DNA of 42,162 nt, from contig JAAYSO010000018.1 in assembly GCA_012523945.1 (NCBI GenBank), positions 1-42,162 of the forward strand, given 5' to 3'. Both the position numbers and the translations under genes were made by a program. The notes beneath the pieces are model-generated. The model did no database searches and was not told the DNA's origin. It was given only the letters and a program-made list of their open reading frames with translations. This DNA is from Bacillota bacterium (GTDB lineage: Bacteria; Bacillota; Dethiobacteria; Dethiobacterales; Dethiobacteraceae). Every line of letters begins with the position of its first letter. Position 1 is the stretch's first letter. Of the stretch, positions 1 to 42,162 are shown one piece after another.

Positions 1-742
1 CCTTTAACCCGTATGCCGCCATAAATTCTACCTGGTCTTCTTTTGCCATCTGGCTGATTTCCATTTCCAGCGTGCCGCAAAATTCAATGAGCGGATAGCC
101 GGCTTCCCGGCACAGCTCCCTTAATTCCTCCCGCCTGCTATAAGAAAGATCCTGCATTTGCTCTTCATCCAGATTAACGGCCACCAGTATGGGGCGGGAA
201 GAAAGAAAAGCAAAATTACGCAGGTAAGGAAGGTCATCTTCAGTCCACGTACCTGCATAAAGAGGTTTCATTTCCTCTAAGAGTGTTTGGCAGGTTTCCA
301 GTAGCTTTTGTTCTTCCGGAGTGCGCTTGTCTTTTTTACGGCCTAGCAAAGTTTCCACATGTACCAGGTCGGCTAAAATCATCTCCTCCATAAAGGCGGA
401 GAAAGCTGCATTCGGGGCCAGAGGCTCTGCCGGCCAGGGTACAGAGGGATCCCTGTGGGCTCGCACTACAACGGCTAAAGCATCCAAAGCCTTCAGGCGG
501 CCGGACATTTCACCGCTAATTTGTCCGCTGTTACCCAACGGGGGAAAGTCTGCGAATTCTATCGTAGCAAAAGTTGTTTTTTTCGGTTTAAAAATTTCAG
601 CCAATTGTTCTACACGTTCATCAGGAACGCGGGCAGCTCCTTGAGGTATGCCGCCTTTGCCGGAGCCGGCGCCGGCTCCGGTCAAAAGCCGGAACAAAGT
701 TGACTTACCGGATAAACCCGGTCCAATGATGCCGATTTTCAT
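1..742 (-). CDS. YchF/OLA1-like P-loop NTPase (partial)
   Basis: This coding region reads leftward from an ATG at 742 and leaves the window at base 1, so the C-terminus is missing. The start has a good ribosome site (GAGGTGG, about 8 nt upstream). The protein opens with MKIGIIGPGLSGKSTLF, a Walker A/G1 P-loop of the YchF/Obg type, followed by a Gly-Ala-rich stretch. A later VAVNLDEEQ resembles the NxxE that replaces NKxD in YchF. The G3 region reads EFADFPPLG, where YchF normally has a DIAGL-type motif, so the switch II Gly is not where expected. YchF proteins bind ribosomes and hydrolyse ATP or GTP. This one is clearly divergent and is probably a side branch rather than the housekeeping copy. 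The role is inferred from family only. Confidence 0.72.
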   Translation of the reverse strand, partial: MKIGIIGPGLSGKSTLFRLLTGAGAGSGKGGIPQGAARVPDERVEQLAEIFKPKKTTFATIEFADFPPLGNSGQISGEMSGRLKALDALAVVVRAHRDPSVPWPAEPLAPNAAFSAFMEEMILADLVHVETLLGRKKDKRTPEEQKLLETCQTLLEEMKPLYAGTWTEDDLPYLRNFAFLSSRPILVAVNLDEEQMQDLSYSRREELRELCREAGYPLIEFCGTLEMEISQMAKEDQVEFMAAYGLK

Positions 743-961
743 CCTAACCACCTCACGCTACTCATCATAGCGCAGCGGCAGGGTGCTGTCAACTAAAGAG
801 TTTGTGCCACCGGTTTACTTCATTACCTGCATACTTTAAAGCTAAAAATTGTCAAAAATGTGGGACGGCTAAAGTAACGTTGAAGTAATAAAAATAATGG
901 ATCTTGTTTTTTGGGTTATGCTAAGACAAATCTAAACCTTTGAAAAGGTGGTGCCAATTTT

Positions 962-987
962 AAAAGGCGGGTTGCTCCCGCCTTTTT
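962..987 (-). terminator. Intrinsic terminator after the permuted protease
   Basis: AAAAGGCGGG and CCCGCCTTTT pair around a TTGCT loop, with T-runs on both sides. It begins 7 bases past the stop codon at 994 of the leftward protease gene, so it most likely ends that transcript. It can also work on the plus strand. Confidence 0.8.
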
Positions 988-993
988 ACTTGG

Positions 994-1977
994 TTACAGA
1001 AATTGTAAAGGGTGGAAACGCAGTAAACTGCCGATTACGTCTCGATTAAGCCTGCCCCCGTCAGCCCGGCCCGGTTGAAGTATGGGATCGCCGATTTTAG
1101 ATAAACCGTCTTTACCATTGGTGGCGTTGGCTAAAACGTGGTTGTTGGATAAAATTAGCGGCTCATTTGTTTGCTCATCATAAACAACGGCACCGAAAGT
1201 GCCCGCCGTAACCTGATAATGGCCAATGCTTAAACCGGGTTGGGCAGGGCGCTTTTTAGCATTACGTTTGTAGCGCATTTTGTCAACGGAAAAAGTCTCA
1301 TTTTCTATATCTGCAACCAAATCTCCTGTTTCAACTACATCGGTTATAATGCCCTCAATTTTAGGGGGAATGAGATCTTCTGCCCGGAGAAGAGAACGAG
1401 GTAATTTTTTGCGTACGAAAAAAGTAATACAGGGCTCACCCAGATCTATGCCCTGTTGCTCCTTATGCCCGATGCCTACACCGATGACATTGGAAAAAGC
1501 AAGCAACCTGGGCAAATCGCTTTGATAAATTCGCAATTGCCGGTAGTTGTCGTCTTCATCGGAAAAGGATGGAAAATCTCTTTTCTTTGCTGTAAAACGG
1601 ACTTGCATTATATTTAAGACTTCTGCAATGGGATGATAAATGGTGGCGGAGTTTCCGCCGGCAAAAAGTAAACCTACAGCATGGTTATCTTGATTTAAAA
1701 GCAGTGAGCCGCTGTCACCTGCTGTTCCCATTTTTGTAGTTACAATTTGATTGGTAAAAAGGGCGGTGCGCCCACCACTAAAACCGATTCTTACAACTGC
1801 TTTAATGACTCTGATCTGTCCTCTTGTCAGTCCTGTAGAGCGTCCGCTTTTTTGCACATTTAACCCGATTCTGGCTGATGTAACTCCTAAAACGCGACCT
1901 ATACTTACAATCTCTTCATCAATCCAATTTTCCTTATAAGGACGGGCCAAAGCCGCATCAATTTGCCTGCCATGCAT
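994..1977 (-). CDS. Circularly permuted trypsin-like serine peptidase
   Basis: The start chosen is the ATG at 1977 (327 aa), because GGGAGG lies 7 nt upstream; an upstream in-frame ATG at 2022 lacks such a site. The sequence resembles clostridial trypsin-like proteins of the Nal1-like type, but the order of parts is reversed. It begins with the catalytic-Asp segment (DAALARPY, Asp7), then GTAGDSGSLLLN with the nucleophile Ser89, and the usual C-terminal end EVLNIMQVRF. A short linker (KKRDFPSFSDEDDNY) follows. Then comes what is normally the N-terminal half: LAFSNVIGVGIG, ITFFVRKKLP, TAGTFGAVVYD and SNNHVLANATNG with the catalytic His280. The protein stops at RFHPLQFL, just where a normal copy would run into the Asp segment. 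All three triad residues are present once. There is no obvious signal peptide or membrane helix. The substrate is unknown. Confidence 0.8.
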   Translation of the reverse strand: MHGRQIDAALARPYKENWIDEEIVSIGRVLGVTSARIGLNVQKSGRSTGLTRGQIRVIKAVVRIGFSGGRTALFTNQIVTTKMGTAGDSGSLLLNQDNHAVGLLFAGGNSATIYHPIAEVLNIMQVRFTAKKRDFPSFSDEDDNYRQLRIYQSDLPRLLAFSNVIGVGIGHKEQQGIDLGEPCITFFVRKKLPRSLLRAEDLIPPKIEGIITDVVETGDLVADIENETFSVDKMRYKRNAKKRPAQPGLSIGHYQVTAGTFGAVVYDEQTNEPLILSNNHVLANATNGKDGLSKIGDPILQPGRADGGRLNRDVIGSLLRFHPLQFL

Positions 1978-2070
1978 GATTTTGCCTCCCGTATCTTGGT
2001 ACATTTTTGGTACATTTATCATACGCGTAAGCAGAAAAAGGAGTGCCGGCTCTTGGCCGCGTTCTGCAAG

Positions 2071-2112
2071 AAAAAGAAAAGGCTCAACGGTCCCACGGAC
2101 AGTTGAGCCTTT
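2071..2112 (-). terminator. Terminator of leuB
   Basis: Reading leftward, AAAGGCTCAAC pairs with GTTGAGCCTTT, with an inner GTCC/GGAC stem, and a T-rich run follows. It lies about 15 bases past the leuB stop codon. Confidence 0.85.
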
Positions 2113-2127
2113 GGGGAAAGAAATGAT

Positions 2128-3180
2128 TTACAAATATTTAACCACCAGATCCCCTACTTCTTCGGTGGTATAGCCCATTTTACCGGCAGCCATGCTTTTC
2201 AGATGTGTGCTGCAAACTGTTTTAATGGCATTTTCCACGCGTTCTGCAGCTTTGGTTTCACCTAAATTGTCCAGCATCATGGCTGCAGCGCCGATGCATG
2301 CCAGGGGGTTCACCACATTCAGCCCGGTGTACTTGGGGGCAGAGCCGCCAATGGGTTCAAACATGGAGACACCTTCCGGGTTAATATTGCCGCCGGCGGC
2401 AATACCCATCCCGCCCTGAATCATGGCACCCAGGTCGGTGATAATATCGCCGAACATATTTTCCGTGACAATAACATCAAACCATTCCGGGTTTTTCACC
2501 ATCCACATGACTGTAGCATCAACATGGGCATAGTCGCGTGTAATATCGGGATAATCTTTTTCACCGATTTCATGGAAGACGCGCTCCCAGAGATCAAATA
2601 CATAAGTCAGGACATTGGTTTTACCGCAAAGTGTTACTTTTTTCTGTTTATTGCGGCGCCGGGCATATGCAAAAGCATAGCGGAGACAGCGTTCCACGCC
2701 CATGCGGGTACAGACAGATTCCTGGATGGCAATTTCATGCGGTGTGCCTTTGCGCATAATACCGCCGGCACCGGCATACTGGCCTTCAGTGTTTTCCCGC
2801 ACCACGACAAAATCAATCTCTTCAGGTCCTTTGTCTTTCAGGGGAGTATCTACGCCGGGATAGAGCTTAACGGGGCGCAAATTAATATAAAGGTCAAGTT
2901 CGAAACGTAAGCGCAAAAGTAAACCTTTTTCCAGAATTCCCGGTTTAACATCGGGATGGCCAATGGCACCAAGGTAGATGGCGTCAAATTGGCGCAATTC
3001 TGCCAAAACACTGTCGGGCAGAACCTCACCGGTACGCAGGTAACGTTCACCGCCTAAATCGTAATGAGTATAATCAAATTTTAAACCTTCAGCAGCACTA
3101 ACGGCATCAAGGACTTTTAACCCTTCACGAATAACTTCCGGGCCTGTCCCGTCACCGGGTAGCACGGCAATTTTGTACAA
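2128..3180 (-). CDS. leuB: 3-isopropylmalate dehydrogenase
   Basis: This 350-aa protein belongs to the NAD-dependent beta-decarboxylating dehydrogenases. It opens with [13 protein letters not shown]. It also carries [16 protein letters not shown] (substrate-binding Arg residues), [14 protein letters not shown], a catalytic Lys/Asn segment GKTNVL, and the metal-binding stretch [19 protein letters not shown]. The closest pattern I know is the actinobacterial-type LeuB, which oxidises 3-isopropylmalate in leucine synthesis. A related tartrate or malate dehydrogenase cannot be excluded, because leuA, leuC and leuD are not beside it. The start is a TTG at 3180, with AAGGAGG 8 nt upstream; no ATG fits as well. 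The gene is monocistronic, closed by its own terminator, and divergent from addB. Confidence 0.85.
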
Positions 3181-3306
3181 ATAAAAAACCTCCTTATTCT
3201 TATGTAACGCTTCTTATTTTAAACTATCTTACCTGAAAAGGGAAGTCATTTGGAAAGGATTTAAATTAATTAAAGCGAATGTTGAAAGAAAAGATGAAAA
3301 ATGTGA

Positions 3307-6300
3307 GTGATGTTAATGCCTGTACGTTTTATTTTAGGACGGGCCGGCAGTGGTAAAACTATGACCTGCCTACGGGAGATTGCTTGCTTATGTCAAAAGG
3401 AACCTTTAGGCGAACCACTGATTTTTCTCGTGCCGGACCAAGCTACTTTTGAAATGGAAAAAGAATTAGCCGCCCTTTGTGGAGGGGGGACCTTCCGGGC
3501 AGAGATCCTGTCTTTTCGGCGCCTGGCGTATCGCGTACTGTCCCTGCGGGGAAAACGGACCCCTTTAATTACAGAAACAGGGCGGCAACTCGTCTTAAGA
3601 CGTATTTTGCAGGAAATTGCCCCTGAGCTGAATACCTTTGGCCGCGCCGCCCGGCAGCCTCGTTTCTGTGAGCAATTGGCTGTACAATTGCGAGAGTTGA
3701 AAAATTATAAACTTGAGCCGCAGTCGTTACAGGCAGCGGCCAAAGACCCTGCTTGTCCTCCGGCCCTGCAAATGAAATTGGAGGATTTGGCAGCCATTTA
3801 TACTGAATATCACAATTTTGTTGCGGGGCGCTACAGCGATCCGGAAGATTTATTAACGGAGCTGGCTGCTGCCATTGTTGAAGGGCACCTGCAGCCGGGG
3901 ATACGTGTGTGGGTGGACGGGTTTGCCGGTTTTACGCCCCAGGAGTTAAGAGTGCTGGCGGCTTTAATGAGTTCCGCTGCTGAAGTTAATGTGGCACTCT
4001 GTCTGGATCCGGCCAATCTTGTGCGCCCGAAAGAAGATGAGTTGTTTCAGCCTACTTTGGATACATATTACCGGCTCAAACAGATCATTCATGAACAGCA
4101 AATAGAGACTTTACCGTCCCTGGTGCTGCCGCAAGCAGGGCAAAAGACACGCTTTACCCCTTCAGCGGCTTTAACATACCTAGAAGCAAATTTTGCCGAT
4201 ATTTTAGCAAAGCCTTATCCACAGGAAGCTCAGGAGATAAAGCTGGTCACCGCTGCAGGGAGCAGGGCGGAGGTGGAAGCAGTTGCCCGTGATATCCTGC
4301 ACTTGGTACGGGAGAAAAAATGGCGCTTCCGTGATATTGGCATTATTCTGCGCAACTTTTCCCAGTATCATGATTTAGTAACAGCCGTTTTTATCGATTA
4401 TGATATTCCCTATTTTATTGATGATCGTCCCCTGGCTTCTCATCATCCCCTGGTGGAATTTTTACGCTCAGCCCTGGAGGCTGCCGTAACAAAACTGCAG
4501 CAGGAACCTGTTTTGCAGATGTTAAAAACGGATCTTTTCCCGCTGCCTCGTCATTTAGTTGATCAATTTGAAAACTATGTACGACAGTACGGCATTAAAG
4601 GCAGCCGCTTTCTGGCTCAGGAACCTTGGCATTATCACCAGCGTCTCACGCTGGAAGAAGGGGAAGAGGCGGAAAATGCTTTCCTGAATGAAATTAATCA
4701 GGTGAAAAATACTTTTCGCGATAAGTTTAAGAAATTTTACCAAAAAATGAGCCGGCAACCGCAGCCGGCTGCAGAATATTGTTATGCCCTCTGGCAGTTG
4801 TTAGAGGAGGTAAATGCTGTCCAGACTTTGCAGGCCTGGGCGGAAGAAGCGGAAAGTTTAGGGCTGGTGGAGCAGGCACAGGAACACCGGCAGGTCTGGA
4901 ATGGAGTTGTTGAGCTGCTTGAACAGACAGAAGCCATCCTGGGCACAGAAAAGTTGCCCCTGCAGATGTTTTGCGAAGTTGTTTTCACAGGGCTGGAAAG
5001 CCTGAAACTGGGGCTGATTCCTGCTTCCTTAGACTGTGTTACGGTGGGTAATGTGGAACGCTCCCGGCAACCGCGCCTGCGGGCAGTTTATGTCCTTGGT
5101 CTGAATGAAGGAGAGTTTCCGGCACGCCTGCAGGAGGAAGGTTTATTTGCGGACACGGAACGCCTGTCCCTGGCTGAAGCAGGGATGGAATTGGCTGTGA
5201 CGCGACGGCAGCGACTGTTTCAGGAACAGTACCTGTCCTACATTGCCCTGACCCGCAGTTCAGAATATTTATGGCTCAGCTGTCCTTTGGCTGACGATGA
5301 GGGGAAAGCGAAACTGCCTTCTTCGCTTTTTAACAGGGTGCGTGAGCTTTTCCCGGCCAATGAGGTAAAGTTTTTCGGCAATACCCCGGATCCGCACAAG
5401 GATCCTCATGCTATAGTGGCTCCGCACCGGCTGGCGGCACAACTTTTACTCATAGCCCGCAGAGTACAAAGCGGCGAGCAACTTTCCTCTTTTTGGGCCG
5501 GTGTCTACCAAGAAGCCCTAAAACATGCCGATGTTCTGGCAGTGATGCAGACTTTATGGCCGGCCCTTGCTTATCACAATAAAGTTGCTCCCCTGGGTAA
5601 AGAAAACACGGAAGCATTATTTGGCCGGACTTTATACAGTAGTGTTACGCGCCTGGAAAAATTTGTTCAATGTCCTTTTGCCCATTTTGCCCAGTACGGA
5701 CTACGTCTCCGGCAAAAGCCGGAATGGCGTATGGAGGCTCCGGAGATGGGGGTTTTTTTCCACGAAGCCCTGTGTCGCTTTGTACGGCAGTTGCTGGCGG
5801 AAAAGATCGAGTGGTCTGATTTATCTGTGGCAGGGGCCCAGGAAAGAATGCAAAAAATTGTGGCGGAACTTGTACAGGAACTGGATCAGGAAATTTTCTT
5901 ATCCAGTGCCCGTCTTGGTTACCTGGCACAACGGCTGCAGGAAATTTTAGCCCAGGCAGTGACTTCCTTAACACTGCATGCCCAAAACAGCCGCTTTGCA
6001 CCTGTGGCGGCTGAACTTTCCTTTGGCAGGGGAGAGGTGCCTGCCTGGAAACCGGCGGCTAAGGACAAACATGTATACCTGTCCGGCCAGATAGACCGGA
6101 TAGATGTCGCCCGGTGCGAGGAAAAAACTTATGCCTGTATTATAGATTATAAGAGCAGTCCGACAAAGCTGGATTTATCTGATGTTTGGCATGGTTTGTC
6201 ACTGCAATTATTTGCTTATGTGGCAGCACTGAATGAATATAAAGCAGAGCTGGGACTGCCGGAGGCTGTATCTGCAGGCGCGTTTTATTTTGCCATTTAC

Positions 6301-6738
6301 CGGCCCTTTGAACGCATTAATAACCCGTTGCCGGTAGGGAAAAATGACACACCGGTTAAACTGGAAGGTTACTTTCTGGCAGAGCCGGAGCTGCTTGAAG
6401 CTTTAGGTGGAGAAAAATTTGTACCCGCAGCCTTAAAAAAAGACGGCAGTTTTACGAAGTATTCCCGCGTTGTCAGCAGAGAAGAGTTTTCTGCTCTGTT
6501 GGCGTATGTGGAAGAAAAAATAATGGAACTTGCAGAACAAATCCAAAAGGGCATTATTGACATTAGCCCCTACAAAAAACCGGATGGCAGATCAGCCTGT
6601 ACTTACTGCCCGTATCATGCTCTTTGTTGTTTTGAACCGGTTGTGCCCGGCAACAGTTACAGGGTATTGCAAAAATTAACGGCGGAAACAGTGCTGGCCG
6701 CCCTGCTGGAAGAGGGAGGGAAAGAAAATGACGAATAA
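3307..6738 (+). CDS. addB: ATP-dependent helicase/nuclease AddB
   Basis: This 1143-aa protein is the AddB subunit of AddAB, the Gram-positive counterpart of RecBCD, which resects double-strand breaks up to Chi sites. It begins VRFILGRAGSGKT, the AddB Walker A. The middle carries degenerate helicase motifs (VLGLNEGEFPA). The C-terminal nuclease domain has GQIDRIDV...IIDYKSS. The iron-sulfur staple is intact: Cys789 (VQCPFAHF) plus a Cys-X2-Cys-X5-Cys at 1098, 1101 and 1107. The start is uncertain. GTG 3307, ATG 3310 and ATG 3316 are in frame, and none has a strong ribosome site; MPVRFILGR from 3316 fits family N-termini best. The gene overlaps addA by 11 bases, which implies coupled translation. 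Confidence 0.95.
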   Translation: MMLMPVRFILGRAGSGKTMTCLREIACLCQKEPLGEPLIFLVPDQATFEMEKELAALCGGGTFRAEILSFRRLAYRVLSLRGKRTPLITETGRQLVLRRILQEIAPELNTFGRAARQPRFCEQLAVQLRELKNYKLEPQSLQAAAKDPACPPALQMKLEDLAAIYTEYHNFVAGRYSDPEDLLTELAAAIVEGHLQPGIRVWVDGFAGFTPQELRVLAALMSSAAEVNVALCLDPANLVRPKEDELFQPTLDTYYRLKQIIHEQQIETLPSLVLPQAGQKTRFTPSAALTYLEANFADILAKPYPQEAQEIKLVTAAGSRAEVEAVARDILHLVREKKWRFRDIGIILRNFSQYHDLVTAVFIDYDIPYFIDDRPLASHHPLVEFLRSALEAAVTKLQQEPVLQMLKTDLFPLPRHLVDQFENYVRQYGIKGSRFLAQEPWHYHQRLTLEEGEEAENAFLNEINQVKNTFRDKFKKFYQKMSRQPQPAAEYCYALWQLLEEVNAVQTLQAWAEEAESLGLVEQAQEHRQVWNGVVELLEQTEAILGTEKLPLQMFCEVVFTGLESLKLGLIPASLDCVTVGNVERSRQPRLRAVYVLGLNEGEFPARLQEEGLFADTERLSLAEAGMELAVTRRQRLFQEQYLSYIALTRSSEYLWLSCPLADDEGKAKLPSSLFNRVRELFPANEVKFFGNTPDPHKDPHAIVAPHRLAAQLLLIARRVQSGEQLSSFWAGVYQEALKHADVLAVMQTLWPALAYHNKVAPLGKENTEALFGRTLYSSVTRLEKFVQCPFAHFAQYGLRLRQKPEWRMEAPEMGVFFHEALCRFVRQLLAEKIEWSDLSVAGAQERMQKIVAELVQELDQEIFLSSARLGYLAQRLQEILAQAVTSLTLHAQNSRFAPVAAELSFGRGEVPAWKPAAKDKHVYLSGQIDRIDVARCEEKTYACIIDYKSSPTKLDLSDVWHGLSLQLFAYVAALNEYKAELGLPEAVSAGAFYFAIYRPFERINNPLPVGKNDTPVKLEGYFLAEPELLEALGGEKFVPAALKKDGSFTKYSRVVSREEFSALLAYVEEKIMELAEQIQKGIIDISPYKKPDGRSACTYCPYHALCCFEPVVPGNSYRVLQKLTAETVLAALLEEGGKENDE

Positions 6739-9700
6739 ATGGACGGAGGAGCAGTGGGCCGCTATTAGTACAGACGGCTGCAACCTGCTTGTTTCTGCCG
6801 CCGCCGGAGCGGGAAAAACTGCAGTGCTGGTGGAGCGCATAATCAGATTATTATGTGACCCTCATAAACCACTTGACATTGATAAACTGCTGGTGGTGAC
6901 CTTTACGGAAGCGGCAGCGGCTGAAATGCGGGAACGTATCGGGGCGGCTTTGGAAAAAGAAATTGTGGAATCCCGGCGTTTTGAGTTGTTAAAACAACTT
7001 TCCCTCTTAAACGGCGCTTCCATTTCCACTCTCCATGCTTTTTGTTTAGAAGTAATCAGGCGTTATTTTTACCTGGTGGACTTGGATCCCACCTTTCGTA
7101 TTGCCGATGAACAGGAGGCAGGTTTGTTGCGGCAGGATGCGGTAGAAGAAGTTTTGGAAGAAGCTTTTGCCCGGGAAGAAGCAGATTTCCTTGAGTTTGT
7201 ACAGTCTTACGGCGGCAGAACCAGTGACGAAGCTTTACCGGATTTAATTCTCCGCCTTTACAGTTTTGCCTGGAGTAACCCCTGGCCCGAAGCCTGGCTG
7301 CAAGAGGCTTTATCATACTATCAGGATTGTAGTGAGACCGGGGCGGAAGTGTGGCTGGAGCCCATTAAAGAAAAATTAAATTTATTATTACAGGAAGCGG
7401 CAGCATGCCTGGAACGTGCTTTGTCTTTATGCCTGGAACCTAATGCACCTGCTATGTATGAAGATGTTTTACAGCAGGAGCAGGAACAGGTACAGAATTT
7501 AAAAGCTTTATTGTCAGAACCCTGGGAACTGCTGCGGGAAGCGTGGTCAGGTATTCATTTCCCGCGCCTGCCGCAGGCAAAAGATGTGGATCAGGACTTA
7601 AAAGTAGAAATACAAAGACTGCGCAACCGGGCAAAAACTATTTTACAGGAAGCAACGCAGGCATATTTTTACCGTTCTTTGCCTGAATTTGTGGCGGAAG
7701 TAAAACGGTTGGTGCCGAAAGTTAATGTAGTTATTCAACTGGTACGACAGTTTGCAGACAAGTATACTGCAGCCAAGAAAAAAGCAGGTGTTTTGGATTT
7801 TAACGACTTGGAACATTACTGTTTAGAAATTTTACTGGAAAAAAACAACGGACAACCGGAACCGTCGGCAGCGGCTATAGAGCTGCAGGAGCGTTTTGCC
7901 CAGGTTTTAGTGGATGAATACCAGGATATTAACCCGGTACAGGACACAATCTTACAATTGGTGTCGCGCCGGGGAAAAGATACAGCCAATTTATTTATGG
8001 TGGGCGATGTAAAGCAGAGTATTTACCGCTTCCGCATGGGAGATCCCGGTTTGTTTTTGCAAAAATACCGGGATTACTCGGCCGGAGGAGATGCGGGAAA
8101 ATTAATTCAGTTAAGCCGCAATTTTCGCTGCCGGAACAATATAGTATTGGCGGTGAATTACCTTTTTGCCCAGTTAATGACGAAAACTATGGAAATTGAA
8201 TATGACAGTGATGCAGCCCTTGTCTTTGGTGCGCATTATCCTGCCACTGACGTGGTGCCTACCATGGAAAAAGAACCGGTGGAAATTATCCTGGTGGAGA
8301 AGAAACCGGAGGAAACTACGGGGGAGGCAGAAGATTTAACTGCTGTGGAGCGGGAAGGCGTCATTGTGGCTCAAAAAATACAGGAGCTGAAGCAAAAAAA
8401 TCTCCATGTTTTTGACCCGGCAAAGGGCGGCTACAGACCGCTTGCCTATCGCGATATAGTGATTCTCCTGCGTTCTACCGCAAACCGTGCTGACAAGCTG
8501 GCGGAAATTTTGGCGCGTTTTCAGATTCCGGCCTATGCCGAACTTGAAAGCGGTTATTTTGCCGCCACGGAAGTGGCGGTGATGTTATCACTATTGAGAG
8601 TTGTGGACAACCCCCAGCAGGATATTGATTTGGCGGCCGTATTAAGATCACCCTTTGTGGGCTGTTCAGTGGAGGAGCTGGCAACTATTCGCCGCCTGGG
8701 TGGTAAAGACTGTAACTTTTGGCAGGCAGTGAAGGCGGCCGCAAAAACACAAATGCCGGCTTTAGCGGAAAAACTGCAAAACTTTTTATTAAAGCTGGAA
8801 CGGTGGCGGACCATGGCCCGCAGGGAAAAGCTGGCTACTTTTATCGCTGCAGTTTACCGCGAAAGTGGTTATGCTGATTTTGTGGCAGGGATGCCTGACG
8901 GTGTAAGAAGGCTGGCAAATATACGTGCCCTGTTCTCGCGGGCACGCCAGTTTGATCGTTTTTCCCGGCAGGGGCTCAGGCGTTTCCTGCAATTTATTGA
9001 ACAGCTGGAAAAACAGGGGGAAGACTTGGGTGCCGCTCGTGTACTGGGTGAAAATGAGGATGTAGTCAGAATTATGAGTATTCATAAAGCAAAAGGTTTG
9101 GAGTTTCCCGTAGTATTCCTCTGTGATACGGGTAAGAAATTTAATCTCCAGGACCAGCGGGAAGATTTTTTACTCCACCGGCAGTATGGACTGGCCCCCA
9201 TAATTGTAGATGTGCAGGCTAAAATACGCTATCCTTCCTTACCATATCTGGCCTTGCGGTTATTGGGTGAGGCGGAAACAAAAGCAGAAGAGTTGCGTCT
9301 TTTATATGTGGCACTGACACGTGCCCGGGAAAAATTAATTATTATCGGTTCCCTGGAGAAGATGGAAAAGACGGTAAGCTCCTGGCAGGATGTAGTAGGG
9401 CGTACAGGGGAGAAATTGCCCGCCTATTTTTTACGCAATGCCAATAGTTTTCTGGATTGGTTGCTGGCCGCCCTGCGGCGCCATCCTGGAATAGTAGCCG
9501 GAGAAGAGAGTATCCCCGCAGATAACTGTAAGCCGCGCTTTAGTTTGACTTTAATCCCACAGCTGGAAGAAGTTGCAGTTTCTGCAGACGATCAGGCTTT
9601 ACAGGAAGAGATTAAATCGGCTTTACTTGCCCTGCAGCCGCTGCCCCTGAAAACTGATGAAAAAGTAGCAAAAATGGTGGCAGAGCGTTTAAATTTCGTT

Positions 9701-10393
9701 TATCCTTTTACAAAAGCAAAATTACCGGCTAAATTGTCTGTGACAGAAATCAAAAGACGTTTTGCCCGGGCAGAACTGGGTGAGGGAGAGGCCCAGGCAC
9801 TGATGGCAACACAGTGGAAGCGACCGGAGTTTTTGCAGAAAAGAAAGGGACTTACTGCAGTGGAAAGGGGACAACTATATCACACCGTTTTACAGCACCT
9901 GGATCTGGACTTGCCTGTGGATACAGCAGGTGTTATGCAGCAAATGGAGACTATGGCTGGGAAGGGCATTATTGACAGAGATGTTTTGCCTGCCCTAAAC
10001 CCTGATCATATCGCCGCTTTTTTCCGGACGGAAGCAGGTATGCTTGTGCTCGAATATAAAGACAGGGTGCTGCGGGAATGGCCCTTTACACTTGCTTTGC
10101 CGTTATCAGAACTCAAAGGGGAAGAAGTTGCTGCGCAGACAGGTAAAACTGACGAGACAATTATTATCCAGGGTATTATTGACCTTTTAATTCCCACACC
10201 TTCAGGTTTTATTCTTGTGGATTACAAAACAGATCGCGATGTTCACTCTTTATTGCAAAAGTATGGCATGCAGCTGGATTATTATGTACGTGCCGTCAGG
10301 CAGATTTTAAAACAGCCTGTAGTCGCCGTCTATCTCTATGCCATCTCAGCCAAACAAGTTATCAGGGTAGAGCAAAACTGTTACACAAGATGA
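6728..10393 (+). CDS. addA: ATP-dependent helicase/nuclease AddA
   Basis: This 1221-aa UvrD-like helicase and nuclease is the partner of AddB in recombinational repair. The motifs appear in order: LLVSAAAGAGKTAVLVERI (Walker A), VVTFTEAAAAEMRERI (Ia), VDEYQDINPVQ (Walker B), MVGDVKQSIYRFR (III), IMSIHKAKGLEFPVVFL (V) and LLYVALTRAREKL (VI). A C-terminal RecB-type nuclease follows, with RGQLYHTVLQHLD and GIIDLLIPTPSGFILVDYKTD near residue 1163, whose Asp and Lys are catalytic. Length and domain order are normal. The ATG at 6728 sits inside the end of addB, with GGAGGG just upstream. No clear terminator follows; the next transcript begins at its own promoter near 10452. Confidence 0.96.
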   Translation: MTNKWTEEQWAAISTDGCNLLVSAAAGAGKTAVLVERIIRLLCDPHKPLDIDKLLVVTFTEAAAAEMRERIGAALEKEIVESRRFELLKQLSLLNGASISTLHAFCLEVIRRYFYLVDLDPTFRIADEQEAGLLRQDAVEEVLEEAFAREEADFLEFVQSYGGRTSDEALPDLILRLYSFAWSNPWPEAWLQEALSYYQDCSETGAEVWLEPIKEKLNLLLQEAAACLERALSLCLEPNAPAMYEDVLQQEQEQVQNLKALLSEPWELLREAWSGIHFPRLPQAKDVDQDLKVEIQRLRNRAKTILQEATQAYFYRSLPEFVAEVKRLVPKVNVVIQLVRQFADKYTAAKKKAGVLDFNDLEHYCLEILLEKNNGQPEPSAAAIELQERFAQVLVDEYQDINPVQDTILQLVSRRGKDTANLFMVGDVKQSIYRFRMGDPGLFLQKYRDYSAGGDAGKLIQLSRNFRCRNNIVLAVNYLFAQLMTKTMEIEYDSDAALVFGAHYPATDVVPTMEKEPVEIILVEKKPEETTGEAEDLTAVEREGVIVAQKIQELKQKNLHVFDPAKGGYRPLAYRDIVILLRSTANRADKLAEILARFQIPAYAELESGYFAATEVAVMLSLLRVVDNPQQDIDLAAVLRSPFVGCSVEELATIRRLGGKDCNFWQAVKAAAKTQMPALAEKLQNFLLKLERWRTMARREKLATFIAAVYRESGYADFVAGMPDGVRRLANIRALFSRARQFDRFSRQGLRRFLQFIEQLEKQGEDLGAARVLGENEDVVRIMSIHKAKGLEFPVVFLCDTGKKFNLQDQREDFLLHRQYGLAPIIVDVQAKIRYPSLPYLALRLLGEAETKAEELRLLYVALTRAREKLIIIGSLEKMEKTVSSWQDVVGRTGEKLPAYFLRNANSFLDWLLAALRRHPGIVAGEESIPADNCKPRFSLTLIPQLEEVAVSADDQALQEEIKSALLALQPLPLKTDEKVAKMVAERLNFVYPFTKAKLPAKLSVTEIKRRFARAELGEGEAQALMATQWKRPEFLQKRKGLTAVERGQLYHTVLQHLDLDLPVDTAGVMQQMETMAGKGIIDRDVLPALNPDHIAAFFRTEAGMLVLEYKDRVLREWPFTLALPLSELKGEEVAAQTGKTDETIIIQGIIDLLIPTPSGFILVDYKTDRDVHSLLQKYGMQLDYYVRAVRQILKQPVVAVYLYAISAKQVIRVEQNCYTR

Positions 10394-10451
10394 GCGTCTG
10401 GGTAATTAAAACTCGCTAATTAATCGTAGCCATCAAGAGAGCAGATAAATA

Positions 10452-10480
10452 TTGACAGCTTTTTCTTTTCTTTTTATAAT
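10452..10480 (+). promoter_or_regulatory. Sigma-A promoter of cobT
   Basis: A perfect consensus TTGACA (10452-10457) and TATAAT (10475-10480) are separated by 17 bases. It lies just upstream of the cobalamin riboswitch, so leader transcription should be strong and control should fall on the riboswitch. Confidence 0.9.
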
Positions 10481-10502
10481 CTAATTAAAAGAAAATAAAA
10501 CA

Positions 10503-10680
10503 TGGGTTTATGGTGCCGCATTTTGCGGAGAATAGGGAATCGGGTGCAAGTCCCGAGCGGTCCCGCCACTGTAACCGGAGAGAAACTGCCAGGCGTATGC
10601 CGTTTGCCACTGTCTTCATGATGGGAAGGCGGCAGGGACGTTGAACCGGAAGCCAGGAGACCTGCCATAAGCTCACGTTT
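10503..10680 (+). ncRNA. Cobalamin riboswitch
   Basis: The conserved blocks of the class I AdoCbl riboswitch are visible in order: GGTGCC near 10512, GGGAATCGGGTGCAAGTCCC (10535-10554), GCGGTCCCGCCACTGTAACCGG (10557-10577), and the B12 box AGCCAGGAGACCTGCC (10651-10666). It stands between a consensus promoter and a terminator ahead of cobT. Ligand binding is expected to favour termination and so shut off cobT when cobalamin is plentiful. Confidence 0.95.
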
Positions 10681-10697
10681 TAGGTTGGGATGATGGT

Positions 10698-10735
10698 AAA
10701 GTCCTTAAGCCAAACTGTGCTTGAGGACTTTTTTT
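10698..10735 (+). terminator. Riboswitch expression-platform terminator
   Basis: AAAGTCCTTAAGC pairs with GCTTGAGGACTTT over 13 base pairs (one G-T pair) and runs into seven Ts, between the B12 box and the cobT ribosome site. This is the probable regulated terminator of the leader. Confidence 0.88.
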
Positions 10736-10758
10736 ATTAAAAAATAGGAGGTATGTTT

Positions 10759-11817
10759 ATGGAAAAACTGAAAAGCACGCTGGAAAAAATTGCGCCGCCT
10801 GACCGGGAGCTGGAAAAAGAAGCCCAAAATTACCTAGACAGTTTAACGAAACCAGTTGGGAGTCTTGGTATTTTGGAGGAGATTGCCCGCAAAATTGCCG
10901 GCATTACAGGTGAATTAAAACCCAAGTGCCCGCAAAAAGCCTGCATTTTGATGGCCGGTGACCATGGAGTCGTTGCGGAAGGAGTCTCGGCCTACCCACA
11001 GGAAGTTACACCGCAGATGGTACTTAATTTTCTTTCCGGCGGGGCAGCCATGAATGTGCTGTCACGTCATGCCGGGGCAGAATTGATTGTGGTAGATATT
11101 GGCGTGGCTGCCGACTTGCCCGATGACCCGATTTTATTAAAACGAAAAGTAGCTTACGGGACCAACAATTTTGCGAAGGGACCGGCCATGACGCGTGAGC
11201 AGGCAGTGGCTGCTCTGGAAGTAGGGATAGAAGTGGCTGAAGACTGTATCAAAAGGGGTGCTTCCCTTTTGGGAACAGGTGAAATGGGGATCGGCAATAC
11301 CACGCCCAGTGCGGCCATCACTGCCTTTTATAAGCAATGTGATGCCCGGGAAGTTTGTGGCTTCGGTACAGGGTTAAATGAAGATTTACTGCAGCAAAAA
11401 GTAAAAGTTGTGGAAAAAGCCATTGCCATTAATCAACCACAGGCCGATGATACTTTGGATGTGCTGGCGAAAATAGGCGGTCTTGAAATCGCCGGGATGG
11501 CCGGGGTGATGCTGGCGGCGGCAGCAAACCGTAAACCTGTCATGATAGATGGCTTTATTTCCAGCGCAGCCGCTTTAATTGCCGCTCACCTGCATCCGCA
11601 TGCTGTGGATTATATGCTGGCTTCCCACCTCTCCGAAGAGCCGGGGCATGCCATTGCCCTGGAGATGCTGGGGATTAAACCGTTTTTGCGTATGAATATG
11701 CGTCTGGGTGAAGGCACAGGGGCAGCTTTAGCCATGCCCATTGTGGATGCGTCTTTAAAAATTATGCATGAAATGTCAACTTTTGCAGATGCCGGAATCT
11801 CCACTTCGCTGGTATAA
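10759..11817 (+). CDS. cobT: Nicotinate-nucleotide:dimethylbenzimidazole phosphoribosyltransferase
   Basis: CobT (352 aa) transfers the ribose phosphate of nicotinate mononucleotide to a lower-ligand base, giving the alpha-riboside phosphate used for the nucleotide loop of cobalamin. It shows TKPVGSLGILEEIA, LMAGDHGVVAEGVS, GTGEMGIGNTTPSAAI and the C-terminal RLGEGTGAALAMP. Glu318 in the last motif matches the catalytic Glu317 of the Salmonella enzyme. Start: two ATGs lie 6 bases apart. AGGAGG is 7 nt before the second (10759) but only 1 nt before the first, so 10759 is chosen. It stands alone behind a cobalamin riboswitch. With the CbiZ protein at 36175, this suggests salvage or remodelling of corrinoids. 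Confidence 0.96.
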   Translation: MEKLKSTLEKIAPPDRELEKEAQNYLDSLTKPVGSLGILEEIARKIAGITGELKPKCPQKACILMAGDHGVVAEGVSAYPQEVTPQMVLNFLSGGAAMNVLSRHAGAELIVVDIGVAADLPDDPILLKRKVAYGTNNFAKGPAMTREQAVAALEVGIEVAEDCIKRGASLLGTGEMGIGNTTPSAAITAFYKQCDAREVCGFGTGLNEDLLQQKVKVVEKAIAINQPQADDTLDVLAKIGGLEIAGMAGVMLAAAANRKPVMIDGFISSAAALIAAHLHPHAVDYMLASHLSEEPGHAIALEMLGIKPFLRMNMRLGEGTGAALAMPIVDASLKIMHEMSTFADAGISTSLV

Positions 11818-11832
11818 GGAAGTATTCCTCTA

Positions 11833-11868
11833 AGCATGATAGAGACAACAAGCTATCATGCTTTTTTT
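11833..11868 (+). terminator. Terminator of cobT
   Basis: AGCATGATAG pairs with CTATCATGCT around a 10-base loop and is followed by seven Ts, 15 bases after the cobT stop. Confidence 0.9.
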
Positions 11869-12006
11869 ATAGTTTTTGAGCTAAACCTTTGAAGCCGCGC
11901 TGAAAAGTAAATTTAGCAAAAGTATTAAAAAAGCATTAGTTTTGTAGTATGATGCAGGAGAAGGCGCAATGGCCGAAAAATAAGCAATGAAAAGGCGGAT
12001 TTGAGG

Positions 12007-12267
12007 ATGCAAGCAGCGGAAATCTTTGTTTTAAGCTTGAACTTATTAGCCTTTCTCCTGATGTTTTATGACAAACTTGTCGCCAAGGGCAGAAGATTTC
12101 GCGTCCCGGAGAAAGTACTTATCATGCTGGCAATTATGGGAGGCAGTGCCGGCATTTGGTTAGGAATGAAAATCTGGCGGCATAAAACAAAACATAGACT
12201 GTTTAGTTTAGGCATACCATTAATTATTTTTTTGCAAGTGGCACTGCTGCTTTATTGGCAGCTTTAA
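12007..12267 (+). CDS. DUF1294 membrane protein
   Basis: This small protein of 86 aa has a first hydrophobic helix, a basic loop (DKLVAKGRRFRVPEK), then MGGSAGIWLGMKIWRHKTKH and a last helix. The G-x-W-x-G-M-x-x-x-x-H-K-T pattern is typical of the DUF1294 family, whose function is unknown. The ATG at 12007 is preferred over the TTG at 12001, because AAGGCGG lies 8 nt before the ATG. It precedes the rhomboid gene by 24 bases, so the two are probably cotranscribed. Confidence 0.8.
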   Translation: MQAAEIFVLSLNLLAFLLMFYDKLVAKGRRFRVPEKVLIMLAIMGGSAGIWLGMKIWRHKTKHRLFSLGIPLIIFLQVALLLYWQL

Positions 12268-12291
12268 TGATCTAAGCAAGGGGGCGGTTCT

Positions 12292-12960
12292 TTGATTCCG
12301 CTTAGGGATACAGTCCGTACACGTATTTTTCCTTATGTTAATATTTTACTGATTGGATTGAATATCTATATTTTTGTCCGGCAATTGACGTTAAACTACC
12401 ACCAGCTTAATACAGCCGTTTTTACCTATGGTTTAATTCCGGAAAGATTGGTGGCAGAGTTGGCGGCAGGAAGGTTTATTTCTGCCTTGACGCCCCTTAT
12501 TACTTATCAGTTCATGCATAGCAGCTGGGTACATATTGGCAGTAATATGCTCTATCTTTGGGTTTTCGGCGATAATATTGAAGATCGTTTAGGTCATATA
12601 AAATATTTGCTTTTTTATCTCTTAATGGGGATTATTGCCGGTCTGGTACAAGTATTTTTTGATCCCGGGAGCAGTATTCCTATTATTGGGGCCAGCGGTG
12701 CTGTTGCCGGTATCCTGGGTGCTTATCTGATCAGCTGCCCACGCGCTCGTGTGGTTGCCCTGATTCCTGTTATTTTTCTCTTTACAGTGGCCGAAGTTCC
12801 CGCCGTCATTTTTTTAGGTTTTTGGTTTATACTGCAGGTTTTTTCCGGTGTAGCCAGTATAGGGGTCAATGTATCCGTGGCATGGTGGGCTCATATCGGA
12901 GGTTTTGTGGCCGGGCTGGGACTGGTGAACTTATTTGGCAAACGCATAAAATGTCAGTAA
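12292..12960 (+). CDS. Rhomboid-family intramembrane serine protease
   Basis: The protein is 222 aa with about six membrane segments. It carries the rhomboid signature: FMHSSWVHIGSNMLYLWVFG in the loop and helix 2 region, the nucleophile Ser135 in GASGAVAGILGAY, and His201 in WWAHIGGFVAG. The Ser-His dyad is intact, so it should be an active protease that cuts membrane-anchored substrates within the bilayer. The start is TTG 12292, with AAGGGGGCGG upstream; IPLRDTVRTRIFPYVN is the usual N-terminus of the bacterial subgroup. The gene ends ahead of a strong terminator. The substrate cannot be told from context. Confidence 0.92.
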   Translation: MIPLRDTVRTRIFPYVNILLIGLNIYIFVRQLTLNYHQLNTAVFTYGLIPERLVAELAAGRFISALTPLITYQFMHSSWVHIGSNMLYLWVFGDNIEDRLGHIKYLLFYLLMGIIAGLVQVFFDPGSSIPIIGASGAVAGILGAYLISCPRARVVALIPVIFLFTVAEVPAVIFLGFWFILQVFSGVASIGVNVSVAWWAHIGGFVAGLGLVNLFGKRIKCQ

Positions 12961-12970
12961 TACGTAAAAT

Positions 12971-13012
12971 AAAGCAGCGTCGGGTTGAAATGCCCCTCGC
13001 TGCTTTCATTTT
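12971..13012 (+). terminator. Terminator after the rhomboid gene
   Basis: AAAGCAGCG pairs with CGCTGCTTT, with an inner GGG/CCC stem, followed by CATTTT. It lies 10 bases past the rhomboid stop and just before the convergent DUF456 gene. Confidence 0.75.
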
Positions 13013-13046
13013 AAAAGTTGATTTTACCGGGAGAAAATATATGTAT

Positions 13047-13526
13047 TTAAATGGCAATGAAAAATGAAATTATCATCAAAATACCAATGATGATTTTTAA
13101 AACAGTTCCCCCGACTACGCCAATTAAAGTGCCAAAACCTGCGTACACGGCCTGATCAAAATTTTTACGCCCGAAAATCATCTCTGCGATGATGGCCCCG
13201 CACACAGGACCGATAATAAACCCGAAAGGCCCGAAAAAGATGATTCCCACCACTGCTCCCAGGAAAACACCCCAGATGGCAAAGCGACTGCCGCCATACC
13301 GTTTAGTGCCAACCGCCGCAAAAAGGAAGTCAATAAAAAAGGTCAGGACTAAAGCCATACCCTGCAACAGGTAAAAATTTGCCGAAAGTGTTTTAAAGCC
13401 TGTCAGTAAACCGTAAATGATCATGCCGGCATAAATCAAAATCGTACCCGGCAGTACCGGAAGCACAGTACCAGCTAACCCCAGTAAAAACAGTAGAATG
13501 GCCAAACCCAGCGCAAACCCAGTCAT
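13047..13526 (-). CDS. DUF456 glycine-rich membrane protein
   Basis: A 159-aa membrane protein with four to five hydrophobic segments and many Gly residues (GVFLGAVVGIIFFGPFGFIIGPVCGAIIAE). This matches the DUF456 family, widespread in Firmicutes and actinobacteria and without a known function. The start ATG at 13526 has GGGGGG 6 nt upstream. The VLPVLPGTILIYAG segment near the N-terminus is a family hallmark. The gene is monocistronic, convergent with the rhomboid gene and divergent from the phosphorylase gene. Confidence 0.82.
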   Translation of the reverse strand: MTGFALGLAILLFLLGLAGTVLPVLPGTILIYAGMIIYGLLTGFKTLSANFYLLQGMALVLTFFIDFLFAAVGTKRYGGSRFAIWGVFLGAVVGIIFFGPFGFIIGPVCGAIIAEMIFGRKNFDQAVYAGFGTLIGVVGGTVLKIIIGILMIISFFIAI

Positions 13527-13571
13527 GTAATTCCCCCCGTAAAAAGTCTCGTTTTATATTATTCTGGCAAA

Positions 13572-13601
13572 TTGTGTCGGTTCCTGCATGCAAGGTATAA
13601 T
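13572..13601 (+). promoter_or_regulatory. Putative promoter of the glucan phosphorylase gene
   Basis: TTGTGT and TATAAT (13596-13601) are separated by 18 bases, about 70 bases upstream of the start codon. The -10 is perfect and the -35 is partial. Confidence 0.5.
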
Positions 13602-13669
13602 CTGCCCGCACCAATTGCAAAATAAACATGAAATGAAAAAAGGACGGTGATGACGGCATAGGCCGGAAG

Positions 13670-15367
13670 ATGATGAAACAAAGTGCAGAACTGCCACGGG
13701 TTGCTTATTTTTGTATGGAATTCGGCTTAAATTCCCAACTACCAATTTATGCCGGGGGGCTGGGGATTTTAGCCGGTGATTTTTTAAAAGCAGCCGGTGA
13801 TTTAAATTTGCCGGTGGTGGGTATTGGGATTCTCTGGAGGCAAGATTACACGGAACAGTTTATCGGTGAAGATGGCTGGCCGTATGATCTGTTTCCGGAT
13901 TATGATTTTGCTTTCGTCAAAGATACGGGAATAACCGTCACGGTGCAAATAGAAGGCAAAGACGTTCACTGCAAGGTGCGTTTAGTAGATGAGTATGGTA
14001 ATGTGCCCCTCTATCTTTTAGATGCAAGCCAGTCACAGGAATTTAATTGGGTGACAAATAAACTTTATAGCGGCAGCAGTTATGACCGCATTGCCCAGGA
14101 AATAGTTTTAGGTATAGGCGGGGTGCGCTTATTGCGCGCTCTGGGGATAGAAGTGGATATTTACCATTTTAATGAAGGGCATGCGGTACTGGCCGGGCTT
14201 GAATTAATCCGGGAAAAAATGGCGGAAGGCATGTCCTTTGAAGACGCTTGGCAGGCAACCCGCCGGCAAGTGGTTTTTACCACACATACTCCTGTGGCAG
14301 CCGGCAATGAAAAACATGATCACGGTGAACTGCAAAAATTAGGCGCTTATAATGGTTTGAATTATGAGCAGATGGTCCGGCTGGGAGGCGATCCTTTCAA
14401 TATGACGGAAGCTGCTTTGCGCTTAAGCATAGTTGCCAATGCCGTTTCCAATTTGCACGGGCATACAGCCAGGGCCATGTGGAGGCATGTAGCCGATACC
14501 AGCCCCATTATCTCCATTACAAACGGTGTGCATGTACCTACCTGGCAAGCGCCTGAAATTCACCGTGCTTTTAAAAAAGGAGAAGATCTCTGGCAACCCC
14601 ATATGAAGATGAAAAAGGAACTGGTGGAATTTGCCGGGCAACATACTGATGCCAGGTTGAATCCGGAGCGCCTGATTGTGGGGTTTGCCAGAAGAGCTGC
14701 CGGGTATAAGCGTTCTGACTTGATTTTCCGTAATGCGGAAGTGATTGACCCGTTACTTCAGGAGGGCAAATTACAGCTTGTTTTTTCCGGAAAAGCTCAC
14801 CCCGAGGATGAGGAAGGTAAACGTATAATTCGTGATTTGGTGAGAATGGACAAAAAATATAAAGATTCTGTTGTGTTTTTGGAGAACTACAATATGGAAA
14901 TTGCCCGCCTGCTGATTCGGGGCTGTGATGTGTGGCTCAACAACCCTATGCGGCCTTTAGAAGCATCCGGCACATCAGGCATGAAGGCTGCTATGAACGG
15001 AGTATTAAATTTAAGTGTGGTGGACGGTTGGGTGGGTGAAGGCCCGCAGCACGGCGTCTCCGGTTGGCTACTTGATGCTCACCACACCGATACTGATCCC
15101 GAGCAGCAAAACTTAAATGACCTGCAGGCACTGTATAAAGTTCTTTTTCATGAAGTTATTCCCACTTACTATGAGAGGCGAGATTATTGGCTGGATATGA
15201 TGCGGGCAAGTATTGATATGTCACACTTTAAATTTTCCGCGACAAGGGTGGTGCGGGAATATTATGAGTTAATGTACCGCAGTGCCATGGACAGTCAGGA
15301 TGAGATTACCGCACCCTGGATGCTTCCCTATCGCTCCCGGGGTGAGCAGTACCCATATCCAAATTAA
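13670..15367 (+). CDS. glgP: Alpha-glucan phosphorylase (GT35, short type)
   Basis: This 565-aa enzyme should release glucose-1-phosphate from glycogen or maltodextrins in the cytoplasm, using pyridoxal phosphate. It begins VAYFCMEFGLNSQLPIYAGGLGILAGD and has FTTHTPVAAGNEKHD, ITNGVHVPTW, GFARRAAGYKRSDL and EASGTSGMKAAMNG. Lys439 in the last motif should bind the cofactor. It is far shorter than the classical enzymes of over 800 aa. It lacks the N-terminal DUF3417-type region and corresponds to the compact bacterial and archaeal alpha-glucan phosphorylase group. Two ATGs stand in tandem at 13670 and 13673, and the ribosome site is weak. No other glycogen gene is nearby, and a terminator follows. 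Confidence 0.9.
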   Translation: MMKQSAELPRVAYFCMEFGLNSQLPIYAGGLGILAGDFLKAAGDLNLPVVGIGILWRQDYTEQFIGEDGWPYDLFPDYDFAFVKDTGITVTVQIEGKDVHCKVRLVDEYGNVPLYLLDASQSQEFNWVTNKLYSGSSYDRIAQEIVLGIGGVRLLRALGIEVDIYHFNEGHAVLAGLELIREKMAEGMSFEDAWQATRRQVVFTTHTPVAAGNEKHDHGELQKLGAYNGLNYEQMVRLGGDPFNMTEAALRLSIVANAVSNLHGHTARAMWRHVADTSPIISITNGVHVPTWQAPEIHRAFKKGEDLWQPHMKMKKELVEFAGQHTDARLNPERLIVGFARRAAGYKRSDLIFRNAEVIDPLLQEGKLQLVFSGKAHPEDEEGKRIIRDLVRMDKKYKDSVVFLENYNMEIARLLIRGCDVWLNNPMRPLEASGTSGMKAAMNGVLNLSVVDGWVGEGPQHGVSGWLLDAHHTDTDPEQQNLNDLQALYKVLFHEVIPTYYERRDYWLDMMRASIDMSHFKFSATRVVREYYELMYRSAMDSQDEITAPWMLPYRSRGEQYPYPN

Positions 15368-15382
15368 AAAATACAGACAGTT

Positions 15383-15410
15383 AAAAGTCCCGGAAAAATC
15401 CGGGACTTTT
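15383..15410 (+). terminator. Terminator of the glucan phosphorylase gene
   Basis: AAAAGTCCCGG and CCGGGACTTTT form a perfect 11-bp stem with an AAAAAT loop; the T-tail is short. It lies 15 bases past the stop. Confidence 0.75.
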
Positions 15411-15511
15411 AATGTGGTGAAAAAGGTTTCTTTTATTCTCCGCAACTAATGGCATAAATAACTAAAAGGAGCTCATACTAATGCAATATAGAGAAACAAA
15501 AAGGTGAGGAA

Positions 15512-16150
15512 ATGAGTGAGGATATTTTTATTTCAGATGATTTAGAACCTACTGAAGCAGAACTTGTTTTCAAATCTACAACCAGCAAAAAATTTTTAAG
15601 TGGTGTGCGGGGACGGGCATCAAGAACGGGACGCAAAGGTCCTGTGATGACACCTGTTGATTTTTTAACCGGCAAAGCGAAAAAAGAATATATGCAAAAC
15701 AGTGAGGTGATAGTATACAATATGTATGAAAACAGAGTATTACCGTATGAAGAATTTAAAGAACTTCCCATTGAGAAACAAGTCGTTCTTATGACTAAAT
15801 GGCGGGAGGAAATTGCTACTAATGATATTATTCGTGATATGAAAATCTCCCGGAAAAAGTTCTATAGTGAAGTTTTAAAATCACTGGGTATTGAGACTAA
15901 ACCCAGGGGGCGACGGCCGAAAAAAACGGAAACCAATGGGGAAACACAAACAGATATGCAATTGGCACCCCAAGTTAATAAACAAGTTGTGCCTGCTGAA
16001 ACAAAAGTTGAACCGGCTTTCGCCGTAATTTTTTCCGGTGAATTTGAAGGACAGGTGGCGGCGATTCGCTTGGCACGCCTGGCAAGAATTTTAGATAACG
16101 ACGGCAAGTATGAAATTAAGTTTGAGATAAAAGAAATTAGTAGAGCTTAA
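15512..16150 (+). CDS. Putative DNA-binding protein with HTH and AT-hook-like segment
   Basis: I do not recognise this 212-aa protein as a named family. The N-terminal third is charged (GVRGRASRTGRKGPVMTPVD). Around residues 85-130, EEFKELPIEKQVVLMTKWRE is followed by NDIIRDMKISRKKFYSEVLK, which reads like a helix-turn-helix. The next segment, KPRGRRPKK, is AT-hook-like. A low-complexity Gln/Thr/Pro linker leads to a small C-terminal domain (AVIFSGEFEGQVAAIRLARLARIL...YEIKFEIKE) with a beta-alpha-beta look. I infer a chromosomal or regulatory DNA-binding protein. The start has AGGTGAGG just upstream. It is monocistronic, between two terminators. Confidence 0.72.
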   Translation: MSEDIFISDDLEPTEAELVFKSTTSKKFLSGVRGRASRTGRKGPVMTPVDFLTGKAKKEYMQNSEVIVYNMYENRVLPYEEFKELPIEKQVVLMTKWREEIATNDIIRDMKISRKKFYSEVLKSLGIETKPRGRRPKKTETNGETQTDMQLAPQVNKQVVPAETKVEPAFAVIFSGEFEGQVAAIRLARLARILDNDGKYEIKFEIKEISRA

Positions 16151-16151
16151 G

Positions 16152-16179
16152 CGCCTCTACGCTTTTAGGGGCGTTTTTT
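16152..16179 (+). terminator. Terminator after the HTH/AT-hook gene
   Basis: CGCCTCT pairs with AGGGGCG (one G-T pair) and six Ts follow. It begins 2 bases past the stop codon. Confidence 0.75.
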
Positions 16180-16323
16180 GCACGCAAATATAATTTTCAA
16201 AACCCCTAAATGGTAAGAAAAGCAAAAGCGCCGGCGAACAAATTGTAACAGGGCGGGAAGATGGGAATAAATATAAGTGCCCGGAAACTTTAAATCAGTT
16301 GAGCTGCTTTAACGGAGGTTAAA

Positions 16324-16785
16324 ATGGAAAAAGACGCCATTATTAAGAAACTCCAGTGGTTTTACGTTTTGGAGCTTAATCAAGTAAACCTTTATCTGGC
16401 ACAGAGTAAGCAAGTAGAAGATTTTTACCTTAGGCAAACACTTCTGCGTATTGCCGAGGTGGAACAGGGACATGTGGAAAATATCAGGGCTAAACTTCAG
16501 CTCTTAGGTGTTTCAGCTCCTGTGATGGGGGAAACAATAGCCCCCCTTGCAGGTATGGTGGGAGGTTTTGCAACGGGGAAGGCCGGCACCATTGCTTTGC
16601 TGAAAGCAAACATTGATCTGGAAGAAAAGGCCATGAAGGATTATAAGGATTTTATTTTGCGTGTGGGTAAAAATCATGAATTATTTGAGATGCTATGGGG
16701 TCATTTAATTGATGAAGATTTGCATACGGCTTGGTTTGCCAACAAAATGAAAGAGTTGGAGGAAAATATGGCAGGAAGGCAGTAA
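16324..16785 (+). CDS. Ferritin-like (diiron-type) protein
   Basis: A 153-aa, mostly helical protein. Candidate metal ligands follow the ferritin/COQ7-like spacing: Glu in YVLELNQVNLY, Glu and His in AEVEQGHVENI, Glu in DLEEKAMKDY, and Glu/Asp plus His in DEDLHTAWF. Between the helix pairs lies a hydrophobic Gly-rich stretch (GMVGGFATGKAGTIAL), as in membrane-associated COQ7-like proteins. A four-helix bundle holding two iron ions is likely. Possible roles are oxygen or peroxide defence or iron handling in an anaerobe, but no substrate can be named. The start ATG follows ACGGAGG with 7 nt spacing. The upstream region is AT-rich. Confidence 0.78.
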   Translation: MEKDAIIKKLQWFYVLELNQVNLYLAQSKQVEDFYLRQTLLRIAEVEQGHVENIRAKLQLLGVSAPVMGETIAPLAGMVGGFATGKAGTIALLKANIDLEEKAMKDYKDFILRVGKNHELFEMLWGHLIDEDLHTAWFANKMKELEENMAGRQ

Positions 16786-17107
16786 AGCAAAAAAAAACAC
16801 AAGTCGGGCAAAAATTTCAAGGTTGATTTTTTGCCTGTTTCTTCATACAATATGTTAAAGATAGGAAACTTACATTTTAGGAAAATGAAAGTTTTAATTT
16901 TTTTTCGAGAAAATACTTTTCCGGCAGGAAAAATTAGAAGGTGAGCAGAATATATAATTATGTGAAAACAATAACAATTTGCCAATAATGTTTAGCCGGA
17001 TGTGAGGTATTCCAGCTAGTTATTATAATTTCTCAAGTTATTTATTTCACTAATTATCCCAATTAACCCCAGAATATCATTCTTACCAGAAGGAGGCGGT
17101 GAGATCC
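16786..17107. other. AT-rich intergenic region before the mini-LysR gene
   Basis: No gene is visible in these 322 bases. A weak hairpin (GGCAAAAA 16807-16814 with TTTTTTGCC 16827-16835) may end the ferritin-like transcript. A TATAAT at 17024-17029 could be the -10 of the LysR-like gene, but its -35 (TGTGAG) is poor. An AGGAGG stands at 17091-17096. Confidence 0.45.
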
Positions 17108-17380
17108 TTGAAAATAGCGCAATTGGAAGCATTTTGCAATGTGGTTGAATATGGTAGCATTTCCAAGGCCGCCCGCAAGGGACACCTTACACAGCCTGCC
17201 GTAAGCATGCAGGTGCGTGATTTAGAATCTCACTTTAAAGTGCAATTATTGGAGCGAAGCAATAAAGGCGTTAAACCCACCCCGGCAGGGATGGTTCTTT
17301 ATGAATATTGCCGGCAAATCATGCTTTTAAAGCAAGATTTAAATAATAAATTAAAAGAGATACAAACAAGTTCCGGTTAA
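17108..17380 (+). CDS. LysR-type DNA-binding domain, standalone
   Basis: The product, about 90 aa, is only the winged-helix domain of a LysR regulator: QLEAFCNVVEYGSISKAARKG, QPAVSMQVRDLES, LLERSNKGVKPTPAG, then the linker helix YEYCRQIMLLKQDLNNKLKEI. The whole effector-binding domain of about 200 aa is absent. The TTG at 17108 gives the canonical MKIAQLE start; the GTG at 17099 is too close to AGGAGG. The stop is followed by a clean terminator with no visible effector-domain remnant, so this may be a genuine mini-regulator rather than decay. It sits upstream of the aldehyde:ferredoxin oxidoreductase gene in the same direction and may regulate it. Confidence 0.82.
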   Translation: MKIAQLEAFCNVVEYGSISKAARKGHLTQPAVSMQVRDLESHFKVQLLERSNKGVKPTPAGMVLYEYCRQIMLLKQDLNNKLKEIQTSSG

Positions 17381-17425
17381 GTTTAATACAATAGCAATAA
17401 GGCCGATAAAACATTTCTTTCCCTT

Positions 17426-17449
17426 AAAAGCCTAATCGTAGGCTTTTTT
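17426..17449 (+). terminator. Terminator of the mini-LysR gene
   Basis: AAAAGCCTA and TAGGCTTTT pair around an ATCG loop, followed by a T-run, 45 bases past the stop. Confidence 0.85.
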
Positions 17450-17452
17450 ATT

Positions 17453-17481
17453 TTGCCAGGAAATTATATCAAGCCTAATAT
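17453..17481 (+). promoter_or_regulatory. Putative promoter of the aldehyde:ferredoxin oxidoreductase operon
   Basis: TTGCCA (17453-17458) and TAATAT (17476-17481) are 17 bases apart. This leaves a leader of about 210 bases before the start at 17696. A second TATAAT at 17609-17614 has no good -35. Confidence 0.45.
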
Positions 17482-17695
17482 GCTACCTTTCTTAGCAAAA
17501 GGGGTTGTTAAAATTTGAGCAAAAAATGACTGCTGCCAAGCAGGTGAAATTAAATTAAAAAAGGATGAAAAGGAATGGTGTAGAACTATTTATCTATATA
17601 TACTGTGATATAATATTCGCAATATTCCTTTTATTTTCTTTGGTAGAGTGTGGTTAATTTTTTGCGGCCTAATTATTATATAGGAGGTAGGGAAA
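17482..17695. other. Untranslated leader of the AOR operon
   Basis: Part of the 315-base gap between the mini-LysR gene and the AOR gene. It is AT-rich and carries no convincing gene. A short CTGCTGCC/AAGCAGG repeat near 17530 is visible, but I could not fit it to the Moco/Wco riboswitch. The ribosome site TAGGAGG lies at about 17681-17687, before the ATG. Confidence 0.4.
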
Positions 17696-19552
17696 ATGTT
17701 AGCCGGTTATACAGGTAAAATCTTATTTGTTAATTTAACGGAAATGTCTGTTACTGTACAGGATTTAGATGAAGATTTGGCACGTAACTTTATTGGCGGT
17801 TATGGTATAGGTGCGAAAATTTTGTATGAGATGATGCCGGTAGGAGCTGATCCTTTAGGCCCGGAAAATATTTTAGGTTTTATTACCGGCCCTTGTACCG
17901 GGACAAGAGCTTTTTTTGGCGCCCGTTATACTTTAGTGCATAAGTCTCCTGTTACCGGGGGCTGGAATGATGCCAATTCCGGTGGTTACTTCGGTCCGGA
18001 ACTAAAAAAAGCAGGTTTCGATGCCGTTTTTATTTCAGGTAAAGCTGAAAAACCTGTTTACTTACTTATTATGGATGGTAAAGTTCAGATTAAAGAGGCC
18101 ACGCATTTGTGGGGTAAAGATACAAAAGAAACCTGGGAATTGTTGAAAACAGAACTAAACTTGCCAAAACTCCGTGTCGTAGCCATTGGCCCCGCCGGGG
18201 AAAAACTTTCCCTGATGTCCTGTCCCATTAATGACGGCCACCGGGCACCGGGCCGTGGTGGCGGCGGTGCAGTGATGGGTTCAAAAAACTTAAAAGCCAT
18301 TGCTGTATACGGAACCGGAAAAATTACCATGGCTGATCCCGAGAAAGTTACGGAGATTAATAAACAGATTGCCGCTAATATTAAGAAAAATCCCGGTGCA
18401 CAAGCTTTCGGTACTTTAGGTACAGGTTCGGGTACAGCCGTATCTGCCCTCAACGGTGATTCCCCGGTAAAAAACTGGGCGGGGGTAGGTATTATTGATT
18501 ATGGTGAAGAAGCGGCGGAAAAATTAGGTGCAGCAAGTTTAGACGTCCATAAGGTGAAAAAATATGCTTGTTTTAACTGCCCGCTGGGTTGCGGCGCAGA
18601 ATACAAGGTAAAAAGCGGGCGCTGGCCCTTGGAGGCCACAGAACGGCCTGAATATGAAACTTCCTGCTCCTTTGGTGCCCTGTTGCTTAATTCCGAGGCA
18701 GATGCTGTGCTCATGTGTAATGAAATTTGCAATCGTTACGGGCTTGATACCATTTCTACAGGGGCAACCATAGCCTGGGCTATGGAATGCTACAGTAAAG
18801 GCATTCTTGCCCGGGAAGAACTGGACGGTATAGATTTAACCTGGGGTAACGGTGAGGCCATTGTGGCGATAACACAAAAAATCGCCGATCAGGAAGGTTG
18901 CGGCGCAGTTTTGGCCCATGGTTCAGCTTATGCCGCCAAAGTGTGGGGCAAAGGAGAAGAATTTTTACAAACTGCCAGTGGTATTGAGTTGCCCATGCAC
19001 GATCCCCGTCTTGGCCCTGGTCTTGCCCGTACCTATCAATATGATCCTACCCCGGGCCGGCATGTCAAGGGGGGTATCGGGCTGGCACAAGCATTTGGTG
19101 CCTTTCCTGATAAGTATAACTATAGTAATACAGGTCCCATGGATGTTGCCGCCACCGCCTCGCAGGAGGTGGAAAACTGCGCAGGGTTCTGTACGTTTAT
19201 GATGAACGGCGGCGTCATGGATGCCAAAGAACAATATCTTGCCGCTGTCACAGGGATGCCTTTCTCTCAGGAGGAAACTTTAAAAACAGGAAAGCGGATT
19301 TTAAATATGCGCCATGCTTTTAATTTGCGCGAGGGCTTCAAACCGTCTGATTTTACAATCTCACTGCGAGCAGTGGGTAAACCTCCTTTGACGGCAGGTC
19401 CTTTAAAGGATGTTGAAATAGATGTGGAGCAACTTGCCGAAAACTTTTTCACCCATATGGACTGGGATACGGAAACAGGCAAACCCTCCCTGGAGTCTCT
19501 ACAAGAACTGGGAGGGCTGGAGGAAGTTATACGTGATCTTTACGGCAAATAG
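17696..19552 (+). CDS. Tungsten-dependent aldehyde:ferredoxin oxidoreductase
   Basis: A 618-aa enzyme of the AOR family. It oxidises an aldehyde to its acid (or, in reverse, reduces an acid) with ferredoxin, using a bis-pterin tungsten or molybdenum cofactor and one [4Fe-4S] cluster. The N-terminus is typical (GYTGKILFVNLTE, FIGGYGIGAKIL), followed by GARYTLVHKSPVTGGWNDANSGG and GRGGGGAVMGSKNLKAI for pterin binding. Cluster ligands are Cys292, Cys295 and Cys299 (CFNCPLGC), plus a late Cys in NCAGFC (495 or 499). These positions agree with the Pyrococcus enzyme (288, 291, 295, 494). The start follows TAGGAGG. A MoaD-like gene follows by 36 bases. The exact aldehyde is not known. Confidence 0.94.
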   Translation: MLAGYTGKILFVNLTEMSVTVQDLDEDLARNFIGGYGIGAKILYEMMPVGADPLGPENILGFITGPCTGTRAFFGARYTLVHKSPVTGGWNDANSGGYFGPELKKAGFDAVFISGKAEKPVYLLIMDGKVQIKEATHLWGKDTKETWELLKTELNLPKLRVVAIGPAGEKLSLMSCPINDGHRAPGRGGGGAVMGSKNLKAIAVYGTGKITMADPEKVTEINKQIAANIKKNPGAQAFGTLGTGSGTAVSALNGDSPVKNWAGVGIIDYGEEAAEKLGAASLDVHKVKKYACFNCPLGCGAEYKVKSGRWPLEATERPEYETSCSFGALLLNSEADAVLMCNEICNRYGLDTISTGATIAWAMECYSKGILAREELDGIDLTWGNGEAIVAITQKIADQEGCGAVLAHGSAYAAKVWGKGEEFLQTASGIELPMHDPRLGPGLARTYQYDPTPGRHVKGGIGLAQAFGAFPDKYNYSNTGPMDVAATASQEVENCAGFCTFMMNGGVMDAKEQYLAAVTGMPFSQEETLKTGKRILNMRHAFNLREGFKPSDFTISLRAVGKPPLTAGPLKDVEIDVEQLAENFFTHMDWDTETGKPSLESLQELGGLEEVIRDLYGK

Positions 19553-19588
19553 AAAATAAAGCCGGCTTCCCGCTTGAGGGGTGAGAAA

Positions 19589-19837
19589 ATGCTGATTAAA
19601 GTAAAACCGCTAGGTGTTGCTAAAGCTTACTTGAAAAAAGATCTTGAAACTGTGGAATTGCCGGAAGGAGCAAAGATTAAAGATTTACTGGATTCAATTA
19701 TCATTACAGCTGACAATGCAGATTTAAGTCTTCTGGATGTGGCAACTTTTTTGGTGAATAAAGAGCCTGCACAGCGCGAGACCGGCTTGCAAGACGGAGA
19801 TGAAGTAATTATAATGCTGCGCCTTGTGGGCGGTTAA
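19589..19837 (+). CDS. MoaD/ThiS-like sulfur-carrier protein
   Basis: An 82-aa beta-grasp protein ending in the diagnostic Gly-Gly (MLRLVGG), which is adenylated and thiocarboxylated to carry sulfur. The segments VELPEGAKIKDLLDSI and GLQDGDEVIIMLRLVGG fit the MoaD/ThiS fold. The ATG at 19589 is chosen because GAGGGGTGAG precedes it; an in-frame TTG at 19574 lies before that ribosome site. Its place directly behind the AOR gene argues for a MoaD-like role in supplying sulfur for the dithiolene pterin of that enzyme. No matching MoaE or E1-like partner is in the window. Confidence 0.88.
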   Translation: MLIKVKPLGVAKAYLKKDLETVELPEGAKIKDLLDSIIITADNADLSLLDVATFLVNKEPAQRETGLQDGDEVIIMLRLVGG

Positions 19838-19886
19838 GAAGTTTGCTTGTGTGTGCAGAGAATTTAACTATTTAAAAAAATACATT

Positions 19887-19919
19887 GGAGGTGAAACTAA
19901 GCCTTAGGCTTAGGTAAAG
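19887..19919 (+). promoter_or_regulatory. Ribosome site with a hairpin in the spacer
   Basis: GGAGGTG (19887-19893) lies 26 bases before the ATG at 19920, too far for normal use. Between them CTAAGCC and GGCTTAG form a perfect 7-bp stem with a TTA loop (19897-19913). If folded, the effective spacing drops to about 9 bases. An alternative, weaker site is AGG at 19912-19914. Confidence 0.5.
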
Positions 19920-20636
19920 ATGCAAATAGCACCAGGGCTTAAGATGTTAGAGGTATCTGCACCCGGTGAGGGTATGGTATTTCACCCGGTTTTAATCTGG
20001 GATGATCAAGATGTAATTTTAATTGATGCAGGCTTACCCCCCATGGCAACTGCTGTTAAAGAAGCTATAGCAGGAAGCGGGGTGCCTTTTGAAAGATTGA
20101 ATAAAGTTATTATTACCCACCATGATATTGATCATCTCGGGGGATTGCCCGGTATCCTGTCTGCGGCACAACAAAAAATTACCGTGCTGGCCCATGAGGA
20201 AGAAAAACCTTTTATTGAGGGAAAGAAGCATTTATTAGCAAAAATAGAAAAGACAATTGCAAATCTGCCGCCTGAAGAGCAGGAGGAAAACAGAAATAAC
20301 TACCGCAATCGGGAAACTGTAGAAGTTGACGTTGCCCTTTCTGACGGCCAGCAGTTACCTTACTGCGGGGGCATTACCGTGATTCATACACCGGGACATA
20401 CTCCGGGCCATTTATGTTTGTATTTGACAGCGACAAAAACATTAATTACCGGAGACGCCCTTAACAGCAATCAGGGCAAATTAATGGGCCCCATTCCCAT
20501 GTTTACTGTAGATCAAAAACAAGCTATGGCTTCATTGCGCAAACTGCTTTCCTTTGAGATTGACAGGGTCATTTGCTACCACGGCGGCCTTGTGCAGGGA
20601 GATATTCAGGAGCAAATTAAAAAGCTAATTGGTTAA
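19920..20636 (+). CDS. Metallo-beta-lactamase-fold hydrolase
   Basis: A 238-aa protein of the MBL superfamily with the full set of metal-binding motifs: THHDIDHLGG (His-x-His-like plus Asp-His), HTPGHTPGHLCLY, TGDAL, and a last His in CYHGG. It should bind two metal ions (usually zinc) and hydrolyse an ester or thioester, as in the glyoxalase II-like branch. The substrate cannot be told. It follows the MoaD-like gene by 82 bases in the same direction and may be in the AOR transcript. Its ribosome site has an unusual hairpin spacer. It ends convergent with a membrane-protein gene only 24 bases away. Confidence 0.9.
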   Translation: MQIAPGLKMLEVSAPGEGMVFHPVLIWDDQDVILIDAGLPPMATAVKEAIAGSGVPFERLNKVIITHHDIDHLGGLPGILSAAQQKITVLAHEEEKPFIEGKKHLLAKIEKTIANLPPEEQEENRNNYRNRETVEVDVALSDGQQLPYCGGITVIHTPGHTPGHLCLYLTATKTLITGDALNSNQGKLMGPIPMFTVDQKQAMASLRKLLSFEIDRVICYHGGLVQGDIQEQIKKLIG

Positions 20637-20660
20637 TACAACCGGGAAAAAGGCAAAATC

Positions 20661-21218
20661 TTATCTTAATTTTTCCGGCTTGACGGCTTTTTTAAAACGC
20701 ACTCTTGCCGGCAGGGATTTCTTGATGCTAAAAGTATGTTTTGACTGCGACTCTTGTTCTTTTTCTTCCCCAAAGTTTGCCGTCAAGAGTTGCGTAAAAA
20801 AAGCTAAAGCCAGGCCGAATATGAAGTGGGCGGCAAATGTTACCAAGAGGCCGGTAGGTGTAGGAGGGATTTTCCCCTGCACTAAAAGTCCCTGCACAAT
20901 GACAAAAAAGTTAATCCAGACAAACATGCCAAAGCCGATACCTTTAAGGTAGAGGCTTTCTTTGCCCGTCAGGTAGATCAGGTAGATAAAGACAGATCCT
21001 AAAAGAGATGTGACGACAATGTCCGCTAAAGCACCTACCAACAAGCCCAGGGGTGAGAAAATATCCGCACGTGATAAAACTGTACCGGCAACAATTTGCC
21101 AGAAAACTGCATCAGTAAAGTTTAACTTAAAGCAAAGGTAATTGAAAGCTAATTTAACGGCGTCAGCCAATATGCCCACAGCAAGTCCGATGACGACCCG
21201 GTCTTTTAGCATAAGCAT
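20661..21218 (-). CDS. Conserved membrane protein of unknown function
   Basis: A 185-aa protein with about four membrane helices. It opens with a short hydrophilic start (KDRVVIGLAVGILADAVKLAFNYLCF), has a polar loop RADIFSPLGLLVGALADIVV, and ends in a basic cytoplasmic tail (KKSLPARVRFKKAVKPEK). It resembles a hypothetical membrane family common in Clostridia, but I cannot give it a function. Two ATGs (21218 and 21212) are possible starts; AAGGTG is upstream and favours the second by spacing. It is divergent from the carboxypeptidase gene and convergent with the MBL gene. A weak CCGG/CCGG hairpin with A and T runs lies at the junction near 20645-20685. Confidence 0.75.
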   Translation of the reverse strand: MLMLKDRVVIGLAVGILADAVKLAFNYLCFKLNFTDAVFWQIVAGTVLSRADIFSPLGLLVGALADIVVTSLLGSVFIYLIYLTGKESLYLKGIGFGMFVWINFFVIVQGLLVQGKIPPTPTGLLVTFAAHFIFGLALAFFTQLLTANFGEEKEQESQSKHTFSIKKSLPARVRFKKAVKPEKLR

Positions 21219-21339
21219 TCACACCTTTCATGGATGCTAGATCTATTTTGCCTCAAAAAAACAAATTTATGAAAAGGACGGAGATGCTTAGAAGACCGGT
21301 GTTACTTGCAGTAAATAATTAAATAAATGAGGATTAAAC

Positions 21340-22626
21340 ATGTCAGAAAAAGATGCCAGTCGGTTTACTTGTATTTTATTAATCATGATTCTTTTGCTGA
21401 ATGCGGAAATTGCTCTTTCTAAAGAAGAAACGATCCCAAATCTATCTTCAGATGCGGCTGTCTTGATGGATGCAAAAACCGGACAAATTCTTTTTGCAAA
21501 GAATATGCAGAAAAGAAAGCACCCGGCTTCCATCACAAAAATTATGACTGCCCTCCTGGCTCTTGAAAGGGGCAGTTTGGATGATACCGTGGAATTAAGC
21601 CATGAGGCAGTATTCTCCCTTGAGCGCAATTCATCCCATATTGCATTGGATGAAGGAGAGAGAATTACGCTGCAGCAGGCGCTGTATGCACTGGCGGTAG
21701 CCTCCGCCAATGATGCTGCCAATGGCATTGCAGAGTATCTTGGTGGAGATTGTACACAGTTTGCCAAACTAATGAATCAACGAGCCCGGGAATTGGGTGC
21801 TCTGAACACGAATTTTATTAACGCCCACGGTCTTCCAGATGAAAACCACTATACAACTGCCTATGATATGGCACAAATAATGCAGCATGCCATCAAAAGT
21901 CCGCTTTTTTGCCGCATTTTTACCACCACACGTTATGAAATGCCGCCTACTAATAAGCAACAGGAAATAAGATATTTAAACAATGGAAACCCTTTACTAA
22001 AGGGAAAATCTGCCTATGAGGGGATTGTTGCCACAAAAAAAGGGTGGACTGTAGACTCCAATCATACTCTGGTAGCTGCTGCCCAAAAGGGAGAGCGGCT
22101 ACTAATTGTGGTAGTTTTGGATAACCCCAGTGTTAAAGATCTTTGTACAGACGTCACTACATTGCTTGATTATGGCTTCAATCATTTCCGGAAAGTAGCT
22201 TTTCCCGTCACTGACGAGATGATTGCTAAAGTATGGCAAAAAGACTTAAATATATATACAATCAGCCCGGAGGAAAGTGTAACTCGACTTTTATATCATG
22301 AATTTACTGCTGAAGATGTAAGGCAAAGTCTTTCCCTAGAGGAACAGACAGGTGAGGAAAAGGCTGTATTAAAACTGACGCTCGATCTTCGGCATGATAG
22401 TCCTTTTATGTACGGGAACCTCGGTGCAGAACTGTTTACACTGGATTTGCGACCGGACTTGTCCGGGGCTGACAAGCAGCCTTCAGTTCTAAAAATTTTG
22501 ATCCGCCGCATCCTCTTGGGGGTAGTGTTAATTGTATGTTTGCTCCGTTTGCGTCTATTTATTAAACGCCGCCGCCGCAGAATGGCGGCAAGGGCCAGAG
22601 CCCATCGTTATCAGTATAGAATTTAA
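21340..22626 (+). CDS. D-alanyl-D-alanine carboxypeptidase (DacF-like, S11)
   Basis: A 428-aa low-molecular-mass penicillin-binding protein that should trim the terminal D-Ala of peptidoglycan stem peptides outside the membrane. An N-terminal hydrophobic segment (CILLIMILLLNAEIALS) is a signal peptide or anchor. Active-site motifs are Ser64-I-T-Lys67 and Ser122-A-Asn124. The third motif, normally K-T-G, reads Lys233-Lys-Gly (ATKKGWT), an unusual change. The C-terminus has a second membrane helix (ILLGVVLIVCLLRLRLF) followed by a very basic tail (KRRRRRMAARARAHRYQYR). The ribosome site is GAGG, 8 nt before the ATG. It is transcribed alone. Confidence 0.9.
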   Translation: MSEKDASRFTCILLIMILLLNAEIALSKEETIPNLSSDAAVLMDAKTGQILFAKNMQKRKHPASITKIMTALLALERGSLDDTVELSHEAVFSLERNSSHIALDEGERITLQQALYALAVASANDAANGIAEYLGGDCTQFAKLMNQRARELGALNTNFINAHGLPDENHYTTAYDMAQIMQHAIKSPLFCRIFTTTRYEMPPTNKQQEIRYLNNGNPLLKGKSAYEGIVATKKGWTVDSNHTLVAAAQKGERLLIVVVLDNPSVKDLCTDVTTLLDYGFNHFRKVAFPVTDEMIAKVWQKDLNIYTISPEESVTRLLYHEFTAEDVRQSLSLEEQTGEEKAVLKLTLDLRHDSPFMYGNLGAELFTLDLRPDLSGADKQPSVLKILIRRILLGVVLIVCLLRLRLFIKRRRRRMAARARAHRYQYRI

Positions 22627-22696
22627 TGACTGCTTATTTAGCCCAAAATTTCAAGCTACACCATTCTTTAAATAGCAGCTGCAGGGGCAAAAGGTA

Positions 22697-22728
22697 AAAA
22701 AGTCCGGAAGCAGGAGCTTCCGGACTAA
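22697..22728 (-). terminator. Terminator of the GPH symporter gene
   Basis: AGTCCGGAAGC and GCTTCCGGACT form a perfect stem with an AGGA loop. The leftward strand continues in a T-run, so it serves the minus-strand gene, starting 10 bases past its stop. It may also block readthrough from the convergent carboxypeptidase gene. Confidence 0.85.
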
Positions 22729-22737
22729 AATACTGTA

Positions 22738-24060
22738 TTAAGTTTCACTTAAGTCTTGAATGCGATCAGGTAAAGGATAGAATTTTATGGCCAATATTGC
22801 AGCCAAGGCGAAAAACGCCGGTATTAAAGTGGAAAAAGAGATAATTCCGTCTATAATTCGGGTAGTAGCGGCGATATTAGGGTCATAACCGATTAAAGCC
22901 AGACTATAGCCGGCAATGGCACCGGATAAAGCCACTGAAATTTTAATAGGCAAAGAGCTTAAAGACATAATAACGCCTTTGGCATCTTTTTTTGTTTTCC
23001 GCTGTGCATATTCAGCTACATCGGCAAAAAAAGCGGCGGATAGATTCATGACAATGGCATGCCCAACGGCAGCGACGGCAGCAAAGGTGATAAAAAGGAT
23101 GGTATTGCGGGCAAAAATCCGGGCAGGAATTAAAGCCAGGAAATTTATGCTCATACCAATATACCAGGATTGCTTTTTACTTACTTTTCGTGTTACCAGT
23201 TGGCCCAGAGCCGAACCCAAAAAAGTTGCAATACTGCTGCAAGTAAAAAACACAGCAATTAAAGCTTGATTTTGCGCCACATATTTAAAATAATAGACTG
23301 CAAAGTTTCCGATGACAATATTGGCAGTCCAGCGCAAAATTTCCGCTACAATTAAAATAAATAGCGGCCTGTTTGTGACTACCTGCAAAGCCATATCTTT
23401 AAGGGAAACCCCTGAAGCCGCGTCGGTAGCCTTTCCTGAATCATAAGGTTGTGCAACTTGTGCCACCAGCCAATAGCCCAGCATTTGCAGGATGGCAAAG
23501 AGGAGAACTGTTAAAAAGATGCCGCGTCCTTCATTGTTGCCTCCTAACAGGACAATGAGGGAAGGAGCCACTAGCCCGAAAATTAACTGACCTGCCGACA
23601 TGGCTTGCGCTCTTCTGCTTGAAAGCAGGATGCGGTCTTCCGGTGTTTGGGCAATGACCGGAATTAAGGCATACTGGGAAGCTTCAGCCAAGTTAACAGT
23701 TAAGTGTGCCAAAACATACATACTCCCTAAAAAGAAAGAAAGTGCCGCCGGCTTAAGGTTGGGCCCTGTGAACATGAGGGCAATAAAAAAGGCCGTAAAT
23801 GGTGGTGCTGCCCATAGCCAGGTACTATATTTACCCCATTTCTGGTGTGCCATTTCCACAATACCGCCGGCTACGGGGACAGCAATAGCATCTATAATCC
23901 TGGCCACCAGTAGAATTGTACCCACTGTTGCAGCACTGATGGTAAGAATGTCAGTTAAAAAATAATTGTAATAGTTCCCGACAAAGTTCATCATTAAGAA
24001 AAAACCAATGGGCCCAATGCAAAATTTATTAATAGTACTGTGCTTAAGTTTTTGTGCCAC
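22738..24060 (-). CDS. GPH-family (MelB-like) sugar:cation symporter
   Basis: A 440-aa major facilitator protein with about twelve membrane helices. The N-terminal motif VARIIDAIAVPVAGGIVE and later LTVNLAEASQYALIPVIAQTPEDRILLSSRRAQAMSAG match the glycoside-pentoside-hexuronide:cation symporters. Uptake of a sugar or sugar acid with Na+ or H+ is likely; the substrate is unknown. The start is a GTG at 24060 behind GGAGG (9 nt). A PadR-type regulator is divergently transcribed 188 bases away and may control it. The two glycosidase-like genes at 32398-35830 could act on related substrates, but they are not linked. Confidence 0.87.
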   Translation of the reverse strand: MAQKLKHSTINKFCIGPIGFFLMMNFVGNYYNYFLTDILTISAATVGTILLVARIIDAIAVPVAGGIVEMAHQKWGKYSTWLWAAPPFTAFFIALMFTGPNLKPAALSFFLGSMYVLAHLTVNLAEASQYALIPVIAQTPEDRILLSSRRAQAMSAGQLIFGLVAPSLIVLLGGNNEGRGIFLTVLLFAILQMLGYWLVAQVAQPYDSGKATDAASGVSLKDMALQVVTNRPLFILIVAEILRWTANIVIGNFAVYYFKYVAQNQALIAVFFTCSSIATFLGSALGQLVTRKVSKKQSWYIGMSINFLALIPARIFARNTILFITFAAVAAVGHAIVMNLSAAFFADVAEYAQRKTKKDAKGVIMSLSSLPIKISVALSGAIAGYSLALIGYDPNIAATTRIIDGIISFSTLIPAFFALAAILAIKFYPLPDRIQDLSET

Positions 24061-24170
24061 CGGCAGAAACCTCCATCCAGATTCTTTTGTGAACCAGTTT
24101 AAAGCAATAACATAATTTTAGCCTGACGGGAGGATGTCTGTCAATGGTGAGGTATGCTTTGTGCGGCCGG

Positions 24171-24197
24171 TAATATTTTTATTAGTTTGAAATATTA
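24171..24197. promoter_or_regulatory. Candidate PadR operator
   Basis: TAATATTT (24171-24178) and AAATATTA (24190-24197) form a perfect 8-bp inverted repeat with an 11-base spacer. It lies in the gap between the divergent transporter and padR-like genes, where an autoregulating PadR protein would be expected to bind. Confidence 0.4.
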
Positions 24198-24248
24198 GTT
24201 ATACTATGTTAAACGATATATTGCAGCAATGAATAAGTGGGTGAGAAA

Positions 24249-24581
24249 ATGCCGCCAGCGAAAAATGAACCCATGACAGAGGCCATGTATTATGTACTGT
24301 TGGCATTGCTTAACCCTTTGCATGGGTATGGAATTATGAAAAAATGCAAAGAAATATCGCAGCAGCGAATCTCCCTTAGTCCCGGCACCCTCTATGGAGT
24401 GCTTAAACGCTTGCAAGAAGAAAAGTATATTGAATTAGTAAAGCAAAAAGGTAGGCGTAAGACATATCGTCTGACAGCCAAGGGATTTGATGCTTTAAAC
24501 CGTGAGTATGAGCGTTTGTTTGCCATGGTTGAAGACGGCAATAAGCTATTGCGAACAGTTTTAGGTGAGCCGGAAGAATGA
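24249..24581 (+). CDS. PadR-family transcriptional regulator
   Basis: A 110-aa winged-helix protein: TEAMYYVLLALLNPLHGYGIMKKC, then SPGTLYGVLKRLQEEKYIELV, the wing KGRRKTYRLTAKG and a C-terminal dimer helix. These are hallmarks of PadR subfamily-2 regulators, which usually repress transporter or efflux genes. The ATG at 24249 follows GGGTGAG; a GTG at 24237 lies before that site. There is no membrane-protein partner (DUF1700 type) downstream. The divergent GPH symporter is the natural target. Confidence 0.9.
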   Translation: MPPAKNEPMTEAMYYVLLALLNPLHGYGIMKKCKEISQQRISLSPGTLYGVLKRLQEEKYIELVKQKGRRKTYRLTAKGFDALNREYERLFAMVEDGNKLLRTVLGEPEE

Positions 24582-24597
24582 TAAATAGATAAAAAGT

Positions 24598-24630
24598 GAA
24601 AAAAATAACTCCACCGGACAACGCGGTGGA
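24598..24630 (-). terminator. Terminator of the two-domain lipoprotein gene
   Basis: CTCCACCG and CGGTGGAG pair around GACAACG. The leftward strand runs into TTATTTTTTT. It also lies just downstream of the padR-like gene and may serve both. Confidence 0.82.
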
Positions 24631-24651
24631 GCTATTTGTCTCTATTTAGCC

Positions 24652-25791
24652 TTATCTTGCCCGTTCTGCAGCTTCTGCAACAACTGCCAGGTAATCCTCC
24701 ACGGTAATGGTGACAGAAGACTTCAGATCAGGCTCATCGGGTACATGGAGGTGGGACGGATCTCTTTCAAAGGTTTTCATGCCTGTGATTTCACTGACAG
24801 TTTTACCTACCATCCACTCTTCCAGCGCCTCGATTTGTTCGTGCCATTCTTTACCGATTTCAGAGGCATTAATTAAACCGTAGTCAGGACCTAATTCTTT
24901 TTTCGTTTTCAGTTCAGCGTCCCGATTGGTAACTTTACCTTCAGCGTCAAATTGTACTCTGATTTGGGCATTATCGATAACGGTACCTACAACTTTACCG
25001 TCGGCAGCAAAGGCTGTAGCTGCAATTACGGTATCGACTTGAGCCATAGGCAGAACTTCAGCATTATCGCCACTGGCCGGAACATAGTCTTTAGACTTGG
25101 CAATGGAGGATTTATTGCCCAGACCTAATTTTACAGCGCCTTCAACTTCAATCGCATTGGCGGCTGCCTTTTCTACAGCAGCTAAATAAGCTTCCACGGT
25201 AATGGTGACAGAAGACTTCAAATCAGGCTCATCGGGTACATGGAGGTGGGACGGGTCTCTTTCAAAAGTTTTCATGCCTGTGATTTCACTAAGAGTTTTA
25301 CCTACCATCCACTCTTCCAGCGCCTCGATTTGTTCGTGCCATTCTTTACCGATTTCAGAGGCATTAATTAAACCGTAGTCTGGACCTAACTCTTTCTTTG
25401 ATTTCAATTCGGCATCTCTGTTGGTGACAACAAAATCTGCATCAAAATTAACTCTGTTTTGAGCAACATCAATGATCACGTCCACAACTTTTCCGTCAGC
25501 ATCCAAAAGAACTGCTGCCATAGTTGTATCTACTTGACCTACAGGCAGAACTTCAAGGTTATCACCTTCTGCCGGTTGATAATCTTTTGATTTTTCAATA
25601 CTGTTTACTACACCAAGACCCAGCTTATATGTGCCTTCTGTTGTAGCCGGACTTTCGTTTTCTTCATTGTTTGCTACATTGTTAGGAGTATTGTTTTTTG
25701 TGTTGTTCGGTTGCATCCCCCCACAGCCAGCTAAAATTAGTGCCACTAGAGACAATGCCAACATTAGTGCGAGAATTTTTTTCTTCCTCAA
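24652..25791 (-). CDS. Lipoprotein with two tandem copies of one domain
   Basis: The product is 379 aa from the TTG at 25791, which has GGGAGG about 7 nt upstream; a TTG at 25806 lies before that site. A lipoprotein signal (ILALMLALSLVALILAGC) is followed by an Asn-rich linker. Two copies of a domain of about 165 aa come next, each running from KLGLG...SKDY through QVDT...AA, KKELGPDYGLINASEIGKEW and EEWMVGKT to DLKSSVTITVE. I cannot name this domain with confidence. Similar extracellular repeats in Clostridia are sometimes labelled FMN-binding, but the Thr flavinylation motif is not evident. It should sit on the outer face of the membrane. The last halves of the repeats are almost identical at DNA level, which points to recent duplication or gene conversion. 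Confidence 0.85.
   Translation of the reverse strand: MRKKKILALMLALSLVALILAGCGGMQPNNTKNNTPNNVANNEENESPATTEGTYKLGLGVVNSIEKSKDYQPAEGDNLEVLPVGQVDTTMAAVLLDADGKVVDVIIDVAQNRVNFDADFVVTNRDAELKSKKELGPDYGLINASEIGKEWHEQIEALEEWMVGKTLSEITGMKTFERDPSHLHVPDEPDLKSSVTITVEAYLAAVEKAAANAIEVEGAVKLGLGNKSSIAKSKDYVPASGDNAEVLPMAQVDTVIAATAFAADGKVVGTVIDNAQIRVQFDAEGKVTNRDAELKTKKELGPDYGLINASEIGKEWHEQIEALEEWMVGKTVSEITGMKTFERDPSHLHVPDEPDLKSSVTITVEDYLAVVAEAAERAR
24698..24884 (-). repeat. Intragenic direct repeat, copy 1
   Basis: Nearly identical to 25193-25379, with an exact offset of 495 bases (165 codons). By eye about five substitutions separate them. It encodes the C-terminal half of the second lipoprotein domain. Confidence 0.9.
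25193..25379 (-). repeat. Intragenic direct repeat, copy 2
   Basis: Partner of 24698-24884. It encodes the C-terminal half of the first lipoprotein domain. The N-terminal halves of the two domains are clearly more diverged. Confidence 0.9.
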
Positions 25792-25842
25792 TTTTTTCCC
25801 TCCCAAGATTGTGAAAATAGAAACTTATGTTTTCGCTATCTC

Positions 25843-25871
25843 ATAATAACACATTCTTATACCCAAATCAA
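25843..25871 (-). promoter_or_regulatory. Putative promoter of the lipoprotein gene
   Basis: On the leftward strand TTGATT (25866-25871) and TATTAT (25843-25848) are 17 bases apart, about 50 bases before the start codon. Confidence 0.6.
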
Positions 25872-25998
25872 TCCTATAGTAATAATATTGGTATAAAAAA
25901 CATTTATAATATTTTGTTAATAATTTAAGGGAAAAGCATCAGTTGGATTATAAATGTGATGAATTTGCTAAAAAGGAGAGGGAAGAAGCACAAAGCGT

Positions 25999-26036
25999 AA
26001 AAAAAACAGGAAAATGGCCCTTTAGCCATTTTCCTG
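25999..26036 (-). terminator. Terminator of the first URO-D-family gene
   Basis: CAGGAAAATGGC and GCCATTTTCCTG form a perfect 12-bp stem followed by eight Ts on the leftward strand. Confidence 0.92.
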
Positions 26037-26061
26037 TACAGAGTTTCTTTATATTCAAAGT

Positions 26062-27426
26062 TTAGAAGAGGTGGGCTAAAACCATGGCAGTATATTTGTC
26101 ATAGGCGGCGCGCATTAACGGTTCTACTCTTTCATCAATGGGGGGATATTCTTTTTTAAATTCATCAAAACTAAGCAGGTATTTTGATTTAAATTCCGGA
26201 TACAGGTGGGAATATTTTTGAATTGAATCTTCTTTTTTAGCGGTAGTTACAAGTTCGCCTGCGTTAGAGTATTTGCCGTGATCGCGTACATATTCTAAAA
26301 CGGCCACATAATTGTCCGGATTAATATCACTAATATTAAGAGCCCATTTATCCAGGATGAAGATATAGTTACCGCCCGGGGCCAGAATATCAAGCAGTTC
26401 TTTGGCCTTATCGATACATTTTTCTTTAGAGGCATGACCTAAAAGTGTCAAGGGATAAAAACCGCCTAGAATCATTTTCTTTCCTAATTTATCTTTAAAT
26501 ACTTTCGGATCACCATATTCTACCCAGAGGATGGTACCCTGCGGTAACTCCTGGAGATAGTCTACAAAGCGGGTCCAGTCGCCTTCAAGGAAAATCTGCA
26601 TCTGCTGACCTTGTTCCGCTGCAATGTGACAAACCTGTTTAAAAGTAGGCCAATAGAATTTTTCAAAATCTTTATTATTGAGAAAAACTGCCATATGAGT
26701 AAAGATCATATTGCATCCCAGCGGACTTTTAACTTTTGGTTTGCCTAGCCAGATGGTAAAAGGCATGATTGCTTCAATGGCGGCTAAAAGTTTTTCCGGG
26801 CGTCTCCTGACGTCTAAAGGTATTTTGGAAAAACCCCTGTACATATCTGCTATAAAATCAAAGGGGACCAGCTGGGCGCCAACGGAACCTGCGGGGCGGG
26901 TAAAGAGACCGTAGCGCTCGGCTATTGTGGCTTCAGCTTCGGCAAATGCCTGGTTAAAGTCTATAGTGGCAAGCAGTGACTTGGCAAAATTAAGGGTGCG
27001 GTTTACTTCTCCTTGGTAACCTTTATTCATGCGGGGATGACATTTTTCCAGAATAAAATCGACAGGATTTTGAATAAATTCATCATATTCATCTTCCTGC
27101 ATGAATGTACGTTCCGGATGCTGGATAAAGCCGCTTGTGCCCATTTCCATAATTTGCGACTGCTGGAACATTAAAGCAATGGGGTTGCGGGCAAAATTAC
27201 CGGTGGGCATATCTCCTCTGCAGATTTCCATGCCTTTTTCATAAATTTCAAGCAATAAATCTGCCGTAATTTGATATTGAGTTGTCATCAAATCCAAACC
27301 GGCGTACTGAATTAAGTATTCAATATTCAGTCCGTCCCAAACGGGTACTCTGTCCGGAATGATCCCGGAAAAAACATCCGTGAATAATTTAGTGCGATAT
27401 GCTTTTTGTTCTTGTGCATTCAACAT
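26062..27426 (-). CDS. URO-D/methyltransferase-family protein, copy 1
   Basis: The product is 454 aa from the ATG at 27426, which follows GAGGTG by 4 nt. It belongs to the uroporphyrinogen decarboxylase superfamily, which includes the corrinoid methyltransferases MtaA and CmuA. Visible family segments are LFTDVFSGIIPDRVPVWDG, DVRRRPEKLLAAIEAI, KDFEKFYWPTFKQV, KKMILGGFYPLTLL and LDILAPGGNYIF. At the place of the MtaA zinc motif (His-x-Cys) it reads MQIFLEGDW, so that ligand pair is missing. It is also longer than MtaA, which has about 340 aa. A haem role is unlikely here, as no haem genes are near. The substrate is unknown. A paralogue lies at 30815-32170. Confidence 0.82.
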   Translation of the reverse strand: MLNAQEQKAYRTKLFTDVFSGIIPDRVPVWDGLNIEYLIQYAGLDLMTTQYQITADLLLEIYEKGMEICRGDMPTGNFARNPIALMFQQSQIMEMGTSGFIQHPERTFMQEDEYDEFIQNPVDFILEKCHPRMNKGYQGEVNRTLNFAKSLLATIDFNQAFAEAEATIAERYGLFTRPAGSVGAQLVPFDFIADMYRGFSKIPLDVRRRPEKLLAAIEAIMPFTIWLGKPKVKSPLGCNMIFTHMAVFLNNKDFEKFYWPTFKQVCHIAAEQGQQMQIFLEGDWTRFVDYLQELPQGTILWVEYGDPKVFKDKLGKKMILGGFYPLTLLGHASKEKCIDKAKELLDILAPGGNYIFILDKWALNISDINPDNYVAVLEYVRDHGKYSNAGELVTTAKKEDSIQKYSHLYPEFKSKYLLSFDEFKKEYPPIDERVEPLMRAAYDKYTAMVLAHLF

Positions 27427-27490
27427 TTTCACCTCATTATAATTGATCTTTAAACTTCTAACAGCATTGCCAAAAAGAACTACTAAAAGA

Positions 27491-27519
27491 AGTATATAGT
27501 AAGCCCGAAAACAGGTCAA
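27491..27519 (-). promoter_or_regulatory. Promoter of URO-D-family copy 1
   Basis: On the leftward strand TTGACC (27514-27519) and TATACT (27491-27496) are 17 bases apart, with a CTTACTATATACTT block over the -10. The same block and -35 recur before copy 2. Confidence 0.82.
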
Positions 27520-27597
27520 GAATTACTCTGAAGATAAAGAATTGACTTATTTATGTAAAATTTCTTTAGCCTATTTTTTAGTTGATAAGAAAGGATT

Positions 27598-27626
27598 TTG
27601 ACTTTTTTGCCGGAATTTGATCTAAT
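27598..27626 (+). promoter_or_regulatory. Promoter of the SEDS-PBP operon
   Basis: TTGACT (27598-27603) and TCTAAT (27621-27626) are 17 bases apart, about 50 bases before the start at 27676. It is divergent from the URO-D promoter. Confidence 0.65.
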
Positions 27627-27675
27627 AAAGTAGCTTTGTGTTTGGAGTTGTGGGCTCTGAAGCGAGGTCATGTCC

Positions 27676-29394
27676 ATGGATGTATTGTGGGAAAACATAA
27701 AACTGATTTGGGTTGGGTTTTTTATTAAGTTTGCAGATTTGTTGACAAACTTGCAAAATGCCCTTTTCCAGCAAGAATTATTGGCAGAACTGTATACGCT
27801 ACTGTCAAGATGGCTGCTGCCGGTGCTGGCGATAGCTATTCTTTTGTTGTGTATCCTGCCGCTTTTCCTAAACAGAAAACATCATAAAAAAGTATGGGGC
27901 TATCTTTACATGGTAAACGGTACCCGTATCCCCATTTATAATTGGGAAAATCTAATTGGGCGTGGCAAATACGCCGACCTGATTATCAATCTGCCCATTG
28001 TTTCCCGCAGTCATGCCGTACTTACTTATCATAAGCATACTTGGACTATTGCTGACCTGGGATCAAAGGGCGGTATAGAAGTTAACGGCAAAAAAATTGA
28101 AGGGAAGGAGACAGTTGATTTCGGCGATACAATTTCCCTGGCCGGTGTAGATTTACTCCTGGCGGCCCCTGAAGAAGATGAAGACTACAGGCAAAAAGAA
28201 GCAGAAGAGTTCAACCGGCCGGAAGGGCCTACTTTTATCCTGATTTTGCTATTTCAGGTTCTGGGGGCAGTGCAAGTTTTATTTGCTCAACGGGACGGTC
28301 TGCTGCCGGAAATCCCCCTTGCTTTTCTTCTCTTCATAGCAGTGGAAAGTATCCATTTTGCTTTAGTGCGCTTAATTGGCCGCCGTACTTTTACGCTGGA
28401 GCTCCTTTGTTATTATCTTTGTGGGCTCAATCTTTTTATTGTGGCCTCAGCAGCACCCCATTCGCTTTACAAGCAGCTGGCGGCAATTTTCATTGGCGCC
28501 TTGACGTATACAATTTTGGGTCTGATTTTGCGTAATCTTAACCAGGCACAAAAGTTAAAATATCTCTCAATGGCGGTAGCTGCCGTACTTTTAGTACTTA
28601 ATTTAGCGATCGGGGAAAGGATTTTTGGCGCGAAAAATTGGATTAAACTAGGTTTTATTACTTTTCAACCCATGGAATTTATTAAAGTTGCTTTTGTTTT
28701 GGCCGGTACCGCTACCCTGGACAGGCTGTTAACAACACGCAATATGACGGCTTTTATCGGTTTTGCCGGTGCTTGTCTCGTCACACTTGCCTTAATCAGA
28801 GATTTTGGCACGGCAGTAGTCTTTTTTGCCGCTTTTTTAGTGATGGCATTTATGCATTCCGGCGATCTTCGCAATCTTCTACTGGTATTATCGGGGGCAG
28901 CTTTCGGCGGTTTTGCCGTTATTTCCTTTATGCCCTATATAGCTACACGTTTTGCTACCTGGGGTAAAGTCTGGCAGTTTGCCGACACATCCGGTTACCA
29001 GCAAACAAGAACGATGATTGCCATCGCCAGCGGTGGTTTGCTTGGTGTGGGAGGCGGTAGGGGTTATTTGGTTAATGTGGCTGCCGCCGATACTGATTTG
29101 GTTTTTGGTGTGCTATGTGAAGAATGGGGGCTTTTAATTGCCTTAACTGCGGTTTTAGCCATTGTCTTCTTTGTCTTTTATGCTGTAATGCTAATTAGTT
29201 ACAGCAAATCCGCCTTCTATGCCATTGCTGCCTGCGGTGCGGCTACTGTCTTTTTGATTCAGTTAACCCTGAATGTGCTTGGTTCAGTGGATATACTTCC
29301 GCTTACAGGAGTAACAATCCCTTTTATCTCTAACGGCGGTTCTTCTATGATTGCCTCATGGGGACTTTTGGCACTGATTAAATCTGCAGAATAA
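27676..29394 (+). CDS. FHA-domain SEDS glycosyltransferase (FtsW/RodA family)
   Basis: The product, 572 aa, joins two modules. First comes a membrane anchor (WLLPVLAIAILLLCILPLFL) and a cytoplasmic forkhead-associated domain, roughly residues 75-165, with NLIGRGKYADLIINLPIVSRSHAVL and the phosphothreonine-binding Arg, Ser and His. A SEDS domain of about ten helices follows, with KNWIKLGFITFQPMEFIK, LIRDFGTAVVFF, GVLCEEWGLL and the C-terminal FISNGGSSMIASWGL. SEDS proteins polymerise peptidoglycan glycan strands together with a class B PBP, which is the next gene. FHA domains read phosphothreonine. The ATG at 27676 is preferred, because GAGG is 8 nt upstream; an ATG at 27670 is too close. Confidence 0.93.
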   Translation: MDVLWENIKLIWVGFFIKFADLLTNLQNALFQQELLAELYTLLSRWLLPVLAIAILLLCILPLFLNRKHHKKVWGYLYMVNGTRIPIYNWENLIGRGKYADLIINLPIVSRSHAVLTYHKHTWTIADLGSKGGIEVNGKKIEGKETVDFGDTISLAGVDLLLAAPEEDEDYRQKEAEEFNRPEGPTFILILLFQVLGAVQVLFAQRDGLLPEIPLAFLLFIAVESIHFALVRLIGRRTFTLELLCYYLCGLNLFIVASAAPHSLYKQLAAIFIGALTYTILGLILRNLNQAQKLKYLSMAVAAVLLVLNLAIGERIFGAKNWIKLGFITFQPMEFIKVAFVLAGTATLDRLLTTRNMTAFIGFAGACLVTLALIRDFGTAVVFFAAFLVMAFMHSGDLRNLLLVLSGAAFGGFAVISFMPYIATRFATWGKVWQFADTSGYQQTRTMIAIASGGLLGVGGGRGYLVNVAAADTDLVFGVLCEEWGLLIALTAVLAIVFFVFYAVMLISYSKSAFYAIAACGAATVFLIQLTLNVLGSVDILPLTGVTIPFISNGGSSMIASWGLLALIKSAE

Positions 29395-29422
29395 GTTTTC
29401 ATGAAAAGTCGGGTGAAATTGG

Positions 29423-30778
29423 ATGAAGCTTTTATCGATCAGGACGGCTGTACTGGTGGTACTGACAATTCTGTTTTTATTGGGAGTGGGAATATTTTTT
29501 GTTCGCTATGTGCAGCAGGGCCATCTTTGGGTCCACCACCCTACAAACAGGCATTACTATACTGACGGCAGACTCAATACTTTGGGTACGGTTTATGACC
29601 GGGCAGGCAGAGTCTTACTACGGATGACAGAAGACGGCCTTAAGTATAATGAAAACAAAACTGTGCGCACTGCGATGATGCATACCACCGGAGATCAGGA
29701 GGACAATGTGGCCACAGGTGTGATGGTGGCCTTTAGAGACCGCTTAACGGGCTGGAACAGGATTAACGGTGCCTATCAGTTTGGCAACAGGCAAGAAAAT
29801 AAACAGGAATTAGTTCTTACCCTGGATGCTGATTTATGTGCCAAAGCATACCGGGAATTAAATAACCGCAGAGGTGCGGTAGGTGTTTATAATTACCGGA
29901 CGGGAGAGATCCTGTGTATGGTGAGTTCACCCTCCTTTGATCCGGTAGCGCCCCCGGCTGATTTAGATCCGGAAAAATATGAAGGAGTTTTTCTTAACCG
30001 CTTTCTCTCTGCCGCCTATACACCTGGTTCCATTTTTAAACTGGTAACGGCTGCCGCAGCCATTGAGCAGCTGGAGGATATTGATACCACTGAATACTTG
30101 TGTCAGGGGCAGATAGAAATAGGCGGTGAAAAAGTAACATGCGTCTCTACACACGGTAAAGTAACTTTAAAGGAAGCTCTTGCCTATTCCTGCAATGTCG
30201 CCTTTGCCCATATTACTTTGGAGCTGGGAGCTGACCGGCTACAATCATATGCCAACCTGACAGGATTTAATAACGGACTTAAGGTAGATGGCATGCAGAC
30301 GGCAAAAGGTAAAGTGGACGTGGCAGGAGCCGGTGGGGCAGATTTGGCCTGGGCCGGCATCGGCCAGTATACTAATACGGCTAATCCTCTAAATTTTATG
30401 GCTTTCATGGGGGCAATTGCTAACAATGGTGTGCGGGTGACACCTACTATTTTAAGAAATAAAGATATGTTTTCTATTTTCCGGAGCAGGGAGGAAACAA
30501 AAATACTTTCACCGGAAACGGCTGCAGTACTGGCAGAGATGATGCGCAACAATACAATTGTCAGTTACGGTGAAGAAAACTTTAAAGGATTGGAACTTGC
30601 CGCTAAATCCGGTACGGCGGAAGTGGGCGGCGAGAAAAGGCCGCATGCCTGGTTTGCCGGCTTTTTGACACGTGAAGACTACCCTTTGGCCTTTGTTGTC
30701 ATTATTGAAAACGGCGGTGTCGGTAGCAGAACTGCCGCCAAAGTGGCGGCAAATGTTTTACAGTATGCAGTGGAATAG
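29423..30778 (+). CDS. Class B penicillin-binding protein (transpeptidase)
   Basis: A 451-aa peptidoglycan transpeptidase with one N-terminal membrane helix (AVLVVLTILFLLGVGIFFV). The periplasmic-side domain carries Ser203-I-F-Lys206 (TPGSIFK), Ser256-C-Asn258 and Lys395-S-G (KSGTAE), so all catalytic motifs are intact. The N-terminal pedestal is short, as in PbpA-like proteins of actinobacteria and some Clostridia. The gene lies 28 bases behind the FHA-SEDS gene, so the two should form the matched polymerase and cross-linking pair of elongation, division or sporulation. Which of these cannot be decided here. The ribosome site is GGGTGAAATTGG before the ATG. Confidence 0.93.
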   Translation: MKLLSIRTAVLVVLTILFLLGVGIFFVRYVQQGHLWVHHPTNRHYYTDGRLNTLGTVYDRAGRVLLRMTEDGLKYNENKTVRTAMMHTTGDQEDNVATGVMVAFRDRLTGWNRINGAYQFGNRQENKQELVLTLDADLCAKAYRELNNRRGAVGVYNYRTGEILCMVSSPSFDPVAPPADLDPEKYEGVFLNRFLSAAYTPGSIFKLVTAAAAIEQLEDIDTTEYLCQGQIEIGGEKVTCVSTHGKVTLKEALAYSCNVAFAHITLELGADRLQSYANLTGFNNGLKVDGMQTAKGKVDVAGAGGADLAWAGIGQYTNTANPLNFMAFMGAIANNGVRVTPTILRNKDMFSIFRSREETKILSPETAAVLAEMMRNNTIVSYGEENFKGLELAAKSGTAEVGGEKRPHAWFAGFLTREDYPLAFVVIIENGGVGSRTAAKVAANVLQYAVE

Positions 30779-30785
30779 AAAAAAA

Positions 30786-30816
30786 TTAAACCCCGCGGAC
30801 GGGGTTTAAATTTTTT
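30786..30816 (+). terminator. Bidirectional terminator between convergent genes
   Basis: TTAAACCCCG and CGGGGTTTAA pair around CGGA, with A-run before and T-run after. It can end both the PBP transcript and the leftward URO-D-family transcript, whose stop codon it touches. Confidence 0.85.
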
Positions 30817-32170
30817 AATAGGAAAGAAACTCAATAACTTTTTTTCTGTACTGTTCCATTTGTTTTTTCATTAACGGCTCCAAATGAGGGGGGAAATTGG
30901 GATGGCGCTTTTTGTATGCTTCCCAGTCAAAATCATATTTTGAGGTTAAGGGCAGAATATCGATCTTTGGCGGTGTAACCGGAGTAAAATCAAGGGAACT
31001 TTCCCCGGCATTATCGTAGTAGGCGTTTTCACCAATATAATTCATTACTGCCAGATAGTTTTCCAGATTAATATTATTTAAAGTCAGTGCTCCTTTGTCG
31101 AAACCGAAAATGTAATTGCCACCGGGAGCAAGAATATCAAGTAATTCTTTAGCCTTGTCCAAACACTGTTCCTTTGTACCTGTCTGGAGCAGGGTGAGAG
31201 GATAAAAACCGGTGATGATAAATTTTTTGCCCAGTTTTTCTTTCACCAGTTTTGGGTCGCCAAATTCGAAAATAAGCCTGGTTTGGGGAGGTAGCTCCTG
31301 CAAGTAGTCGAGGTAACGCATCCAATCATGTTCACAGGCAATTCTGGCCGGCTGTCCGGCTTCAGCCAGTGCCCAAATCATTTTATAAAGTGTCGGCCAA
31401 TAGAATTTTTCAAAATCTTTTTCATTTAAATACGGAGCCATATGTAATGGAATTAAAGTATGGCCATAGCGGGAAGGTTGCTCAGGGATGCATGAGCGCA
31501 TTAACATGGCTAAGATGGCTTCGCAGGCTTCAATGACCTTTTCCGGGTAGCGACGGATATCTATGCAGACTCCGGTAAACCCGCGCAACCAGTTGGCCAG
31601 ATAATCAAAGGGAGCAAAAGTGAGAGGAGTTGTTCCTTTGGGCGGTACAAAAAAGCCATATTTTTCTGCCAATTTATCACTGATGCGCGCAAAAGTGTTC
31701 ATATGGTCTTCATTGGCTTTCAAAGCTGCAGCAAAAATAAAAGTGCGCGTGACAGGATCAGTATCCAATTCTGTATAGACGCGAGGATGAATTTTTTCCA
31801 GAAAAAAATCAAGCGGGTTAGCGATGAGTTCATCATATTCATCCGGTTGCATGGGACTAAATTCAGGATGCTGAACAAAACCGTTTGAGCTCATTTGAAA
31901 ACTTTGTGAGCCTAGGATTTGCCAGTGCAGGGGAGGCTTAACAAAGCCAATGGGATGAGCGTCCATACATTGCAGGCGGCAAATTTTTTCAAAAGCTTCC
32001 TCCACACCTTCCAGGGTATATTGTGTTTCCGCCAACGGTAGTCCGGCATATTCCATGGCAAACTCCACGGAAAGCCCTGCGTTGCGGGGTACTCTTTTAG
32101 GGATAATGCCGTCATAAATATCTTGAAAAAGTTTGGTTCGTTCCTCTTTGAGCGTTAGTGCGTTATTCAA
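30815..32170 (-). CDS. URO-D/methyltransferase-family protein, copy 2
   Basis: This 451-aa paralogue of the 26062-27426 product shares the layout and many exact segments: KDFEKFYWPTL, GFYPLTLL, DKAKELLDILAPGGNYIFGFDKGAL and DEYDELIANPLDFFLEKIHPR. At the MtaA zinc-site position it reads IACEHDW instead of a His-x-Cys pair, so it also departs from the classical methyltransferases. The start is a TTG at 32170, with AGGGGG 8 nt upstream. It may work in methyl or corrinoid chemistry like its relatives, but no corrinoid protein or RamA-like activator is in the window. It is monocistronic. Confidence 0.82.
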   Translation of the reverse strand: MNNALTLKEERTKLFQDIYDGIIPKRVPRNAGLSVEFAMEYAGLPLAETQYTLEGVEEAFEKICRLQCMDAHPIGFVKPPLHWQILGSQSFQMSSNGFVQHPEFSPMQPDEYDELIANPLDFFLEKIHPRVYTELDTDPVTRTFIFAAALKANEDHMNTFARISDKLAEKYGFFVPPKGTTPLTFAPFDYLANWLRGFTGVCIDIRRYPEKVIEACEAILAMLMRSCIPEQPSRYGHTLIPLHMAPYLNEKDFEKFYWPTLYKMIWALAEAGQPARIACEHDWMRYLDYLQELPPQTRLIFEFGDPKLVKEKLGKKFIITGFYPLTLLQTGTKEQCLDKAKELLDILAPGGNYIFGFDKGALTLNNINLENYLAVMNYIGENAYYDNAGESSLDFTPVTPPKIDILPLTSKYDFDWEAYKKRHPNFPPHLEPLMKKQMEQYRKKVIEFLSY

Positions 32171-32255
32171 ATTTTTGACCCCCTAAAAAATAAGTTTAAC
32201 TTTGTTGCGACAAGAAAATTATTTAATGTGTAAAATTTAAAACACGTCTAAAAAA

Positions 32256-32284
32256 AGTATATAGTAAGACAAATCTACGGTCAA
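32256..32284 (-). promoter_or_regulatory. Promoter of URO-D-family copy 2
   Basis: TTGACC (32279-32284) and TATACT (32256-32261) are 17 bases apart on the leftward strand. The CTTACTATATACTT block is identical to that before copy 1, while the intervening ten bases differ. Confidence 0.82.
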
Positions 32285-32344
32285 CAACCCGGAAGTATGG
32301 ATTTTAGCTTTATTACCATAAGCCGTGTTAGGAGGAAAAGACAG

Positions 32345-32378
32345 AAAAAAGCTGACACTGTTTTACAGCAGTGTCAGC
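32345..32378 (-). terminator. Terminator of the glycosidase pair
   Basis: GCTGACACTG and CAGTGTCAGC form a perfect 10-bp stem followed by six Ts on the leftward strand, 20 bases past the stop. Confidence 0.9.
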
Positions 32379-32397
32379 AAAAAATAGCAAGGTAGTA

Positions 32398-34188
32398 CTA
32401 TTCAGCTTCGGGAATGATGGCGGTAATCATCATTAATACGCAACAGGCACACCAAGTAGACCAACTCCAACCGTCGGAAGCAATGGGGCCTTCAAAGATA
32501 TTTGCTTTTTCTCCCGTTAACGGATAGTAATCGTAAGGAGCAAAACCTAGAATTACACCTTTTTCTTTAACATGATCACAGAAGCGGCGGGCAATAAGGG
32601 CAGCTTCTTTTTTCTTGCCTGCCAAGTTTAAACCTGTAGTCAGTATCAAATGGGGCGGAGCCACAACTCTGCCGCTGATAAAAGTATTGGGACCGAAATC
32701 ACATAATGGGCTTCTTAAACTTTCAGTGCACAAACCGATTTCGCTGAGGAAATTTCCTTCTTCAGTCAGGGTAGCGGCAATTTTATCGATGATGTGTTGT
32801 GGCAGACGGTCCCCCAGCAGGATTGGTTGATAGCAGATCAGGCTCATACTGTCCACAGGTCTGCCGTTGGCAAAAGTTACAAATTTTTCGCCGTCCCAAA
32901 ACTCATTAATTAATGTATTCAGGAGATTTTGACTGCGGATTTGCCAGCTGTCAGCCTCGGCTGTTTTACCGCAACCGCGAGCCAGGCGTGCCGTCATTTC
33001 CATCTGGACGATGAGCAGGGCAAGAAGATCAGGGTTTTGCACCGGGAAGCCGTCTTTAAAAATAGTAGCGTCGTCCCAGCCGGATTCATTGGGATTATTG
33101 ATGGCAATTACATCGTCGCCGCGTCCGGCATTTCTTCTCTGGAGCCAGTATTCCGTCCACTTGGCAAATTTGGGATACATCCGTTCACATTCCGCCGGAG
33201 TAAGAAAACTATCACCGGCTTTACGAATCAGGGCATCCAGGGCAAAGCCTTGGAAAGGCGGCTGGATACCGGGATTTTCACCGCCCACATAGGAAATATA
33301 ACTGGGGACCCGACCTGTTTTCTCGTCCTGGTAGAGAAACATGGTGCAGATTTGGCGCCAACCTTCCTGAGGATTATTTAACATGGCCATACCCTGGTAA
33401 CTTTGCTGCCAGGAAAAAACTCCTGCCACCCAGGTATATTGGAAAAGAATGCCCGGTTCCAAAAAGCCGCCCTGGGCCTTTGTACGGTGGCTCCAGATTT
33501 GATAGATGGCATAATCCCACAGTTCTTCATAACCAGGAGCCGGGGGTAAATAGTTATGTTTAAAGCGTTCATAACTTTCAAGACTTTTGTCCACAACTTC
33601 GGCAAAGGAAGGATATACATTGTCTACGGCAAACTCCACCAAATCTTCATGAATAGCAGCTTCGAATTTCCCGGTTTCATTGGGGATGAAGTCGAAATAA
33701 ACTGCTTCGTAAATTTGTTTTTCCCTGTTCCAGGGGTAATAAGCTTCTATATTACCTTTTAGCGGCACAAATAAAAATTTGCCGTAGGTGCCGAAAGTGG
33801 CTTCCCACACCCCGTCTGCCAGGGGCAAAACTCCGTGACATGCTACCATGCCTGATTCAGGCAGGGCAGGGCAGAGTTCAATCCGCAAGGTTACACCTTG
33901 GCCGCGCACCCGTAGTTGTTCCTGACCGGTAAAAACAAATTGGACAGAACCTTTATCGCTGTTCATGGCTAGAGAGGCTGCATCGGAAAAATATGTATAC
34001 GGTAGCTCGGTGTCGCCGGCAAATAGCCTTAAGTTAAACAGAAAGGGACTGATGCCTACACTGGCAGCAGGTTTATAGCTGGAGAGGCGGAGCAGGTGGG
34101 AATAATAATCCTCGAAGATAAAAAATGCACTGCCGTTGCGGGCAAAAACTGCTCTTTGCAAATTAAATTTTTCTTTAGTTCCAAACAT
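32398..34188 (-). CDS. GH63/MGH1-like glycoside hydrolase
   Basis: The product is 596 aa from the ATG at 34188, behind GAGGTG with 7 nt spacing; a longer TTG start at 34212 is less likely. The N-terminal third looks like a beta-rich domain. The rest matches an (alpha/alpha)6 barrel of the GH63, trehalase and mannosylglycerate-hydrolase clan. Evidence includes QYTWVAGVFSWQQSYQGMAML, NPNESGWDDATIF near residue 365 (the Asp being the likely catalytic acid), GRPVDSMSLICYQPILLGDRLP and a late SDGWSWSTW. No signal peptide is seen, so it should act in the cytoplasm on an imported or storage sugar. It starts 1 base after the stop of the upstream paralogue (TAAGATG), so translation is coupled. Confidence 0.82.
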   Translation of the reverse strand: MFGTKEKFNLQRAVFARNGSAFFIFEDYYSHLLRLSSYKPAASVGISPFLFNLRLFAGDTELPYTYFSDAASLAMNSDKGSVQFVFTGQEQLRVRGQGVTLRIELCPALPESGMVACHGVLPLADGVWEATFGTYGKFLFVPLKGNIEAYYPWNREKQIYEAVYFDFIPNETGKFEAAIHEDLVEFAVDNVYPSFAEVVDKSLESYERFKHNYLPPAPGYEELWDYAIYQIWSHRTKAQGGFLEPGILFQYTWVAGVFSWQQSYQGMAMLNNPQEGWRQICTMFLYQDEKTGRVPSYISYVGGENPGIQPPFQGFALDALIRKAGDSFLTPAECERMYPKFAKWTEYWLQRRNAGRGDDVIAINNPNESGWDDATIFKDGFPVQNPDLLALLIVQMEMTARLARGCGKTAEADSWQIRSQNLLNTLINEFWDGEKFVTFANGRPVDSMSLICYQPILLGDRLPQHIIDKIAATLTEEGNFLSEIGLCTESLRSPLCDFGPNTFISGRVVAPPHLILTTGLNLAGKKKEAALIARRFCDHVKEKGVILGFAPYDYYPLTGEKANIFEGPIASDGWSWSTWCACCVLMMITAIIPEAE

Positions 34189-34189
34189 C

Positions 34190-35830
34190 TTAAAGCACCT
34201 CTTTCTTGCCAAAAATCAGAGAACCTAAGGCCAGAAGGGCTGCACAAGCACCGGGAGCATAAAATGCTCCTGCTTCTACCTCTTTGCCGCGGGCATCATT
34301 GGCACCGTTGTGTAGACAAGATTTTATCAGTGTTTTTGCAACTGTAGCGGCAATGGACGGATACCCTGAATCATAAAGACCCATAATAATTAATGTTGCC
34401 GGGATAATGGGCAGTTGCTCCCAAGGCAAAATCTTTGCGTTTTCGGCTAAAATACCGGTTATATTTCCAGGTAGCCGTTTGCCTAAAATAAGCGGGAGAA
34501 AATTAAGCATACCTGACAGGGGATACGCAGTGCCCGTTTTGCTGTTCAGGCAAACGAACCGGTCCTCCTGCCAAAGTTTTCCGGTGAGAAAATTAAGCTG
34601 CTGCCGGGATTTTTCTTCCCAGGTTTTTGCCTCGTCAGCTTTTCCCAGTATAGATGCCAGTTTGGCCAAGGATTCCGTTGCCAAAACCAAGTAAGCGGCC
34701 AAATCCGGCGCAGCTGCCGGCAGTTGGCAGTGGGAGATTTCTCCGGTCCAACCGCATTCGTGATAATAAGCGTAGAAGCCGGCACCGGCAGCGTCCGTCC
34801 GCCGGGTTAACCACCAATTTACTGCCTTTGCCATGGCTTCGTACAGGGCAAATAGTTTTTTCTCATCGATACCATTGAAATTGTGATTTGCAATTAAGCA
34901 ACTAACCGTAAAAGCATAAAGGGGAGGAGCAGCTTCATAAAGGTGTTGCCTTTTTGTTACCCAGGCGGGAATAAGGCCCTGAGGTGTGGCAAAGGAGAAA
35001 ATGGTGTTAATCAGGTCTAAAGCTTTAGCAGTATCCTGAAACGCTAAAGCAATTACTGCCTGTTCAGCTGTATATATTTTTGTTTCGCTCATTTTATTGG
35101 ACGGGGCCAGTTTTTTACCGTTAAAATCAACCAGACCGGTCCAAAGATTATAGGTGCAAATTTCAAAAAAGTCCTCATATTCAGAAAAATTACCTGCTAA
35201 AGTTGCTTTAAAGTTCTGGTAATCAGCTTTGGCATCGACGGCACAAAGTTGAAAACTGTCTGTAATAGCCGGCAGCTCGTAGGTGTCATCCGTTTCATAA
35301 ATAATAAGTTCAAAATTCCCGTCGGGATCAGGTTCAACATAAATAACAGGATCTGTACGCCTCAAACCTTTTAAATCCCAGTAGCTGTCTAATGTAACTT
35401 TACCTTTTTGGGCTTTAATGAGATAAACTGTGTCCCCCAGTAATAATTCAATGCCCAAGGAGGTGGTGACGGCATTTTCGCCAAAGCCAAGCCTGCCATT
35501 TAATTTTAAGCCTGTATTCTTACCGGCGATACGTAAAACTTTTGCTCCATCCAGGACAAAAATTACTTCTCCGGTGTCTGTTTGCAGCTGGATGTGGAAG
35601 GGGCTGGCTTGGCAAGTAAAATCCTGGCCAAGATTTTCCCGGGTGGGAGTAACTTTAATAAAGCCTTTAGGCCCCGCTGCGGGTCCGCCGATAAAGGAAA
35701 TACCGCCCTCTGAGGCCAGAGCAAGATAGAGGCCTTTTTCCCAACCGGCACCAAGGTTGTCGCTTTCTTCATAGACCATGTGCCGCGACAGATGTCTGCT
35801 AAAAGGCATCTTTTTTAGGTCAAGCTGCAT
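34190..35830 (-). CDS. Diverged GH63/MGH1-like protein, probably non-catalytic
   Basis: This 546-aa protein has the same overall layout as its neighbour downstream and is weakly similar to it: AEQAVIALAFQDTAKALDLINTIF, TPQGLIPAWV, LYALYEAMAKAVNWWLTRR-like helices, and AYPLSGMLNFLPLILGKRLPG matching DSMSLICYQPILLGDRLP. At the motif that holds the catalytic acid it reads YHECGWTGEI where the neighbour has NPNESGWDDA, so the Asp is replaced by Thr. It may be a partner subunit or have a different chemistry. The start ATG at 35830 has AAAGGAG 8 nt upstream. It is the first gene of a two-gene operon. Confidence 0.72.
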   Translation of the reverse strand: MQLDLKKMPFSRHLSRHMVYEESDNLGAGWEKGLYLALASEGGISFIGGPAAGPKGFIKVTPTRENLGQDFTCQASPFHIQLQTDTGEVIFVLDGAKVLRIAGKNTGLKLNGRLGFGENAVTTSLGIELLLGDTVYLIKAQKGKVTLDSYWDLKGLRRTDPVIYVEPDPDGNFELIIYETDDTYELPAITDSFQLCAVDAKADYQNFKATLAGNFSEYEDFFEICTYNLWTGLVDFNGKKLAPSNKMSETKIYTAEQAVIALAFQDTAKALDLINTIFSFATPQGLIPAWVTKRQHLYEAAPPLYAFTVSCLIANHNFNGIDEKKLFALYEAMAKAVNWWLTRRTDAAGAGFYAYYHECGWTGEISHCQLPAAAPDLAAYLVLATESLAKLASILGKADEAKTWEEKSRQQLNFLTGKLWQEDRFVCLNSKTGTAYPLSGMLNFLPLILGKRLPGNITGILAENAKILPWEQLPIIPATLIIMGLYDSGYPSIAATVAKTLIKSCLHNGANDARGKEVEAGAFYAPGACAALLALGSLIFGKKEVL

Positions 35831-36174
35831 GCCAATGCTCCTTTCAGTTTAATTTTCTTATCCATAGTTTACCATAGCAGTATAGTTTTGCATAGAAGGA
35901 AGTTAGACACAGGAAAATGCTTCGCATCGCGCAAACTTAAGGGGGTATCCTCCTTAACAACTCCACCGGAGAGAAAAGAAAGCAAAGCAAGAATATGACG
36001 CTACGCATTTGTTATCAATGGTGCGTAATAATATAACTACTGTTATAAAAAAAGAAAAAGGATTGCGGACAATAATATTGAATAATAACAATTTAAATAA
36101 CACATATTTCCTCAAAAGCTGAACATTGTTTTCTGAAAAGATGTGCAACTAAAAGTAGCAGAGAGGAGAAATTA
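35831..36174. other. Intergenic region with small hairpins
   Basis: No gene is visible in this 344-base gap between divergent genes. A hairpin TAAGGGGG/CCTCCTTA with a TAT loop (35938-35956) is followed by CTCC-ACC-GGAG (35962-35972). TATAAC-TACT-GTTATA (36032-36047) is a short inverted repeat, and ACGCA/TGCGT (36003-36026) is another. The rest is very AT-rich. I see no promoter with two good boxes and no cobalamin riboswitch before cbiZ. Confidence 0.45.
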
Positions 36175-37269
36175 ATGCTTTGCCGGACACTTGCAGGAGA
36201 TGAAGTTTTTTGTTATGGTCAATCCGTTGTGGTAAAATTTGCAGGAAAGCGTTATGTCATCAGCACCGGGCCAATAAACGGAGGGTATCATGAGAACCTG
36301 ACCAGTGTATTTAACCATGATTTAAATCCTCCTGAAGGGATGCCAAAAGTTTTAAGGGCGCCCACATATGAAGAGCATATGATCTTGGTGGCAAAAGATC
36401 TGGGGTTAGACCCAAAACGTACAAGCGGCCTGGGCACATCTGTCCCGATGGAAAATGTTTCTGTCAAGCAGGCTGAAGATAAAGGCTTGGAAGTAACAGC
36501 CATTGCTACGGCGGGAGTGGAAATAAACGCCGGTAGGGCAGGAGATCCGGCTGCTTATGACGAACGCTATCTGGCAAACGAGGGAGAATCGGGGACCATA
36601 AATATTATTCTGCTTATTAGTGCCAAATTGACACCGGGTGCTTTAGCGCGCAGTCTAATCACAATCACAGAAGCAAAGACTGCCGCATTGCAGGAACTTA
36701 TGATTGATAGCCGTTATTCCAGTGGACTTGCCACCGGCACCGGAACAGACGGTATCATTGCTGTCAGTAACGCAGAATCGGATATTGTTTTGACAAATGC
36801 GGGCAAACATACTAGACTGGGTGAACTGATCGGCAAAACTGTAAAAGATGCAGTAAAAGAAGCATTGTTTAAGCAAGCAGGCATATGTGCAAATTCGCAG
36901 CATAGCTTATTAAGAAGATGGCGCCGTTACGGTCTGACCGCAGAAAGTCTCTGGCAGCAATATTCCCGGAGGGAAGATCCGAAAAAAGTTGATCGACAGA
37001 TGTTTTTAAGAAAAATGGACATATGGGATCAAAACGAAGCTTTAGTTGTCTATGGCACTCTTTATTTACACCTTCTCGACCAGTTTGAATGGGACTTAAT
37101 TCACTTGCCGGCAGCAAAAAAAGCTGCCTTGACAATCCTGGAAAAGTTACAGCAAGACTTTAGCCTAAATTGTAAATGGCCGCAACTAAGCGATGAAAAA
37201 AGTTTTCTTGCCTGGGCCGTCAGTTGTTTTACAGAACTGCTCTGTCAATTATTTAAGTTTGAAATATAG
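36175..37269 (+). CDS. cbiZ: Adenosylcobinamide amidohydrolase CbiZ with C-terminal extension
   Basis: CbiZ cleaves the aminopropanol (nucleotide-loop) side chain from adenosylcobinamide to give cobyric acid, the salvage and cobamide-remodelling route. In this 364-aa protein the CbiZ domain fills about residues 1-235: VISTGPINGGYHENLTSVFNHDL, GLGTSVPMENVSVK, ATAGVEINAGRAGDP, TINIILLISAKLTPGALARS, EAKTAALQEL, SGLATGTGTDGI and KHTRLGELIG. The following 130 residues are mostly helical (LLRRWRRYGLTAESLWQQY...WDLIHLP) and are not part of the usual domain as I know it. The start has GAGGAG 6 nt upstream. The gene stands alone, but cobT in this window belongs to the same pathway. Confidence 0.88.
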   Translation: MLCRTLAGDEVFCYGQSVVVKFAGKRYVISTGPINGGYHENLTSVFNHDLNPPEGMPKVLRAPTYEEHMILVAKDLGLDPKRTSGLGTSVPMENVSVKQAEDKGLEVTAIATAGVEINAGRAGDPAAYDERYLANEGESGTINIILLISAKLTPGALARSLITITEAKTAALQELMIDSRYSSGLATGTGTDGIIAVSNAESDIVLTNAGKHTRLGELIGKTVKDAVKEALFKQAGICANSQHSLLRRWRRYGLTAESLWQQYSRREDPKKVDRQMFLRKMDIWDQNEALVVYGTLYLHLLDQFEWDLIHLPAAKKAALTILEKLQQDFSLNCKWPQLSDEKSFLAWAVSCFTELLCQLFKFEI

Positions 37270-37296
37270 ACCTTTGTAAGCAGGATCCAACTACCG

Positions 37297-37319
37297 CCAT
37301 AAAACAAATTGTTTTATGG
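37297..37319. repeat. Perfect inverted repeat downstream of cbiZ
   Basis: CCATAAAACA and TGTTTTATGG form a 10-bp perfect stem with an AAT loop, 27 bases after the cbiZ stop. There is no T-tail, so it may be an mRNA-end hairpin or an operator for the lipoprotein gene that follows. Confidence 0.6.
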
Positions 37320-37434
37320 TAGACTGATAATTGGTATGTAGTGTTTGGTTGGAAAGGAAAGAAGGAGTGTAGGCAATTTTTGAGCTTAAATTTAGTTTAA
37401 CAGGTGCTGCTCAGAGGAATAAGGGGTTGGAAAT

Positions 37435-38013
37435 ATGTTGATAAAGAAAATAATCTGTTTGTTGTTTGTTTTTCTGTTGGCAAATTTATTTCTGGATGGG
37501 TGCGAGAAACATGATGAAAATACCCTCATTACACCGGATGTTGAGTTAGAAGGACAGTTATTCAATACAGCTGTGAAAAAGACGGATCAAGCTCATTATG
37601 AGCTAACTAATACTGAATTTGCCGAATATCTTAATTATAATTATGAGGGCAAATGTATGTATATTGCCGGATTAAAGCCTTTCACGGAATTTGGTACCAC
37701 TAATGAAGGCAGTGTTGCCTTGAATCCGGAGGAAAATATTTTAATTTTCGGCATGACAAAAGGCAACGACACCAACACCAATGCCGTTGACGGTCCTCAT
37801 GTATATTTTAAAATGAATTTGGAAACTGAAGAAATTATCGAGAAAAAATTCTCACCCGCACCTGACTATGCTTTTTTTGCAGCTGAAGAACTGGTGGAGA
37901 GTGGGGAAATTATTTCCTTAAGTGATGAGCGTTTGCTAGAAATAGGGAAATTTTTTGAAATCTTGATTGCCGAAATCGAAGCAGATAATACAGCAGCTTT
38001 AGAGGATGAATAA
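37435..38013 (+). CDS. Putative lipoprotein of unknown function
   Basis: A 192-aa protein with a hydrophobic start (KKIICLLFVFLLANLFLDGC) that ends in a lipobox-like DGC, so it is probably lipidated and exported. The position before the Cys is Gly, as expected. The mature part is acidic (VELEGQLFNTAVKKTDQAHYELTNTEFAEYLNYNYEGKC, then GMTKGNDTNTNAVDGPHVYFKMNLETEEIIEKKF). I know no family for it. The start ATG at 37435 has AAGGGG upstream. It is monocistronic, with a terminator at 38048. Confidence 0.75.
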   Translation: MLIKKIICLLFVFLLANLFLDGCEKHDENTLITPDVELEGQLFNTAVKKTDQAHYELTNTEFAEYLNYNYEGKCMYIAGLKPFTEFGTTNEGSVALNPEENILIFGMTKGNDTNTNAVDGPHVYFKMNLETEEIIEKKFSPAPDYAFFAAEELVESGEIISLSDERLLEIGKFFEILIAEIEADNTAALEDE

Positions 38014-38047
38014 ACGATCTGTTTGGCGAGAAAATTAAACAGAGAAG

Positions 38048-38080
38048 AAAGCCTGCCGTCTTACGCAGGCTTTTGCTTTT
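38048..38080 (+). terminator. Terminator of the lipoprotein gene
   Basis: AAAGCCTGC and GCAGGCTTT pair around CGTCTTAC, followed by TTGCTTTT. Confidence 0.82.
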
Positions 38081-38233
38081 CTGGCACATCCGTTAACAAG
38101 AAATAATTTGTATGGTATGCCTGGCCTAAGCGAGGTTAATGTATATTAACTGAACTAAAGGCAGCTAAAGGAAAACCAAAGTTTATCAGAGAATAAAAAA
38201 TTAGAAATAAAATTTCAGCATTGGAGTGTAAGA

Positions 38234-39634
38234 ATGGAATTAAAAGATATTTGGCCTGTTATTATCCCCGGAGCCTTTATGCAGATATTTATACAAGCAT
38301 ATTATATTAGACATTGTTGGCTGAACAAAAATTTAGCCCGCAGACAGAAAGCAGCCTATATTGCCGCCATTGTTGTTTTTAACATTCCGGCTGCGGCAGT
38401 TTATTTGTTTGCTACCAGGGAAACAAGCGAGAAAGTTATATGGGAAGAGCAGGAAGTTACTGCGGTGGACAGCCAGATCAGCCAGGGTATTTTTGTGCTC
38501 TTGCTTGTGGCTTATGAAATTTTTTCTCTGCGCATCATTTCTGCGAATCTTGGTACAACTTGGTACCCTCTTATAAGTGTACTGCTGGGTGCATGTTTTG
38601 TCATTATGATTATCCACGGTCTCCTGGTGAAAAAAGCTAATCCATACTTGCACTATTTACTTTCCGCACTGCAAATAATGTTTATTTTTCCCGTGGAATT
38701 TTTAAATGAAACTTACGGGGCACCTTTCATCATCCTGATCGTTGTGGCCGCCATTATTAATACAGTTTCCCTGCCGCAGGCAAAAAAAATTTCCTTCACT
38801 GTTTCAATTTTATATCTGGCATTACTTATTACTAAAGTTAAGGTAAGTGCTGATTTTACCGATGAGGGGGATGCCATTAGTTTCGTCTACATGAGTCTTT
38901 TAGTTTATGTGCTGGTTTTTGCCGCTTTTTACTCTCTCAACAAACAGCTTATTACCAATCAACAACTGGCAAAAGCTATAAAAAGGTTACAGGAACAAGC
39001 GTTACAGCTGCAGAAAATGAGTGTCATTGAAGAGCGTAACCGCATTGCCGGTGAAATACACGATACGGTTGGACATACATTAACCAGTGCCATTATTACC
39101 ATTGAGGCCGGGGAAGCGTTATTTGCCAATAATGCAGAGGAAGCACTGAACAAGTTTTCACTGGCTAAAGAACAAGTTAAGCGCGGACTGAATGAAATCC
39201 GTAATTCAGTTAGGGCAATTCATACCGGTCATGAAGATGATTTTATTTATCAGCTTACACAGCTTATCCGTGAAATAAAGCAGCATACCGGTTTGCAGAT
39301 CACCAAAATAGTTGAGTTAAAAAGTAAATTACTGCCCATCCAAAAAAGAGTATTGTTGCAGACCATTAAAGAATGTGCCACTAATAGTATTAAACATGGA
39401 AAAAGTACGGAACTGGATCTTTTGTTGCAGGAACACAATGACATCATCAGGCTCACCGTCAGTGATAACGGTCTGGGCGCAGAGCGGTTTAACTATGGAT
39501 TAGGGCTAACACTGATGCAGGAGCGGATACAAAGTTTAGGCGGCACCTTAGAAATCGACACGGCTGCAAAAGAAGGTTTTACCGTTAGCATAACTTTGCC
39601 TGCGGGAAAAGAAACGGGAGGGAAAGAAAATTAG
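38234..39634 (+). CDS. NarL-type sensor histidine kinase with PLDc_N-like N-terminus
   Basis: A 466-aa membrane kinase. Its first 70 residues (PVIIPGAFMQIFIQAYYIRHCW...IVVFNIPAAAVYLFATRE) look like the PLDc_N two-helix module. About six more helices follow, up to about residue 240. The HisKA_3 segment EERNRIAGEIHDTVGHTL holds the phosphoacceptor His276. The ATPase has an N-box (TIKECATNSIKHGKS) and G-boxes (VSDNGLGAERFNYGLGLTLMQERI). It should phosphorylate the response regulator encoded next to it. The start ATG at 38234 has GGAG about 7 nt upstream. It overlaps the next gene by 5 bases. The sensed signal is unknown, and cell-envelope stress would fit the neighbours. Confidence 0.9.
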   Translation: MELKDIWPVIIPGAFMQIFIQAYYIRHCWLNKNLARRQKAAYIAAIVVFNIPAAAVYLFATRETSEKVIWEEQEVTAVDSQISQGIFVLLLVAYEIFSLRIISANLGTTWYPLISVLLGACFVIMIIHGLLVKKANPYLHYLLSALQIMFIFPVEFLNETYGAPFIILIVVAAIINTVSLPQAKKISFTVSILYLALLITKVKVSADFTDEGDAISFVYMSLLVYVLVFAAFYSLNKQLITNQQLAKAIKRLQEQALQLQKMSVIEERNRIAGEIHDTVGHTLTSAIITIEAGEALFANNAEEALNKFSLAKEQVKRGLNEIRNSVRAIHTGHEDDFIYQLTQLIREIKQHTGLQITKIVELKSKLLPIQKRVLLQTIKECATNSIKHGKSTELDLLLQEHNDIIRLTVSDNGLGAERFNYGLGLTLMQERIQSLGGTLEIDTAAKEGFTVSITLPAGKETGGKEN

Positions 39635-40262
39635 TATCGGCGTTTTAATAGTTGATGATCAGACTATTATCCGTGACGGCTTAAAATCACTCTTAAGTGC
39701 CTATGCTGATATTGAAGTTGTAGGAGATGCTGCAAACGGCCGGGAAGCATATGAACTTACATGTCAACTGCAACCTGATGTCGTATTAATGGACATACGC
39801 ATGCCTGACATGGATGGGGTAGAAGCAACTCGCTTGATAAAAAAAGATTTTCCGCAAACAGTGATTATTGTACTAACTACTTTTGATGATGATGATTATA
39901 TAATTAATGCTCTAACATACGGAGCAGCAGGATATCTTTTGAAAGATATCAGCGGAGAAAAATTGGTTGAAGCAATCCGCGATGGTCTTTCCGGCAATAT
40001 TATCTTACCAGGCCGGGTTGCCGCCAAAATTACTTCCCGCCTGGCGCAGGAGTCCACGCCAAGAATCACCAGAGAAGAATTTACTGAACGCGAGCTTGAG
40101 GTTATTACTTTGCTTGTGCAGGGAAAATCCAATAAGGAAATCGCAGAAACGCTTTCACTTACTGTAGGGACGGTGAAAAATTATATTAGCCAGATTTATG
40201 CCAAAATAAATGTGAAAGACCGGGCCAATGCCGTCTTGGTCTTAAAAAAGATGGGGCTCTGA
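39630..40262 (+). CDS. NarL/LuxR-type response regulator, probable ATT start
   Basis: A 210-aa response regulator paired with the kinase before it. The receiver has the acid pocket Asp9-Asp10 (VLIVDDQTIIRDGL), phosphoacceptor Asp55 (VVLMDIRMP) and a Lys near 105 (GYLLKD). The C-terminal LuxR helix-turn-helix reads FTERELEVITLLVQGKSNKEIAETLSLTVGTVKNYISQIY. The first in-frame ATG (39789) would cut off the acid pocket and cannot be the start. Upstream there is no in-frame ATG, GTG or TTG after the stop at 39591. The ATT at 39630, in ATTAG overlapping the kinase stop, has GGGAGG 8 nt upstream and gives the expected (M)SIGVLIVDDQ. A CTG at 39600 is a weaker choice. Confidence 0.88.
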   Translation: MSIGVLIVDDQTIIRDGLKSLLSAYADIEVVGDAANGREAYELTCQLQPDVVLMDIRMPDMDGVEATRLIKKDFPQTVIIVLTTFDDDDYIINALTYGAAGYLLKDISGEKLVEAIRDGLSGNIILPGRVAAKITSRLAQESTPRITREEFTERELEVITLLVQGKSNKEIAETLSLTVGTVKNYISQIYAKINVKDRANAVLVLKKMGL

Positions 40263-40286
40263 TCAGAACTTTGAAACGAAAACCAG

Positions 40287-40309
40287 AAAGGCTGTAATGC
40301 CTTTTTTTT
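40287..40309 (+). terminator. Terminator after the response regulator
   Basis: AAAGGC and GCCTTT pair around TGTAAT, followed by eight Ts, 24 bases past the stop. The stem is short, so readthrough into the ABC module is possible. Confidence 0.65.
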
Positions 40310-40318
40310 GTTACTGTT

Positions 40319-40364
40319 TCATGACCCGGGTAACTTATCATATGACTTCATGATTAGTTATAAT
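40319..40364 (+). promoter_or_regulatory. Putative regulated promoter of the ABC module
   Basis: TTATCA (40335-40340) and TATAAT (40359-40364) are 18 bases apart. Two copies of the palindrome TCATGA, each preceded by a T, lie at 40319-40324 and 40348-40353, one of them within the promoter spacer. They could be binding sites of the response regulator encoded just upstream. Confidence 0.45.
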
Positions 40365-40394
40365 CAAGGCAAAAAGAGACAGGAGGGCGGATTA

Positions 40395-40595
40395 ATGGAA
40401 CTGACTTTAGAAACTTTTTTGCTGTTTCTGCCGTTAATTGTGCTGCAATTTGCCTTAGCCATTTATAGCATTGTAAAAATATTTACAGAAGGGGTAAGGA
40501 ATCTTAACCGCTGGGCGTGGCTTGTAATTTGCCTGTTATTTAATATTCTCGGACCCATCAGTTTTTTACTGTTCGGTAGAAAGAAGGAATATTAA
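40395..40595 (+). CDS. PLDc_N (YxlE-like) small membrane protein
   Basis: A 66-aa protein with two membrane helices: LETFLLFLPLIVLQFALAIYSIVKI and WAWLVICLLFNILGPISFLLFGRKKEY. This is the PLDc_N module, named from the N-terminus of phospholipase D-like cardiolipin synthases but also found alone, as in Bacillus subtilis YxlE next to the YxlFG transporter. The ATG at 40395 has AGGAGGG about 8 nt upstream; longer readings upstream lie in the promoter. Its stop codon is directly followed by the ATG of the ABC ATPase. It may be a regulatory or accessory subunit of the transporter. Confidence 0.88.
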   Translation: MELTLETFLLFLPLIVLQFALAIYSIVKIFTEGVRNLNRWAWLVICLLFNILGPISFLLFGRKKEY

Positions 40596-41510
40596 ATGAT
40601 TTCTGTCACTAATTTGCATAAACATTTCCAGACCTTTCATGCTCTTAAAGGGATTAATTTGCAAGTAAAGCAGGGAGAGATTTACGGTTTTATTGGACAA
40701 AACGGTTCCGGTAAAACAACCACCATGAACATTTTGGCCGGTTTGTCACGACCTACCGGGGGTAAATGTATCGTTGCCGGTATAGATGTAAAAAAAATAA
40801 AGCATCCAAGCGATCTTCCCATTGGCTACTTACCGGAGGAACCAAAATTCTATCCCTGGATGACTGCTTTAGAAACATTAGAATACCTGGGGAATAGTAA
40901 AAACAAAAAAGCTGACCCGGAGTGGATTAAGGAGTTATTAGGTTGGGTAGGTTTATTTGATGCCGCCCACCGCCGTGTGGGCGGTTTTTCCAGAGGAATG
41001 CGGCAGCGTTTAGGCATTGCCGCCGCACTGCTGCATCAACCTAGACTGTTAATTTTAGATGAACCTTCTTCAGCTTTAGATCCTGAAGGGCGCGCGGAAG
41101 TGCTGCGATTGATTTTAGAGCTTAAGGAGATGGGGAAAACCGTAATTTTTTCCACACATATTTTAAATGATGTGGAGCGAGTCTGCGATACAGTAGGCAT
41201 AATAGCAGGCGGCAAAATGCTACTGGAAAAGCCCCTTAAGGCCATCCAAAAAGACAATTTGGCGCCGATTTTTGATGTGATTAGCCCGAAGCCTTGGCCG
41301 GCGGAAGTAAAACAGAAACTCCTCCAGCTTCCGGGGGTAAAAAGGGTAGAGATAAGGGGTGTAACAGCCGCCATTACCGTTGAAGACGCCAAAACTGCTT
41401 CAATCAGGCTCATGCATTTTTTAAGTAAGGAAGAGCTGGCTATCAGCAAATTTAGGCAACGTAAGCATACCTTGGAGGATATTTTTTTGCAGGAGGTTAA
41501 GGCAACATGA
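40596..41510 (+). CDS. ABC transporter ATP-binding protein (YxlF-like)
   Basis: A 304-aa ATPase with Walker A GQNGSGKTTT, Q-loop region YLPEEPKFYPWMT, signature GFSRGMRQRLG, Walker B LLILDEPSSALDP and H-loop STHIL. The C-terminal 85 residues form the extra domain usual in CcmA/YxlF-type drug or peptide exporters. It should energise the ABC-2 permease encoded next to it, probably for export or immunity. It starts right at the stop of the YxlE-like gene, with AAGGA 7 nt upstream, and overlaps the permease gene by 4 bases (ATGA). Confidence 0.95.
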   Translation: MISVTNLHKHFQTFHALKGINLQVKQGEIYGFIGQNGSGKTTTMNILAGLSRPTGGKCIVAGIDVKKIKHPSDLPIGYLPEEPKFYPWMTALETLEYLGNSKNKKADPEWIKELLGWVGLFDAAHRRVGGFSRGMRQRLGIAAALLHQPRLLILDEPSSALDPEGRAEVLRLILELKEMGKTVIFSTHILNDVERVCDTVGIIAGGKMLLEKPLKAIQKDNLAPIFDVISPKPWPAEVKQKLLQLPGVKRVEIRGVTAAITVEDAKTASIRLMHFLSKEELAISKFRQRKHTLEDIFLQEVKAT

Positions 41511-42162
41511 CCACAATAAGTAAAGAAATAAAATATGGTATGCGCAATAATATCTTTTTAATTCTTACAGCAGGTTTTTTATTCTTTGCCCTTATGGCAC
41601 CGGTAATGGCTAAGATCCTTCCTAAAATCATGCAGAGTCAGTTTCCGCACCTACCTCAAGAGCAGATTGACGCCATGCTAAATTTCAATCAAGCTGAAAT
41701 TATCCGCAGTTTTTTGGGAGATATACTTGAAATTGTGGTCATTATTGTGGCATTTACTTTGTGCGGTTTGCTGGCCCAAGAAATAAAGGAACACACGCTG
41801 GTGCTGCCGTTAAGTTCGGGAAAACGTACCTCTGAAATTATTAGTGCCAAAATTATTGTTTTTGGTGCTGCTCTAATTATGGTTTCAGTTTTTGCCGTAC
41901 TGGTTAATTATCTCTATGCCGGGCTACTTTTTTCTTTTGAAGTCGAAATTATAGCTGTAGTACGTGCAGGTTTGCTGCTGGGACTTTTCCTGATTTTTTT
42001 GCTTGTTTCTCTGCTGCTGTGGGGAAGCGTGACCAAAAAACCTCTGGCAGCCGGTTTTCTTTCCCTGATAATAGTTTACGGACAATATGGCCTGGCTTCT
42101 CTTTTTGATCTCCATGCTTATTTCCCCTCCGGCTTGCTTGTTGCCGCCACTGAACTTGCAAC
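41507..42162 (+). CDS. ABC-2 permease (YxlG-like), partial
   Basis: This gene runs off the right edge, and 218 residues are visible. It starts at the ATG at 41507, which overlaps the ATPase stop, with AGGAGG about 10 nt upstream. The sequence begins MTTISKEIKYGMRNNIFLIL and has hydrophobic segments AGFLFFALMAPVMAKIL, ILEIVVIIVAFTLCGLLAQE, IIVFGAALIMVSVFAVLVNYLYAG and LLLGLFLIFLLVSLLLWGS. The stretch LAQEIKEHTLVLPLSSGKRTSEIISAK after the second helix is typical of ABC-2 permeases. It forms the membrane channel for the ATPase before it. Confidence 0.88.
   Translation, partial: MTTISKEIKYGMRNNIFLILTAGFLFFALMAPVMAKILPKIMQSQFPHLPQEQIDAMLNFNQAEIIRSFLGDILEIVVIIVAFTLCGLLAQEIKEHTLVLPLSSGKRTSEIISAKIIVFGAALIMVSVFAVLVNYLYAGLLFSFEVEIIAVVRAGLLLGLFLIFLLVSLLLWGSVTKKPLAAGFLSLIIVYGQYGLASLFDLHAYFPSGLLVAATELA

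Follow-up and report, generated by a model that had tools for sequence, protein, structure and literature searches.

The 42,162-nt stretch of DNA analysed here (positions 1 to 42,162 of contig JAAYSO010000018.1, referred to as the window and taken from a 154-contig draft assembly) carries on its reverse strand, at 994-1977, a gene for a Nal1-like peptidase of the trypsin family (PA clan) that sequence comparison confirmed to be in circularly permuted order. A sequence-only reading of the gene had placed the catalytic residues in the order Asp7, Ser89, His280 rather than the usual His, Asp, Ser, and all three were found at these positions. The family order NAL1_N, His, Asp, Ser was not met in any of the 11 full-length permuted proteins that we retrieved, all of which run Asp, Ser, NAL1_N, His. 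The protein descends from the Nal1-like family and by inference works like it, yet it is a permuted variant and not an ordinary member. Our overall explanation, in which a Nal1-like protease was permuted by way of gene duplication and carries its triad in a single chain, is one that we hold with good confidence.

The gene encodes 327 residues plus a stop codon (994-996; open frame 997-1977), and all of the following segments lie on the reverse strand. Residues 1-126 (1600-1977) correspond to the C-terminal segment of normal homologues, with the Asp strand followed by the Ser barrel; the N-terminal Asp segment, MHGRQIDAALARP, contains D7 (codon 1957-1959), and the Ser barrel contains GDSGS (residues 87-91) with S89 (codon 1711-1713). 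A linker (residues 127-148, 1534-1599) that differs between orthologues then connects the old C- and N-termini. It leads into residues 149-218 (1324-1533), which comprise the old N-terminal helix and the NAL1_N domain (PF25608, matched at residues 164-210), with the Nal1 N-terminal motif NVIGVGIG...FVRKKLP running from residue 163 onward. NAL1_N has thus been turned into an internal domain, which refines the earlier reading. Residues 243-327 (997-1251) supply the remainder of barrel 1 with the catalytic His (H280 in SNNHVLAN, codon 1138-1140), and the new C-terminus falls directly past the motif RFxPLxF (RFHPLQFL in the window protein).

Both flanking signals named in the sequence-only reading were located, although only one could be accepted as described. 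The ribosome binding site before the Asp segment is a Shine-Dalgarno-like GGGAGG (1985-1990, reverse strand) 7 bases 5' of the ATG. For the claimed terminator, a 10-bp hairpin (AAAAGGCGGG-AGCAA-CCCGCCTTTT, 962-986, reverse strand) does start 7 bases past the stop, but its identity as the probable terminator remains no more than plausible, with no tool confirmation and with a simple consensus terminator scan having missed it (too few T in the tail). Another hairpin with a T-rich tail, at 2081-2109 on the same strand between leuB and the peptidase gene, is the probable leuB terminator, which suggests from sequence features that the peptidase gene is transcribed apart from leuB.

The evidence for permutation lies in how the two halves relate to normal-order homologues. 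When the halves were searched separately, each on its own matched such homologues, in opposite order, which excludes chance; against the homologue from Desulforamulus putei (locus L033), the first half gave 44% identity (E 3e-31) and the second 54% (E 3e-52). A linear profile alignment of the 11 permuted against 22 normal proteins covered 166 columns (HH score 445), while after rotation at residue 128 the alignment spanned 295 columns with a score of 731 (E 4e-107), so that homology spans both barrels and NAL1_N once the sequence is rotated. The pairwise score against the D. putei homologue likewise rose from 418 (linear) to 645 (rotated), and since all cuts tried from residue 129 to 156 share the top score, the old termini sit in the linker, with homology to the normal N-terminus resuming at residue 149 (hhalign). 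The D. putei protein has the same domains and motifs, a conserved triad and ~49% identity to the permuted proteins in the rotated profile alignment, and the same motif residues are invariant in the 22 normal homologues (D210, S292 and H122 in D. putei). Weak matches to the solved rice NAL1 pair query residues 162-284 with chain residues 82-208, and query residues 34-99 with 299-367. End-to-end alignment to unpermuted homologues, which would have refuted the permutation, was not met, as homologues outside the bacterium's order need rotation. The Pfam families NAL1_N, Trypsin_2 and Nal1_C all match the window protein, each below its gathering score, which serves as a warning that linear profile searches score permuted proteins sub-threshold.

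To establish whether the arrangement extends beyond one genome, the sequence-only reading had proposed a search of related genomes, and the bacterium's order was sampled accordingly (20 genomes from 12 genera of one family). The gene was found in 12 of these, always as a single copy, with 11 full-length permuted single open frames and one truncated copy. The ten other full-length copies, from the window's genus and seven other genera, are 49-74% identical to that of the window and are all cut at the same loop, so that the permutation is fixed across the whole order and is no peculiarity of a single genome. In the window, as at all ten other loci, leuB is close to the permuted gene, with a YchF-like gene within reach at six of the ten and an addB-like gene also at six; because these neighbours are conserved, the copies are orthologous. 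A misjoin at 1500-1620, making a chimera of two normal tandem genes in the window genome, had been named as the other refuting case, and it draws some support from the 154-contig draft state of the assembly and from the tandem pairs known in the Nal1-like family. This explanation can be virtually dismissed, as it is refuted by the same order and cut point in single open frames from ten independent assemblies. No second, normal-order copy was found in the window's own genome.

The permuted gene is under purifying selection, with a dN/dS of 0.16-0.19 (Nei-Gojobori; four pairs with unsaturated dS), and is thus neither a misassembly (11 assemblies) nor a pseudogene. It is also dispensable (non-essential), since 8 of the 20 genomes of the order gave no match and one copy is truncated. 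The latter (genome G019, L092:196-483) lies within a contig as an open frame of 96 aa and probably represents a decaying gene.

At broader taxonomic levels, we surveyed 98 genomes of the class and 399 sampled from the phylum, 155 of which had a match, and one-piece matches across both halves occurred only in this order. Among 55 loci on viral contigs, 53 had the normal order and two showed one half only; no permuted members were found outside the order in the class, the phylum or the viral contigs examined. Altogether 70 full-length proteins were extracted (11 permuted and 59 normal). In a tree of both halves (69 proteins), the permuted group is set apart from the rest by a single branch (support 100/98) that was recovered in all 200 bootstrap trees examined, and separate trees of each half also place the permuted proteins in one group. 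As judged from these phylogenies, the permutation arose once. One of two tandem genes in G211, a Bacillota genome, appeared as sister of the permuted clade in the tree of the C-terminal half (support 88), and was rejected as such given its long branch and lack of resolution in the combined tree; as the combined tree gives no resolution here, we claim no sister group. In the class survey, we additionally observed an 81-86 aa NAL1_N-like-only open frame upstream of a normal peptidase gene in family f5 (L025, L026, L027).

Structure prediction had been proposed as a check on whether the two halves would close together, and AlphaFold2 closes them with confidence (pLDDT 87.5, pTM 0.88), being less certain in part of the linker and in residues 221-250. 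The model was built from a 45-row alignment in which normal homologues were entered as separate halves, leaving the 11 permuted rows as the only source of between-half information. Barrel 2 is predicted to be uninterrupted, whereas barrel 1, cut between the His and Asp segments, takes the strands that close it from both chain ends. The permutation is therefore more precisely located than in the earlier reading: rather than parting the two barrels, the cut separates the His and Asp strands of barrel 1. The first predicted strand (E9-13) comes straight after D7. In chymotrypsin, the classic strand after the Asp reads D-x-x-L-L-x-L, and the D7-adjacent strand of the permuted protein resembles it. 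The His-Asp loop varies among normal relatives, from short forms to forms with a 40-60 aa insert; most normal homologues in our set have this insert, exactly at the position of the permuted proteins' new termini. Such length variation among the aligned sequences indicates a loop that tolerates change.

Foldseek preserves chain order when aligning, and it aligned the permuted model only partially, with a TMq of 0.28-0.33 against NAL1 and of 0.29 against streptogrisin B. A normal homologue, in contrast, aligned to NAL1 over ~380 columns (TMq ~0.62, E 6e-16) and to streptogrisin B with a TMt of 0.73. This contrast is the pattern expected of a permutation. The plant protein NARROW LEAF 1 (NAL1; PDB 7Y77, 8HAU, 8PMM) likewise has NAL1_N and a trypsin-like double barrel, but in the normal order. 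Streptogrisins A and B and alpha-lytic protease have the same Ser barrel and are the best structural and sequence matches of residues 30-123, but unlike the permuted protein they have the normal order and no NAL1_N. The chymotrypsin-type double barrel of the permuted protein is a prediction only, resting on the model and on part-matches to PA-clan structures. A barrel built from both chain ends could favour strand exchange, and the rice NAL1 entries contain several chains (A-F), so we also considered a domain-swapped form in which the Asp strand of a second chain would complete barrel 1; we regard this as unlikely, given how confidently the model closes as a single chain.

Regarding the origin of the permuted gene, tandem duplication followed by trimming of the ends, the route inferred in the sequence-only reading, remains the best supported explanation, although the route itself is still an inference. 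An ancestor of the order would have carried a normal gene (NAL1_N, His, loop, Asp, Ser), which would have been duplicated head to tail with subsequent loss of the stop codon between the copies. Trimming of copy 1 from its start up to the His-Asp loop, and of copy 2 past that loop, would then have left a chain running from the Asp strand through the Ser barrel, linker and NAL1_N to the His segment. This chain would form the same double barrel, in which His280, Asp7 and Ser89 may act as an ordinary charge-relay triad (the geometry being inferred). Duplication is the standard model for circular permutation (PMC3320104), and we infer that an origin by tandem duplication, stop loss and trimming is likely in this case. 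Residues 127-162, consisting of the linker and the retained old N-terminal helix, are as expected if the tail of copy 1 was joined through a short spacer to the beginning of copy 2.

In-frame tandem duplicates were found in other lineages, and none in the permuted order. Plasmids of Methylocystis (L098:1396-4971) and Gemmatirosa (L099, with one more related copy after the pair) carry pairs arranged head to tail in one reading frame, with one stop and a few codons between the two genes, and in G211 two genes of the family abut in tandem. These pairs are analogues of the intermediate and not descendants of it; they demonstrate that such a route is possible without proving that it was taken. Some initial candidates were rejected: the plasmid matches, which had looked permuted from a tblastn piece running from the Ser part to the NAL1_N part, are two normal tandem genes with a stop between them, and an 865-aa frame in genome G404, at first taken for a double gene, holds a single normal gene, the frame running on through masked sequence. 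Fission and fusion, in which the halves would first have been encoded separately and would then have fused the other way round, is likewise a general route to circular permutation (PMC3320104), and a small NAL1_N-only frame does lie beside the normal gene in some class relatives. Those frames lack the His segment, however, and the linker approximates in length the old C-terminal tail plus the old N-terminal start. Because no genome was seen with the halves as separate genes, this route is less likely than duplication, and we rate it as quite improbable.

No activity data exist for the permuted protein, and its assignment as a serine protease is inferred from the conserved triad and from family membership. 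By eye it has no obvious N-terminal signal peptide, from which an intracellular role is inferred, and it is probably an intracellular, self-standing, non-zymogen serine protease, with both catalysis and location being inferences. For a plant relative, maize NAL1a, trypsin-like protease activity and degradation of a corepressor have been reported (PMC12915138). The absence of measured activity, together with Pfam matches that all fall below gathering scores, would also be compatible with a conserved binding protein that is not proteolytic; we find this very doubtful in light of the invariance of Asp7, Ser89, His280 and GDSGS across 11 orthologues that are only about half identical.

Natural permutants are known among saposins (swaposin), lectins, methyltransferases and GTPases (PMC3320104, PMC2395249, PMC2430557), and swaposin, lectins, the permuted GTPases (YlqF group, cpRAS) and DNA methyltransferases represent the same type of event in different folds. 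In HtrA proteases it is the PDZ domain that is permuted and not the protease (PMC12745498), whereas in the Nal1-like protein it is the catalytic fold itself. The open-licence literature searched, which leaves out subscription papers, yielded no precedent for permutation in a trypsin, chymotrypsin or PA-clan protein, an absence that is not proof. Few enzyme folds have been studied as much as that of chymotrypsin, whose His-Asp-Ser order is near-universal. A permutant that is cut in barrel 1 and maintained by selection throughout a bacterial order suggests that neither folding nor function requires that arrangement. Such a protease should surprise structural biologists and is directly testable, being nature's own test of whether a classic protease fold tolerates re-wiring without loss of function; the 11 permuted and many normal homologues (~50% identical) make folding pathway, activity and dynamics directly comparable between topologies.

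In part of the permuted group, the new N-terminus also carries an added domain. In genome G010 (L003:1255-1500), a CarboxypepD_reg Ig-like domain (PF13620, E 4e-10, above gathering) is attached there, at what is an internal position in the normal chain, and the extension has a strong ribosome site 5' of the domain. A weaker version is present in G008 (upstream part of L005), the earliest branch of the permuted clade in the tree of both halves, so the fusion may be ancestral and subsequently lost, or else may have been gained twice. We lean, by a modest degree, towards the view that the catalytic chymotrypsin fold is here documented for the first time as naturally permuted, that the change became fixed once, in the order's ancestor, and that the new N-terminus in barrel 1 then served to attach the Ig-like domain. 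Apart from the permuted group, a gene at L100:2965-4863 and similar genes on Rhizobium and Streptomyces plasmids have a normal-order Nal1-like part and are annotated as DNA/RNA non-specific endonuclease, possibly as peptidase-nuclease fusions. Elsewhere in the window, a cobalamin riboswitch (RF00174, 122.7 bits) at 10494-10683 lies immediately 5' of a cobT-like gene at 10753, and a lipoprotein-like open frame at 24652-25806 contains, as judged by eye, two near-identical repeats (KLGLG..S.I.KSKDY.PA.GDN...).
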